The notes beneath the pieces are model-generated. The model saw only the letters and a program-made list of their open reading frames with translations, had not been told where the DNA came from and searched no databases. 35,739 nucleotides of DNA from a virus. Every line of letters begins with the position of its first letter. Position 1 is the first letter of the stretch. Where the stretch lies: positions 1 through 35,739 of the IMG/VR virus record IMGVR_UViG_3300044630_003458, one strand, 5' to 3'. Below, one piece after another: positions 1 to 35,739 of this stretch. The translations under genes were made by a program, and so were the position numbers.

Positions 1-920
1 CCTGTCGTACCCGAATAACCACTTACACCTGTCGTACCTGATATGCCTGAAGTTCCAGAGAAGCCACTGACACCTGAGCCACTAAATCCACTGATACCTG
101 ATTCTCCTGAGAATCCACTTACACCTGTAGTGCCACTAAAACCACTGACACCTGACGTACCACTTGTACCACTAAAGCCACTGATACCTATTGTACCTGA
201 AGTTCCTGAAAATCCACTTACACCTGAGCCACTGAAGCCTGATATGCCTGAAGTACCGCTAGCACCACTGAAGCCTGAAGTTCCTGACCAACCTGATCTA
301 CCACTTGTACCTGATGTGCCTGAGAAACCACTAGCACCACTCCAACCACTTATACCTGAGCCACTGAAGCCTGATCTTCCTGATACACCTGAAGTACCAC
401 TTATACCGGTTGTACCTGAAGTACCTGAAGTACCACTTGTACCTGAGCCACTAAATCCGCTTACACCTGATGCTCCACTTAAACCTTGTTGTCCTGAAGT
501 ACCACTAGTACCACTCCAACCACTTACACCTGATGCTCCGGTGAATCCTGATCTTCCTGAAGTTCCCGATGTACCTGAAGTTCCCGATGTACCTGAAGTT
601 CCGCTAAATCCACTTATACCAGTTGTACCGCTAAATCCACTTTTACCAGTTGTGCCACTGAAGCCACTTATACCAGTTGTGCCACTGAAGCCACTTATAC
701 CTGAAGTTCCTGATATACCTGAGCCACTAAATCCACTTACACCAGATACACCACTTAAACCTATTTGTCCTGAAGTACCACTAGTACCACTCCAACCACT
801 TATACCGGATCCACTAAAACCTGATATACCTGATACACCTGAAATACCACTAAGACCTGTAGTACCTGACCAACCTGATCTACCACTTGTACCTGATGTT
901 CCTGAGAATCCACTTTCACC
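1..920 (-). repeat. Collagen-like Gly-X-Ser coding repeat
   Basis: About 300 codons of near-continuous Gly-X-Ser/Thr triplets give a 9-nt periodicity at DNA level, with longer near-identical blocks (for example 481-530 against 748-800). On the opposite strand this produces a spurious Pro-rich open frame. Such tracts are prone to length change by recombination or slippage. Confidence 0.85.
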
Positions 921-1316
921 ATTTCCACCACCAGATACAGTTGTCCAACTAAGAACATTAGAACCATTAGTAGTAAGAACTTGACCGTTAGAGCCACCTG
1001 ATATAGTTACATTACCCACTGGACCTAAGTTTGTATTACCGGATACTGTTAAAGAGGTTAATGTACCGACACTGGTAATGTTTGGTTGGGATGCATTAGA
1101 AACTGATCCTGCAGAACCGGCGGTATTCGCCAAGTTTGCTTTTGCGGCATATGCATATCCATTACCAGCTTGAGTAAGAATAGCATTTGCTATGTTTGCA
1201 ATTGTTGCTTTCTTTGTAGTAGGTGTGCCTGACATATCAACTACAGGAGTCAATGAAGATCCTGGAATTGTCGTACCCATTGGACTAAGTGATGTTATTT
1301 TTATTGTATCAGTCAT
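1..1316 (-). CDS. Collagen-like tail-fibre/adhesin protein (partial, runs off left edge)
   Basis: Reading the minus strand from ATG at 1316 gives an open frame to the window edge, so the C-terminus is missing. The first ~130 residues (start MTDTIKITSLSPMGTTIPG) resemble the N-termini of phage fibre-type proteins and include the phrase NGQVLTTNGSNVLSW, typical of repeat-built fibres. From about position 920 down to 1 the frame is a long run of Gly-X-Ser/Thr triplets (for example SGTSGRSGWSGTTGLSG), a collagen-like pattern expected to form a trimeric triple helix. GGAAAC upstream of the ATG can serve as ribosome site. It lies directly downstream of another fibre-like gene. Role inferred: virion surface fibre or host-recognition spike. 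The exact receptor function cannot be told. Confidence 0.85.
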   Translation of the reverse strand, partial: MTDTIKITSLSPMGTTIPGSSLTPVVDMSGTPTTKKATIANIANAILTQAGNGYAYAAKANLANTAGSAGSVSNASQPNITSVGTLTSLTVSGNTNLGPVGNVTISGGSNGQVLTTNGSNVLSWTTVSGGGNGESGFSGTSGTSGRSGWSGTTGLSGISGVSGISGFSGSGISGWSGTSGTSGQIGLSGVSGVSGFSGSGISGTSGISGFSGTTGISGFSGTTGKSGFSGTTGISGFSGTSGTSGTSGTSGTSGRSGFTGASGVSGWSGTSGTSGQQGLSGASGVSGFSGSGTSGTSGTSGTTGISGTSGVSGRSGFSGSGISGWSGASGFSGTSGTSGRSGWSGTSGFSGASGTSGISGFSGSGVSGFSGTSGTIGISGFSGTSGTSGVSGFSGTTGVSGFSGESGISGFSGSGVSGFSGTSGISGTTGVSGYSGTT

Positions 1317-1332
1317 TTTATGTTTCCGTTAA

Positions 1333-2424
1333 TTATGCGAAGACAACGCCGTTGTTCCCTATGCAATACCATTTACCACTACTGTATTGCATTGTGCAAC
1401 TGTCACCAATCGTGTCAAAAGTCATAGTACCGGTTCCACTTGTTTTCCATCCTGCGTTTGTGACAGTTATCACCATGTCTCCACCGTCTACTACCATCGA
1501 AAACGTTTTAACTAATCCATCAGTTCCTGCCGCCAGTGTTGCAGTACTTGCCCCTGATGTTTCAAACAATGTAGCCGTAACTCCTAAATTGGCTGCACTA
1601 CCACTTACTATTTCTTCAACTCCACTTAACAGTAATCTGCCAGTAATTGCTACGTTAGCAGGAATCTCTACACTGATAGTACCAGCATTAACGATAGGAC
1701 TTCCTGTTACAGTCAAACTTGAACTAGTAACGCCTACACTGGTAACAGTACCAGCACCGGTTGCAGTAGAAATAGTAACGTTGCCGTTACTGCCGCTCAG
1801 TGATATGCCCGAACCTGCACTTAGTCTAGTGACACCTGTGTTGAGGATCGTAATATTACCTGAAGTAGTCACTGGACTACCGGTAACTTGAATACCAAAT
1901 CCCGGGGTGACGCCTACGCTTGTTACAGTACCTACACTTGCAGCGTTTGATATACCGATGACTCTGCCGTAACTATCTACTGTTACAGTGGGATAAGTGT
2001 ATGTACCGGATGAAATTCCAGTAGTAGCTAAGTCTATCGTGATTGTGCCCGAACTAACTATAGGAGATCCTGATACGGTTAACCTAGTAGAAGATGCGGC
2101 CGCAACTCCTACACTAGTAACACCCGCTCCACCGCCTCCACCTGTACTAGATATGGTAACATTACCGTTTGCTTGGTTTACTGTTACACCGGTACCTGCT
2201 ATAATACTCAACACACCGGTATTTGTTATACCTATTGTACCCAAGGTACTGTTTGCTGATACACTTATACCTAAATTTCCGGTAAAAGTGTTGTAGGGAC
2301 TGGAATTTCCGAACAGTGTAGCGAAATTTGTCTTTACTTTATTGAAGGCGGTATATAGTGAATCACTACCTATTGACTCATTTTCTACCCCTATATTGAT
2401 GACTTGTTGCCCTGAGATTGCCAT
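1333..2424 (-). CDS. Repeat-containing phage fibre protein (363 aa)
   Basis: The 363-residue protein starts MAISGQQVINIGVENESIG, an N-terminus typical of phage structural proteins that attach to the particle. The centre has imperfect repeats of the type TSVGVT...LTVSGSPIVSSGTITI, each about 40-50 residues and rich in Gly, Ser, Thr and Val, as in beta-rich fibre shafts. The C-terminal ~100 residues differ (ATLFETSGASTATLAAGTDG...), ending in a compact beta domain that may be the tip. ATG at 2424 is preceded by AAGGATC and a late-type GATAAATAC box. It forms a structural pair with the collagen-like gene immediately downstream. Role (fibre) is inferred from repeat style and context. Confidence 0.8.
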   Translation of the reverse strand: MAISGQQVINIGVENESIGSDSLYTAFNKVKTNFATLFGNSSPYNTFTGNLGISVSANSTLGTIGITNTGVLSIIAGTGVTVNQANGNVTISSTGGGGGAGVTSVGVAAASSTRLTVSGSPIVSSGTITIDLATTGISSGTYTYPTVTVDSYGRVIGISNAASVGTVTSVGVTPGFGIQVTGSPVTTSGNITILNTGVTRLSAGSGISLSGSNGNVTISTATGAGTVTSVGVTSSSLTVTGSPIVNAGTISVEIPANVAITGRLLLSGVEEIVSGSAANLGVTATLFETSGASTATLAAGTDGLVKTFSMVVDGGDMVITVTNAGWKTSGTGTMTFDTIGDSCTMQYSSGKWYCIGNNGVVFA

Positions 2425-2441
2425 TTTTGATCCTTATAGTG

Positions 2442-2448
2442 TATTTAT
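2442..2448 (-). promoter_or_regulatory. T4-late-like promoter box ATAAATA for fibre gene
   Basis: Minus-strand TGATAAATACACTATAAGG lies 17 nt before the fibre start codon and overlaps the stop codon of the upstream Fe-S carrier gene. It matches the T4 late consensus TATAAATA at seven of eight bases. Unlike several other boxes in this window it leaves room for a normal ribosome site. Confidence 0.6.
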
Positions 2449-2768
2449 CAAATACCAAAGGAACTGCCGCACCCACAAGTACTTGACGCTTGTGGATTTG
2501 TGATGGCAAAGCGTGATCCATCTAAGTCATCTTTAAAGTCAACTACTGCACCCTGTAAATATTGCAGACTCATACTGTCAACTAGGACACTTGAGGAACC
2601 TGCAGGAATCTCAAAATCATCTTCATTTTGTTCGTCATCAATAGTAAAACCATAGCTAAAGCCCGCGCATCCTCCGCCTTGAACATACATTCTAAGTCTA
2701 GATTTAGAATCTTCCTCTGCTAGTACTTCTTTAATTTTGTCTTGTGCTGATTGTGTTAGTGTTATCAT
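2448..2768 (-). CDS. A-type iron-sulfur carrier (IscA/ErpA/HesB family)
   Basis: The 106-residue protein has the three cysteines that define A-type carriers: Cys34 in GGGCAGFSYGF and Cys98/Cys100 in the C-terminal CGCGSSF. Family members (about 107-115 aa) bind a [2Fe-2S] or [4Fe-4S] cluster at a dimer interface and deliver it to apo-proteins such as ferredoxins, or IspG in the case of ErpA. The protein is full length with all ligands present. It sits between superoxide dismutase and a fibre gene, and the window also encodes a 7Fe ferredoxin. Together these suggest the phage supports Fe-S or redox homeostasis during late infection. Whether it acts like IscA or ErpA cannot be decided from sequence. 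Confidence 0.93.
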   Translation of the reverse strand: MITLTQSAQDKIKEVLAEEDSKSRLRMYVQGGGCAGFSYGFTIDDEQNEDDFEIPAGSSSVLVDSMSLQYLQGAVVDFKDDLDGSRFAITNPQASSTCGCGSSFGI

Positions 2769-2778
2769 AGGTGTTCTT

Positions 2779-3321
2779 TTATAAATTCTTGCCCCATCGT
2801 GTATTGATGTGACTCCAGTTCATGATTTTCCATGTATTCTCTAGATACTGTTTTTTGTCTGCTTGGTAATCTAATGCCCAGGCGTGTTCCCACCAATCAA
2901 CTAACACCAATATATCATCACGGACCTCGTGATTAACTATTGTTCTTATTTCACCGGTGTAGGTAAGGTAGATCCAGCCGCTTCCCTGGATCTTCATTGC
3001 TTCTTCTTTGAATTGTTCTTTAAAGTCTTTCCACCAACCGTACTTACGTTTAATTAGATTAAGTACGGGACCATTTGGTGTGCCACTTTCGTGTGGTTTT
3101 TGAAACTGACTAAAGTATATATCATGCAGGAAATAGCCTGCATAGTTGAAATCGTCATCGCCTTCGTTGTCATTATACTTTTTAGCATAGCCTTTGGCTA
3201 GACTATCATAGTGATAGTTTAAGGTTTCTTTGCTAAGTACAGGCTCTAAGTCTGTATAGGAATAAGGTAACTTGGCTGTTACTAACTTTTTTCTTCTGGA
3301 TTCTGACAAAAACTCAAACAT
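2779..3321 (-). CDS. Fe/Mn-family superoxide dismutase
   Basis: The 180-residue protein aligns along its length with SodB/SodA: LPYSYTDLEPVLSKETLNYH at the N-terminus and GSGWIYLTY...VDWWEHAWALDY at the C-terminus. All four metal ligands are visible: His37, His66, Asp142 and His146. It would convert superoxide to O2 and H2O2. The second-sphere position that is Gln in Mn enzymes (NQD) and Ala in Fe enzymes (NAG) reads NHE (His131) here, so metal preference is unclear. The first ~17 residues are longer than in SodB. The start overlaps the preceding SGNH gene by 40 nt and sits 4 nt after a late-type box, so late expression is likely. Confidence 0.9.
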   Translation of the reverse strand: MFEFLSESRRKKLVTAKLPYSYTDLEPVLSKETLNYHYDSLAKGYAKKYNDNEGDDDFNYAGYFLHDIYFSQFQKPHESGTPNGPVLNLIKRKYGWWKDFKEQFKEEAMKIQGSGWIYLTYTGEIRTIVNHEVRDDILVLVDWWEHAWALDYQADKKQYLENTWKIMNWSHINTRWGKNL

Positions 3322-4055
3322 AGAGTATTTATCAGATAGTCATGTATGGATTCAGCAAATCTTTCGTGTGACTTAATGCCAGGATGCTGTAAATCCCTGC
3401 CTTTATCTGTTGACTTTTCAATCAAAGTAGAATCATCAAACTGAACTAAACTCTTTATACCAAAGTATACTTTAGGAACAGTAATCATATTCTTAACGAT
3501 ATGATTAGCCATGATTTTTTTTGCTTCAAAGTATTCTATAGTTATTCCTAAATCTACAAACTTGTTGTAATCTTCTTCATGGTGCCAAAATCCAAGCGGT
3601 CTTAGTGCAGTATGAGAAGTTCCGGTTAATACTCTAGTAAAATCTGGCCATTGAATGACAACTGCTTTTGGTTTTTTACTGAATACTGAAAACCAAATTA
3701 TCAAATTATGCATGGTTACATCCATGCCAGTTCCACCCAATCCCATATTATAATAATCGCATTTCAATTTACCAGACAAAATCTCTGGAAAAGTATCTTC
3801 TTTGCGCACACCTATGCCTTCAGTGTGGCTACAACCTACGAACAGTATATAATTATCAAAATCTAAATCTTTAATTTCTTTGGACCTATGACCCAAAGAA
3901 TTTCTTTCGTAAGTAAAAGAATTGGTATTATAATACCAATTATAGGGCATATTTTTTTTGTTTTTAACAAAATTTTCTAATGTGTCTGAACCTGCCCATT
4001 TCAATGTTACTGAAGATTCATTATGGCCTATGAATCCATTATCATAAATTTTCAT
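3282..4055 (-). CDS. SGNH/GDSL-like hydrolase
   Basis: The 257-residue protein carries a GDSL/SGNH-type arrangement: block I as [10 protein letters not shown] with candidate nucleophile Ser76, a Gly/Asn block II as [10 protein letters not shown] (about 102-110), and a terminal Asp-x-x-His motif DLQHPG (Asp221, His224). The family hydrolyses esters, including acetyl groups on surface polysaccharides. No signal peptide is visible. It begins with a 4-nt ATGA overlap with the IF-1 stop and ends inside the SOD gene. A role in modifying glycans or acting on the virion is only a guess. The block III Asn is not clear, so catalytic competence is uncertain. Confidence 0.7.
3326..3332 (-). promoter_or_regulatory. 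T4-late-like box ATAAATA, 4 nt before the SOD start
   Basis: Minus-strand TGATAAATACTCTATG places the late-type box inside the 3' end of the SGNH gene, with only four bases to the SOD ATG. If transcription starts 5-6 nt after the box as in T4, the mRNA would be leaderless or nearly so. Confidence 0.55.
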
Positions 4056-4267
4056 CGTCTACGAACAATTCGCCCTTTGCTCAGGTCATATGGACTAAAT
4101 TCAACTTCTACTTTGTCACCTAGTAGAATTTTAATATCATGCTTGCGCATTTTTCCTGAGATATAACCTGTTACAGTTTGTCCTGCATCAAGCGTGACCC
4201 TAAATACGGCATTAGGTAATACATCAATTACCCTACCGTCCATCCTAATACCTTCTTCTTTTGCCAT
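4052..4267 (-). CDS. infA: Translation initiation factor IF-1 homologue
   Basis: From ATG at 4267 the product is 71 residues (start [20 protein letters not shown]), the normal IF-1 length. The full S1-like OB fold is recognisable: [20 protein letters not shown], then [20 protein letters not shown] and the C-terminal [13 protein letters not shown]-1 binds the 30S A site with IF-2 and IF-3 and tunes start-codon selection. The frame extends 17 codons further upstream, but the internal ATG matches the family start. It overlaps the SGNH start by ATGA, so the two are translationally coupled. Phage copies are uncommon. It may help the phage bias initiation in its own favour (inference). Confidence 0.93.
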
Positions 4268-4295
4268 TTTTTGCTTTAATTCCCTTATGTAAATA

Positions 4296-4682
4296 TTAAC
4301 CGCGGCGCATAGTTGCAATTTCTACCGCTTGTTCGTCACTAAAAATTGGCACCGCATTACTCTTGTGCATAGTACCGATACCGAGAATTTTATTGCCCGT
4401 GTATACTTTGTGAACGGATGATGTGGATCCACCCGCTGTTACACGGCTGGGTATATGATTTGACGTAGTGCGACCAACAGGTGCCGATAACTTATAGGAT
4501 AGAGGCTCAGCAGCTAATGCTCGCTTGCGTTTCTTTTCTTCTGCCTCAACGCCCCACTTCTTTTGAAGTTCATCCCAAGAGGCGTCAAGCTCTCGGGCTT
4601 TACGGGCCTCTTCTGCATTGCGAAACTTAACTTTACCCTTACGCTTGCCGCCCATAGACAGTGCGGGATGTGCTAGTGACAT
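4296..4682 (-). CDS. Conserved phage hypothetical protein (128 aa)
   Basis: The 128-residue protein is highly charged at the N-terminus ([20 protein letters not shown], then a Lys/Arg-rich helix to about residue 55). The C-terminal half is more conserved-looking: [21 protein letters not shown], then [20 protein letters not shown] and [16 protein letters not shown] recall similar proteins in uncultured phage genomes, but no function is known to me. It has no membrane segment or signal peptide. The start overlaps the end of the GIY-YIG gene by 10 nt, and it lies in the late/structural region, so it may be virion-associated or an assembly factor. Confidence 0.75.
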
Positions 4683-5179
4683 TTTTTGAGTCTTCCTTTA
4701 ATAAATCCATCAGGACATAATCTAGACATTAATTCTATCACATTATTGGTATACCAGCAAGTGCCTTTGGTAATAATGTTGCTTTTTCCACTATTCCAAA
4801 CTTTGTAATCTTTAGTCTTACCTTTTAGAGATTTAGAGATTTTTTCTGCATTCCTCATAACTCTAGGATCTTCTTTAGTTAATCCTTTATTCCATGCAAC
4901 TTTATTGTGCGGTTTTCTAGTACCTTCGCCGCCTCCTGATTTGTTTCTCAAGATTCCCGTACCCAAATCTTTTCTTCCATAAAGAGATATGAGTTTAACT
5001 TCCAGTACAAATGCTTCTTTTTCTGATAATTTATGGGCTATTATTTTAACAAAGGATTTATCTTTAGGAGAGTAAACCTCACCTTTGCATTTTGTCCATG
5101 CTCTCTTATTTTTACCCTTACCTATATAATATGGAGTTAAGTCTTCTCTGAGATATGCATATACATAATAATTTTCCAT
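4673..5179 (-). CDS. GIY-YIG homing-type endonuclease with NUMOD-like motif
   Basis: The 168-residue protein from ATG at 5179 (AAAGGT ribosome site) starts MENYYVYAYLREDLTPYYIG, a GIY-YIG catalytic module with the YIG half at residues 18-20. A conserved Glu follows at residue 60 (AFVLEVKLISLYG). Downstream are a GGGEGTRKPHNKVAWNKGL segment and a NUMOD3-like KISKSLKGK at about 113-121, typical of DNA-binding tails in free-standing homing endonucleases. It is wedged between two phage genes and overlaps neither functional domain, as expected of a recent selfish insertion. It probably nicks or cuts related phage DNA that lacks the element. Confidence 0.85.
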   Translation of the reverse strand: MENYYVYAYLREDLTPYYIGKGKNKRAWTKCKGEVYSPKDKSFVKIIAHKLSEKEAFVLEVKLISLYGRKDLGTGILRNKSGGGEGTRKPHNKVAWNKGLTKEDPRVMRNAEKISKSLKGKTKDYKVWNSGKSNIITKGTCWYTNNVIELMSRLCPDGFIKGRLKKCH

Positions 5180-5183
5180 ATTA

Positions 5184-5639
5184 TTACCTTTTAAGAATGC
5201 CCCAGACCTTTTCTTTCTCTTTAATCTCTGCTTCAAGCTCCATATAGGCTTTGCGCAAGCCTCGCAAGTTTTCCCACTTGGCTTCTAGTTCTTCATTTGG
5301 GTGAAGGATTGCTAATCGTTCGTCAATCTTGTCTAACCGATCACTTAGTTTAATACCTTGAACAGTTAGTTCACCGGTGATATCAGCATCACCATTAACT
5401 TGTAATGTTTTGCCTTGCAAGTTTGGATCTGCTGAAATAGTAGTAGTCCATCCTGCACCACCGGTGCCATTTGTTGTATATACTTGGCCGGCTGCACCTA
5501 TGTTACTAAAGGTGTATGTAGGGCTGATACCCCAATCTATATCTATTGCGCTACCAGTTGCGCCTGTAGTAGTAAGATAATCATCTAACTCTATGGTGAT
5601 GGTATCAGTTGACACTGACGATGACATGTTATTGCTCAT
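5184..5639 (-). CDS. Phage structural protein with C-terminal coiled coil
   Basis: The 151-residue protein has an N-terminal beta-rich, Gly/Thr-rich half with fibre-like phrases (GAAGQVYTTNGTGGAGW). The segment NLQGKTLQVNGDADITGELT and LTVQGIKLSDRLDKIDERL leads into a charged coiled coil to the C-terminus (about 95-151). This N-beta/C-coil design is common in small tail or fibre-associated proteins of T4-like environmental phages. ATG at 5639 overlaps the AbrB-like stop by ATGA, so the two are coupled. Role inferred as a fibre or baseplate component. The exact particle location is unknown. Confidence 0.75.
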   Translation of the reverse strand: MSNNMSSSVSTDTITIELDDYLTTTGATGSAIDIDWGISPTYTFSNIGAAGQVYTTNGTGGAGWTTTISADPNLQGKTLQVNGDADITGELTVQGIKLSDRLDKIDERLAILHPNEELEAKWENLRGLRKAYMELEAEIKEKEKVWGILKR

Positions 5640-5821
5640 AGTTTCTTTATGTATATTTTTCCATCTTGCCCAACATCGAACTTAATCTCATCCCCTTCTT
5701 TCCAACCCAATTGTAGTAAGACTTGCGGAGGAATAGGAATTATGAGGTCGCCTGTCTCAGGGTCTTCCTGAGTGATAACTTCATATCGTAAATTAGTTTG
5801 TGCGGGGTTTTTCTTAGGCAT
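5636..5821 (-). CDS. SpoVT/AbrB-type swapped-hairpin small protein
   Basis: The 61-residue protein has the AbrB/MazE-like pattern: a beta strand, then LIIPIPPQVLLQLGWKEGDE, then a terminal IKFDVGQDGKIYIKKL strand pair. Such domains dimerise by swapping hairpins and usually bind DNA as transition-state regulators or antitoxins. No toxin-like partner is adjacent, since the neighbours are a HAD nucleotidase and a structural protein. A transcription-regulator role in late genes is therefore more likely than an antitoxin, but neither is shown. Confidence 0.75.
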   Translation of the reverse strand: MPKKNPAQTNLRYEVITQEDPETGDLIIPIPPQVLLQLGWKEGDEIKFDVGQDGKIYIKKL

Positions 5822-5828
5822 ATGCTAT

Positions 5829-6386
5829 TTACTTGTTTAAATAAGGTGCATAAATCTTTTCTAACTGTGCAATAGTATCTGCTGCCGCAGTTTCAACCTC
5901 AGATTCATCCTCGTGTTTGACGGGGATACCACCTGCATCAGTCCACTTTTGAATGTAGGGGCCAAAGTCATCGACTAGCACATTAGCTACACCGTTACTT
6001 ACTGCATACTTATGCTTTTGGCTAGTAAAGATTGCATCAGCACTAGAGCCTAGATGATGTTGATCTAACCAATCACGCTTTGCTTGTTTGCTATCTTCTG
6101 CGTAGGGACCTCGTAAAGGTGCTGACAATACTGTGTATGGAATATTGTTAGTTTGTGCCCATTTAATAATTTCCATACCACCACGTAGTGGACGTAGATT
6201 ACGAAAGAATGAGTACACTTGTTCGGCTGTACTATTCGCTAGTTGTTCAATCTCATTTTCTTTGTTTTGAATTGATTTCCAATGACTGACGTTATGCTTA
6301 TCAGCCCATGCTCCAAAGAAGTCAGCTTGGACACCATCCATATCCAAATACAGATGGGGCATTTTTTTAAGTTCTTCTATTTTCAT
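5829..6386 (-). CDS. HAD-superfamily 5'-nucleotidase-like phosphatase
   Basis: The 185-residue protein has the four HAD motifs in order: I as LYLDMDGVQADF (Asp15/Asp17), II as TVLSAP (Ser near 94), III Lys in KQAKRDWL, and IV as VLVDDFG. The spacing and small cap resemble the 5'(3')-deoxyribonucleotidase (NT5C) group, which dephosphorylates dNMPs. In a phage this would adjust nucleotide pools or recycle host DNA products. No signal peptide is present, so it is cytoplasmic. Substrate is inferred from family resemblance only. Confidence 0.82.
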   Translation of the reverse strand: MKIEELKKMPHLYLDMDGVQADFFGAWADKHNVSHWKSIQNKENEIEQLANSTAEQVYSFFRNLRPLRGGMEIIKWAQTNNIPYTVLSAPLRGPYAEDSKQAKRDWLDQHHLGSSADAIFTSQKHKYAVSNGVANVLVDDFGPYIQKWTDAGGIPVKHEDESEVETAAADTIAQLEKIYAPYLNK

Positions 6387-6395
6387 TCAATCATT

Positions 6396-7049
6396 TTACT
6401 TGTTTGCCAATGGATTGTCAATAGCTTTTTGGATTTTGTTGTCCACTTCACGCTTCAATACTTCCACTTCCTTTGAAGTTTCACGTTTCAATACTTCCAC
6501 TTCCTTCGAAATTTCACGCTTCAATCCTACAACCTCTCTTGTAATTTCTTGACGAGCATCAGCCATTTCTTTACGGATAGCATTAACTTCTACCCTAGCT
6601 TTATCCAAATCCTCACGAATGTCTTTTCTAGCCTGACGCATTTCTTGTTCAGTTTCTCGTTGGGCATTCTTAACGCCGCGTTCAATTTGTTCCGTGACTG
6701 TTTCATTACGACGGATATCCGTTTTTAAATCATTCTTAATATCACGGGTGTAGTCCGTTGTCTTGGCACTATTTTCCTCTATGACTGCGAGGCGCTTGTC
6801 AAACTCTGACAAATCAGGTGCAATATACTTTTCTATTTTACCCTTCATTGTCTGATAGTCTTTGTAGACTTCAAACGCGCCATATAGTCCACCTAAAGTA
6901 GAACTTACAATAGTAAGTGCTACCATTAATTTTGCCGGAGTAAATTCGTAGCCACCGATACTAATAACAGTATCTTTGCTAGCGTATTTTTTTGTAGCTG
7001 CTGCTAAATCATCAACCTTTGCATTTACATCTTTTATTTCTGTTGTCAT
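6396..7049 (-). CDS. Membrane-anchored coiled-coil protein
   Basis: ATG at 7049 is chosen because AAGGAGA sits just before it, giving 217 residues. After a short charged N-terminus, one hydrophobic segment (about residues 42-62, KLMVALTIVSSTLGGLYGAF) is a likely membrane anchor. The rest is a long charged coiled coil. It ends in tandem 12-residue repeats (KREISKEVEVL, KRETSKEVEVL, KREVDN). No enzyme motif is seen. It is the last gene of a set of three membrane proteins and two exported proteins, which suggests a shared envelope role such as a scaffold reaching from the inner membrane. Confidence 0.75.
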   Translation of the reverse strand: MTTEIKDVNAKVDDLAAATKKYASKDTVISIGGYEFTPAKLMVALTIVSSTLGGLYGAFEVYKDYQTMKGKIEKYIAPDLSEFDKRLAVIEENSAKTTDYTRDIKNDLKTDIRRNETVTEQIERGVKNAQRETEQEMRQARKDIREDLDKARVEVNAIRKEMADARQEITREVVGLKREISKEVEVLKRETSKEVEVLKREVDNKIQKAIDNPLANK

Positions 7050-7059
7050 TTTTTTCTCC

Positions 7060-7554
7060 TTATTTTCCACATTGAGCATACTTGCAATAATGTATTAGCT
7101 CATATAATCCCCATATCACCCCAACCGATACAAAAACAAGAAACGCAACACTAAAAATTATTTCTAGTGTCTCTTGATTCTGTTGTCGTTGCTTTTTTGC
7201 AGCCTCTTTGCCACGTCTAGCCTCATGTGCAGACTCTATGTCCATAGCATTTGCCCGCGCTTTTATCTTGTTCCAAACATCTATTTTGCCGGTCTGCATA
7301 AACAACAATTGTAGTTGCTTTTCAAACTGCTCAGTCTGATGCAATGTCATTTCAATTTCGATTGCAACTGCCATACTGGATTTTTTGCCGCTATTTTTTG
7401 CTTCTACTACTGCCTTAGTAGCTGTACTTTTAGCATCAAAATATTTGCCCAGCACTGGACCCAAAGACGAAACATCATCTACAGTTTTTGATACTTTTTT
7501 AATCAATGCAACCGCAGATTGTATGCCGGCGAGTGCAGTTACGGGATCGATCAT
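7060..7554 (-). CDS. Phage protein with C-terminal transmembrane helix
   Basis: The 164-residue protein starts MIDPVTALAGIQSAVALIKK after an AAAGGAAA ribosome site. The N-terminal ~130 residues are helical and charged, with a Lys/Arg/Gln-rich stretch RRGKEAAKKQRQQNQ. A single strong transmembrane helix follows (about 132-153), then a short Cys-containing tail (YCKYAQCGK). Proteins with this MIDPVTA-type start recur in environmental phages, but their job is unknown to me. Topology would put most of the protein on one side of the inner membrane with the tail on the other. It is adjacent to another membrane protein and the coiled-coil anchor. Confidence 0.75.
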   Translation of the reverse strand: MIDPVTALAGIQSAVALIKKVSKTVDDVSSLGPVLGKYFDAKSTATKAVVEAKNSGKKSSMAVAIEIEMTLHQTEQFEKQLQLLFMQTGKIDVWNKIKARANAMDIESAHEARRGKEAAKKQRQQNQETLEIIFSVAFLVFVSVGVIWGLYELIHYCKYAQCGK

Positions 7555-7564
7555 ATCATTTCCT

Positions 7565-7705
7565 TTAAAATAATGAATTCTTTTTCTTCTTGTCGGATTC
7601 GGTGATCATTGCCCCTACAATTTTATACAGTATATGTGAAAGTATACCAGCGTACACTAACAATATGATTGTTACAATTGTCATTACTATTTCAGTATCT
7701 GTCAT
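7565..7705 (-). CDS. Small single-pass membrane protein (46 aa)
   Basis: ATG at 7705 has AAAGGAAA eight or so bases upstream, giving 46 residues. One hydrophobic helix (about 7-30, VMTIVTIILLVYAGILSHIL) precedes a very basic tail (SDKKKKNSLF), which predicts the tail stays in the cytoplasm. The gene follows the Pro-rich exported protein with only 1 nt between stop and start. The size and shape resemble phage holin-like or regulatory membrane peptides, but no family can be named. Confidence 0.7.
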   Translation of the reverse strand: MTDTEIVMTIVTIILLVYAGILSHILYKIVGAMITESDKKKKNSLF

Positions 7706-7706
7706 A

Positions 7707-9938
7707 TCAATTTCCTTTGTATTGTTGATCGACCATATTTTGATGTAGTCTATCGCTACCACTAATTAGGCCTCTCAACAATCTTACATTGTCAACGGTC
7801 CGTTGACCTTTGTAAATGTCTTCTACTTTGTAGAATAATGTATCTTTCAATGTCATTTGAGCATATGCATCGTATCCTTTTGGCTGTGTTGCTATTTTAT
7901 TAATATCAACGCCACCTGCAAGTTCATTTGACTGAGCATTTTTATTCACTGAAAAAGTTGATTGTTCTTGTACAGACTGATCTAGTAATACACGTGATTC
8001 TATCGAATCATTTAATACAGAACGCTCACCAAACTTTGAACTTTCAGTTTGTGGCATAACAGTTTCTGTAGTAAAACGATCAGGTGCAAACAAACTGTAA
8101 GACACTGCACTATTGCTAGTGCCTGCTGATACTGATGCTGATTCAGTGTCACTAGATTGTGCTGATAGTCTCAGTGTTGTATTATTAAGTGCCAAAGACT
8201 GAGTTTGGTTACTCAATGAAAAACTACTAGACTGAAATTGATTAGTAATCATTGCGCTTGGTAAACCAGTTCCTCCTGCAGATGTTAGACTGGCAGCGAT
8301 ACTTTGAGATGTCAATGACCCGGCCACTGCTTCTGCCTGTTGAGTTGCTTGTGCCCCTGCTACTTGTGCTTCGGCTACTGCGGTAGCTACTGCTGATTTT
8401 TCAACGGCACCTACACGGTTTGATTCTGTATTCAAGATACTCATAATCATAGACATACTAGGTCCTGAAGTTGACTTTGCAGGTGCACCAGCAACACTAA
8501 CTTCGCCTGCTTTAGGTTGAGAGTTACTTGCTGTAGGTGCTGAATTAGTAGGTGCACCTGCTTGAGCTGGTCCCGATCTATCGCCCGGCGGTGGAGGAGG
8601 GGCGCTACCATCACTGTTTGGTGGAGGCGGTGAACCCGGTGGCGGTGAAGATCCAAGCGGTGGAGGTGGTGGTGATCCGGGCGGCGGCTCAGATGTAGGT
8701 GCTACGGAAGACGTTGTACCTTCAGTGAGCGGAGGTGCAAGTGATTTTGCAATTGCAGTTGCATAACCCTTGCAGTCAGGACTATATAGCGGATTGTTTG
8801 CGCATGGGTCGGCAGTGTAAATCATTGTTGCCCAAGCCCCTTCAATGGAAGATCCTGTTCCTGATGCTGATCCAGTTATTCTGCCCATGCCCAGTATAGA
8901 TTGATTCAAACTTGTTGGAAACAACAACTTCTCACTGACTGATCCACTGGTTCCATCTCCTGAGAAACTGTAATTTTGTTGATGTATTATTTGATTATTT
9001 TTGTTGGTCAATGACACAGATGCATTTGCATATGCAGGTATGTTCATGTACCATGAACACGACCCATCTTGGTTGGTTGCAGTGCAGCCAAAAAAACTTT
9101 GTCCAACTCTCCAATTGAATCCGTAGTTGAATCCATGTACCATTGCACCAACTCCTGCATTCTGTAATGCAGTGTTAACAGCAAACGCTTGATTCAAATA
9201 TGAACCACCTTGTGTTGAGTCTAGCAAATTGTTTGTGTTTAGTACCTTGCTAAACCCTGCACAGGTCACGCTATATGCAGGGTTAGTTGCACATGGATCA
9301 GTTTTATACAATAATGATACGTCATTTACATGTACTCTAGGACCATAATAACCGGCCCACCAGTTTTGATCTTTTCCAGTAAAGCTAACTGTTAGTTTGT
9401 CAACGGCTGACAATTGGTACTGATTGGTAAATAGTTGAGTACCGGAAAAATTTTGAAATCCGCCGCCAGTGTTAGTCTGGCTGTAATTATAATCGTACTG
9501 CGCAAGTATGTTGTTGCTAGGTCCAGTCAATGACACGTTACCGATTAGTGTACCTCTGTTGCCATTCCAGTTACTTAAATCGTTATTGATATCCCATGAA
9601 TATTTGAAGCCCATCAATTGAACACCAGTTCCAGCATTAGCTAATGCCGTGTTGATAGCTACACTCTGACTTACTGTATTCTCTACAAATCCAAAAATAA
9701 TGTTGCCAGTACTAGGATTGTAAGCAGGTGTCTCCCCTCCACTGCCGCCTCCTGCAGCACCTGTGACGGTATTGGTCCAAGGTAAGCCACCACCTAAGTT
9801 AAGAATATTACTAGTGCTTTCCAACGTAGATCCTGTTGCAGGATCTACTACTTGACTATTAGAATAGTTTGAAAATAATAGCACCAAGCAAAGCGCCAAG
9901 GCCAATTTTTTTAGTAGTATCATCGTTTTTTGCTTCAT
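7707..9938 (-). CDS. Large exported protein with duplicated Cys-containing domain and Pro-rich linker
   Basis: The 743-residue protein begins with a Sec-type signal peptide (residues 1-29; basic KKLALALCLVLLF core, likely cut after SNS). Two related ~145-residue domains follow at about 85-230 and 245-392. Each contains NTALxNAGxG...GFxY and ends DPCAxNPxYSxxC, so it was made by internal duplication and probably has disulfides. Next come a poly-Pro linker (418-452) and a ~290-residue Ala/Ser/Gln-rich tail. Such a layout fits a periplasmic or surface protein. Exported proteins are unusual in lytic phages. No family is recognised. The start overlaps the end of the Asn-rich gene by 80 nt, and Met6 at 9923 is an alternative start. 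Confidence 0.8.
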   Translation of the reverse strand: MKQKTMILLKKLALALCLVLLFSNYSNSQVVDPATGSTLESTSNILNLGGGLPWTNTVTGAAGGGSGGETPAYNPSTGNIIFGFVENTVSQSVAINTALANAGTGVQLMGFKYSWDINNDLSNWNGNRGTLIGNVSLTGPSNNILAQYDYNYSQTNTGGGFQNFSGTQLFTNQYQLSAVDKLTVSFTGKDQNWWAGYYGPRVHVNDVSLLYKTDPCATNPAYSVTCAGFSKVLNTNNLLDSTQGGSYLNQAFAVNTALQNAGVGAMVHGFNYGFNWRVGQSFFGCTATNQDGSCSWYMNIPAYANASVSLTNKNNQIIHQQNYSFSGDGTSGSVSEKLLFPTSLNQSILGMGRITGSASGTGSSIEGAWATMIYTADPCANNPLYSPDCKGYATAIAKSLAPPLTEGTTSSVAPTSEPPPGSPPPPPLGSSPPPGSPPPPNSDGSAPPPPPGDRSGPAQAGAPTNSAPTASNSQPKAGEVSVAGAPAKSTSGPSMSMIMSILNTESNRVGAVEKSAVATAVAEAQVAGAQATQQAEAVAGSLTSQSIAASLTSAGGTGLPSAMITNQFQSSSFSLSNQTQSLALNNTTLRLSAQSSDTESASVSAGTSNSAVSYSLFAPDRFTTETVMPQTESSKFGERSVLNDSIESRVLLDQSVQEQSTFSVNKNAQSNELAGGVDINKIATQPKGYDAYAQMTLKDTLFYKVEDIYKGQRTVDNVRLLRGLISGSDRLHQNMVDQQYKGN

Positions 9939-10905
9939 CTAGTTTGGGTATCTTGCCTGGATTGGCTTCCCACGCTGCTTTAGCTTGCTCACCAATCTTG
10001 CCCTCGTATGGACAAGGTGTTCCGGCAGCTAACATAGCGTTAAATACTCTACGGTCTTGACACATAGTTGCAACTGCGGCTACCTTCATTCCCATGTCAT
10101 ACAATGTTTTGCTGAGTTTTAAACGTTCACAATTCATATCACGTACGGTTCCACCGGAACTTACACCAAAGATTTGTGTCTGAACTGACCCACTAGTACC
10201 GGTACTACACAGGTCAGCGTTACCACCGCTCATCATAGCAGGAGCAACCGCAGTAGGAGGCGGTTGAATTACCTTTTGCGTAATTGTGCTTTCATTGATG
10301 TTACGGTTTGTCATATCACCAGTGTTGACGTTTTGATTTACATTGTTGTTGGCATTTACGTTATTGCTGGTACTAGCACTAGTAGATGTGTTGATGTTAC
10401 GGTTTGTCATATCTCCTGTGTTGACATTGGTGTTAGCATTCACATTGTTACTAGAACTAGTTGATGTATTGGCATTATTGTTGTTGTACGTCATTGTACC
10501 TGAATTAACATTATTGTTGGTATTAACGTTGTTGCTAGTACTAGTTGACGAATTGACGTTATTGTTGTTGTTATTGTTCGTCATGGTGCCACTATTAACG
10601 TTGTTATTGTTATAAGTCATTGTGCCACTATTGACGTTGTTGTTGTTCAGTGTTTGTGTACCTGAGTTAACGTTATTATTTGTGTTGACACTGGTGCTAA
10701 CGTTGTTATTGGTGTTTGTACTGGTGCTGTTAACTGTGCTATTGCTGGTAGCTGTGCTATTACTAGTGGCTGTGCTATTGCTGTTAACCGTTGAGGTGCT
10801 GGTACTGGTACTGTTGGTATCCACTAAAGTACTAGAATCATAGGTTGTTTGAGCCGAAACGCTCAGGCTGGCAGCTATGGCCAACGCCAAAATTGTCTTC
10901 TTCAT
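9859..10905 (-). CDS. Exported Asn-rich repeat protein
   Basis: The 348-residue protein has a clear signal peptide (MKKTILALAIAASLSVSAQ, cut after SAQ or SA). Residues about 30-210 are extreme low complexity, Asn/Thr/Ser-only repeats with a 12-residue unit like NNNNVNSGTMTY and a later NVNTGDMTNRNIN unit. A conserved-looking globular part follows at 215-310 with four cysteines (DLCST, DMNCERLKL, ATMCQDRRV, GTPCPYEGKIG). The C-terminus is a hydrophobic stretch (IGLGALLGAIIFKLF), possibly membrane-inserting. The repeats resemble self-assembling or prion-like Asn-rich sequence, or a beta-solenoid. The ribosome site is AAGGGAAAG. Function is unknown; it forms a pair with the next exported gene. 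Confidence 0.8.
   Translation of the reverse strand: MKKTILALAIAASLSVSAQTTYDSSTLVDTNSTSTSTSTVNSNSTATSNSTATSNSTVNSTSTNTNNNVSTSVNTNNNVNSGTQTLNNNNVNSGTMTYNNNNVNSGTMTNNNNNNNVNSSTSTSNNVNTNNNVNSGTMTYNNNNANTSTSSSNNVNANTNVNTGDMTNRNINTSTSASTSNNVNANNNVNQNVNTGDMTNRNINESTITQKVIQPPPTAVAPAMMSGGNADLCSTGTSGSVQTQIFGVSSGGTVRDMNCERLKLSKTLYDMGMKVAAVATMCQDRRVFNAMLAAGTPCPYEGKIGEQAKAAWEANPGKIPKLDEAKNDDTTKKIGLGALLGAIIFKLF
10290..10830 (-). repeat. Asn/Thr/Ser codon repeat tract
   Basis: Tandem and interspersed copies of short units coding for NNNVNSG(T/D)MT fill ~540 bp. On the plus strand they appear as tgttgttattgt-rich DNA and create spurious Leu/Val-rich open frames. Copy number is likely to vary between relatives. 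Confidence 0.8.
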
Positions 10906-10962
10906 TTTTCTTTCCCTTTTTATTCTTATTATCGAAAGATTGAGAGTTTTTGCTCTCTTTGA

Positions 10963-10969
10963 TATTTAT
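10963..10969 (-). promoter_or_regulatory. Late-type box for the envelope operon
   Basis: Minus-strand GATAAATATC lies 57 nt before the Asn-rich gene. It is followed by a small inverted repeat (AGAGAGC...ACTCTC) within the presumed leader. It probably drives the leftward envelope gene set 10905 to 6396. Confidence 0.45.
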
Positions 10970-10980
10970 CAATAAAAGTG

Positions 10981-10987
10981 CTAAATA
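10981..10987 (+). promoter_or_regulatory. Late-type CTAAATA box for the DUF4337-like gene
   Basis: CTAAATA on the plus strand is 34 nt before the GTG start of the divergent membrane-protein gene. It is a near match to the T4 late consensus. Back-to-back boxes here would give divergent late transcription. Confidence 0.4.
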
Positions 10988-11021
10988 TAGTACAACTAAT
11001 AAAAACTATAAGGAGAATGTT

Positions 11022-11564
11022 GTGTCCGAAGAAAAGAAACCATTATCCCGTTCAGAACGTGAAGCAAGAATTAAAGACAAGGCCGGCTGGGTAATCACAG
11101 TTATAGCAGCTTTGTTAGCGGTTAACACATATATTGCTAGTGGAAACTCTAGTAAAGTATTGAATAATACGATTAAAGCAAACGATACATGGGCATTCTA
11201 CCAAGCAAAATCAATCAAACAAACATTAGCGGAACAAAGCTATGATGATGCTATGGAAAGAAAACAGTTTGAAAAAGCCGAAAAATTAAAGGCTAAAATC
11301 AACCGTTACGAATCTGAACCCGAGACAGGGGAAGGTAAGAAAGAATTAATGGCAAAAGCTTTTGCGCTTGAGGCTGAGCGTGATGAAGTTAGAAAATCAG
11401 GCCCGTGGATGACCTTCAGCGGCATGGCCTATCAGTTGGCAATTGTGTTACTATCAGCTAGCATATTAGCAGTTAGCATGCCTATGTTTTTTGGAAGTAT
11501 TGCTGTCAGCACTGTCGGTGCTGTATTGATGAGCCAAGGAATTTGGCTTTGGATACCTTTTTAA
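11022..11564 (+). CDS. DUF4337-like membrane protein
   Basis: GTG at 11022 is taken as start because AGGAG lies six bases upstream. The in-frame ATG at 10950 has no ribosome site and lies in the promoter zone. The 180-residue product has one transmembrane helix near the N-terminus (about 22-42, GWVITVIAALLAVNTYIAS). The phrase SKVLNNTIKANDTWAFYQAK, typical of the DUF4337 family, follows. Then comes a charged helical middle, and two more hydrophobic helices fill the C-terminus (about 130-180). The function of the family is unknown. It is one of only two plus-strand genes in the window and ends head-to-head with the next operon, overlapping it by 4 nt. Confidence 0.82.
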   Translation: MSEEKKPLSRSEREARIKDKAGWVITVIAALLAVNTYIASGNSSKVLNNTIKANDTWAFYQAKSIKQTLAEQSYDDAMERKQFEKAEKLKAKINRYESEPETGEGKKELMAKAFALEAERDEVRKSGPWMTFSGMAYQLAIVLLSASILAVSMPMFFGSIAVSTVGAVLMSQGIWLWIPF

Positions 11565-11806
11565 GTACGTTTAGGTATAAAGTCAACCCCGGGAATAGGC
11601 GTGAAATCTTTATTAATAGGGTTGACAAGTTCTTCGCCGTACTTTAATACGATGTATCCGTAAGTGCCTTCTTCAGCCTTAATTGAAAGGCCGATCATAA
11701 GATGGTAATTCCACTTTATCTTGAGTTTGATTAACTCTTTAAGTGCCGGGTCTTTTAGTATATCGGTGAATTCGTTTGATTCACGCTTGAAAGTATAGTA
11801 CTTCAT
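11561..11806 (-). CDS. Hypothetical phage protein (81 aa)
   Basis: ATG at 11806 overlaps the upstream stop as ATGA, giving an 81-residue soluble protein starting MKYYTFKRESNEFTDILKDP. It is a mix of charged helix and a C-terminal beta-like stretch (KAEEGTYGYIVLKYGEELVN). No motif is recognised. It is the last gene of the operon that starts at the cupin gene (14749), downstream of dCMP deaminase. Confidence 0.7.
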   Translation of the reverse strand: MKYYTFKRESNEFTDILKDPALKELIKLKIKWNYHLMIGLSIKAEEGTYGYIVLKYGEELVNPINKDFTPIPGVDFIPKRT

Positions 11807-11991
11807 TTTTTCCACATAGTGAACGCAACATAATCACGCTCAGATTCAAAATAAAAATCATACGATGGCCCAGATCCATCGAATTTCCATTCATCAGTGC
11901 AATTTCTTTCGCACCATTCAATGGTAGCTTTTAGCCCGCCGTACGGTAAAACAATATTAGTCTTATACGCTGTTGGGATATTTATGGACAT
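11803..11991 (-). CDS. Small conserved-looking phage protein (62 aa)
   Basis: The 62-residue protein starts [20 protein letters not shown]. It contains WCERNCTDEWKFD and ends YFESERDYVAFTMWKK. The pattern (a Cys pair, aromatic strand, aromatic C-terminus) suggests a compact alpha/beta fold. I do not recognise a named family. It overlaps the 3' end of the dCMP deaminase gene by 29 nt and is coupled to the next gene by ATGA. Confidence 0.65.
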   Translation of the reverse strand: MSINIPTAYKTNIVLPYGGLKATIEWCERNCTDEWKFDGSGPSYDFYFESERDYVAFTMWKK

Positions 11992-12484
11992 TTACGCCAC
12001 TTTGTTGTAGAAAGTCTATTCCCGCATCATCGCGGTAGGTATCACGGTAGAATACACTCTTGATACCTGACTGAAAAATCATCTTAGCACAATGAATACA
12101 CGGTGCAGTAGTGCAAAACATAGTAGCATCCTCACTAGATTCAGTTGAACCGGACACTTTAGCAATTGCGTTTGACTCAGCATGGAGCACTTCGTCTTTA
12201 GTCACTAAGCGGTAACGTCGGTTTGATTCGACTTCTTTGTCGTATTCTTCTAGTGGCCATCGTTCATAAATTTCGTCAGGATTCAGCCAACCGCCTGCAT
12301 CGCCGCTCATGTATTCTTTATACTCACACTCGTTAGTCCAACCAGTGGGCATACCGTTGTAACCATAACTTAGAATACGGTTCTCTTTGACAATAACCGC
12401 GCCCACTTGTCTTCGAATTGCGCTTGATAGCTTACTAGTCCGTTCTGCAACGTCCATGTAATAGTCAATAAATTTTTGTTTCAT
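11963..12484 (-). CDS. Deoxycytidylate (dCMP) deaminase
   Basis: The 173-residue protein has the zinc-dependent deaminase signature: HAES (His101, catalytic Glu103) and APCIHCAK (Cys129, Cys132). The N-terminal [20 protein letters not shown] is typical of T4 cd and other dCMP deaminases. It converts dCMP to dUMP, feeding dTMP synthesis. Length and motifs are complete. The insertion after residue 60 ([17 protein letters not shown]) falls where T4-type enzymes carry an extra zinc or allosteric segment. The start overlaps the ferredoxin stop (ATGA). It is co-transcribed with a MazG-like pyrophosphohydrolase, consistent with nucleotide-pool remodelling. Confidence 0.95.
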
Positions 12485-12807
12485 TCTTCAAGCAAATTAA
12501 TTTTATTTGGCTTGTCTTTCCATTCTTCTGCATCTTCTAATGCAGGTTTCTTTTTCGTAATGTTAGGCCACTTTTTAGCTAACCGATCATTTATGTCAAT
12601 CCAAAAATCTAGCTTATCAACTCTTTTATCACTATCCTCTACAATAGCATTTACTGGACATTCGGGAATACAAACACCACAATCAATGCATTCATCTGGA
12701 TTGATAGCTAAAAAGTTTGGTCCCTCATAAAAGCAGTCTACTGGGCAAACAACCACGCAATCGGTGTGCTTACATTTAATACAATTCTCTGTTACAACGT
12801 GTGTCAT
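12481..12807 (-). CDS. 7Fe-type ferredoxin (3Fe-4S/4Fe-4S)
   Basis: The 108-residue protein matches the FdxA/Azotobacter FdI type. It has Cys9, Cys12, Cys17 and Cys21 in [20 protein letters not shown], and the complete CxxCxxCxxxCP at Cys40, 43, 46 and 50 ([17 protein letters not shown]). An acidic/basic C-terminal extension to residue 108 is usual for this class. Such ferredoxins carry low-potential electrons in the cytoplasm. No dedicated reductase is encoded nearby, so it probably works with a host enzyme or a phage oxygenase. It is embedded by ATGA overlaps in a nucleotide-metabolism operon. Confidence 0.95.
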
Positions 12808-13013
12808 TTTATATATGTTTCCTCAATCATTTCTCGGGCAATATCTTCGTCAACTAAGCAACGAATCACTGCGTCTTTTACTTTAAACTTTTCGCAAAAA
12901 GCCCTGCCGAATTTCTTACCTTTAAGTTGGTCAAAAATATACTCTTTGCAAAAAACTTCGTAATCTTGTTTACTTATCTCTGGTTTAGGTAGATTATCTA
13001 AAAGAGAAATCAT
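12804..13013 (-). CDS. Conserved phage hypothetical protein (69 aa)
   Basis: ATG at 13013 gives 69 residues. A TTG at 13037 would add eight residues and couple it to the preceding stop, so the start is uncertain. The sequence [20 protein letters not shown], then [20 protein letters not shown] and [11 protein letters not shown], is an all-helical small protein. I have seen similar FxExFCxxF...DxxIxxL sequences in other phages. Function unknown. It is directly upstream of ferredoxin (ATGA overlap). Confidence 0.68.
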
Positions 13014-13027
13014 GGTAGTGAATGCAT

Positions 13028-13567
13028 TCAATCCCAAAGACTCCTATAATACTTACCAAACAAATCGAATCCTTCTTGTATACGTTCTTCGTGTAATTGA
13101 TGGCCCGCACTATCATACCAATGTTCGTCAGGATTCTTATCGACCATTTGATAAGTTGCTTCCATTTTACCAGTTACTGGGTTTGGATATAACTTGTCAG
13201 TCTTAATCCAATCAGTATCCATTGTGCCGTGATGGTATTGTGCGCTATAGTCATCTTTGATTAATTGCTCAAAAGACCAGATCATTTTATCTAGGATTTC
13301 ATCCCAACGCTTGGCAGCTATTTCCCATGCTTCGTTGTGAGATTCTTTGTAGAAATCAAAGCTATCTTGTGCAGACCAATCTTCTCCACCAACATCATTT
13401 ACTACTTCGCTAGGGACACCGTGCTTTTCTTCTTTAAGTTGCAATAGTGCGGGCAGAATGATATGAGCTAATGTATGATCTAATGACCAGGTATCAAATC
13501 GCTCAATGTCAATATCAATCTTTCTATCCCCGTTGCCCTTAGGATACTTACCAATTTTTATTTTCAT
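13028..13567 (-). CDS. Conserved phage hypothetical protein (179 aa)
   Basis: The 179-residue protein starts MKIKIGKYPKGNGDRKIDID. It contains RFDTWSLDHTLAHIILPALL, then a central helical stretch with RWDEILDKMIWSFEQLIKDD, and ends RIQEGFDLFGKYYRSLWD. These phrases recur in hypothetical proteins of many environmental podo- and myoviruses. No catalytic motif is clear, although several His, Asp and Trp residues are conserved-looking. It is coupled by ATGA to the preceding gene in the cupin-to-deaminase operon. Confidence 0.75.
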   Translation of the reverse strand: MKIKIGKYPKGNGDRKIDIDIERFDTWSLDHTLAHIILPALLQLKEEKHGVPSEVVNDVGGEDWSAQDSFDFYKESHNEAWEIAAKRWDEILDKMIWSFEQLIKDDYSAQYHHGTMDTDWIKTDKLYPNPVTGKMEATYQMVDKNPDEHWYDSAGHQLHEERIQEGFDLFGKYYRSLWD

Positions 13568-13944
13568 GTTTTATTTGCCAAAATATCATTTTTTACTTTA
13601 CCGTCTACAAATGCAAACACATCATTAGTGTGTTCATCCATTACAGCGGCATACTTGATTTGTTTATATTCTTTTGCTAGTTTGGCAAGTTCTTCAACTG
13701 TAGTTGCTTGACAAATGAATGTTCTATCGTCTTTTTCATAAAGGTATAACACATTGTTAACTCGTTCAATGAACAATTGGCTCACTGCATTATTTGGTTT
13801 TTCTTCTTCGTCAAATATAGACATATCGATGCCCTCACTTTTGGCTTCTTTGATAATCAAATCTTTGATGCGCCAAATTAACATAGAATAACCCACATGA
13901 TAACCAATGAAAAGACCAACGATAAAAATTAGTAATTCAAACAT
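13564..13944 (-). CDS. N-terminally membrane-anchored phage protein
   Basis: The 126-residue protein starts MFELLIFIVGLFIGYHVGYS, one hydrophobic anchor. A soluble ~100-residue domain with VNNVLYLYEKDDRTFICQAT and TVEELAKLAKEYKQIKYAAV follows. The soluble part looks alpha/beta and would face the cytoplasm. The ATG follows an ATAAATA box by five bases, with no ribosome site. It is in the nucleotide/redox operon. Function unknown. Confidence 0.7.
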   Translation of the reverse strand: MFELLIFIVGLFIGYHVGYSMLIWRIKDLIIKEAKSEGIDMSIFDEEEKPNNAVSQLFIERVNNVLYLYEKDDRTFICQATTVEELAKLAKEYKQIKYAAVMDEHTNDVFAFVDGKVKNDILANKT

Positions 13945-13949
13945 AGTGA

Positions 13950-13956
13950 TATTTAT
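13950..13956 (-). promoter_or_regulatory. Late-type ATAAATA box 5 nt before a start codon
   Basis: Minus-strand AATAAATATCACTATG includes the TAA stop of the MazG-like gene and lies five bases before the ATG at 13944. If used, it would give a leaderless transcript of 13944 and downstream genes late in infection. Confidence 0.45.
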
Positions 13957-14231
13957 TTGATAGGAATGTTAGACCAGACCTTTAGTTTTTCAAATTTTGC
14001 TTTGCGAGCCTCAGACAATCCTGCAGAAGTAACACCTACTTTTTGCTTGATAAGCAATTCAATCATTGCTTGCAAGTCACCCAACTCTTTTTGCAATCGT
14101 TGAATGTTAGTAACATCTAACCCTTCCATCATTTGGTCAGGACCAAATCGAAAGCATTTACTAATTTCAACGATTACCTCAGCACATTCTTCTTGGAGAA
14201 TGATTAAAATTTCTCTTGTAGTTTCGTTCAT
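13953..14231 (-). CDS. MazG-like nucleotide pyrophosphohydrolase
   Basis: The 92-residue protein carries the all-alpha NTP-PPase signature: LQEECAEVIVEISKCFRFG (the EExxE helix) and LQKELGDLQAMIELL (the ExxD helix), the Mg2+-binding residues of MazG/dUTPase-like enzymes. Phage MazG-like proteins hydrolyse (d)NTPs to NMPs and PPi, and may affect ppGpp or damaged nucleotides. It begins with a TAATG overlap with the cupin gene and shares an operon with dCMP deaminase. The single-domain length is normal for phage versions. Confidence 0.85.
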   Translation of the reverse strand: MNETTREILIILQEECAEVIVEISKCFRFGPDQMMEGLDVTNIQRLQKELGDLQAMIELLIKQKVGVTSAGLSEARKAKFEKLKVWSNIPIK

Positions 14232-14749
14232 TATTTAATCTTTCTGCTAGCGGCTTTAGGAGTTACATACTTTTGATGATAGTCTTTCCAGTTATCCAAG
14301 TATGCAGTATTACTAATCCAACGATGCACACCCTTCTTAACTTGAACCAAGAAACCCCAATCTCGTTCTTGAGGTCCCATGAAGAACAATGTAGTTGCAG
14401 GTCGTTCACCGTCTAGTTCTAGCCAATGATACTCATGTGCTTTGCGCTTAATGATAGTGCCAGGGCCACACCAGCGACTAAATTCAGCAAACTTTTTACC
14501 GTCTTTATTAAAGATAGGAGTATGCTCATAATAGCCACCCTTCAATACGATAGTCAGATAGGACCAAGGATGATCGTGCATGATGGGGTCATCACTTTTT
14601 ACAATTTTGTGTAGTGTAAAGTTAAAGGGGAACCAAGAACGGTCTTTAAGAAAAAGATAGTATCTATGCATGTAGTCTTCACCGGTTTGACGATCGGGGA
14701 TTAACCGATAACGACCTAGCTTGTTCATGATTTTGTGAAAGAATCCCAT
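14231..14749 (-). CDS. Cupin-fold phage protein
   Basis: The 172-residue protein has a cupin pattern: IMHDHPWSYLTIVLKGGYYE (HxHx..G...E-like metal site), then GTIIKRKAHEYHWLELDGER with a second His. Cupins include dioxygenases, isomerases and binding proteins, and no specific substrate is evident. The basic C-terminus (TPKAASRKIK) is short. It is the first gene of the operon, behind a near-consensus promoter and the ribosome site TAGGAG. Confidence 0.72.
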   Translation of the reverse strand: MGFFHKIMNKLGRYRLIPDRQTGEDYMHRYYLFLKDRSWFPFNFTLHKIVKSDDPIMHDHPWSYLTIVLKGGYYEHTPIFNKDGKKFAEFSRWCGPGTIIKRKAHEYHWLELDGERPATTLFFMGPQERDWGFLVQVKKGVHRWISNTAYLDNWKDYHQKYVTPKAASRKIK

Positions 14750-14779
14750 GCAATACTCCTAAAATATTTACGATAACGT

Positions 14780-14808
14780 ATTATATCATATAAATGAATT
14801 AAATGCAA
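14780..14808 (-). promoter_or_regulatory. Sigma70 promoter for the cupin-deaminase operon
   Basis: Minus strand: TTGCAT, 17-nt spacer, TATAAT, about 30 nt before the cupin start. The near-consensus elements and spacing suggest strong early transcription by unmodified host polymerase. Confidence 0.85.
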
Positions 14809-14813
14809 GTAGG

Positions 14814-14835
14814 AAAAGGGCATTACTGCCCTTTT
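14814..14835. terminator. Hairpin terminator
   Basis: AAAAGGGCA-TTAC-TGCCCTTTT is a 9-bp perfect stem, symmetric enough to act on either strand. It lies after the winged-helix gene (minus) and just upstream of the next promoter, so it isolates the two units. Confidence 0.75.
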
Positions 14836-14858
14836 CATTTTGCTAACCTCTACTGAGA

Positions 14859-15122
14859 TTAGACCTTTTCACCTTGTGCGGCAAGGGCACGATAGCCTGC
14901 CTCAACAACTGCACGGCTTGGACGACCCAAACGATACTTGGTATAAGTATCGCCTAGCTTGTTCGTGCGCTTGTTAGCATAAACAGCGTAGCCTGCAAAC
15001 CGAATGTTACTGATAGTAGCAGTTGGATTTGCAATTTCAAAACGCTGAGAGATTTGCTTTGCGGTTAGTTCCGCACCTTTTTGCAGTGCCTCTAGAAGGC
15101 GAGTTTGTTTAGTTAAAGTCAT
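14859..15122 (-). CDS. Winged-helix DNA-binding regulator (HTH_39-like)
   Basis: ATG at 15122 gives 87 residues; the longer frame begins in the promoter. The pattern LTKQTRLLEALQKGAELTAK, then QISQRFEIANPTATISNIRF and GYAVYANKRT, is a helix-turn-helix with a following wing. The KYRLGRPSRAVVEAGYRALA tail is typical of small phage regulators of this type. The gene has its own sigma70 promoter flanked by a perfect 13-bp inverted repeat, which suggests autoregulation. It is terminated by the hairpin at 14814. Confidence 0.82.
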   Translation of the reverse strand: MTLTKQTRLLEALQKGAELTAKQISQRFEIANPTATISNIRFAGYAVYANKRTNKLGDTYTKYRLGRPSRAVVEAGYRALAAQGEKV

Positions 15123-15138
15123 AATTTTCCTCTTAAAA

Positions 15139-15191
15139 ATTCGTTGTGCTTGACAACGTATAAAGATTATACGATAATAAGCACAACGAAT
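15139..15191. promoter_or_regulatory. Perfect 13-bp inverted repeat (candidate operator)
   Basis: ATTCGTTGTGCTT at 15139-15151 and its exact reverse complement AAGCACAACGAAT at 15179-15191 bracket the -10 of the promoter. The centre-to-centre distance is 40 bp, close to four helical turns. It is the natural target for the small regulator encoded just downstream. Confidence 0.7.
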
Positions 15192-15194
15192 CAA
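15166..15194 (-). promoter_or_regulatory. Sigma70 promoter of the winged-helix gene
   Basis: Minus strand TTGATT, 17-nt spacer, TATAAT. The -35 overlaps the right arm of an inverted repeat (15179-15191). The left arm (15139-15151) falls just after the expected transcription start. Confidence 0.8.
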
Positions 15195-15218
15195 TACGTA
15201 TTGGACACCTGACTTCAA

Positions 15219-16067
15219 TTAAATGTCCAAATACTGTAGTTTAAAATCAATAGCCGAATCCTCATAACCTTCATAACCACGAGGATTACAAACAATACGA
15301 GTCTCACCGATCATGTAATCAAACTTATGATGGGTATGCCCATGAGTCCAAAGTTTAATTTGAGGATGATCCAAAATGAATTCGCTCAAGTCACTAGAAT
15401 ACGCACCGTTCATTAATTGATCGTTTTGGTACTTTGGATGAGTTGACATTTTGCTAGGTGACATGTGACCAACCACTACAAACTTTTCGTCAAACATACC
15501 CTCAATCACTGTGCGAATGTATTCCACACTTCGACGGTGTCTTGCCGCGGTATGTGCAGGACGTAACTTACTGTATCCATTTCCATCATGACGGATGATT
15601 CTATAGTCATTCATCATGTCAGCAACGGCGTGCAATGTAAGTGGATCACCTTTGTTCATGTCAGTCCACAATGTGCAACCAATGAAGGTCACATCATTAA
15701 TGGTACGCATGTCGTCTTCCATGAAGTAAACATTGGGATACTTACCACATTCATTGCGCAGGTCTTGTAAGCTACCAATGAACGTGCCGTGATAGAATTC
15801 ATGGTTACCTGCAATATAGATAACATGAGGGAACTGAAAACTGCACCGCTTCAAGAAGTCTCGGAAGCGAAGGGCAGTTTGTTGGCGCCGTCCTAGATCA
15901 GCAAGAGCGCCGGGAGTATATGGATTGTAATCCATATGAGGATGATCGTGTAGGTCTTGGGCGATCATAATGTCGCCTGACAAGATTAGAACATCGGCGT
16001 TTTCCTCATTCTTGAGATTAATATCCCCGAACTCTAAGTGTAGGTCTGATGCAAGTGCGATTTTCAT
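15219..16067 (-). CDS. Calcineurin-like metallophosphoesterase
   Basis: The 282-residue protein has all five metallophosphoesterase motifs: MKIALASDLHLEFG (Asp8, His10), LILSGDI, IAGNHEFYHG, VVGHMSP and WTHGHTHHKFD. The family hydrolyses phosphomonoesters or diesters with two metals. Substrate (nucleotide, RNA end, 2',3'-cyclic or NADH-type) cannot be deduced. The protein starts exactly at the canonical MKIALASDLH, and the ATG is only seven bases after a TATAAT, so the mRNA should be leaderless. It ends 24 nt before the operator region of the regulator. Confidence 0.92.
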   Translation of the reverse strand: MKIALASDLHLEFGDINLKNEENADVLILSGDIMIAQDLHDHPHMDYNPYTPGALADLGRRQQTALRFRDFLKRCSFQFPHVIYIAGNHEFYHGTFIGSLQDLRNECGKYPNVYFMEDDMRTINDVTFIGCTLWTDMNKGDPLTLHAVADMMNDYRIIRHDGNGYSKLRPAHTAARHRRSVEYIRTVIEGMFDEKFVVVGHMSPSKMSTHPKYQNDQLMNGAYSSDLSEFILDHPQIKLWTHGHTHHKFDYMIGETRIVCNPRGYEGYEDSAIDFKLQYLDI

Positions 16068-16074
16068 AGTTAGT

Positions 16075-16103
16075 ATTATAGCACATTATTTATTAATTGT
16101 CAA
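16075..16103 (-). promoter_or_regulatory. Sigma70 promoter of the phosphoesterase gene
   Basis: TTGACA, 17-nt spacer, TATAAT on the minus strand. The -35 and spacer lie within the last codons of the upstream membrane-protein gene. Only seven bases separate the -10 from the ATG. Confidence 0.85.
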
Positions 16104-16283
16104 CGCCGCGTCACGACATGCCTTTCGCATTTCAGGTGTGAAGTCTGGACTAATCTCGGCAATAGAACAGTTGATTATCCTAGTGCCGTGGGAAGGTACA
16201 TAGTACAAAACTATCCTAGATATGAAAAAGCCTAGTACTAAACACACAATCACTATCAATAGTTCTCTGTGTGATGGTTTCAT
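16086..16283 (-). CDS. Small membrane protein with exported Cys-containing tail (65 aa)
   Basis: The 65-residue protein has an N-terminal transmembrane helix (about 8-27, LLIVIVCLVLGFFISRIVLY). A conserved-looking soluble tail CSIAEISPDFTPEMRKACRD carries two cysteines. The basic N-terminus predicts the tail is periplasmic, where a disulfide could form. Similar tails occur in environmental phage proteins. Function unknown. It is coupled by ATGA to the upstream gene. Confidence 0.72.
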   Translation of the reverse strand: MKPSHRELLIVIVCLVLGFFISRIVLYYVPSHGTRIINCSIAEISPDFTPEMRKACRDAALTINK

Positions 16284-16828
16284 TTACTATGCTCCTCGCA
16301 AGTGGTCTTGATCCAACCTTTGCCGTTAGTCATACCGGGTTTGCCGCACACTTCACATGTTACACATGACATTGATTCTGCCATGCGAACCACTCCACTA
16401 GTATATTCGTCACCGCCGGATGTGTAGAATCGTAATGTACCAAATTTTTCTTTTATCTGATCGGCCACCAACTGGGGAATCTTATCGGACACTTTGCGCA
16501 ATTCTCCTGCAAGTGCCTTATCAACTTCTTCTTGTTGCCATGCTGATATGATACTAGGGTCCTTAATATACAATGCTTCGTATAGTGAAGACAAGTCTCC
16601 GGCATATGCCTTTTCAATTGCTAGGTTAAACTTGATACTCTTTTCAATTTGCTCATTCTTCCAATCAATATGGCTTTGAATCAAACTACAAGCGTGGTTG
16701 ATAAGCTGGAACCAGCCATCATCAATTTCAAATCCCCATGACATGCAGGACTCCTTTACATCACTATTGCGATTAACAAAAATCTTGGGATACTTTTCGC
16801 ATAGATATGCGTCTTTTTCGGGACTCAT
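16280..16828 (-). CDS. Conserved phage protein with C-terminal zinc-ribbon-like cluster
   Basis: The 182-residue protein contains KYPKIFVNRNSDVKESCMSW and GFEIDDGWFQLINHAC, followed by a long helical insert (50-115). Then come IKEKFGTLRFYTSGGDEYTS and a terminal CVTCEVCGKPG...TTCEEH cluster that could bind zinc. These features define a hypothetical family common in environmental phages. Function unknown. It is part of the leftward operon starting at 18332, with an AAGGAA ribosome site. Confidence 0.75.
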   Translation of the reverse strand: MSPEKDAYLCEKYPKIFVNRNSDVKESCMSWGFEIDDGWFQLINHACSLIQSHIDWKNEQIEKSIKFNLAIEKAYAGDLSSLYEALYIKDPSIISAWQQEEVDKALAGELRKVSDKIPQLVADQIKEKFGTLRFYTSGGDEYTSGVVRMAESMSCVTCEVCGKPGMTNGKGWIKTTCEEHSK

Positions 16829-16837
16829 TATTATTCC

Positions 16838-17155
16838 TTAAATTTTAAGTGTTGCCCAAAAGGCAGTTTTTTCTAGGTCTTGTTTGAATTCAGGGTACAC
16901 ATCATCAAGCTGCCATTCTTGAATTTCTTCGTAACCTTTCAGTCGTTTTTTGTGAAACATTCGATCGGCATCATAACTACTACCATTAACTAATCTAGTC
17001 TGTAGTTTGACACCACGTCGGCCCCAGAATGTTACATACTTGTTTGTGTGAAAATGCCATGCTTGACTTACTGGAACATCTTCTGCTAACAGAATGATAC
17101 CCCATATTTTGTCATGCTTGTCTTCCTGACACCAACCAATGTGTACGTATTTCAT
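16838..17155 (-). CDS. WGR-domain-like phage protein
   Basis: The 105-residue protein has the core phrase YVTFWGRRGVKLQTRLV, then DADRMFHKKRLKGYEEI. This matches the WGR pattern (aromatic-WGR-x-G, then x-F-x-K-K...K-G-Y). WGR domains bind nucleic acid ends and occur in poly(ADP-ribose) polymerases and in bacterial proteins. The N-terminal WCQEDKHDKIWGIILLAE is specific to phage versions. No catalytic domain is attached. Whether it links to the phage NAD/macro-domain genes is speculation. No strong ribosome site is seen, so it may rely on readthrough coupling from the micropeptide upstream. Confidence 0.65.
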   Translation of the reverse strand: MKYVHIGWCQEDKHDKIWGIILLAEDVPVSQAWHFHTNKYVTFWGRRGVKLQTRLVNGSSYDADRMFHKKRLKGYEEIQEWQLDDVYPEFKQDLEKTAFWATLKI

Positions 17156-17165
17156 TTATTCAATC

Positions 17166-17309
17166 TTATAGAAAATGGTTAACGACAATTGCGGCGTTGA
17201 ATGCACTGAAAAAAATATTAATCCATCCAAGATTATCAAAGCCACGTTCAAAGTCACGCTTGGCCCAATAGCCCAGTACAATTGCGAAAAACAAATTAAG
17301 TAAAATCAT
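17166..17309 (-). CDS. Membrane micropeptide (47 aa), coupled to L7/L12-like gene
   Basis: Translating the minus strand from ATG at 17309 (overlapping the upstream stop as ATGA) gives 47 residues. They have two hydrophobic segments (MILLNLFFAIVLGYW and WINIFFSAFNAAIVVNHFL) around a charged loop AKRDFERGFDN. The product fills what would otherwise be a 150-nt gap. The hairpin-like two-helix topology suggests an inner-membrane protein. No family is recognised. Confidence 0.7.
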   Translation of the reverse strand: MILLNLFFAIVLGYWAKRDFERGFDNLGWINIFFSAFNAAIVVNHFL

Positions 17310-17695
17310 ACGGTAAATCCTGCCATACGCAATTGTAGTAATGCACTATTGCGGGTATTGGGTTCCACTTCAACTTTGATAGAATTACCAAGAAGCAAAC
17401 TATCACACATATCCTTAGCTTCTTTGAGACCAAGTCTACGTTTGTCAACAGTACGCAATGCCTTAATCATTGACACCTTGTTGGCAGCTGATTCAAATTT
17501 ATAAATACTGATTACACTATTATACTCACCGGTCAACATGGCAAAAAAGATGTGCCCTTTAATTGAAGGATCAAGGGTATCCGCCATAGTCTCCCACAAC
17601 TTCATGCCCTCATCACTGCCATAGGCTTCTGTAATGCTACGAATGAAATTGATACCGCTTTGAATTATATCTTGCTTATGTTCTTCTGGGATCAT
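17306..17695 (-). CDS. Protein with ribosomal L7/L12 C-terminal-like domain
   Basis: In the 129-residue protein, the last ~55 residues follow the bL12 C-terminal-domain pattern: KVSMIKALRTVDKRRLGLKE, then AKDMCDSL, a Val-rich strand and ALLQLRMAGFTV. This matches bL12 K-V-x-x-I-K-x-V-R...GLKEAKD...L..AGA. That domain recruits translation GTPases (IF-2, EF-Tu, EF-G) to the ribosome. The N-terminal ~70 residues are unrelated to bL12 and would have to provide any ribosome contact. Viral bL12-type proteins are known from metagenomes. It may alter translation factor recruitment (inference). It is coupled to the SWIM-protein gene by ATGA. Confidence 0.72.
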   Translation of the reverse strand: MIPEEHKQDIIQSGINFIRSITEAYGSDEGMKLWETMADTLDPSIKGHIFFAMLTGEYNSVISIYKFESAANKVSMIKALRTVDKRRLGLKEAKDMCDSLLLGNSIKVEVEPNTRNSALLQLRMAGFTV

Positions 17696-18084
17696 TTTGA
17701 TACTTCGGTGCTAAGTTCTGAAACATGCTTGCATTGCTTGCGGAATTGAAAGCCGGTGCAAGTGCAAGACCAACCTTGACTGTTACGGGCAACAATATAC
17801 TTGTTACCTTTGCTACCTGGAACTTCCCAAGTCTTAACATCAGTTTCGATGTTCTTGAAGTCACCTGATAAAATCTTTAGATCCTCAACAAAGTCCATTG
17901 TGATAACACGAATAGGCCAACTATCATCACCACTCATACAGAATTGACGATCATTCAGCCACTTGTAAGAGGGAAGAACTTTGCCTTCATATTCATGAAA
18001 AGCAGGGCGGGGAGGAATCATACGAGGACCTTGACTATACCTAGCACGAACTTTAACGACACTACCTACAGTTGGAACTCGCAT
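17692..18084 (-). CDS. SWIM zinc-finger phage protein
   Basis: The 130-residue protein starts MRVPTVGSVVKVRARYSQGP with an SH3/KOW-like basic N-terminal part (to ~65). The C-terminal TWEVPGSKGNKYIVARNSQG leads into WSCTCTGFQFRKQCKHVSEL. The CxCx(n)CxH arrangement is a SWIM zinc finger, used in DNA or protein binding. Proteins of this architecture are widespread in environmental phages. Probable role: nucleic-acid-binding accessory factor, not further defined. The ribosome site AGGAGT precedes ATG at 18084. Confidence 0.8.
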   Translation of the reverse strand: MRVPTVGSVVKVRARYSQGPRMIPPRPAFHEYEGKVLPSYKWLNDRQFCMSGDDSWPIRVITMDFVEDLKILSGDFKNIETDVKTWEVPGSKGNKYIVARNSQGWSCTCTGFQFRKQCKHVSELSTEVSK

Positions 18085-18104
18085 GAAACACTCCTATTTT
18101 ATTG

Positions 18105-18332
18105 TTAACTTACAGCTTTAATAGTGACCACTGATTCTTTGAGAATAGACTCTCCAAATACAGTAGCTTCACCATCTTCGTTTTCAATGGATAGCATTTT
18201 CATGTTATTGATGCCACCTATCATTTCACGCATAACAACCTTCTCATTACCAGGTTCAGCATTTGCCGCCATAGTAATTTTACCACTGAAGGTGCCATAA
18301 CTGTTTGTAACTTTAACTTCTAAATGTGCCAT
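18105..18332 (-). CDS. Hypothetical protein (75 aa), first gene of early operon
   Basis: The 75-residue soluble protein (MAHLEVKVTNSYGTFSGKIT...) looks all-beta with a short helix (EKVVMREMIGGINNMKML). It has AAAGGAG just upstream and a promoter 23 nt before the start. No family is recognised. It heads the leftward operon to 16086. Confidence 0.72.
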   Translation of the reverse strand: MAHLEVKVTNSYGTFSGKITMAANAEPGNEKVVMREMIGGINNMKMLSIENEDGEATVFGESILKESVVTIKAVS

Positions 18333-18354
18333 ATATATCTCCTTTTAGCAAGAT

Positions 18355-18383
18355 ATTATACAACACATTTGATTAGGCGTCAA
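18355..18383 (-). promoter_or_regulatory. Sigma70 promoter for operon 18332-16086
   Basis: TTGACG, 17-nt spacer, TATAAT on the minus strand. The -35 and the stop codon region of the upstream gene overlap (codons Val-Asp-Ala-stop). Confidence 0.8.
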
Positions 18384-18780
18384 CAGTTTCGGCTTCTTTC
18401 GCAAAAGCCTCATCCAACGTGACCCAGACCCCTTCGTTTGCGTAGAAGCGCACGAACCAAGTGGCCACACCGTTAATGTTGCGCAGGATGTAGTCGTATT
18501 CCTCTTGCTGGCAGCAGTCAAAATACTCGTCTGCGTTTTTGTACTTGTTAACGCACAGTTCCTCGCCACGTTGTGTGTATGCTTCGTCAGCAGTTTCGCC
18601 AAAAGTCTCTCGCAGGCTAGAGAAGCCGCCCAAGCTCACAAGTGCTTTGACTTCAAAAGGATCCATGTAGTGATTCTGCAGGATCTTGCCGTTGTTGCTC
18701 AAGTAGCCGTCCCAGTGACAGTAGACCTGCTCAACTGTGCCGTCTGCGAACTCAAGTGCGATTGTAGAACGTGTACCCAT
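18373..18780 (-). CDS. Conserved phage protein of the MGTRSxIA...YCHWDGY type
   Basis: The 135-residue protein starts MGTRSTIALEFADGTVEQVY and continues CHWDGYLSNNGKILQNHY, a signature shared by many hypothetical phage proteins. A middle helical part with two Cys pairs follows (ELCVNKY, YFDCCQQEEYDY), and then WFVRFYANEGVWVTLDEAF. The fold and role are unknown to me. It has its own strong promoter and a GGAG ribosome site, so it is an early monocistronic unit. Confidence 0.8.
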   Translation of the reverse strand: MGTRSTIALEFADGTVEQVYCHWDGYLSNNGKILQNHYMDPFEVKALVSLGGFSSLRETFGETADEAYTQRGEELCVNKYKNADEYFDCCQQEEYDYILRNINGVATWFVRFYANEGVWVTLDEAFAKEAETVDA

Positions 18781-18814
18781 TTGTAACTCCTGTTGTTTGA
18801 CTGTCTAAGATTCT

Positions 18815-18843
18815 ATTATATACCCAAAACCAATTACTGTCAA
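18815..18843 (-). promoter_or_regulatory. Sigma70 promoter
   Basis: Minus strand TTGACA, 17-nt spacer, TATAAT; the spacer includes GGTTTTGGGTA, part of the shared extended motif. It drives the gene at 18780. Confidence 0.88.
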
Positions 18844-18847
18844 TCTT

Positions 18848-19120
18848 TTACACCAAGTCAACTTGAATTTGTTTGCCACGAATTGTAGTACCAATTCCGC
18901 TTGGAACGGGGTCGTTGTATTTTTGTGCTTCCTGACGCATAGAGGACAGTTGAAGTAATGCGTCCCATGCTAGGCTACGTGACATCGTGGTAGCAAACAT
19001 CGACACCGCTTGTGTTATTGTCATGTAAAGACCAACATCATTTTCAGAACCATCACCTTTAAAAATGATGCGGATTTTCTGAGAGTTTTTCAAACCATAA
19101 ATTATAGTCGGTGTACGCAT
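18848..19120 (-). CDS. Hypothetical early protein (90 aa)
   Basis: The 90-residue protein (MRTPTIIYGLKNSQKIRIIF...) is predicted alpha/beta with a central helix (AVSMFATTMSRSLAWDALLQ) and a beta-like tail ending KQIQVDLV. No family is recognised. It is monocistronic: AAAGGA ribosome site, own promoter 33 nt upstream. Confidence 0.68.
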   Translation of the reverse strand: MRTPTIIYGLKNSQKIRIIFKGDGSENDVGLYMTITQAVSMFATTMSRSLAWDALLQLSSMRQEAQKYNDPVPSGIGTTIRGKQIQVDLV

Positions 19121-19152
19121 TTTGTGTCCTTTAGTTGACTGTTTAAGATTCT

Positions 19153-19181
19153 ATTATATACCCAAACCGATTTATTGTCAA
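19153..19181 (-). promoter_or_regulatory. Sigma70 promoter (extended shared motif)
   Basis: TTGACA, 17-nt spacer reading ATAAATCGGTTTGGGTA, then TATAAT, on the minus strand. It is the archetype of the repeated promoter in this window. Confidence 0.9.
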
Positions 19182-19188
19182 CCTTTGG

Positions 19189-19214
19189 ACAAAAGTTCCT
19201 TTCGGAACTTTTGT
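19189..19214 (-). terminator. Hairpin terminator after gene 19221
   Basis: ACAAAAGTTCC and GGAACTTTTGT form an 11-bp stem closed by a GAAA tetraloop (minus strand). It sits 7 nt after the stop codon and directly before the next promoter. Confidence 0.8.
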
Positions 19215-19220
19215 AGTACT

Positions 19221-19427
19221 TTAGACTCTACCTGCGTAGTCTGCTCTCACATACCACTCGGGTGCATAGTCTAGGGTGTTGTGTTCTTTGTTGTAAGAAA
19301 TAGCACGATTGCGGGCTTCGTCTTCGTTGTCGTAATACTCCGTGTCCCAATGTTTTTGACCACTGAAACGATCATACTCGGTGAACACTACTTTGAACAG
19401 ACCTTGCTGTAAAGTGACTTTTGCCAT
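19221..19427 (-). CDS. Small conserved-looking early protein (68 aa)
   Basis: The 68-residue protein (MAKVTLQQGLFKVVFTEYDR...) has alternating beta strands with a helical DEARNRAISYNKEHN and an aromatic end (YAPEWYVRADYAGRV). The pattern resembles small phage proteins of unknown role. It is bounded by its own promoter (overlapped by a 16-bp palindrome) and a strong terminator. Confidence 0.72.
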   Translation of the reverse strand: MAKVTLQQGLFKVVFTEYDRFSGQKHWDTEYYDNEDEARNRAISYNKEHNTLDYAPEWYVRADYAGRV

Positions 19428-19456
19428 TGTGTCTTCCTTTCTCGGAGGTTATTAAC

Positions 19457-19472
19457 TACTGTATATACAGTA
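19457..19472. promoter_or_regulatory. 16-bp perfect palindrome overlapping a -10
   Basis: TACTGTATATACAGTA is fully self-complementary and covers part of the -10 of the promoter of gene 19427. It could be an operator. The inner CTGT-N4-ACAG spacing is shorter than the Escherichia coli LexA box. Confidence 0.5.
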
Positions 19473-19497
19473 TAAGCCCAATTGGATTTATTGTCAA
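19469..19497 (-). promoter_or_regulatory. Sigma70 promoter of gene 19427
   Basis: TTGACA, 17-nt spacer, TATACT on the minus strand, about 40 nt before the start codon. Confidence 0.82.
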
Positions 19498-19519
19498 GAA
19501 AAAGCCCCTTTCGGGGCTT
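19498..19519 (-). terminator. Intrinsic terminator after AAA ATPase
   Basis: On the minus strand AAGCCCC-GAAA-GGGGCTT is followed by TTTTC. It begins 3 nt after the ATPase stop and ends at the next promoter's -35. Confidence 0.88.
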
Positions 19520-19521
19520 GT

Positions 19522-20583
19522 TTAGAATGCCGAGAAGTAGTCGTAAGACTTGTTCTTGACCTTTGTCAGAATCAAGCGAGTGCCTTTGTCTTCAAAGACA
19601 AACTTGCCTGCCTGTGCATCAACCGACACCAATGCGTTAGCATTGAAGTGCAAGTACTCCCAATCACAAGAATCATCCTCTGGATCTGCGTCAAAGGACA
19701 CTTCGACACCTTTTGGTTGCAATGGGTTACCATCGAACACGCTAGGATTCACATCACCTTTTACAGCTTCTCCGTTGTGAATGATTTCAACACTGTACTT
19801 AGAGCCACCGTCAAACTCAGGCTTAGCATTCAACATCTTCAAAGATTCTTGAGGAGTTTCGTCATAGCGATTCATTTCTTCGACCAATGCTTTCAACATG
19901 TCAAAGTTGAATTCTGAAAACAAGCTAGCGATGGAAACAATCTTTTCAATGTGACCTTTGTTTTCCAAATTGTCTTGGCAGTATTCACGAATGAATTCTG
20001 AATCCAGACCTTTGAAGTCTAGCATGTAGAAGATACGACCTGGACGATTACGCATGTGAAAGTCAACACGGTACTTGTCATTGGTTGTCAACATGAACAA
20101 CTTCTTAGAAGGGAACACACCGTCGAGCAATGTCAAGATGGCTTCCTGTTCATCACGGTCATAAGTCTTTTCAAATTCATCAAACAAGATAGCGCATGGC
20201 TGAGTGATAGTTTGAATGAAAGAATTGAACTTGTCACCGTGCCATGGGGCATTGATAACAATAGTAGGGATACCTTGCTTTGCTAATTCAATAGCAATGT
20301 TCTTGGTCAACAGTGTCTTACCTGAACCCTTCTCACCAGTCAGCATAACACCAGTAGCCGCAGGACGAGACAAGAAAGTACGAATCACCCGATCGGTGTT
20401 CTTCAAGCAATCACCATATACCTTGCTAAGTGGGGTGAAATTGTCAATGTGTTCGAGATACAATGCGCCGCTCATTGGCATTTCTTTGATAGTGTAGTTA
20501 CCTGCTGGCAGCATATCACGCACATCCATAGATTCATCGGAAGCTACAGTGAAGGCGTTGCCATTTTTAATAAAGCGAGTCAT
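19522..20583 (-). CDS. AAA-family ATPase
   Basis: The 353-residue protein has Walker A GEKGSGKT (83-90), Walker B AILFDEFEKT (131-140), a sensor-1-like LTTNDKYR (165-172) and an Arg-finger candidate NRPGR (179-183). The N-terminal 80 residues and C-terminal ~110 beta-rich residues are not recognised. It probably remodels a protein or nucleic-acid complex in the cytoplasm; related ATPases recur in environmental phages. It is monocistronic, with a promoter ~37 nt upstream and a terminator. No partner gene is adjacent apart from the NAD block. Confidence 0.9.
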   Translation of the reverse strand: MTRFIKNGNAFTVASDESMDVRDMLPAGNYTIKEMPMSGALYLEHIDNFTPLSKVYGDCLKNTDRVIRTFLSRPAATGVMLTGEKGSGKTLLTKNIAIELAKQGIPTIVINAPWHGDKFNSFIQTITQPCAILFDEFEKTYDRDEQEAILTLLDGVFPSKKLFMLTTNDKYRVDFHMRNRPGRIFYMLDFKGLDSEFIREYCQDNLENKGHIEKIVSIASLFSEFNFDMLKALVEEMNRYDETPQESLKMLNAKPEFDGGSKYSVEIIHNGEAVKGDVNPSVFDGNPLQPKGVEVSFDADPEDDSCDWEYLHFNANALVSVDAQAGKFVFEDKGTRLILTKVKNKSYDYFSAF

Positions 20584-20620
20584 GAATTTCTTTCAAACAA
20601 TTTAACGATTTAGAACTTGT

Positions 20621-20649
20621 ATTATATGCGAGTTTGGATTTGTTGCATA
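20621..20649 (-). promoter_or_regulatory. Probable sigma70 promoter of the ATPase gene
   Basis: TATAAT at 20621-20626 (minus) with a weak -35 (TATGCA) 17 nt away. The spacer shares AAATCC with the other promoters. The -10 is strong but the -35 is poor, so it is a weaker or activated promoter. Confidence 0.6.
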
Positions 20650-20650
20650 G

Positions 20651-20672
20651 AAGAAAAGGGCAAGTGCCCCTT
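20651..20672 (-). terminator. Terminator after NAMPT gene
   Basis: On the minus strand GGGC-ACTT-GCCC followed by TTTTCTTC, a few bases after the NAMPT stop. Confidence 0.7.
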
Positions 20673-20675
20673 TCT

Positions 20676-22073
20676 TTATTTCATGCTGTTGGCACGAACT
20701 TCGTTAAAGGTGTATTCGCGGATGAGTTTACCATCACGGAATACTTCCACCAGAGCATCAGTCCAAGGACCAATGCCTTTGTCAGTCCATCCTCTTGGTG
20801 CTTCAACACTAGATGCGAATTCACCACCGGATTGCCAAAGAGTGACACGACCTTTCTTAGAGGCTTTCACTTGGTCAGTGATTGGGTCTTTGAACACATC
20901 GACCCATTCACCGTTGACTTCTGCACTTGAACACTTCATAGCGAACTTTTGTGTATCACGGTCAAGTTGTTGCAACAATGCACCACCCATACCGAATGCA
21001 ATGTTATCCATGCTGTAGCCATGTACATCAACAATCACCCCAAGAATTGACTTGATGCCCAATTGGTTGATACCGTCACCCCACAATACACGAACATTGT
21101 TCAGTACTTTGTAGCCTTTACTGTTTGTAGTGTAGCCGAAACCTTCAGCCAAAATGCGGAACATCTTTGGCAACACTTCAACAGGGTCACCACTGTCTGG
21201 ACGAATAACAACCGTAGCACCGCTATCAATAACTTGTTGTTTCAACTCAGTGCCCCACATGCGGCATGCTTCGTAAATGTCGTAGCTGTCAGAAACAACT
21301 GCCAACAATGCACCGGGCTTGCCGAATTGACTAACCATGTTGCTGTAGGCTTTTACTTCACCTGCACGACCCCAACTGGTGATTGTACTGTGTTCTGCGG
21401 CTGGGATTGAGAAACCAGCAATACCAGCATTGTAATATTCACGAGCAAACAGAACACCAGTAATAGTGTCAGTTCCCATAAAGTTGACCAGGTGCGCGGC
21501 ACTTCCGATGCCAGCACTTTCAAGGCTAGATACGCCCCGAGCACCAAAATCGTGCAACTTAAAATCAATAGTTTTAGGATCACCTGATTTCTCCAAGTAC
21601 TCTGTGAGAATGTTTTTAATGAATTTGCTTTGTGTAGATACAGTAGTACCATACCACACTGCTCGGAGCAATGCAGTCTCAAGCCAAGTAGTCAACCAGA
21701 AGCATTCTGGATCTGTGTTTTCAATTGTAGCAAGAATATTTTTAACTGGGACAACCGTTCCTTCCGGGACTGCCCTAATGACAACTGGGAGGTATCCATT
21801 GTGCTGGTCAAGAATGTACTGCCATCCTGTTCTGTTGAAAGGCTCACCGTGCAGGGTAAGGATTTCATCAGCAATGTCAATGTCTGATTGTGTGATGGGT
21901 GCAAGCAGGTATTCCTTGATAAAAGCCTGTAGTCCGAAGAATACTGTTCTATCGTAACGGCCACCGCGACTTTCGATATAACTATAAACACCAGTAGTTC
22001 CTGCTGGGTATTGTTTGAACATGCTGACTTTGTAGCTGTCAGTGTTCAGGATAAGATTTTTTGCGAGTTTCAT
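20676..22073 (-). CDS. nadV: Nicotinamide phosphoribosyltransferase (NAMPT/NadV)
   Basis: The 465-residue protein aligns throughout with NAMPT. It has HDFGARGVSSLESAGIGSAA (His174, Phe176, Arg179), GTDTITG (Asp202), the catalytic His228 in AAEHST, SDSYDIY (Asp262) and IRPDSGDP (Arg291, Asp293). The C-terminal FKDPITDQVKASKKGR block is also conserved. It makes NMN from nicotinamide and PRPP. With the NMN adenylyltransferase at 24321 this is a complete two-step NAD+ salvage route, as in vibriophage KVP40. It has a good ribosome site (AAAGGAAC), its own promoter and its own terminator, so it can be expressed strongly and early. Confidence 0.97.
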   Translation of the reverse strand: MKLAKNLILNTDSYKVSMFKQYPAGTTGVYSYIESRGGRYDRTVFFGLQAFIKEYLLAPITQSDIDIADEILTLHGEPFNRTGWQYILDQHNGYLPVVIRAVPEGTVVPVKNILATIENTDPECFWLTTWLETALLRAVWYGTTVSTQSKFIKNILTEYLEKSGDPKTIDFKLHDFGARGVSSLESAGIGSAAHLVNFMGTDTITGVLFAREYYNAGIAGFSIPAAEHSTITSWGRAGEVKAYSNMVSQFGKPGALLAVVSDSYDIYEACRMWGTELKQQVIDSGATVVIRPDSGDPVEVLPKMFRILAEGFGYTTNSKGYKVLNNVRVLWGDGINQLGIKSILGVIVDVHGYSMDNIAFGMGGALLQQLDRDTQKFAMKCSSAEVNGEWVDVFKDPITDQVKASKKGRVTLWQSGGEFASSVEAPRGWTDKGIGPWTDALVEVFRDGKLIREYTFNEVRANSMK

Positions 22074-22126
22074 AATAAAGTTCCTTTATCAAAATTGCCA
22101 GGCGTCTATCGCTTGGACTTGTTTAT

Positions 22127-22155
22127 AGTATAACATTAACCTATTTTAATGTCAA
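22127..22155 (-). promoter_or_regulatory. Sigma70 promoter of NAMPT gene
   Basis: TTGACA, 17-nt spacer, TATACT on the minus strand. The TGA inside TTGACA is the stop codon of the upstream macro-domain gene. Confidence 0.85.
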
Positions 22156-22676
22156 CCAAATTTGACCAAAGTGACAGTGCCACCTTCAGCCGAAACCCTT
22201 TCGGCGAACATGTCAATCATCGGAATGATGATATCTTTGTCGCCACCAGCCAAACCCATACCAATGTAGGGCAAGCCAAATCTTTTGCCTGGATATACAA
22301 AAGCCAACTTTTCCAAAATCAATTGAAAGGCAATGTACTCAAACACATCAGTACCTTGACTCATATTGTATTGAGTGTAGGCGTTGATGATATCAAATGT
22401 AACCGTGCCATTTTTTAAAATGACATTCTCTTGTGTCCATGTACCCAACTTGGTGTAATCACCGCGAACAGTTTTACTGTCTACTTCGGCAACATGGGGA
22501 TAGCGTTCACGAATCTCACGAGCAATGCCGCCACCCATTGTGTTAAAGCAATTACAGCCTTGAACAATAACATCAAAATCACCATTCTCTGCCATGTCAA
22601 TCAAATTACCTTTAGCATGTTTTAGATCAGTCTTCGGGAAGTCCACGGGATTGTCTGTGTTTGTATAATGTCTCAT
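22152..22676 (-). CDS. Macro-domain ADP-ribose-binding protein
   Basis: The 174-residue single macro domain has the ribose-binding loop QGCNCFNTMGGGIAREIR (Asn42, Gly48-50) and the phosphate-binding loop PYIGMGLAGGD (about 135-145). The layout is closest to the Poa1p-like group that removes phosphate from ADP-ribose-1''-phosphate or hydrolyses ADP-ribosyl bonds. In this NAD block it could recycle or sense ADP-ribose made by host defence NADases, or reverse ADP-ribosylation (inference). The ribosome site AAGGAGC precedes ATG at 22676. It is the third gene of the NMNAT operon. Confidence 0.9.
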   Translation of the reverse strand: MRHYTNTDNPVDFPKTDLKHAKGNLIDMAENGDFDVIVQGCNCFNTMGGGIAREIRERYPHVAEVDSKTVRGDYTKLGTWTQENVILKNGTVTFDIINAYTQYNMSQGTDVFEYIAFQLILEKLAFVYPGKRFGLPYIGMGLAGGDKDIIIPMIDMFAERVSAEGGTVTLVKFG

Positions 22677-22691
22677 ATCATGCTCCTTGCA

Positions 22692-23300
22692 TTATTTAAA
22701 TTTCGGACCAACTGCCCAAACTACAATTGATTTTCGAACACCGCTAATCAACGGAGTTACTCGATGTGTGATATACGATGGAAATGCTATTACTTGACCT
22801 TTTTGTTGAGGGATAATAATAGGAGTTTTTACATCATTAGATACCACTTCAAAATCACCACCTTGATATTCAGAATTATCTGATAAGATTAAACTAAACG
22901 AAAGTTTTCTAGGAGTCTTTAGTTCATCAGCAACAACCGGACCAAAAGCCATATCGGAATGATATGTATAATGTGCGCCTGGCTGATTATATACTGTATA
23001 CTGAAAACGATCAAACCCTATTAAATTAAATTGGAAATACTTATCATTTACTGTATTAGCAATATATTCCAAGATATCAAAAATCCAATCGCTTTCATTA
23101 TTGATATAGTGAAATCTAGTGTCACATAATCTAATTTCAGTATTTTGAGTTCCGTGCCCCAAGGTAGAAGAAGATGTACCTTGACTGTCACAATACTTTT
23201 TAATTAGTTCTATTGTAGAATCGTCAATTAACCCATTCATAGTTATGTAAGGATAAGTGATGTAATCTTTTACCGTTGGCATGTCAATCAATGCTTCCAT
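22692..23300 (-). CDS. 2-oxoglutarate/Fe(II)-dependent dioxygenase (PKHD/PiuC-like)
   Basis: From ATG at 23300 (AGGTG upstream; a GTG 9 nt earlier is an alternative) the product is 202 residues. The double-stranded beta-helix ligands are clear: His114 and Asp116 in YHSDMAFG, His179 in YITHRVTP, and the 2OG-binding Arg189 in GVRKS. The context is typical of prolyl-hydroxylase-like phage enzymes (LSFSLILSDNSEYQGGDFE). The substrate may be a protein, nucleotide or small molecule. It lies between NMN adenylyltransferase and the macro protein in the same operon, so a link to ADP-ribose or NAD chemistry is possible but unproven. Confidence 0.92.
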   Translation of the reverse strand: MEALIDMPTVKDYITYPYITMNGLIDDSTIELIKKYCDSQGTSSSTLGHGTQNTEIRLCDTRFHYINNESDWIFDILEYIANTVNDKYFQFNLIGFDRFQYTVYNQPGAHYTYHSDMAFGPVVADELKTPRKLSFSLILSDNSEYQGGDFEVVSNDVKTPIIIPQQKGQVIAFPSYITHRVTPLISGVRKSIVVWAVGPKFK

Positions 23301-23301
23301 C

Positions 23302-24321
23302 TTATGCACCTAAAAAGTGTTGTAAAATTTCGTAGTGGTCCTCAAAAGTTTCCTCTGACTTGACCTCTGCGATAGGAACCCATCGGGCTTTTTCAGCATC
23401 GTCACTGCCTTTTACTTTAGGCAACTCACCGTCAGGCAATTCAATATGAAACGCATGAGTGATGATACGTCCGCGTGGGCTACGACCAATCGCATCAAAG
23501 ACCTTACTACGCTTGATGCTACCTCGCAACACGGGTGCGGGCACTTTAATCATTGTTTCTTCTCTGAGTTCACGAATAGCCGCATCCTCTACACTCTTGT
23601 CCGTGTTAGCATTCACATAACCACCGGGCAATGCCCACAGACCTTTACCGGGTTCGCTACGGCGTTTAATCATCAGTACATGACCTGATTGAATTACGAC
23701 CGCATCCGCAGTAGAGAAGATTGGGGGATAAGGCAACGATGCATATTGCTTTTTGTAGTTAGCCACAAACTCACGTTCGCGGATAATTTGTTCATACTCA
23801 GGCGTAGTGCGGAACTGTTCTAAGAAATCAAATGTAGTTTCCGGAACCACACCTTGAATAAATTTCATGTTAACATCACGCTTAAAATACAGGTCACGAA
23901 TGTCAACAGCACTCAAAAATTCAATGAGTCCTACATTCTCATATCCCCATTGCGGGAACATGTCAAGGTAGAAACTTGAATCATCTTTCTTGTGACCGAT
24001 GATGCCAACCTTGCCACCAAGTACATTGTGCTTACTTACAATGCCTTGAACACGCACTGCCCAGGCTTGGTCGTTGTAAATAGTGTCAATGTTTTCTTCA
24101 ATATAGACCTGCATATCAAGACCGCGGGTAGCGTTCTTAATCATTACTGCACGTTCGGCACTTGTGAAGGGGTTTTTATATGTACGAGGTTGTTTACCAG
24201 AACCTGTGATAATGACCAATTGGTCAGTCAATGCTGTGGCACGTTTGATAATCTCAAGGTGAGCATTGTGTAATGGTTGAAAACGTCCAATTAGGACAAG
24301 TGTATCATACTTTTTTGACAT
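23302..24321 (-). CDS. Bifunctional NMN adenylyltransferase / Nudix hydrolase
   Basis: In the 339-residue protein, residues 1-185 form a nucleotidyltransferase domain with GRFQPLHNAH (12-21) and the later AVDIRDLYF segment, as in NadM/NadR-type NMNAT. Residues 200-339 form a Nudix domain with the box GGYVNANTDKSVEDAAIREL...REET (233-256) intact. The first domain makes NAD+ from NMN and ATP. The second hydrolyses ADP-ribose or related dinucleotides. The same fusion is known from KVP40 (NatV). It follows a strong promoter and AAAGGATT ribosome site and heads an operon with the 2OG oxygenase and macro protein. Confidence 0.96.
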   Translation of the reverse strand: MSKKYDTLVLIGRFQPLHNAHLEIIKRATALTDQLVIITGSGKQPRTYKNPFTSAERAVMIKNATRGLDMQVYIEENIDTIYNDQAWAVRVQGIVSKHNVLGGKVGIIGHKKDDSSFYLDMFPQWGYENVGLIEFLSAVDIRDLYFKRDVNMKFIQGVVPETTFDFLEQFRTTPEYEQIIREREFVANYKKQYASLPYPPIFSTADAVVIQSGHVLMIKRRSEPGKGLWALPGGYVNANTDKSVEDAAIRELREETMIKVPAPVLRGSIKRSKVFDAIGRSPRGRIITHAFHIELPDGELPKVKGSDDAEKARWVPIAEVKSEETFEDHYEILQHFLGA

Positions 24322-24384
24322 TGAAAAATCCTTTCAATAATGTCAGCGCCGAGTCTATCTCTTTGCTTTGTTTTATTTATCTCT

Positions 24385-24413
24385 ATTGTATCAGACTTTA
24401 CTTTTTCTGTCAA
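24385..24413 (-). promoter_or_regulatory. Sigma70 promoter of the NMNAT-oxygenase-macro operon
   Basis: TTGACA, 17-nt spacer, TACAAT on the minus strand, inside the end of the small basic gene. A GATAAATAA sequence just downstream may add late expression. Confidence 0.82.
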
Positions 24414-24582
24414 ACTTTAATCGCCAGAAAAGTCTCCAAAGTCTTGATTGCTTTGTCCTATGCAGGCTTTGTGTTCCTGTCATAAACTTGTTACCGATCA
24501 ACCTACCAAACGGTTTTGCTTTGGGCTGACCCTTCAGTAATTTCTCACTGATGCGTTCGTAAGTTGTCATTTTGTAGTTCAT
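24391..24582 (-). CDS. Small basic early protein (63 aa)
   Basis: ATG at 24582 lies six bases after a TATAAT, so translation would start at the mRNA 5' end. The 63 residues are strongly basic (TTYERISEKLLKGQPKAKPF, then SRLWRLFWRLKFDRKSKV), suggesting nucleic-acid or membrane contact. No family is recognised. Its 3' end overlaps the promoter of the NMNAT operon. Support is the promoter and open frame, with no homology. Confidence 0.55.
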   Translation of the reverse strand: MNYKMTTYERISEKLLKGQPKAKPFGRLIGNKFMTGTQSLHRTKQSRLWRLFWRLKFDRKSKV

Positions 24583-24588
24583 GTTAGT

Positions 24589-24617
24589 ATTATACGCCCA
24601 AACTAATTTATTGTCAA
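24589..24617 (-). promoter_or_regulatory. Sigma70 promoter, start codon at +1
   Basis: TTGACA, spacer ATAAATTAGTTTGGGCG (17 nt), TATAAT, then six bases to the ATG of the 63-aa gene. Confidence 0.88.
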
Positions 24618-24621
24618 GCCA

Positions 24622-24645
24622 CAAAAAAGCCCCAACTAAGGGGCT
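24622..24645 (-). terminator. Intrinsic terminator after rIIB-like gene
   Basis: Minus strand AGCCCC-TTAGTT-GGGGCT followed by TTTTTG, then straight into the next -35. Confidence 0.9.
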
Positions 24646-24663
24646 AATTTGTAGTACTAAGTA

Positions 24664-25722
24664 TTACTTAGTTGGGAAGGGCCACGCACCACTTTGTGCA
24701 TTAAAAGTAGTTCCTGGTGGAGGACTTACTTTACCATCACTGTGTCGAGTCCAACCTGCCGGTGTACTCACATACTGATAGTGAGGATCGTAGCCATCTT
24801 CGCTATGCATCTGTCCCTTTTCGTAACCTTGTTCGTAATTGTCAAGATCAGTCTTAGTCCAAAGCGCGCCGCTATCATAGTCGTTACCGGAGTAACCATC
24901 AGTGTAGCCTTTGTAGAATGGAGTAGATCCAGTCTTTGGCTCACGCACTACAGGCTTAGCAATGTTGTTGCTGGCGTTAGACTGCACAGGCTTGTTGAAA
25001 GCATTGTCAATCTTGTCACCATCGTTACCGATTTCACCGATAACTTCATAACGACATGCACGACCCTTAGCGTTGTTGTAGTCGCTAGGGATAGAGACCA
25101 CATCAGCAGGGTTAATCTTCAAGATAACAACACGGCTGTCGTAACCATTACCAAAGTGTGGCAGATAGTCTTGCGAACAGAAGTGCAAACCAGTTGAACA
25201 AGTTTGATCCTTGTTGTCATCAACTTCGTTGCGTTCCATTTCAACAATCTTGCCAACACTGTTGTCCATAGTGCCACTGTGAATGTCCAAGAAGTCATTA
25301 CGAACTTTCTTGTAAGCCAAGAAGCAACCATCAGGAGTGATTGGCAAACTGTTCTTTTCCAAGAAGTCATACAACTCAGTGACTGCCCGCTTAGATGGGT
25401 TAGTCATCAAGTTTTCCATGAAGTTGACCAGAGGTTCAATTGGGAAACCATCTTGCAACATCGCAACCATTCGGTTAGTCAATGCATTGTGCATTGGCTT
25501 ACCTTTCCAAAACAATTCCTCACCTTGGACACTTACATTGCCTTTGCCATAGTTGAGAACAACCTTGACAGGCTCAACAATGTCTTTAACCAAGTCCCAA
25601 TCTTGGGCCTTGATAGCGTCCAAGACCTTTTGAAAGGTAATGTGTGATTTAGAAATTGTATGGGGCTTAGAACCAATCACAACTGTGATACTATTGCCCT
25701 GCATGATAAACGGAAAACTCAT
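24664..25722 (-). CDS. rIIB-like protein
   Basis: ATG at 25722 is chosen because AAAGGAGTCT lies upstream and it follows the rIIA stop immediately. The result is 352 residues. The N-terminal MSFPFIMQGNSITVVIGSKP, then a helical RAVTELYDFLEKNSLPITPD and FLAYKKVRNDFLDIHSGTMD, and GLHFCSQDYLPHFGNG, match the RIIB family of T4-like phages. The C-terminal ~110 residues (YKGYTDGYSGNDYDSG...) are a Gly/Tyr/Asp-rich extension not in T4 RIIB (312 aa). In T4, RII proteins counter lambda Rex exclusion and affect membranes; the biochemical role is still open. Confidence 0.88.
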   Translation of the reverse strand: MSFPFIMQGNSITVVIGSKPHTISKSHITFQKVLDAIKAQDWDLVKDIVEPVKVVLNYGKGNVSVQGEELFWKGKPMHNALTNRMVAMLQDGFPIEPLVNFMENLMTNPSKRAVTELYDFLEKNSLPITPDGCFLAYKKVRNDFLDIHSGTMDNSVGKIVEMERNEVDDNKDQTCSTGLHFCSQDYLPHFGNGYDSRVVILKINPADVVSIPSDYNNAKGRACRYEVIGEIGNDGDKIDNAFNKPVQSNASNNIAKPVVREPKTGSTPFYKGYTDGYSGNDYDSGALWTKTDLDNYEQGYEKGQMHSEDGYDPHYQYVSTPAGWTRHSDGKVSPPPGTTFNAQSGAWPFPTK

Positions 25723-25723
25723 T

Positions 25724-27886
25724 TTAGACTCCTTTAGTCTGGTCGATAATGTTAATATACTCTGCCAAGTCAGCACCTTCTGTGCCGTATTTGCTGAGAT
25801 TCTTAATCAGCGGGTAACGCTTTTTAATAGCCTCAACTTCTTTGTTGTACTTATCGATCAAAGTAGTAGGATCAACATTTGTTGATGTAGCAACCTTGTA
25901 CTGTCGGCACAACCATTCCAAACTCTGACGCATTTTATCATCAGATTCTTTCACATCCTTGAATGTATTGAACAGAACCAAGTAAGGACTATTCTTTTCA
26001 GTGATGTGTTTAGTAGCATTATACTGGTAAAGTTCTTTCCAGTCAATACTCTGTTTGACCAAACCCATCACATCAGCTTGACCCAACTTAGCCAACTTGC
26101 CTGCAATGTGTTCATCCAAGTTAACCCAGTTCTTTTGAGTCTTGACCCAATCAATGTCAGTCTTACGAACACCATAGATGTGATCGGTGTAGATACCACT
26201 CTTACGCAAGTGAATTTCCAAAGTTTTGATATCTTCAACAGTACCAAGGTTCTTGTAACCACTCAGAGGCAAGTAGTAGTAAGTGGCCGTGTTGACAAAG
26301 CTAGAAGCCTTGCCACCATCACGCCATACCATTTCAGCACGATCACGCCAACCACGCCGACCACCTTCTTCCAATCGCATGATAGTGACGTTAGCACCCA
26401 TGCCGCCGGTGCGTTCTTTTTCAAGCAACGAACTAGCCATCATAATCTTAGCTTCTGGTGGCTTAGACAATTCAGCAAAGAAAGGAGTAGTGCGAATTGG
26501 CTTAGACTTATCAACAGCCTCAATCACATACACATTGGATGAGTATGCAGATGTAACACTAGAGTTCTTCCAGTGAAATTTGGCTCGTTCAGTTGCACCA
26601 ACTTTGGTATCATTGACAACAAAGTACACTTCATCACTAACCAAAATTTGCCATTCATCAACTGGCACCTGACCAGCAGGTGTATTATGATACGAATGAG
26701 AGGTCTTGAGTGCCGAACAAACAGCATAGCTACGGTTTTTACTAAAACCTCGAATTGAAATATTGTACAGTGCAGCCAAATCCTTCACATCAAACTTAAA
26801 AGTTTTCAGTGCGTTCCAACGATTTTGTTGTGGTGCGTACAACTCAAATTTTGTATCGGTGCAGTACTTAACCACAGCCTGACTAAACAAGTATTCTTGA
26901 TGGCGCTTGCTCAGATACAATGCTCGTTCCCACAAGTTAGTAATCTTGTCAGCCTCTAGTGCAATGTGAATTGCCAATTGTGCATTCAATGCTTCCAACT
27001 TTGCTTTGATAGCGTTGATAGTTTGCGGAATGTAACTCAAACCTTCACGACTTGCTTGGAAGTCAAGTTCGCCGATGTTGAATTCCATCACAAGACCGCA
27101 ACTCAGCAGACCATGCAGACCACCTAGTACCTTTTCAGCGTTGGGCACATCAATAGGATACTTGATGTTACCCATGATAGCGTAACTATGACGACCATTT
27201 CCTTCGCCGATGTAATGAACACCAGTGATGATGTCCTTTTCTTTGTACTCAGGGTCCTTAAACTTAAAGTCTTTGTTGCCTGAAATTACAGGGCGCAGTT
27301 TGAAGTATTCAAAGACCGATCGGGCTTCGCTACGGAACTTGTCAAAGTCATGTCGTTCTTCTACAGCAAAGCGAACCTCAACACCACTTGGGTCAGTGGT
27401 TTCTTCTTCCATCATCAGGGCAATAGATGGTACACCTTGCTCGTTGATGAAAGCGGTGTAGATTCCCTTGCGACCATCCTTGACTGCGGTTACAGTGAAG
27501 TTATCAGTATAACTAAAAGGAGACTTAGAGCCGAGACCCAAAGCGCCGATGAAGGCATTGCTATCAGTTTTAGTAGATTCAAAGTATGTTGTGTAAATGC
27601 TTGTAACTTGGTCATGAGAAAGTCCTGTACCGTAATCACGGATCGAAAAGAAAGGTTCGAGGCTATTGGGCAAGTGAACATCGAAGGGTGTGTCTTGCTT
27701 GCCTGCGGCTGTGTGACTGTCAACGGCGTTGCAGGACAGTTCTCGAACGATTGCGCGGATCTTGTTAGCATACAGACCTGAGGAAAGAATGTTGAATGCC
27801 TTAGCAGAATTGCGAATGCGGAACTCACCAATCTCGCCCACGTTGGACATGATTGCTTCGTTTTGGGGTGCTGAATTGATAATCAT
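25724..27886 (-). CDS. rIIA-like GHKL ATPase protein
   Basis: The 720 residues are close to T4 RIIA (725). The N-terminal GHKL fold is visible: helix RELSCNAVDSH (Glu49, Asn53), RDYGTGLS (Asp84 to Gly88), and ESTKTDSNAFIGALGLGSKS ending in the GLGSKS lid (117-122). The C-terminal half is helical. RIIA proteins associate with the membrane and protect against exclusion systems in T4. The stop TAA overlaps the region just before the rIIB ATG, so they are co-transcribed. No good ribosome site precedes ATG at 27886. Confidence 0.92.
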   Translation of the reverse strand: MIINSAPQNEAIMSNVGEIGEFRIRNSAKAFNILSSGLYANKIRAIVRELSCNAVDSHTAAGKQDTPFDVHLPNSLEPFFSIRDYGTGLSHDQVTSIYTTYFESTKTDSNAFIGALGLGSKSPFSYTDNFTVTAVKDGRKGIYTAFINEQGVPSIALMMEEETTDPSGVEVRFAVEERHDFDKFRSEARSVFEYFKLRPVISGNKDFKFKDPEYKEKDIITGVHYIGEGNGRHSYAIMGNIKYPIDVPNAEKVLGGLHGLLSCGLVMEFNIGELDFQASREGLSYIPQTINAIKAKLEALNAQLAIHIALEADKITNLWERALYLSKRHQEYLFSQAVVKYCTDTKFELYAPQQNRWNALKTFKFDVKDLAALYNISIRGFSKNRSYAVCSALKTSHSYHNTPAGQVPVDEWQILVSDEVYFVVNDTKVGATERAKFHWKNSSVTSAYSSNVYVIEAVDKSKPIRTTPFFAELSKPPEAKIMMASSLLEKERTGGMGANVTIMRLEEGGRRGWRDRAEMVWRDGGKASSFVNTATYYYLPLSGYKNLGTVEDIKTLEIHLRKSGIYTDHIYGVRKTDIDWVKTQKNWVNLDEHIAGKLAKLGQADVMGLVKQSIDWKELYQYNATKHITEKNSPYLVLFNTFKDVKESDDKMRQSLEWLCRQYKVATSTNVDPTTLIDKYNKEVEAIKKRYPLIKNLSKYGTEGADLAEYINIIDQTKGV

Positions 27887-27918
27887 TTAGTGTGCCTGTG
27901 TTTTAGTGCCAATGGGTT

Positions 27919-28173
27919 TTAGATATAGAAAGGAGTGTCAAAGCCAAGTTTGTCATAGACACACTCACGGACTGCGGTGTCAGTAGCTTCGCCGAAGACT
28001 TCGGGGAAACGGTCAGCAAGACTACGGAGTTCTTGGAGAACTTGGGGCCAGTCCATTTTGAGTATTTTAGCACTACGAACGATTGCGTCAACTGCATCGT
28101 TACCGAAATCAGTGTACATTGCATAACTAGGGGTAGTACCAAAAACTTCACGAACATCAGATTCAAAACTCAT
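27919..28173 (-). CDS. Hypothetical protein upstream of rIIA (84 aa)
   Basis: The 84-residue all-helical protein (MSFESDVREVFGTTPSYAMY...) contains MDWPQVLQELRSLADRFPEV and ends KLGFDTPFYI. It has AAAGGAGTCTG before the ATG, the same leader as rIIB, and a promoter 33 nt upstream. It is the first gene of the rII operon. No family is recognised. The overlapping frame 27903-28166 is a shadow. Confidence 0.72.
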   Translation of the reverse strand: MSFESDVREVFGTTPSYAMYTDFGNDAVDAIVRSAKILKMDWPQVLQELRSLADRFPEVFGEATDTAVRECVYDKLGFDTPFYI

Positions 28174-28206
28174 TTCAGACTCCTTTAATTAACTGTCTAT
28201 GTATGT

Positions 28207-28235
28207 ATTATATACCCAAACCCATTTATTGTCAA
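28207..28235 (-). promoter_or_regulatory. Sigma70 promoter of the rII operon
   Basis: TTGACA, spacer ATAAATGGGTTTGGGTA (17 nt), TATAAT on the minus strand. The TGA in TTGACA ends the upstream membrane-protein gene. Confidence 0.9.
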
Positions 28236-28474
28236 TCCTTTTTCTCAAACTTCTCAAACGTTTCTTTCAGTTTTTCCTCATGTTCGAGGCGACTGAGGGC
28301 TAGCGAATAAAACATATATCCGAACCAAGCAAAAAGGCCGATGCCAATTGCATTAAGTAGTACTGTAGTACTCACATTTGATAGAATGAAGGCTACAACT
28401 GCCGAGGCAACAATTGCCAGGGCAAACAGACTAAAAGTTTGAAGTAGTGCTTTTTGTTTAAGAGAGAGTTGCAT
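28232..28474 (-). CDS. Two-helix membrane protein (80 aa)
   Basis: ATG at 28474 has AAGGAAAATC before it, giving 80 residues. Two transmembrane helices (about 10-32 and 36-58, e.g. LFALAIVASAVVAFILSNVS) are followed by a charged tail LEHEEKLKETFEKFEKKD, probably cytoplasmic. The size and topology resemble holin-like or superinfection-type phage membrane proteins, but nothing specific is matched. The start overlaps the end of the preceding small gene by 17 nt. Confidence 0.72.
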   Translation of the reverse strand: MQLSLKQKALLQTFSLFALAIVASAVVAFILSNVSTTVLLNAIGIGLFAWFGYMFYSLALSRLEHEEKLKETFEKFEKKD

Positions 28475-28604
28475 TTTGATTTTCCTTTGTAAGAATAGAA
28501 TCAGTGAAAAGTGTTCCACCGTATGCTTGTTGAAACGTTTCTGCTACAGCCTTGATAAAGAAAGTGAATACTTTACCATTACTTGTAATCAACGTGAATT
28601 TCAT
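28458..28604 (-). CDS. Small conserved-type phage protein (48 aa)
   Basis: ATG at 28604 with AAGGAATTGGAAG upstream gives 48 residues. They start MKFTLITSNGKVFTFFIKAV and continue AETFQQAYGGTLFTDSILT. This short pattern (strand-turn-strand, then a Tyr-rich helix and GGxxF/VFT) recurs as tiny genes in many environmental phages. The gene ends 17 nt inside the next gene in another frame. Promoter and ribosome site both support it. Confidence 0.75.
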   Translation of the reverse strand: MKFTLITSNGKVFTFFIKAVAETFQQAYGGTLFTDSILTKENQNATLS

Positions 28605-28635
28605 ACTTCCAATTCCTTATCGTTTCAATACATGT

Positions 28636-28664
28636 ATTGTATCAGGAATTGGATTTATTGTCAA
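28636..28664 (-). promoter_or_regulatory. Sigma70 promoter of gene 28604
   Basis: TTGACA, spacer ATAAATCCAATTCCTGA (17 nt), TACAAT on the minus strand. The TGA of the -35 is the stop of gene 29122. Confidence 0.85.
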
Positions 28665-29122
28665 CCGGGACTGGTTACCTCTTGCCATGAGCATCGGTAT
28701 TTGTTCCAAAGTTCACCAGTTGGAGAGAAATCTTTAAAGGATATTTTAATGTTTTGTCCTTTCAAGTTAGCGTATGCTTCATGTGGTATCTTCATAAAAT
28801 ACAATCTATGAAAGTTTTCCCCTCTATAACAAAGGCATACCCTCAATGTTCCTATTTTGTTTTCGATACCAATTGTTGCCTGCCGTTGAAAGCTAGTGGT
28901 GTACCTACCTGCCATTGCAAATTTAGCATCCGTACCGTCTAGGAAATCTTTACCCTTTTGATTTCGTTTTTCACATAATGAGGTGTGGGGCATATGTTTC
29001 GCTAATACTTTTTCCCAAAAATAGCCTGCGCTATTTTGATCTTCAAGCAACCGAGTGAGTTCGTGCTTGCGCAATACGTCTTCATCATACAAAGTTTCAA
29101 CTAATTCGTGCAAAAATTTCAT
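28661..29122 (-). CDS. Hypothetical phage protein, possible nuclease-like fold
   Basis: The 153-residue protein has an N-terminal helical part (MKFLHELVETLYDEDVLRKH). A beta-rich core follows: GKDFLDGTDAKFAMAGRYTT, then ATIGIENKIGTLRVCLCYRG and YFMKIPHEAY. The Asp-x-x-Asp-Ala-Lys and Glu-x-Lys-like spacing recalls PD-(D/E)XK nucleases, and similar sequences occur in environmental phages. The match is weak and no activity is claimed. Its promoter is degenerate, and its stop codon lies in the next promoter. Confidence 0.65.
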   Translation of the reverse strand: MKFLHELVETLYDEDVLRKHELTRLLEDQNSAGYFWEKVLAKHMPHTSLCEKRNQKGKDFLDGTDAKFAMAGRYTTSFQRQATIGIENKIGTLRVCLCYRGENFHRLYFMKIPHEAYANLKGQNIKISFKDFSPTGELWNKYRCSWQEVTSPG

Positions 29123-29135
29123 GTATTCTTCCTAT

Positions 29136-29164
29136 TAGGAATCGGGAATTGTATTTATTGTTAA
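29136..29164 (-). promoter_or_regulatory. Degenerate sigma70 promoter
   Basis: TTAACA and spacer ATAAATACAATTCCCGA match the shared motif, but the -10 (TTCCTA, or CTAATA with a longer spacer) is poor. The TAA of the -35 is the stop codon of gene 29415. Probably weak. Confidence 0.35.
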
Positions 29165-29415
29165 CCGTGTTTCAGTATTAGGTAAGTAAGTTCAGGGCCG
29201 CCGACTAGTACGCACTGACTTGTATACTTTAGATAACCTATATCGTCCTTTTTATAAGTTGAAAACAGGTCAGTGACACGAACCTGCTTGGGTGTGATTT
29301 TGATAACTTTACCTACATACATTGCATTGTGATGACAAAATCCAACATAGTCATCAACCTTGACCTCACGACCCAATAGGTCTCTGTGATCTTCGGGTAC
29401 AGATTTAGTACTCAT
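29161..29415 (-). CDS. SH3/KOW-like phage protein (84 aa)
   Basis: ATG at 29415 gives 84 residues: MSTKSVPEDHRDLLGREVKV, then DDYVGFCHHNAMYVGKVIKI and TPKQVRVTDLFS. The DLLGRE.KV.DYVxF...GKVIK.TPK.VRV arrangement is a small beta-barrel seen in many phage hypotheticals. It could bind nucleic acid or protein. It overlaps the preceding small gene by 11 nt. Confidence 0.75.
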   Translation of the reverse strand: MSTKSVPEDHRDLLGREVKVDDYVGFCHHNAMYVGKVIKITPKQVRVTDLFSTYKKDDIGYLKYTSQCVLVGGPELTYLILKHG

Positions 29416-29563
29416 TTTTGTTACGATGTTTTTGTTTACGGACGTACTCACCTTTTTTAGATTGTACAACCTTAGGTTTGAAAGGTGAGTTTTCGTCAAA
29501 CAACACACGATGGACACGATGCTTCATCGGCCCAAGTTTGAAGGATAGTATTTCTCGTTTCAT
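29405..29563 (-). CDS. Small basic protein (52 aa), probably leaderless
   Basis: ATG at 29563 lies seven bases after TATAAT. The 52 residues are basic and short of hydrophobic core (MKREILSFKLGPMKHRVHRV, then VVQSKKGEYVRKQKHRNKNE). It might bind RNA or DNA. No family is recognised. It is co-transcribed with the SH3-like gene. Confidence 0.6.
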   Translation of the reverse strand: MKREILSFKLGPMKHRVHRVLFDENSPFKPKVVQSKKGEYVRKQKHRNKNEY

Positions 29564-29570
29564 AACCCAT

Positions 29571-29599
29571 ATTATATCATGAGTCTTATTTAGTGTCAA
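29571..29599 (-). promoter_or_regulatory. Sigma70 promoter, start codon at about +2
   Basis: TTGACA, spacer CTAAATAAGACTCATGA (17 nt), TATAAT on the minus strand, then seven bases to the ATG at 29563. The TGA of the -35 is the stop of the DUF2693-like gene. Confidence 0.86.
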
Positions 29600-29913
29600 C
29601 CAATGGTCAATTCGATGCGCTTGATGTTTTTGATAGTGAAGCTACGCCACTCACCTTTTTCCAAATCAAAAACACGCAATGCCTTTGTGCTGTCAGATTG
29701 TTTGCGAGGCTTTGCATCTTCCTTGATAACAACGGGAGGTAGCTTACTTGCTTCCAATGTACACTTCATCACACGTTCAGTGCCATCTACCTTAGTAAAC
29801 GTGATGGTAGCTTCTGTTGTTGGAAGGATGCCCTTCAACCAATCATGGATTTGCTTCTCTAACTTGTCATCAATCTCAGCAGGAATAGAGGGTGCGTTAA
29901 ATTCAGTTGTCAT
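29596..29913 (-). CDS. DUF2693-like (SH3-type) protein
   Basis: ATG at 29913 with GGAAAG upstream gives 105 residues. The phrase ITFTKVDGTERVMKCTLEAS, then ALRVFDLEKGEWRSFTIKNI and KRIELTIG, fits DUF2693, a small domain shared by phages and T4-like genomes with no known activity. The acidic N-terminus (FNAPSIPAEIDDKLEKQIHD) is helical. It is the last gene of the operon from 31371. Confidence 0.85.
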   Translation of the reverse strand: MTTEFNAPSIPAEIDDKLEKQIHDWLKGILPTTEATITFTKVDGTERVMKCTLEASKLPPVVIKEDAKPRKQSDSTKALRVFDLEKGEWRSFTIKNIKRIELTIG

Positions 29914-29914
29914 T

Positions 29915-30217
29915 TTATTCTTTCCAAGGTGTAAAAAATGTTTCGATCTTTTTATCTTTGGACCAGCTTTTAGTGTAATCATTGTCAATGTCACACAATG
30001 CCAATGCCTCTTTCTTTGTAACGACACGATGGCTTACGATAGTCTCACTAAGATGCTCTTGTGAAAATTCTTGTGCCTCATTCATAGTCACTGTATCCAG
30101 TGCCCATAATGATTTGTCATTGTTATAGTCATCAGTACCGACAGGTACTTCAACTACATAACGCATACGAAACATAGAAACAGTTTCAACAAGAACCAAT
30201 TGTGTTTTTTTACTCAT
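29915..30217 (-). CDS. Conserved phage protein (100 aa)
   Basis: The 100-residue soluble protein (MSKKTQLVLVETVSMFRMRY, then VVEVPVGTDDYNNDKSLWAL) ends with KKIETFFTPWKE. The VE.vSMFRMRYVVEVP phrase recurs in environmental phage hypotheticals. Probable alpha/beta fold, role unknown. It is coupled by ATGA to the upstream membrane gene and lies 1 nt from the next. Confidence 0.75.
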   Translation of the reverse strand: MSKKTQLVLVETVSMFRMRYVVEVPVGTDDYNNDKSLWALDTVTMNEAQEFSQEHLSETIVSHRVVTKKEALALCDIDNDYTKSWSKDKKIETFFTPWKE

Positions 30218-30501
30218 GTTATCATCCTAATTAATCCAACAGTGTCAATAGTAGTCAGCAATATATAGTTAGCCAACATACCAAAAGATTTCCTAGTCCA
30301 ACTAGCCCAAGCATACATAGCACAGCCAATGATCCAAATGGGATAAAGAGCCATAAGCGGAGGGTTTGGGACTGTGAGCGCCATAGTAATACTACAACCA
30401 ATACTAAAAGACCAAGCAAGCAACTCCACAACAAAGCGAACTCGGTGAGATTTAAAGTCATCACGTATCCAATCTAATGTTCCTATCAATATTGAAATCA
30501 T
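30214..30501 (-). CDS. Multi-pass membrane protein (95 aa)
   Basis: ATG at 30501 overlaps the upstream stop (ATGA), giving 95 residues. After a short N-terminus with DDFKSHRVRFVVELLAWSFS, three hydrophobic segments follow: SIGCSITMALTVPNPPLMAL, PIWIIGCAMYAWASW and SFGMLANYILLTTIDTVGLI. A similar SIGCSxTMA...YAWA...SFGMLANY arrangement is conserved in phages. Role unknown; inner membrane likely. Confidence 0.78.
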   Translation of the reverse strand: MISILIGTLDWIRDDFKSHRVRFVVELLAWSFSIGCSITMALTVPNPPLMALYPIWIIGCAMYAWASWTRKSFGMLANYILLTTIDTVGLIRMIT

Positions 30502-30854
30502 GGAAGCTCGGTGCAAGTTCTTTCGGTATAAATTCTACCATCAGAAGTTCGCATTTCTCGCCACTCTGTACACTCTACAATCGGGGGAGGTGGGGTAACA
30601 ATAATCTCACGCGGGCGATTCATATGGTCAATGATAATCGCAGTCCCAACACCTCCGATAATAGCAGGTACTACCCAATCACCCCGGTTGTTATGATAGT
30701 GACGATGCGGGGCAGGTCGTACTGGTCGTACCGGATAGTGATAGTGGTGATGTTGTTGAATATGTTGAGCATTTGGTCGATGGTTATGCTGTGCCTGCGC
30801 AGGCAACATAACTGCTAAAAATGCAAAACCAACAATAGCATAAATTTTATTCAT
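30498..30854 (-). CDS. Exported His-rich phage protein
   Basis: ATG at 30854 (AAAGGAAT upstream) gives 118 residues with a signal peptide MNKIYAIVGFAFLAVMLPAQ, likely cut at AQA. The mature N-terminus is extremely His/Pro/Arg-rich (HNHRPNAQHIQQHHHYHYPV, then RPVRPAPHRHYHNN), suited to metal binding. A glycine hydrophobic patch (VPAIIGGVGTAIII) and a short Cys-containing end (ECTEWREMRTSDGRIYTERT) follow. An exported metal-binding factor in the periplasm or outer surface is likely; the purpose is unknown. Confidence 0.75.
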   Translation of the reverse strand: MNKIYAIVGFAFLAVMLPAQAQHNHRPNAQHIQQHHHYHYPVRPVRPAPHRHYHNNRGDWVVPAIIGGVGTAIIIDHMNRPREIIVTPPPPIVECTEWREMRTSDGRIYTERTCTELP

Positions 30855-31371
30855 TTGTAATTCCTTTGTGATGGTCGATTGCTTGTTGCAAAACAATCTC
30901 GACCATTTTATTTAGTGTGATATCACGCTTATGCGCTTCCATTGCCAACTTGAGAATTACATCATCATCTAGATCGACCGGAACAACAATTCGCTTGTCA
31001 AAGGGCAGGTTGTTGAAAACTGCATGTGCTTTTTCTAAAAAGTCTTCACACACTTCCAACTCAGTGTAGTTGGTATCGTCCCAAGCATGAAAGGGTTCTA
31101 CTTTCCTTTCTTTGCATTCGTTGATGAATTGTTCACGAAATTCTGGATTTAGAAATCGATATGGACCTGGCAAGTTGTCATCACCGTCAGGCTTAGCACT
31201 AACATCGGCTTGATATACTGTTTGAGATACGGTATCAAAGATGACCGATCCATGTGCATAGTCAGATTCAAAATCCAAGTATCGTGCATTGGGACCAAAC
31301 GATTGCCATTGATACTCGCTACCGTCTGTAATTCGGTGACTGAAACATTCATTAAATTTACTTAGATGCAT
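30847..31371 (-). CDS. Phage protein with C-terminal ribbon-helix-helix-like motif
   Basis: The 174-residue protein has an N-terminal beta-rich domain (QWQSFGPNARYLDFESDYAH, then GSVIFDTVSQTVYQADVSAK). The C-terminal VPVDLDDDVILKLAMEAHKR, then DITLNKMVEIVLQQAIDHH, is a strand-helix-helix pattern like an RHH DNA-binding domain (about 128-168). It may be a repressor or an anti-toxin-like regulator, with the N-terminal domain sensing a partner. It is first in the operon to 29596 and has its own promoter. No operator repeat is obvious. Confidence 0.72.
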   Translation of the reverse strand: MHLSKFNECFSHRITDGSEYQWQSFGPNARYLDFESDYAHGSVIFDTVSQTVYQADVSAKPDGDDNLPGPYRFLNPEFREQFINECKERKVEPFHAWDDTNYTELEVCEDFLEKAHAVFNNLPFDKRIVVPVDLDDDVILKLAMEAHKRDITLNKMVEIVLQQAIDHHKGITNE

Positions 31372-31397
31372 GATGATTCCTATATATTAGATGTTAC

Positions 31398-31426
31398 ATT
31401 GTACTTCAATATCCATTGAATGTCAA
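31398..31426 (-). promoter_or_regulatory. Sigma70 promoter of operon 31371-29596
   Basis: TTGACA, 17-nt spacer TTCAATGGATATTGAAG, TACAAT on the minus strand, about 27 nt before the start codon. Confidence 0.8.
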
Positions 31427-31444
31427 TAGATTTGGATGTTTGTA

Positions 31445-31516
31445 TTATTTACCTAAATAGTGTACAACTATAGTAGGTCCAAAAAGACATACAATCATTA
31501 TTAAAAATTCAATCAT
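31445..31516 (-). CDS. Membrane micropeptide (23 aa), coupled
   Basis: Minus-strand ATG at 31516 overlaps the stop of the previous gene (ATGA) and encodes 23 residues with a single hydrophobic span (FLIMIVCLFGPTIVVHYLG) and a terminal Lys. Coupling and hydrophobicity argue for translation. It is one of three such peptides in the window. Function unknown. Confidence 0.55.
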   Translation of the reverse strand: MIEFLIMIVCLFGPTIVVHYLGK

Positions 31517-31740
31517 TCTTCAACTCCAAAATGTTTTTTAATCTTGGCACTGTTTCTTTCAAATTCTTCTAATGCCAAATCACTGTTATAGCATTCTTCG
31601 GTCCACAGAGACTCGGTACATTCCCGAACAATCAATTCGGCGAACTTTGCCTGATCGACTTTGGAGAATACCCACACCCGGTCGTAGGGATCGACTTCTT
31701 TGGTTGCCTGCTTCAAGAGTTCTTTAATTCGTTCGTTCAT
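31513..31740 (-). CDS. Small helical phage protein (75 aa)
   Basis: ATG at 31740 gives 75 residues: MNERIKELLKQATKEVDPYD, then VWVFSKVDQAKFAELIVREC and a terminal EFERNSAKIKKHFGVEE. The RIKELxxQA...FAELIVREC phrase is a familiar short phage gene of unknown role. It sits between two membrane micropeptides. Confidence 0.78.
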   Translation of the reverse strand: MNERIKELLKQATKEVDPYDRVWVFSKVDQAKFAELIVRECTESLWTEECYNSDLALEEFERNSAKIKKHFGVEE

Positions 31741-31741
31741 T

Positions 31742-31825
31742 TTAAAATCCATCCTTAACAATGATTGCCAGGCCCATGATGATAACGGGCAACATAACGA
31801 TAACAAGATTAGTAATTGCGGTCAT
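31742..31825 (-). CDS. Membrane micropeptide (27 aa), coupled
   Basis: Minus-strand ATG at 31825 overlaps the stop of the 69-aa gene as ATGA. The 27 residues are almost entirely hydrophobic (TNLVIVMLPVIIMGLAIIV) with a short KDGF end. It ends 1 nt before the next start codon. Single-pass membrane peptide, function unknown. Confidence 0.58.
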   Translation of the reverse strand: MTAITNLVIVMLPVIIMGLAIIVKDGF

Positions 31826-32031
31826 GCCATTTCCTTAGAGATTTTCTTTGCACGGATTTTTTGAGACAGTGTGGGCGTTTCATACTTAGTGTCCCAGCCC
31901 CAACCCTTAGCATTGTCCTCGGGTTCTTTTTCATACAGTTTGTAAGCCTTGCGAGCCATTGAGGCTGTCTTGAATTCAATCTCAGTGACTGAACCATCTT
32001 TGTATTCAATGTAGAAGAATGCACCTGACAT
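31822..32031 (-). CDS. Small early protein (69 aa)
   Basis: The 69-residue soluble protein (MSGAFFYIEYKDGSVTEIEF...) looks like a beta hairpin followed by a charged helix (TASMARKAYKLYEKEPED) and a basic C-terminus (LSQKIRAKKISKEMA). A CGGAGC ribosome site and a promoter support it. The longer overlapping frame 31809-32132 is a shadow. No family is recognised. Confidence 0.75.
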   Translation of the reverse strand: MSGAFFYIEYKDGSVTEIEFKTASMARKAYKLYEKEPEDNAKGWGWDTKYETPTLSQKIRAKKISKEMA

Positions 32032-32063
32032 GTTTGCTCCGTTGTTTGACTGTCTAAGACTCT

Positions 32064-32092
32064 ATTATATGCCCGAACCGAATTAAAGTCAA
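32064..32092 (-). promoter_or_regulatory. Sigma70 promoter of gene 32031
   Basis: TTGACT, spacer TTAATTCGGTTCGGGCA (17 nt), TATAAT on the minus strand. The TGA of the -35 is the stop of the upstream membrane gene. Confidence 0.86.
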
Positions 32093-32331
32093 CCTTTGAT
32101 GTAGTCGAACAAGTGCGCCTTATCGTAAGCATTTTTTACTACAGGAAGATTGTTACGCCAAATTGCAAACTTTGTTATTAATCGTTCTGTCTTATCAAGT
32201 AGTTTGGTTCCTATTACTGGAACAGGACTGATAATAAGGGCCAGAAGACACAAAAGTATTACAAAAGGAACCATTGGAATAGTAATCATCCAAAAGATAA
32301 CATTTAGTTTAAGTTTAGGATTTATTCTCAT
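32089..32331 (-). CDS. Membrane protein with hydrophobic N-terminal half (80 aa)
   Basis: The 80-residue protein has two hydrophobic segments (about 10-30 and 28-42: VIFWMITIPMVPFVILLCLL, ALIISPVPVIG) followed by a basic helical tail (DKTERLITKFAIWRNN). It is coupled to the upstream GIY-YIG-like gene by ATGA. No family is recognised; inner-membrane location likely. Confidence 0.7.
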   Translation of the reverse strand: MRINPKLKLNVIFWMITIPMVPFVILLCLLALIISPVPVIGTKLLDKTERLITKFAIWRNNLPVVKNAYDKAHLFDYIKG

Positions 32332-32666
32332 TTGACTCCGAATGTGTTAAGTGCAGGTTGCAATGTGTTAATCAATTCAGTCTCGCGGCTATGAGCAGGA
32401 CGCTTGCCGCGTACAACTTCAACAGTACCAAAAACAAAACGCTCGGCACCACGCTCACGCAATGCACGGCTCAGACCCCAATCTTTGTTTTCAGCGAGGG
32501 CCCTCTGGAGATGTTTCTGCATCCTGCGATTCAATGTTTTACGCACATTGCCTTTAAAAGACAGCACGGTCAATCCAATGTAGTACTCAAGTGTTACAAC
32601 ATCTTGGATGTAGTAGATCACTTGGTTACGATCAGTTCTGCGCTTACGGACGATTTTCGAGTTCAT
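32328..32666 (-). CDS. GIY-YIG-like nuclease-domain protein
   Basis: ATG at 32666, six bases after TATAAT, gives 112 residues. QVIYYIQDVVTLEYYIGLTV resembles the GIY-YIG strand pair. It is followed by an Arg-rich helix (RKTLNRRMQKHLQRALAENK) and RETELINTLQPALNT with a candidate catalytic Glu. The domain is small and lacks a homing tail, so it may act in DNA repair or host DNA breakdown and need not be a mobile element. The spacing matches the family, but the catalytic Arg/Tyr set is not fully verified. Confidence 0.7.
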   Translation of the reverse strand: MNSKIVRKRRTDRNQVIYYIQDVVTLEYYIGLTVLSFKGNVRKTLNRRMQKHLQRALAENKDWGLSRALRERGAERFVFGTVEVVRGKRPAHSRETELINTLQPALNTFGVK

Positions 32667-32672
32667 GAATGT

Positions 32673-32701
32673 ATTATATGCCCAAACCGATTTATTGTCA
32701 A
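32673..32701 (-). promoter_or_regulatory. Sigma70 promoter, start codon at +1
   Basis: TTGACA, spacer ATAAATCGGTTTGGGCA (17 nt), TATAAT on the minus strand, then six bases to the ATG at 32666. Confidence 0.9.
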
Positions 32702-32720
32702 ATTTTGGCATATAGTACTT

Positions 32721-32936
32721 TTAGTTTACCTTTTCGGTAACTGTGTAGTTCCATTTCCGATAACTTACATCACGAGAACCACCGTAACCAGACCACACCG
32801 AATTGTTTTCCACCAGGGTAGCACGACCTTCACGAACCAACTGTTTTGCTAGTTTAAACCACTGTGCTCCCTGTGTCTTGCGGCAATAACCGTTAGCATT
32901 CATTACTTCTACTACATCAAAATTAAAATTACGCAT
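32721..32936 (-). CDS. Small conserved-type phage protein (71 aa)
   Basis: The 71-residue protein (MRNFNFDVVEVMNANGYCRK, then TQGAQWFKLAKQLVREGRAT) ends YRKWNYTVTEKVN. It has a helix, a Gly turn and a terminal strand, with an AAAGGAG ribosome site. No family is recognised. It is co-transcribed with the 47-aa gene upstream. Confidence 0.72.
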   Translation of the reverse strand: MRNFNFDVVEVMNANGYCRKTQGAQWFKLAKQLVREGRATLVENNSVWSGYGGSRDVSYRKWNYTVTEKVN

Positions 32937-32948
32937 TACTTTTCTCCT

Positions 32949-33092
32949 TTAATCCAAGAACCACACAACACCTTCGTCAACAGTCACTTCTCCGGAGAAT
33001 TCTCCTTCGTATTCGCCACCGTTCTGAGAAACCATTATTTCAGATTCTCCGTCAAACTGAGACAACAATTCTATCAATTCACGAACTAACAT
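32949..33092 (-). CDS. Small acidic phage protein (47 aa)
   Basis: ATG at 33092 with AAAAGGTG upstream gives 47 acidic residues: MLVRELIELLSQFDGESEIM, then VSQNGGEYEGEFSGEVTVDE. A helix followed by beta strands resembles small phage proteins (MLVxELIxxLS..DG). It has its own promoter 29 nt upstream and fills an otherwise empty gap. Function unknown. Confidence 0.72.
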   Translation of the reverse strand: MLVRELIELLSQFDGESEIMVSQNGGEYEGEFSGEVTVDEGVVWFLD

Positions 33093-33121
33093 TTTCTTCA
33101 CCTTTTATTTAACTTACCCAT

Positions 33122-33150
33122 AGTATAACAGGTTACCCATTTATTGTCAA
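33122..33150 (-). promoter_or_regulatory. Sigma70 promoter of gene 33092
   Basis: TTGACA, spacer ATAAATGGGTAACCTGT (17 nt), TATACT on the minus strand. The first half of the spacer matches the shared motif. Confidence 0.84.
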
Positions 33151-33232
33151 ATTTTCGTAAATTCTTTTCTTGTCAGTCAGTAGCTAGTCCTGAGAAAAGT
33201 ATCGGTCCTAGCGTCCCTGAGGTAGCAAAATG

Positions 33233-33262
33233 AGTACTTTTGTTTCAAACAAATGTAGTACT
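33233..33262 (-). terminator. Imperfect hairpin after gene 33269
   Basis: AGTACT at both ends brackets a TTTGTT/AACAAA stem (minus strand), 7 nt after the stop. It has an AU-rich stem and no strong T-run, so it may be a weak terminator or RNA-processing signal. Confidence 0.45.
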
Positions 33263-33268
33263 AAAGTA

Positions 33269-33667
33269 TTACCACAATTGTGGTTCGTATGTCGGCACAT
33301 CTTTCAGGATCATGACAATTTCCGATTGCTCAGAATAAACCAATCCCAATGCTTCAAGTATTTCACGGCGTTCCGCTACTGATTTTTGTAACCATTGGTC
33401 AACCACTTGATAAGACCCATGAGTAGTACCGTTGATTAGATGATTCGTCATCCAAGACACTACCCTCTTCAAGGCAACTATTGTGTTTGCAGGGTGACTT
33501 CTACCCATGGCACTCATAAAATCATTAGCGAAGACTGCATTCCAAAAACTGCCTGGATGATGCCCATAAACAAGATAGTTGAAAATAGGATCGGCGAAAT
33601 ACCCAGGTACTTCATATTGAGCTAAAGTTTCCATGAAACGATTTTTACTATGTGCTGATAATTTCAT
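33269..33667 (-). CDS. Conserved phage protein (132 aa)
   Basis: The 132-residue helical protein contains YEVPGYFADPIFNYLVYGHH, then PGSFWNAVFANDFMSAMGRS and HPANTIVALKRVVSWMTNHL. The FADPIxNYLVxGxxPGSFW...ANDFxxAMxxSHPAN phrase is widespread in environmental phages, function unknown. It is coupled to the Toprim gene by ATGA. Confidence 0.8.
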   Translation of the reverse strand: MKLSAHSKNRFMETLAQYEVPGYFADPIFNYLVYGHHPGSFWNAVFANDFMSAMGRSHPANTIVALKRVVSWMTNHLINGTTHGSYQVVDQWLQKSVAERREILEALGLVYSEQSEIVMILKDVPTYEPQLW

Positions 33668-34185
33668 ACAAACCTCGCTACCAATTGATTAACAAATTCA
33701 TCAGAGCTATCGCCCAGATCGTGGTCTTCGCAAAACACTGCAACATCACCAAACTTGGCAAGTTTACGACCAGCATTATCATTATCGCACACTGCGACAA
33801 CTTTGCGGTTAAGCATACACAACCAGTTACTCAAGTCCTTGCCTGTGTTGTTACTTAGTACTGCAAGGGCACTTATGCCCTTCGCTGTCAATCGTGCGGC
33901 GTCAAACACACCTTCACAAACAAAAACAACATTGGGAGTCAAGTGCAAACTTTCAACACCCCACAATGCCAATGTAGGTTGCTTTCTGTAAGTGAAGTAC
34001 TTACCTTGCTTGGGGTTGTTTTGTGGCTTCTTTTCACCTTCAGGTCTATATTGCTGATAACCAACAACTTGTCCGCTTAGATTGTACAGGAAGAATGTAG
34101 CGACACGCTCAACCTCGTCCACCATAGGACGATGCAACTCTAAGTCGAGGTGTCTGTCTTTGAGGTGCTCTGTAACTGTTTTCAT
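33664..34185 (-). CDS. Toprim-domain protein (primase-like fragment)
   Basis: ATG at 34185, six bases after TATACT, gives 173 residues. The Toprim fold has VVFVCEGVFDAARLTAKGIS (catalytic-type Glu) and VVAVCDNDNAGRKLAKFG (Asp-x-Asp-x-x-Gly), as in DnaG/gp4 primases and topoisomerases. The N-terminal ~75 residues (VGYQQYRPEGEK...YFTYRKQPTLALWG) resemble the lead-in of phage primase Toprim regions. No helicase or zinc domain is attached, so it is a stand-alone Toprim, perhaps a nuclease or accessory primase. Confidence 0.85.
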   Translation of the reverse strand: MKTVTEHLKDRHLDLELHRPMVDEVERVATFFLYNLSGQVVGYQQYRPEGEKKPQNNPKQGKYFTYRKQPTLALWGVESLHLTPNVVFVCEGVFDAARLTAKGISALAVLSNNTGKDLSNWLCMLNRKVVAVCDNDNAGRKLAKFGDVAVFCEDHDLGDSSDEFVNQLVARFV

Positions 34186-34191
34186 ACCCGT

Positions 34192-34220
34192 AGTATAACA
34201 CTTTGGGTATTTTTTGTCAA
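34192..34220 (-). promoter_or_regulatory. Sigma70 promoter, start codon at +1
   Basis: TTGACA, 17-nt spacer AAAAATACCCAAAGTGT, TATACT on the minus strand, then six bases to the ATG at 34185. Confidence 0.85.
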
Positions 34221-34234
34221 TCCCAAATGTTACA

Positions 34235-34241
34235 ATAAATA
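34235..34241 (+). promoter_or_regulatory. Late-type ATAAATA box 5 nt before a plus-strand start
   Basis: AATAAATAGTTTTATG on the plus strand: the box is five bases from the ATG at 34247. Predicted leaderless late transcript, diverging from the early Toprim promoter. Confidence 0.55.
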
Positions 34242-34246
34242 GTTTT

Positions 34247-35143
34247 ATGGACAATATTTTATCTTGGGCATCCGGTGATGGTTTTATAAAAAGATCGTTA
34301 AATTATACAACTAACGAGTTCTTAACTGAATTAACTGACAATGAATTTGAACCTAACAGAGATATAGATGCTATATTCTCCTCACACTTAGAAAAAAGAC
34401 AAACTAATACAATTGATCTGTTATATAGCGGTGGATTAGATAGTGAGCTAGTGTTAATGTTTTGTATTAGAAATAAAATACCAGTTAATGCTATTACTAT
34501 GGTTATCAAAGTAAAAGGTGCTATACTGAATGTAGTCGATCTATACTATTCTGAAAAGTTTTGCAGAGAGAATAATATCAAACAACACCTCTTTCATTTA
34601 GATGCAGAAGATATATTTCATAATGAAGCTTATATAGACTATCTAGTGCCATATCAGATAACGGATCCTCATTTCGCAAGCCATTTTTGGTTACTAGAAA
34701 AATGTCAAAATTTTCCAGTGATTGGGGGAGATTGGCCATGGGTTCATGCACATAAAGTAAACAAAATTTTGTCACCGTTTAGGATAGATGTTTGCTGCCA
34801 TGATAGATTTATGGCTGACAAAAATATACCCGGTATTAGCAATATGATAGGTCATAGTTTAGAATCGTCTTGTTATTTTATTAAAAAACATATTGATAAC
34901 TATGAGACCGGTAGTGATCATTATCATACTGTGCCGTTTTTAAAATACAAAATGTATCAATACGATAAACCTAGAATTAGAAGTTATGGTTGGGAAACTT
35001 GTCCTGCGCAGTTATTAGATTTAAAAAATTACAAATCAATACTATTAGAGAGAGTAGGAACTATAAAAAACAAAATCAAATGGGGTAATAAAATAGGGGA
35101 TATATTACAGTCGAATACCAATGAAAACTCAAGCTTTACGTAA
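34247..35143 (+). CDS. PP-loop ATP-pyrophosphatase-like protein
   Basis: From ATG at 34247 (the more upstream ATG lies in the promoter zone) the product is 298 residues. LLYSGGLDSELVLMFCIRNK (SGGLDS at 61-66) is the PP-loop of N-type ATP pyrophosphatases such as asparagine synthetase, QueC and GuaA. Later features (HLFHLDAEDIFHNEAYIDYL, then VIGGDWPWVHAH) resemble phage members of the asparagine-synthase-like group. It would adenylate a carboxyl or base. Substrate unknown. The gene is more AT-rich than its neighbours, is on the opposite strand, and overlaps the next gene's end by 15 nt, which suggests a separate acquisition. Confidence 0.82.
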   Translation: MDNILSWASGDGFIKRSLNYTTNEFLTELTDNEFEPNRDIDAIFSSHLEKRQTNTIDLLYSGGLDSELVLMFCIRNKIPVNAITMVIKVKGAILNVVDLYYSEKFCRENNIKQHLFHLDAEDIFHNEAYIDYLVPYQITDPHFASHFWLLEKCQNFPVIGGDWPWVHAHKVNKILSPFRIDVCCHDRFMADKNIPGISNMIGHSLESSCYFIKKHIDNYETGSDHYHTVPFLKYKMYQYDKPRIRSYGWETCPAQLLDLKNYKSILLERVGTIKNKIKWGNKIGDILQSNTNENSSFT

Positions 35144-35554
35144 TACTTCAATAAGTATTTGCTTTTCTCTTTCAGCCACATCTATTTCCCATGGTAACTT
35201 ACTCCATTCGTGAATTGTTAGAGTTTTAGGAGCATGATATATTTTCTTATTCCACAAAAATGTACCATCTCTCCTACCTGATAATTTACCAGTGTATACT
35301 TGATTCAAATGAAGTAATTCATGTATCAATGGAACTATAACCTCTTTAGGTGATAAAGATTCTTGCAGCCTGATTCTATTTTTATATCTATTATCTAATA
35401 ATGTTTCACCATATACTGATTCAGATAATGCACGAAATTCTACTTCTATATTGTCAGGTAGTTCTATTAGTGTTGACATAATACGAAATATATTATCCAC
35501 TACTAACTCTCGGTTTCTATCATACTTGTCACTTGAATATATAAACTTAATCAT
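35129..35554 (-). CDS. HExxH zinc-metallopeptidase-like protein
   Basis: ATG at 35554 gives 141 residues. The helix VPLIHELLHLNQVYTG holds the zinc motif HELLH (78-82). A later Glu in LPWEIDVAEREKQI may be the third ligand, giving a gluzincin/SprT-like layout. No signal peptide is present, so it is cytoplasmic or virion-borne. Possible roles are cleavage of a structural or host protein. ATG follows a CTAAATA box by five bases with no ribosome site. It is terminated by convergence with the PP-loop gene. Confidence 0.75.
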   Translation of the reverse strand: MIKFIYSSDKYDRNRELVVDNIFRIMSTLIELPDNIEVEFRALSESVYGETLLDNRYKNRIRLQESLSPKEVIVPLIHELLHLNQVYTGKLSGRRDGTFLWNKKIYHAPKTLTIHEWSKLPWEIDVAEREKQILIEVLRKA

Positions 35555-35559
35555 AGTTA

Positions 35560-35566
35560 TATTTAG
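35560..35566 (-). promoter_or_regulatory. Late-type CTAAATA box 5 nt before peptidase start
   Basis: Minus-strand GGCTAAATATAACTATG. It sits just downstream of a terminator that ends the previous transcript, as expected of a true new transcription start. Confidence 0.55.
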
Positions 35567-35570
35567 CCAC

Positions 35571-35597
35571 AAAAAAAAGGGACCTAAGTCCCTTTTT
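35571..35597 (-). terminator. Terminator with stop codon in its loop
   Basis: GGGAC-TTAG-GTCCC followed by eight T on the minus strand. The loop contains the TAG stop of the partial gene, so coding and termination overlap. The A-tract on the other side makes it bidirectional for the plus strand too. Confidence 0.9.
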
Positions 35598-35739
35598 CTA
35601 ATTCTTCAATTCTATTTGCGGCTTCTTCAAGTAAGTCTGCAATACGATCAGGCTTACCTTCTTCTACTGATTTTCGTCCCTGGATCTGTCTGCGAATCTC
35701 AGCACGTTTCCTGAGACGGAATACTAGGCTTTGTTGTGC
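35584..35739 (-). CDS. C-terminus of conserved phage protein (partial)
   Basis: The last 51 codons of a minus-strand gene entering from the right edge read LVFRLRKRAEIRRQIQGRKS, then VEEGKPDRIADLLEEAANRI and EELEKGT. The FRLRKRAEIRRQI...GKPDRIxDLLEEAA phrase is a very common small phage protein of unknown function. The start lies outside the window. Confidence 0.82.
   Translation of the reverse strand, partial: AQQSLVFRLRKRAEIRRQIQGRKSVEEGKPDRIADLLEEAANRIEELEKGT

Follow-up and report, generated by a model that had tools for sequence, protein, structure and literature searches.

Do four adjoining genes in a viral genome, two of which would rebuild NAD+, form a single functional module? The question is raised by a stretch of 35,739 nucleotides, the whole of IMG/VR record IMGVR_UViG_3300044630_003458 (G000) and here called the window, for which a megablast search against isolates gave no match. 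A preliminary description had read genes for NAMPT, an NMNAT-Nudix protein, a macro domain and a 2OG-Fe(II) oxygenase as one NAD+ regeneration block that may counter host defences. Profile searches and solved relatives confirmed all four genes where it had placed them, all on the minus strand. Comparison with related loci indicates that three of the genes make up a module and that the fourth is a passenger. The module is probably a phage locus for NAD+ reconstitution of the NARP2 type, within which a gene for the processing of ADP-ribose is nested.

The NAD+ salvage pair

The nicotinamide phosphoribosyltransferase (NAMPT/NadV) gene (20676..22073, minus strand) encodes a protein of 465 amino acids that matches phrog_448 (E = 1.6e-156), PF18127 and PF04095 and scores above the NCBIfam cut-off. 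Among solved proteins it is closest to the bacterial NAMPT entry 7yqo (E = 1.7e-171), which it matches far more strongly than the lowest-scoring entries. The catalytic residues D202, H228, R291, D293 and D333 are invariant in an alignment of 111 sequences. The second gene (23302..24321, minus strand) encodes a bifunctional protein of 339 amino acids, an NMN adenylyltransferase joined to a Nudix domain of the ADP-ribose pyrophosphatase type (PF01467, PF00293, phrog_395), and aligns along its entire length with the Synechocystis NMNAT-Nudix protein 2qjo (E = 1.6e-85). The NMNAT motif GRFQPxH, which is of the (H/G)xxH type and reads GRFQPLH in the window, and the Nudix core RExxEE are conserved in 87/87 homologues, H18 of the former being invariant; in the window, K242 stands in place of the first Nudix-box Glu. 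Families, solved relatives and motifs thus support the regeneration of NAD+ in two steps, as originally proposed. The accompanying statement that all key residues are present is correct for NAMPT, GRFQPxH and RExxEE, but not for the Nudix box at K242 or for the macro domain, where Gln39 replaces a catalytic His.

By their sequences, the two genes are the known NARP2/NadM-NadV salvage pair, which is common in phages (KVP40; Osterman et al., 2024, as cited in PMC11984713 and PMC12028318). The likeness extends to the placement of the NAMPT and NMNAT genes close together on one strand and to the fusion of NMNAT to Nudix, as in NadM. The relatives are IMG/VR fragments selected for peptide patterns that resemble the query, and all proportions given here therefore describe one phage clade. 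Of 68 dereplicated loci, 61 had the two genes close together on the same strand and 5 more were truncated; the genes were so placed in phage isolates too. When the scan was started from NAMPT, NMNAT was present at 41/41 loci. Identity with NARP1 (Adps and Namat; the residues of the Namat adenine selectivity clamp are described in PMC12774641) was rejected on the absence of a PRS/Adps-type gene (PF13793) from the window and 16 relatives, records that may be fragments; all 14 controls were positive. The locus also differs from NARP1 in that its transferase is NAMPT-like and that none of the four window proteins matched the RyR domain (PF02026) of RyDEP-type signal glycosidases.

A macro domain gene nested in the operon

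The third gene (22152..22676, minus strand) encodes a protein of 174 amino acids that has no Pfam match and was recognized as a macro domain of the DarG/Poa1p/TARG1 type by phrog_335 (E = 6.7e-38) and an AlphaFold2 model (pLDDT 89). Foldseek matched this model to DarG, Poa1p and TARG1 (E of about 1e-7 for DarG and Poa1p), with DarG macrodomains as the best matches. The protein shares with them the fold, the conserved Asn and the glycine-rich loop, N42 and the loop motif MGxG being invariant in the aligned homologues; however, identity is only about 20%, and the protein is short and stands alone, lacking the C-terminal part of DarG. With respect to the three Poa1p residues whose roles have been described (PMC12846349), Asn26 is kept as Asn42, Ser30 is Thr46, and the catalytic His23 is Gln39, a Gln found also in 47/63 aligned homologues. 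This last replacement makes hydrolysis uncertain, and binding of ADPr may be all that the protein does. The presence of Gln or His at position 39 does not cleanly follow NAD linkage, since more distant members that are linked often have His as well. The literature on Poa1p and macrodomains yielded no direct substrate for this macro subgroup.

NAMPT lies downstream of NMNAT in 61 dereplicated relatives, and in 44 of these the macro gene stands between the two, as it does in 21/41 loci of the scan started from NAMPT. A scan of 43 relatives started from the macro gene found NMNAT within 7 kb in 36 and NAMPT within 7 kb in 35. Of 21 relative records, 12 had a macro gene, in each case as exactly one copy; these 12 had been reached through macro-containing operon loci. 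The gene is missing in about a quarter of relatives and hence is dispensable for the core; at least eight gains or losses were counted on the NMNAT tree, and the association persists throughout. Omega for the macro gene is 0.06–0.23, and in close pairs its dS greatly exceeds the values for the genes on either side (2.1 vs. 0.29 and 0.28 for L006), which indicates that alleles have been swapped in place. NAMPT was found within 6 kb of none of 80 bacterial macro relatives (37–49% identity), and a bacterial origin of the module was rejected on this ground; among the sampled loci the linkage of macro, NMNAT and NAMPT is specific to phages. The extension of the NAD+ pair by a macro domain is therefore upheld by strong reciprocal linkage that recurs on the NMNAT tree. 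The macro gene belongs with the NAD+ kit, which suggests that the kit also recycles immune by-products.

There are precedents for such an arrangement. RyDEP, inserted in a NARP1 operon, supplies NAD+ synthesis with ADPR that it makes from cADPR (PMC13232231), and a macro gene stands beside NARP1 in phage Adele (PMC12846349); these loci resemble the window in having an ADPr-handling gene inside or beside the genes for NAD+ reconstitution. In phage NADAR-NadM-NadV neighborhoods (PMC9503650) an ADPr-processing domain likewise stands between NMNAT-Nudix and NAMPT. In isolates B23 and XacN1 this domain is NADAR, whereas the clade of the window has the macro domain instead, and NADAR was not found in the window or its 16 relatives (17 records). 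Slots adjoining the macro gene are occupied in other relatives by Nuc_deoxyri_tr2 proteins, at 10 loci, or by SLOG-fold proteins, at 3 loci, both encoded after the macro gene. The clade thus differs from NARP2 in the nested macro gene and the exchangeable accessory slots, and the window itself in its passenger oxygenase.

An inserted oxygenase gene

The 2OG-Fe(II) oxygenase gene (22692..23300, minus strand) belongs to PF13640 (PKHD/PiuC-like; E = 1.2e-12; 49 bits vs. a cut-off of 27) and is related to PiuC and to 3dkq. The iron ligands, an HxD motif (H117) and a distal H182, are present, as is R192, the Arg that binds 2OG. With PiuC/YbiX-type PKHD hydroxylases and cyanophage 2OG oxygenases the protein shares the fold family and the iron ligands, but it is distant from them (about 40% identity at most), and no NAD context was found for its relatives. 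The open reading frame spans 22692–23309 with a GTG start at 23309; the ATG at 23300 is the better start and gives 202 amino acids. This ATG is one base past the NMNAT stop and is preceded by a Shine-Dalgarno-like AGGTG inside the end of NMNAT, so the oxygenase is probably translated within the NMNAT unit.

The intact frame and iron-ligand motif, together with a start that abuts the NMNAT stop, are what would be expected of a functional fourth member that, for example, hydroxylates or releases an ADPr-conjugated group. Such a role is nevertheless very improbable. The oxygenase is absent from the NMNAT-NAMPT interval of all 80 NMNAT relatives, and L007, which is 96% identical, has an empty site at its exact position; the gene is thus a recent insertion and no part of the module. 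No NAD gene is present at any of the 18 oxygenase loci nearest to it, and PF13640 genes are dispersed elsewhere in 9/16 relatives. The oxygenase has no demonstrable link to NAD. The co-occurrence in relatives that was expected of the four genes is seen for macro with NMNAT and NAMPT, but not for the oxygenase; the four-gene reading is corrected accordingly, and the oxygenase should not be treated as part of the NAD module.

Possible functions of the module

The enzymatic flows and the anti-defense role that we infer from these sequences would begin with host NADases, which split NAD+ to nicotinamide and ADPR, or to ADPr-based signals and adducts. NAMPT would combine nicotinamide with PRPP made by the host to form NMN, which the NMNAT half of the fusion protein would adenylate to NAD+. 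The Nudix half could cleave ADPR to AMP and ribose-5-phosphate, from which the host would form PRPP. The likeliest role of the macro protein, presumably expressed from the NMNAT transcript, is to bind or hydrolyze ADP-ribose derivatives such as protein adducts, O-acyl or 1''-linked ADPr, and histidine or cyclic-ADPR-type signals; its action would remove a toxic or signaling species and free ADPR for the Nudix step. The broader idea of macro and Nudix domains feeding NAD+ salvage has been put forward before (PMC7824862; PMC9503650).

More tentatively, and with some doubt, the interval between NMNAT-Nudix and NAMPT may be a slot of rapid exchange that is reserved for enzymes or sponges directed against ADP-ribose immune signals (macro, Nuc_deoxyri_tr2 and SLOG; NADAR elsewhere). 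The macro family, in most members of which the Poa1p His is replaced by Gln, would then act on a new ADPr signal, with its product feeding NAD+ synthesis via Nudix. If so, the macro, Nuc_deoxyri_tr2 and SLOG proteins would be uncharacterized candidates for phage removal of such signals, picked out by their location within the genes for NAD+ reconstitution, much as RyDEP was by its location within NARP1.

The locus could instead be an ordinary auxiliary metabolic unit, in which salvage raises the NAD+ pool for replication and DNA ligation whatever the host defense, and the macro protein does no more than clear away ADP-ribose 1''-derivatives such as those from RNA repair. Large phages widely possess NadM-NadV salvage (PMC9503650), macro proteins of the same fold class include ADP-ribose-1''-phosphatases (Poa1p), and in phiM12 NAMPT is followed about 1.5 kb downstream by a macro gene of the Poa1p kind, close to the gene for a putative aminoacyl-tRNA hydrolase. 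This explanation is rather unlikely, however, given that exchanged macro alleles and the other ADPr- or nucleotide-signal folds in the slots look more like counter-defense than housekeeping. Moreover, a search with positive controls found KptA (PF01885), a known RNA-repair source of ADPr-1''P, neither in the window nor in 16 relatives, and an RNA-repair source was rejected on this ground; in a search for RNA ligase (PF09511) the controls gave no match.

That the macro protein is an antidote to DNA or protein ADP-ribosylation by DarT-type or other ADP-ribosyltransferase defenses, sharing the locus by chance and not feeding NAD+ synthesis, is unlikely. The Foldseek ranking of DarG macrodomains and a weak NCBIfam DarG match agree with it, and phage counters to DarTG exist (PMC11481870). 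Against it, the DarG score is 19 bits vs. a cut-off of 250, the known ICP1 counter, AdfB, is a DarT-binding protein of 77 amino acids with no macrodomain (PMC11481870), and tight linkage to NAD+ salvage is not required of an antidote. No DarT was found, and a phage-borne DarTG was rejected on this ground. The roles of antidote and feeder are not mutually exclusive.

Predicted transcription signals

A sigma-70-like promoter with an extended -10 (TTGACA-17-TACAAT; 24385..24413, minus strand) is predicted upstream of the NMNAT unit, as is, by consensus match only, a terminator-like hairpin (24628..24645, minus strand). Sites with at least 10/12 matches occur no more than 200 bases upstream of NMNAT in 44/78 relatives. 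A similar promoter, also with an extended -10 (TTGACA-17-TATACT; 22127..22155, minus strand), is predicted between macro and NAMPT, so NAMPT would have its own promoter as well; by the same threshold and distance, such sites precede NAMPT in 62/71 relatives vs. 33/240 random stretches.

Organization of the gene block

Four minus-strand genes follow one another head to tail in the full-length IMG/VR record of 35,739 bases: NMNAT-Nudix (24321-23302) comes first, then the oxygenase (23300-22692), the macro gene (22676-22152) and NAMPT (22073-20676). All four products were assigned with strong statistics by family scans and by searches of solved structures. The macro gene had no match in a Pfam scan; it matches phrog_335, labelled 'phosphatase', and an AlphaFold2 model (pLDDT 89), built from an alignment of 63 phage homologues, resembles the macrodomains of DarG, Poa1p and TARG1. 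RIIA-like and RIIB-like genes lie immediately upstream of the block (24664-27886, minus strand); in relatives they are found on either flank of it, or are missing.

Conservation of the block in related viruses

A scan of viral contigs with NMNAT-Nudix gave 80 relatives (63-99% identity), onto which the window proteins were mapped; dereplication left 68 loci. NAMPT lies downstream of NMNAT in 61 of these, the rest being truncated (5) or rearranged (2). The macro gene is nested between the two in 44 of the 61 and is lacking in 17, frequencies that hold for this clade, since the relatives are uncultured fragments picked by similarity to the query. Independent macro and NAMPT anchors agree with this result. 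When macro relatives flanked by 5 kb or more on each side served as anchors, NMNAT lay within 7 kb in 36/43 and NAMPT in 35/43; the NAMPT-anchored scan found NMNAT in 41/41, with an intervening macro gene in 21. Exactly one macro copy is carried by each of 12 of the 21 relative records, these 12 having been found through operon loci already containing macro. Within 6 kb of bacterial macro relatives, NAMPT occurred in 0/80 and NMNAT in 1/80. Macro presence changes at least eight times on the NMNAT tree, and thus does not reflect one inherited arrangement.

The preliminary description had grouped all four genes, and the grouping stands for NMNAT, macro and NAMPT, but not for the oxygenase, which is absent from the NMNAT-NAMPT interval of every one of the 80 NMNAT relatives. 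In the related locus L007, whose identity to the window is 96.5% over NMNAT and 96.4% over the macro-to-NAMPT stretch, the end of NMNAT is joined straight to the start of macro, where the window has the oxygenase (~0.6 kb). This empty site and the absence from relatives' intervals argue strongly against membership of the NAD block. No NAD genes were found near the 18 closest oxygenase loci in viral contigs (identity at most 38%), and 9 of 16 related records have PF13640 genes at other positions, with up to eight per record. The oxygenase is therefore a passenger. In one 174-kb record (G016, containing locus L210) several of the eight PF13640 matches fall within 97-124 kb.

The interval ranges from ~45 bases to almost 8 kb in relatives. 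Genes found there encode, among others, a PF15891 nucleoside-deoxyribosyltransferase-like protein (10 loci, mostly right after macro), a SLOG-fold protein immediately 3' of macro (3 loci), repeatedly inserted radical SAM proteins (9 loci, e.g. L036:11599-12549 and L076:11282-12283) and homing endonucleases. In one locus the interval contains a gene for a PnuC-type NMN/NR transporter together with another NMNAT-type gene (L069:11436-12053 and 12845-13834). In another, macro, SLOG-fold and Nuc_deoxyri_tr2 genes follow one another between NMNAT and NAMPT, spaced by a few bases or overlapping (L056:12578-13934). The slot is filled by a NADAR domain in Synechococcus phage B23, the nearest isolate; in XacN1 the NMNAT and NAMPT genes flank one for a DUF1768/NADAR protein.

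Macro dS against the window far exceeds that of its neighbours in L006 (2.1 vs 0.29 and 0.28) and that of the adjacent genes in L032 (3.2 vs 0.89 and 0.48), and omega in close pairs is 0.06-0.23. Divergence several-fold above NMNAT and NAMPT, with low omega, suggests that macro alleles are swapped at a fixed position under purifying selection.

Catalytic residues and transcription

All key residues had been described as present. This is borne out for NAMPT, with active-site residues invariant in an alignment of 111 relatives, and for the NMNAT GRFQPxH motif and Nudix RExxEE core, retained in essentially all of 87 sequences. It does not extend to the first Glu of the Nudix box, replaced by Lys242 in the window, or to the macro position corresponding to catalytic His23 of Poa1p (residue roles from PMC12846349), where 47 of the 63 homologues have Gln and the other 16 have His. 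The His-type members are mostly more distant, and many are also linked to NAD genes. Every one of the 63 aligned sequences keeps macro Asn42 and the MGxG loop.

Strong consensus matches to sigma-70-like promoters were found 5' of NMNAT and between macro and NAMPT, the second being represented in relatives by a site with at least 10 of 12 matches in 62/71, vs 33/240 random stretches. From these putative promoters, NMNAT, oxygenase and macro probably form a single unit, followed by NAMPT, which has a further promoter to itself. Intergenic copies of a near-perfect sigma-70-like element (TTGACAATAAAT..GTTTGGG.ATATAAT) recur on the minus strand of the window (21 matches vs 3.5 expected from shuffles), at 19153-19181, 24589-24617, 28207-28235, 32673-32701 and other sites.

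Proposed mechanism and known systems

NAMPT enzymes form NMN from PRPP and nicotinamide, NMNAT enzymes convert NMN to NAD+, and Nudix enzymes can split ADPR to AMP and ribose-5-phosphate. We infer every functional step of the mechanism proposed here: by family, NAMPT would make NMN from nicotinamide and PRPP, NMNAT would convert it to NAD+, and the Nudix domain may cleave ADPR into AMP and ribose-5-phosphate. A family search (PF13793) of the window and 16 relatives found no phage PRPP synthetase, so the host is the expected source of PRPP. For the macro protein, a plausible role is that of an eraser or a sponge that acts on ADPr derivatives and releases ADPR. His-ADPR is a natural candidate substrate, since it is sensed by a ThsA effector of Thoeris that has a macro domain (PMC11204291).

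Published work covers NadV-NadM salvage in phages, the macro, NADAR and SLOG domains, and the proposal that macro products feed Nudix (PMC7824862, PMC9503650). The closest precedents are RyDEP, encoded inside a NARP1 operon (PMC13232231), and, in phage Adele, a macro gene adjoining NARP1 (PMC12846349). What appears new here is the systematic nesting of macro inside the NadM-NadV pair, beside TIR-DrHyd-SLOG-type proteins, which was not found in the searchable literature, subscription papers lying largely outside it.

Other features of the window

An ORF at 34214-35143 (plus strand), opposite to most window genes, has an SGGLDS PP-loop ATP-pyrophosphatase-like motif and had no match in a PHROG search. 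At the other end, a minus-strand frame running off the contig (3-1316) has a long Gly-X-Y-like repeat (GTSGTSG, GFSG) and likely encodes a collagen-like structural or fibre protein; on this reading the plus-strand ORF at 43-984 would be spurious.
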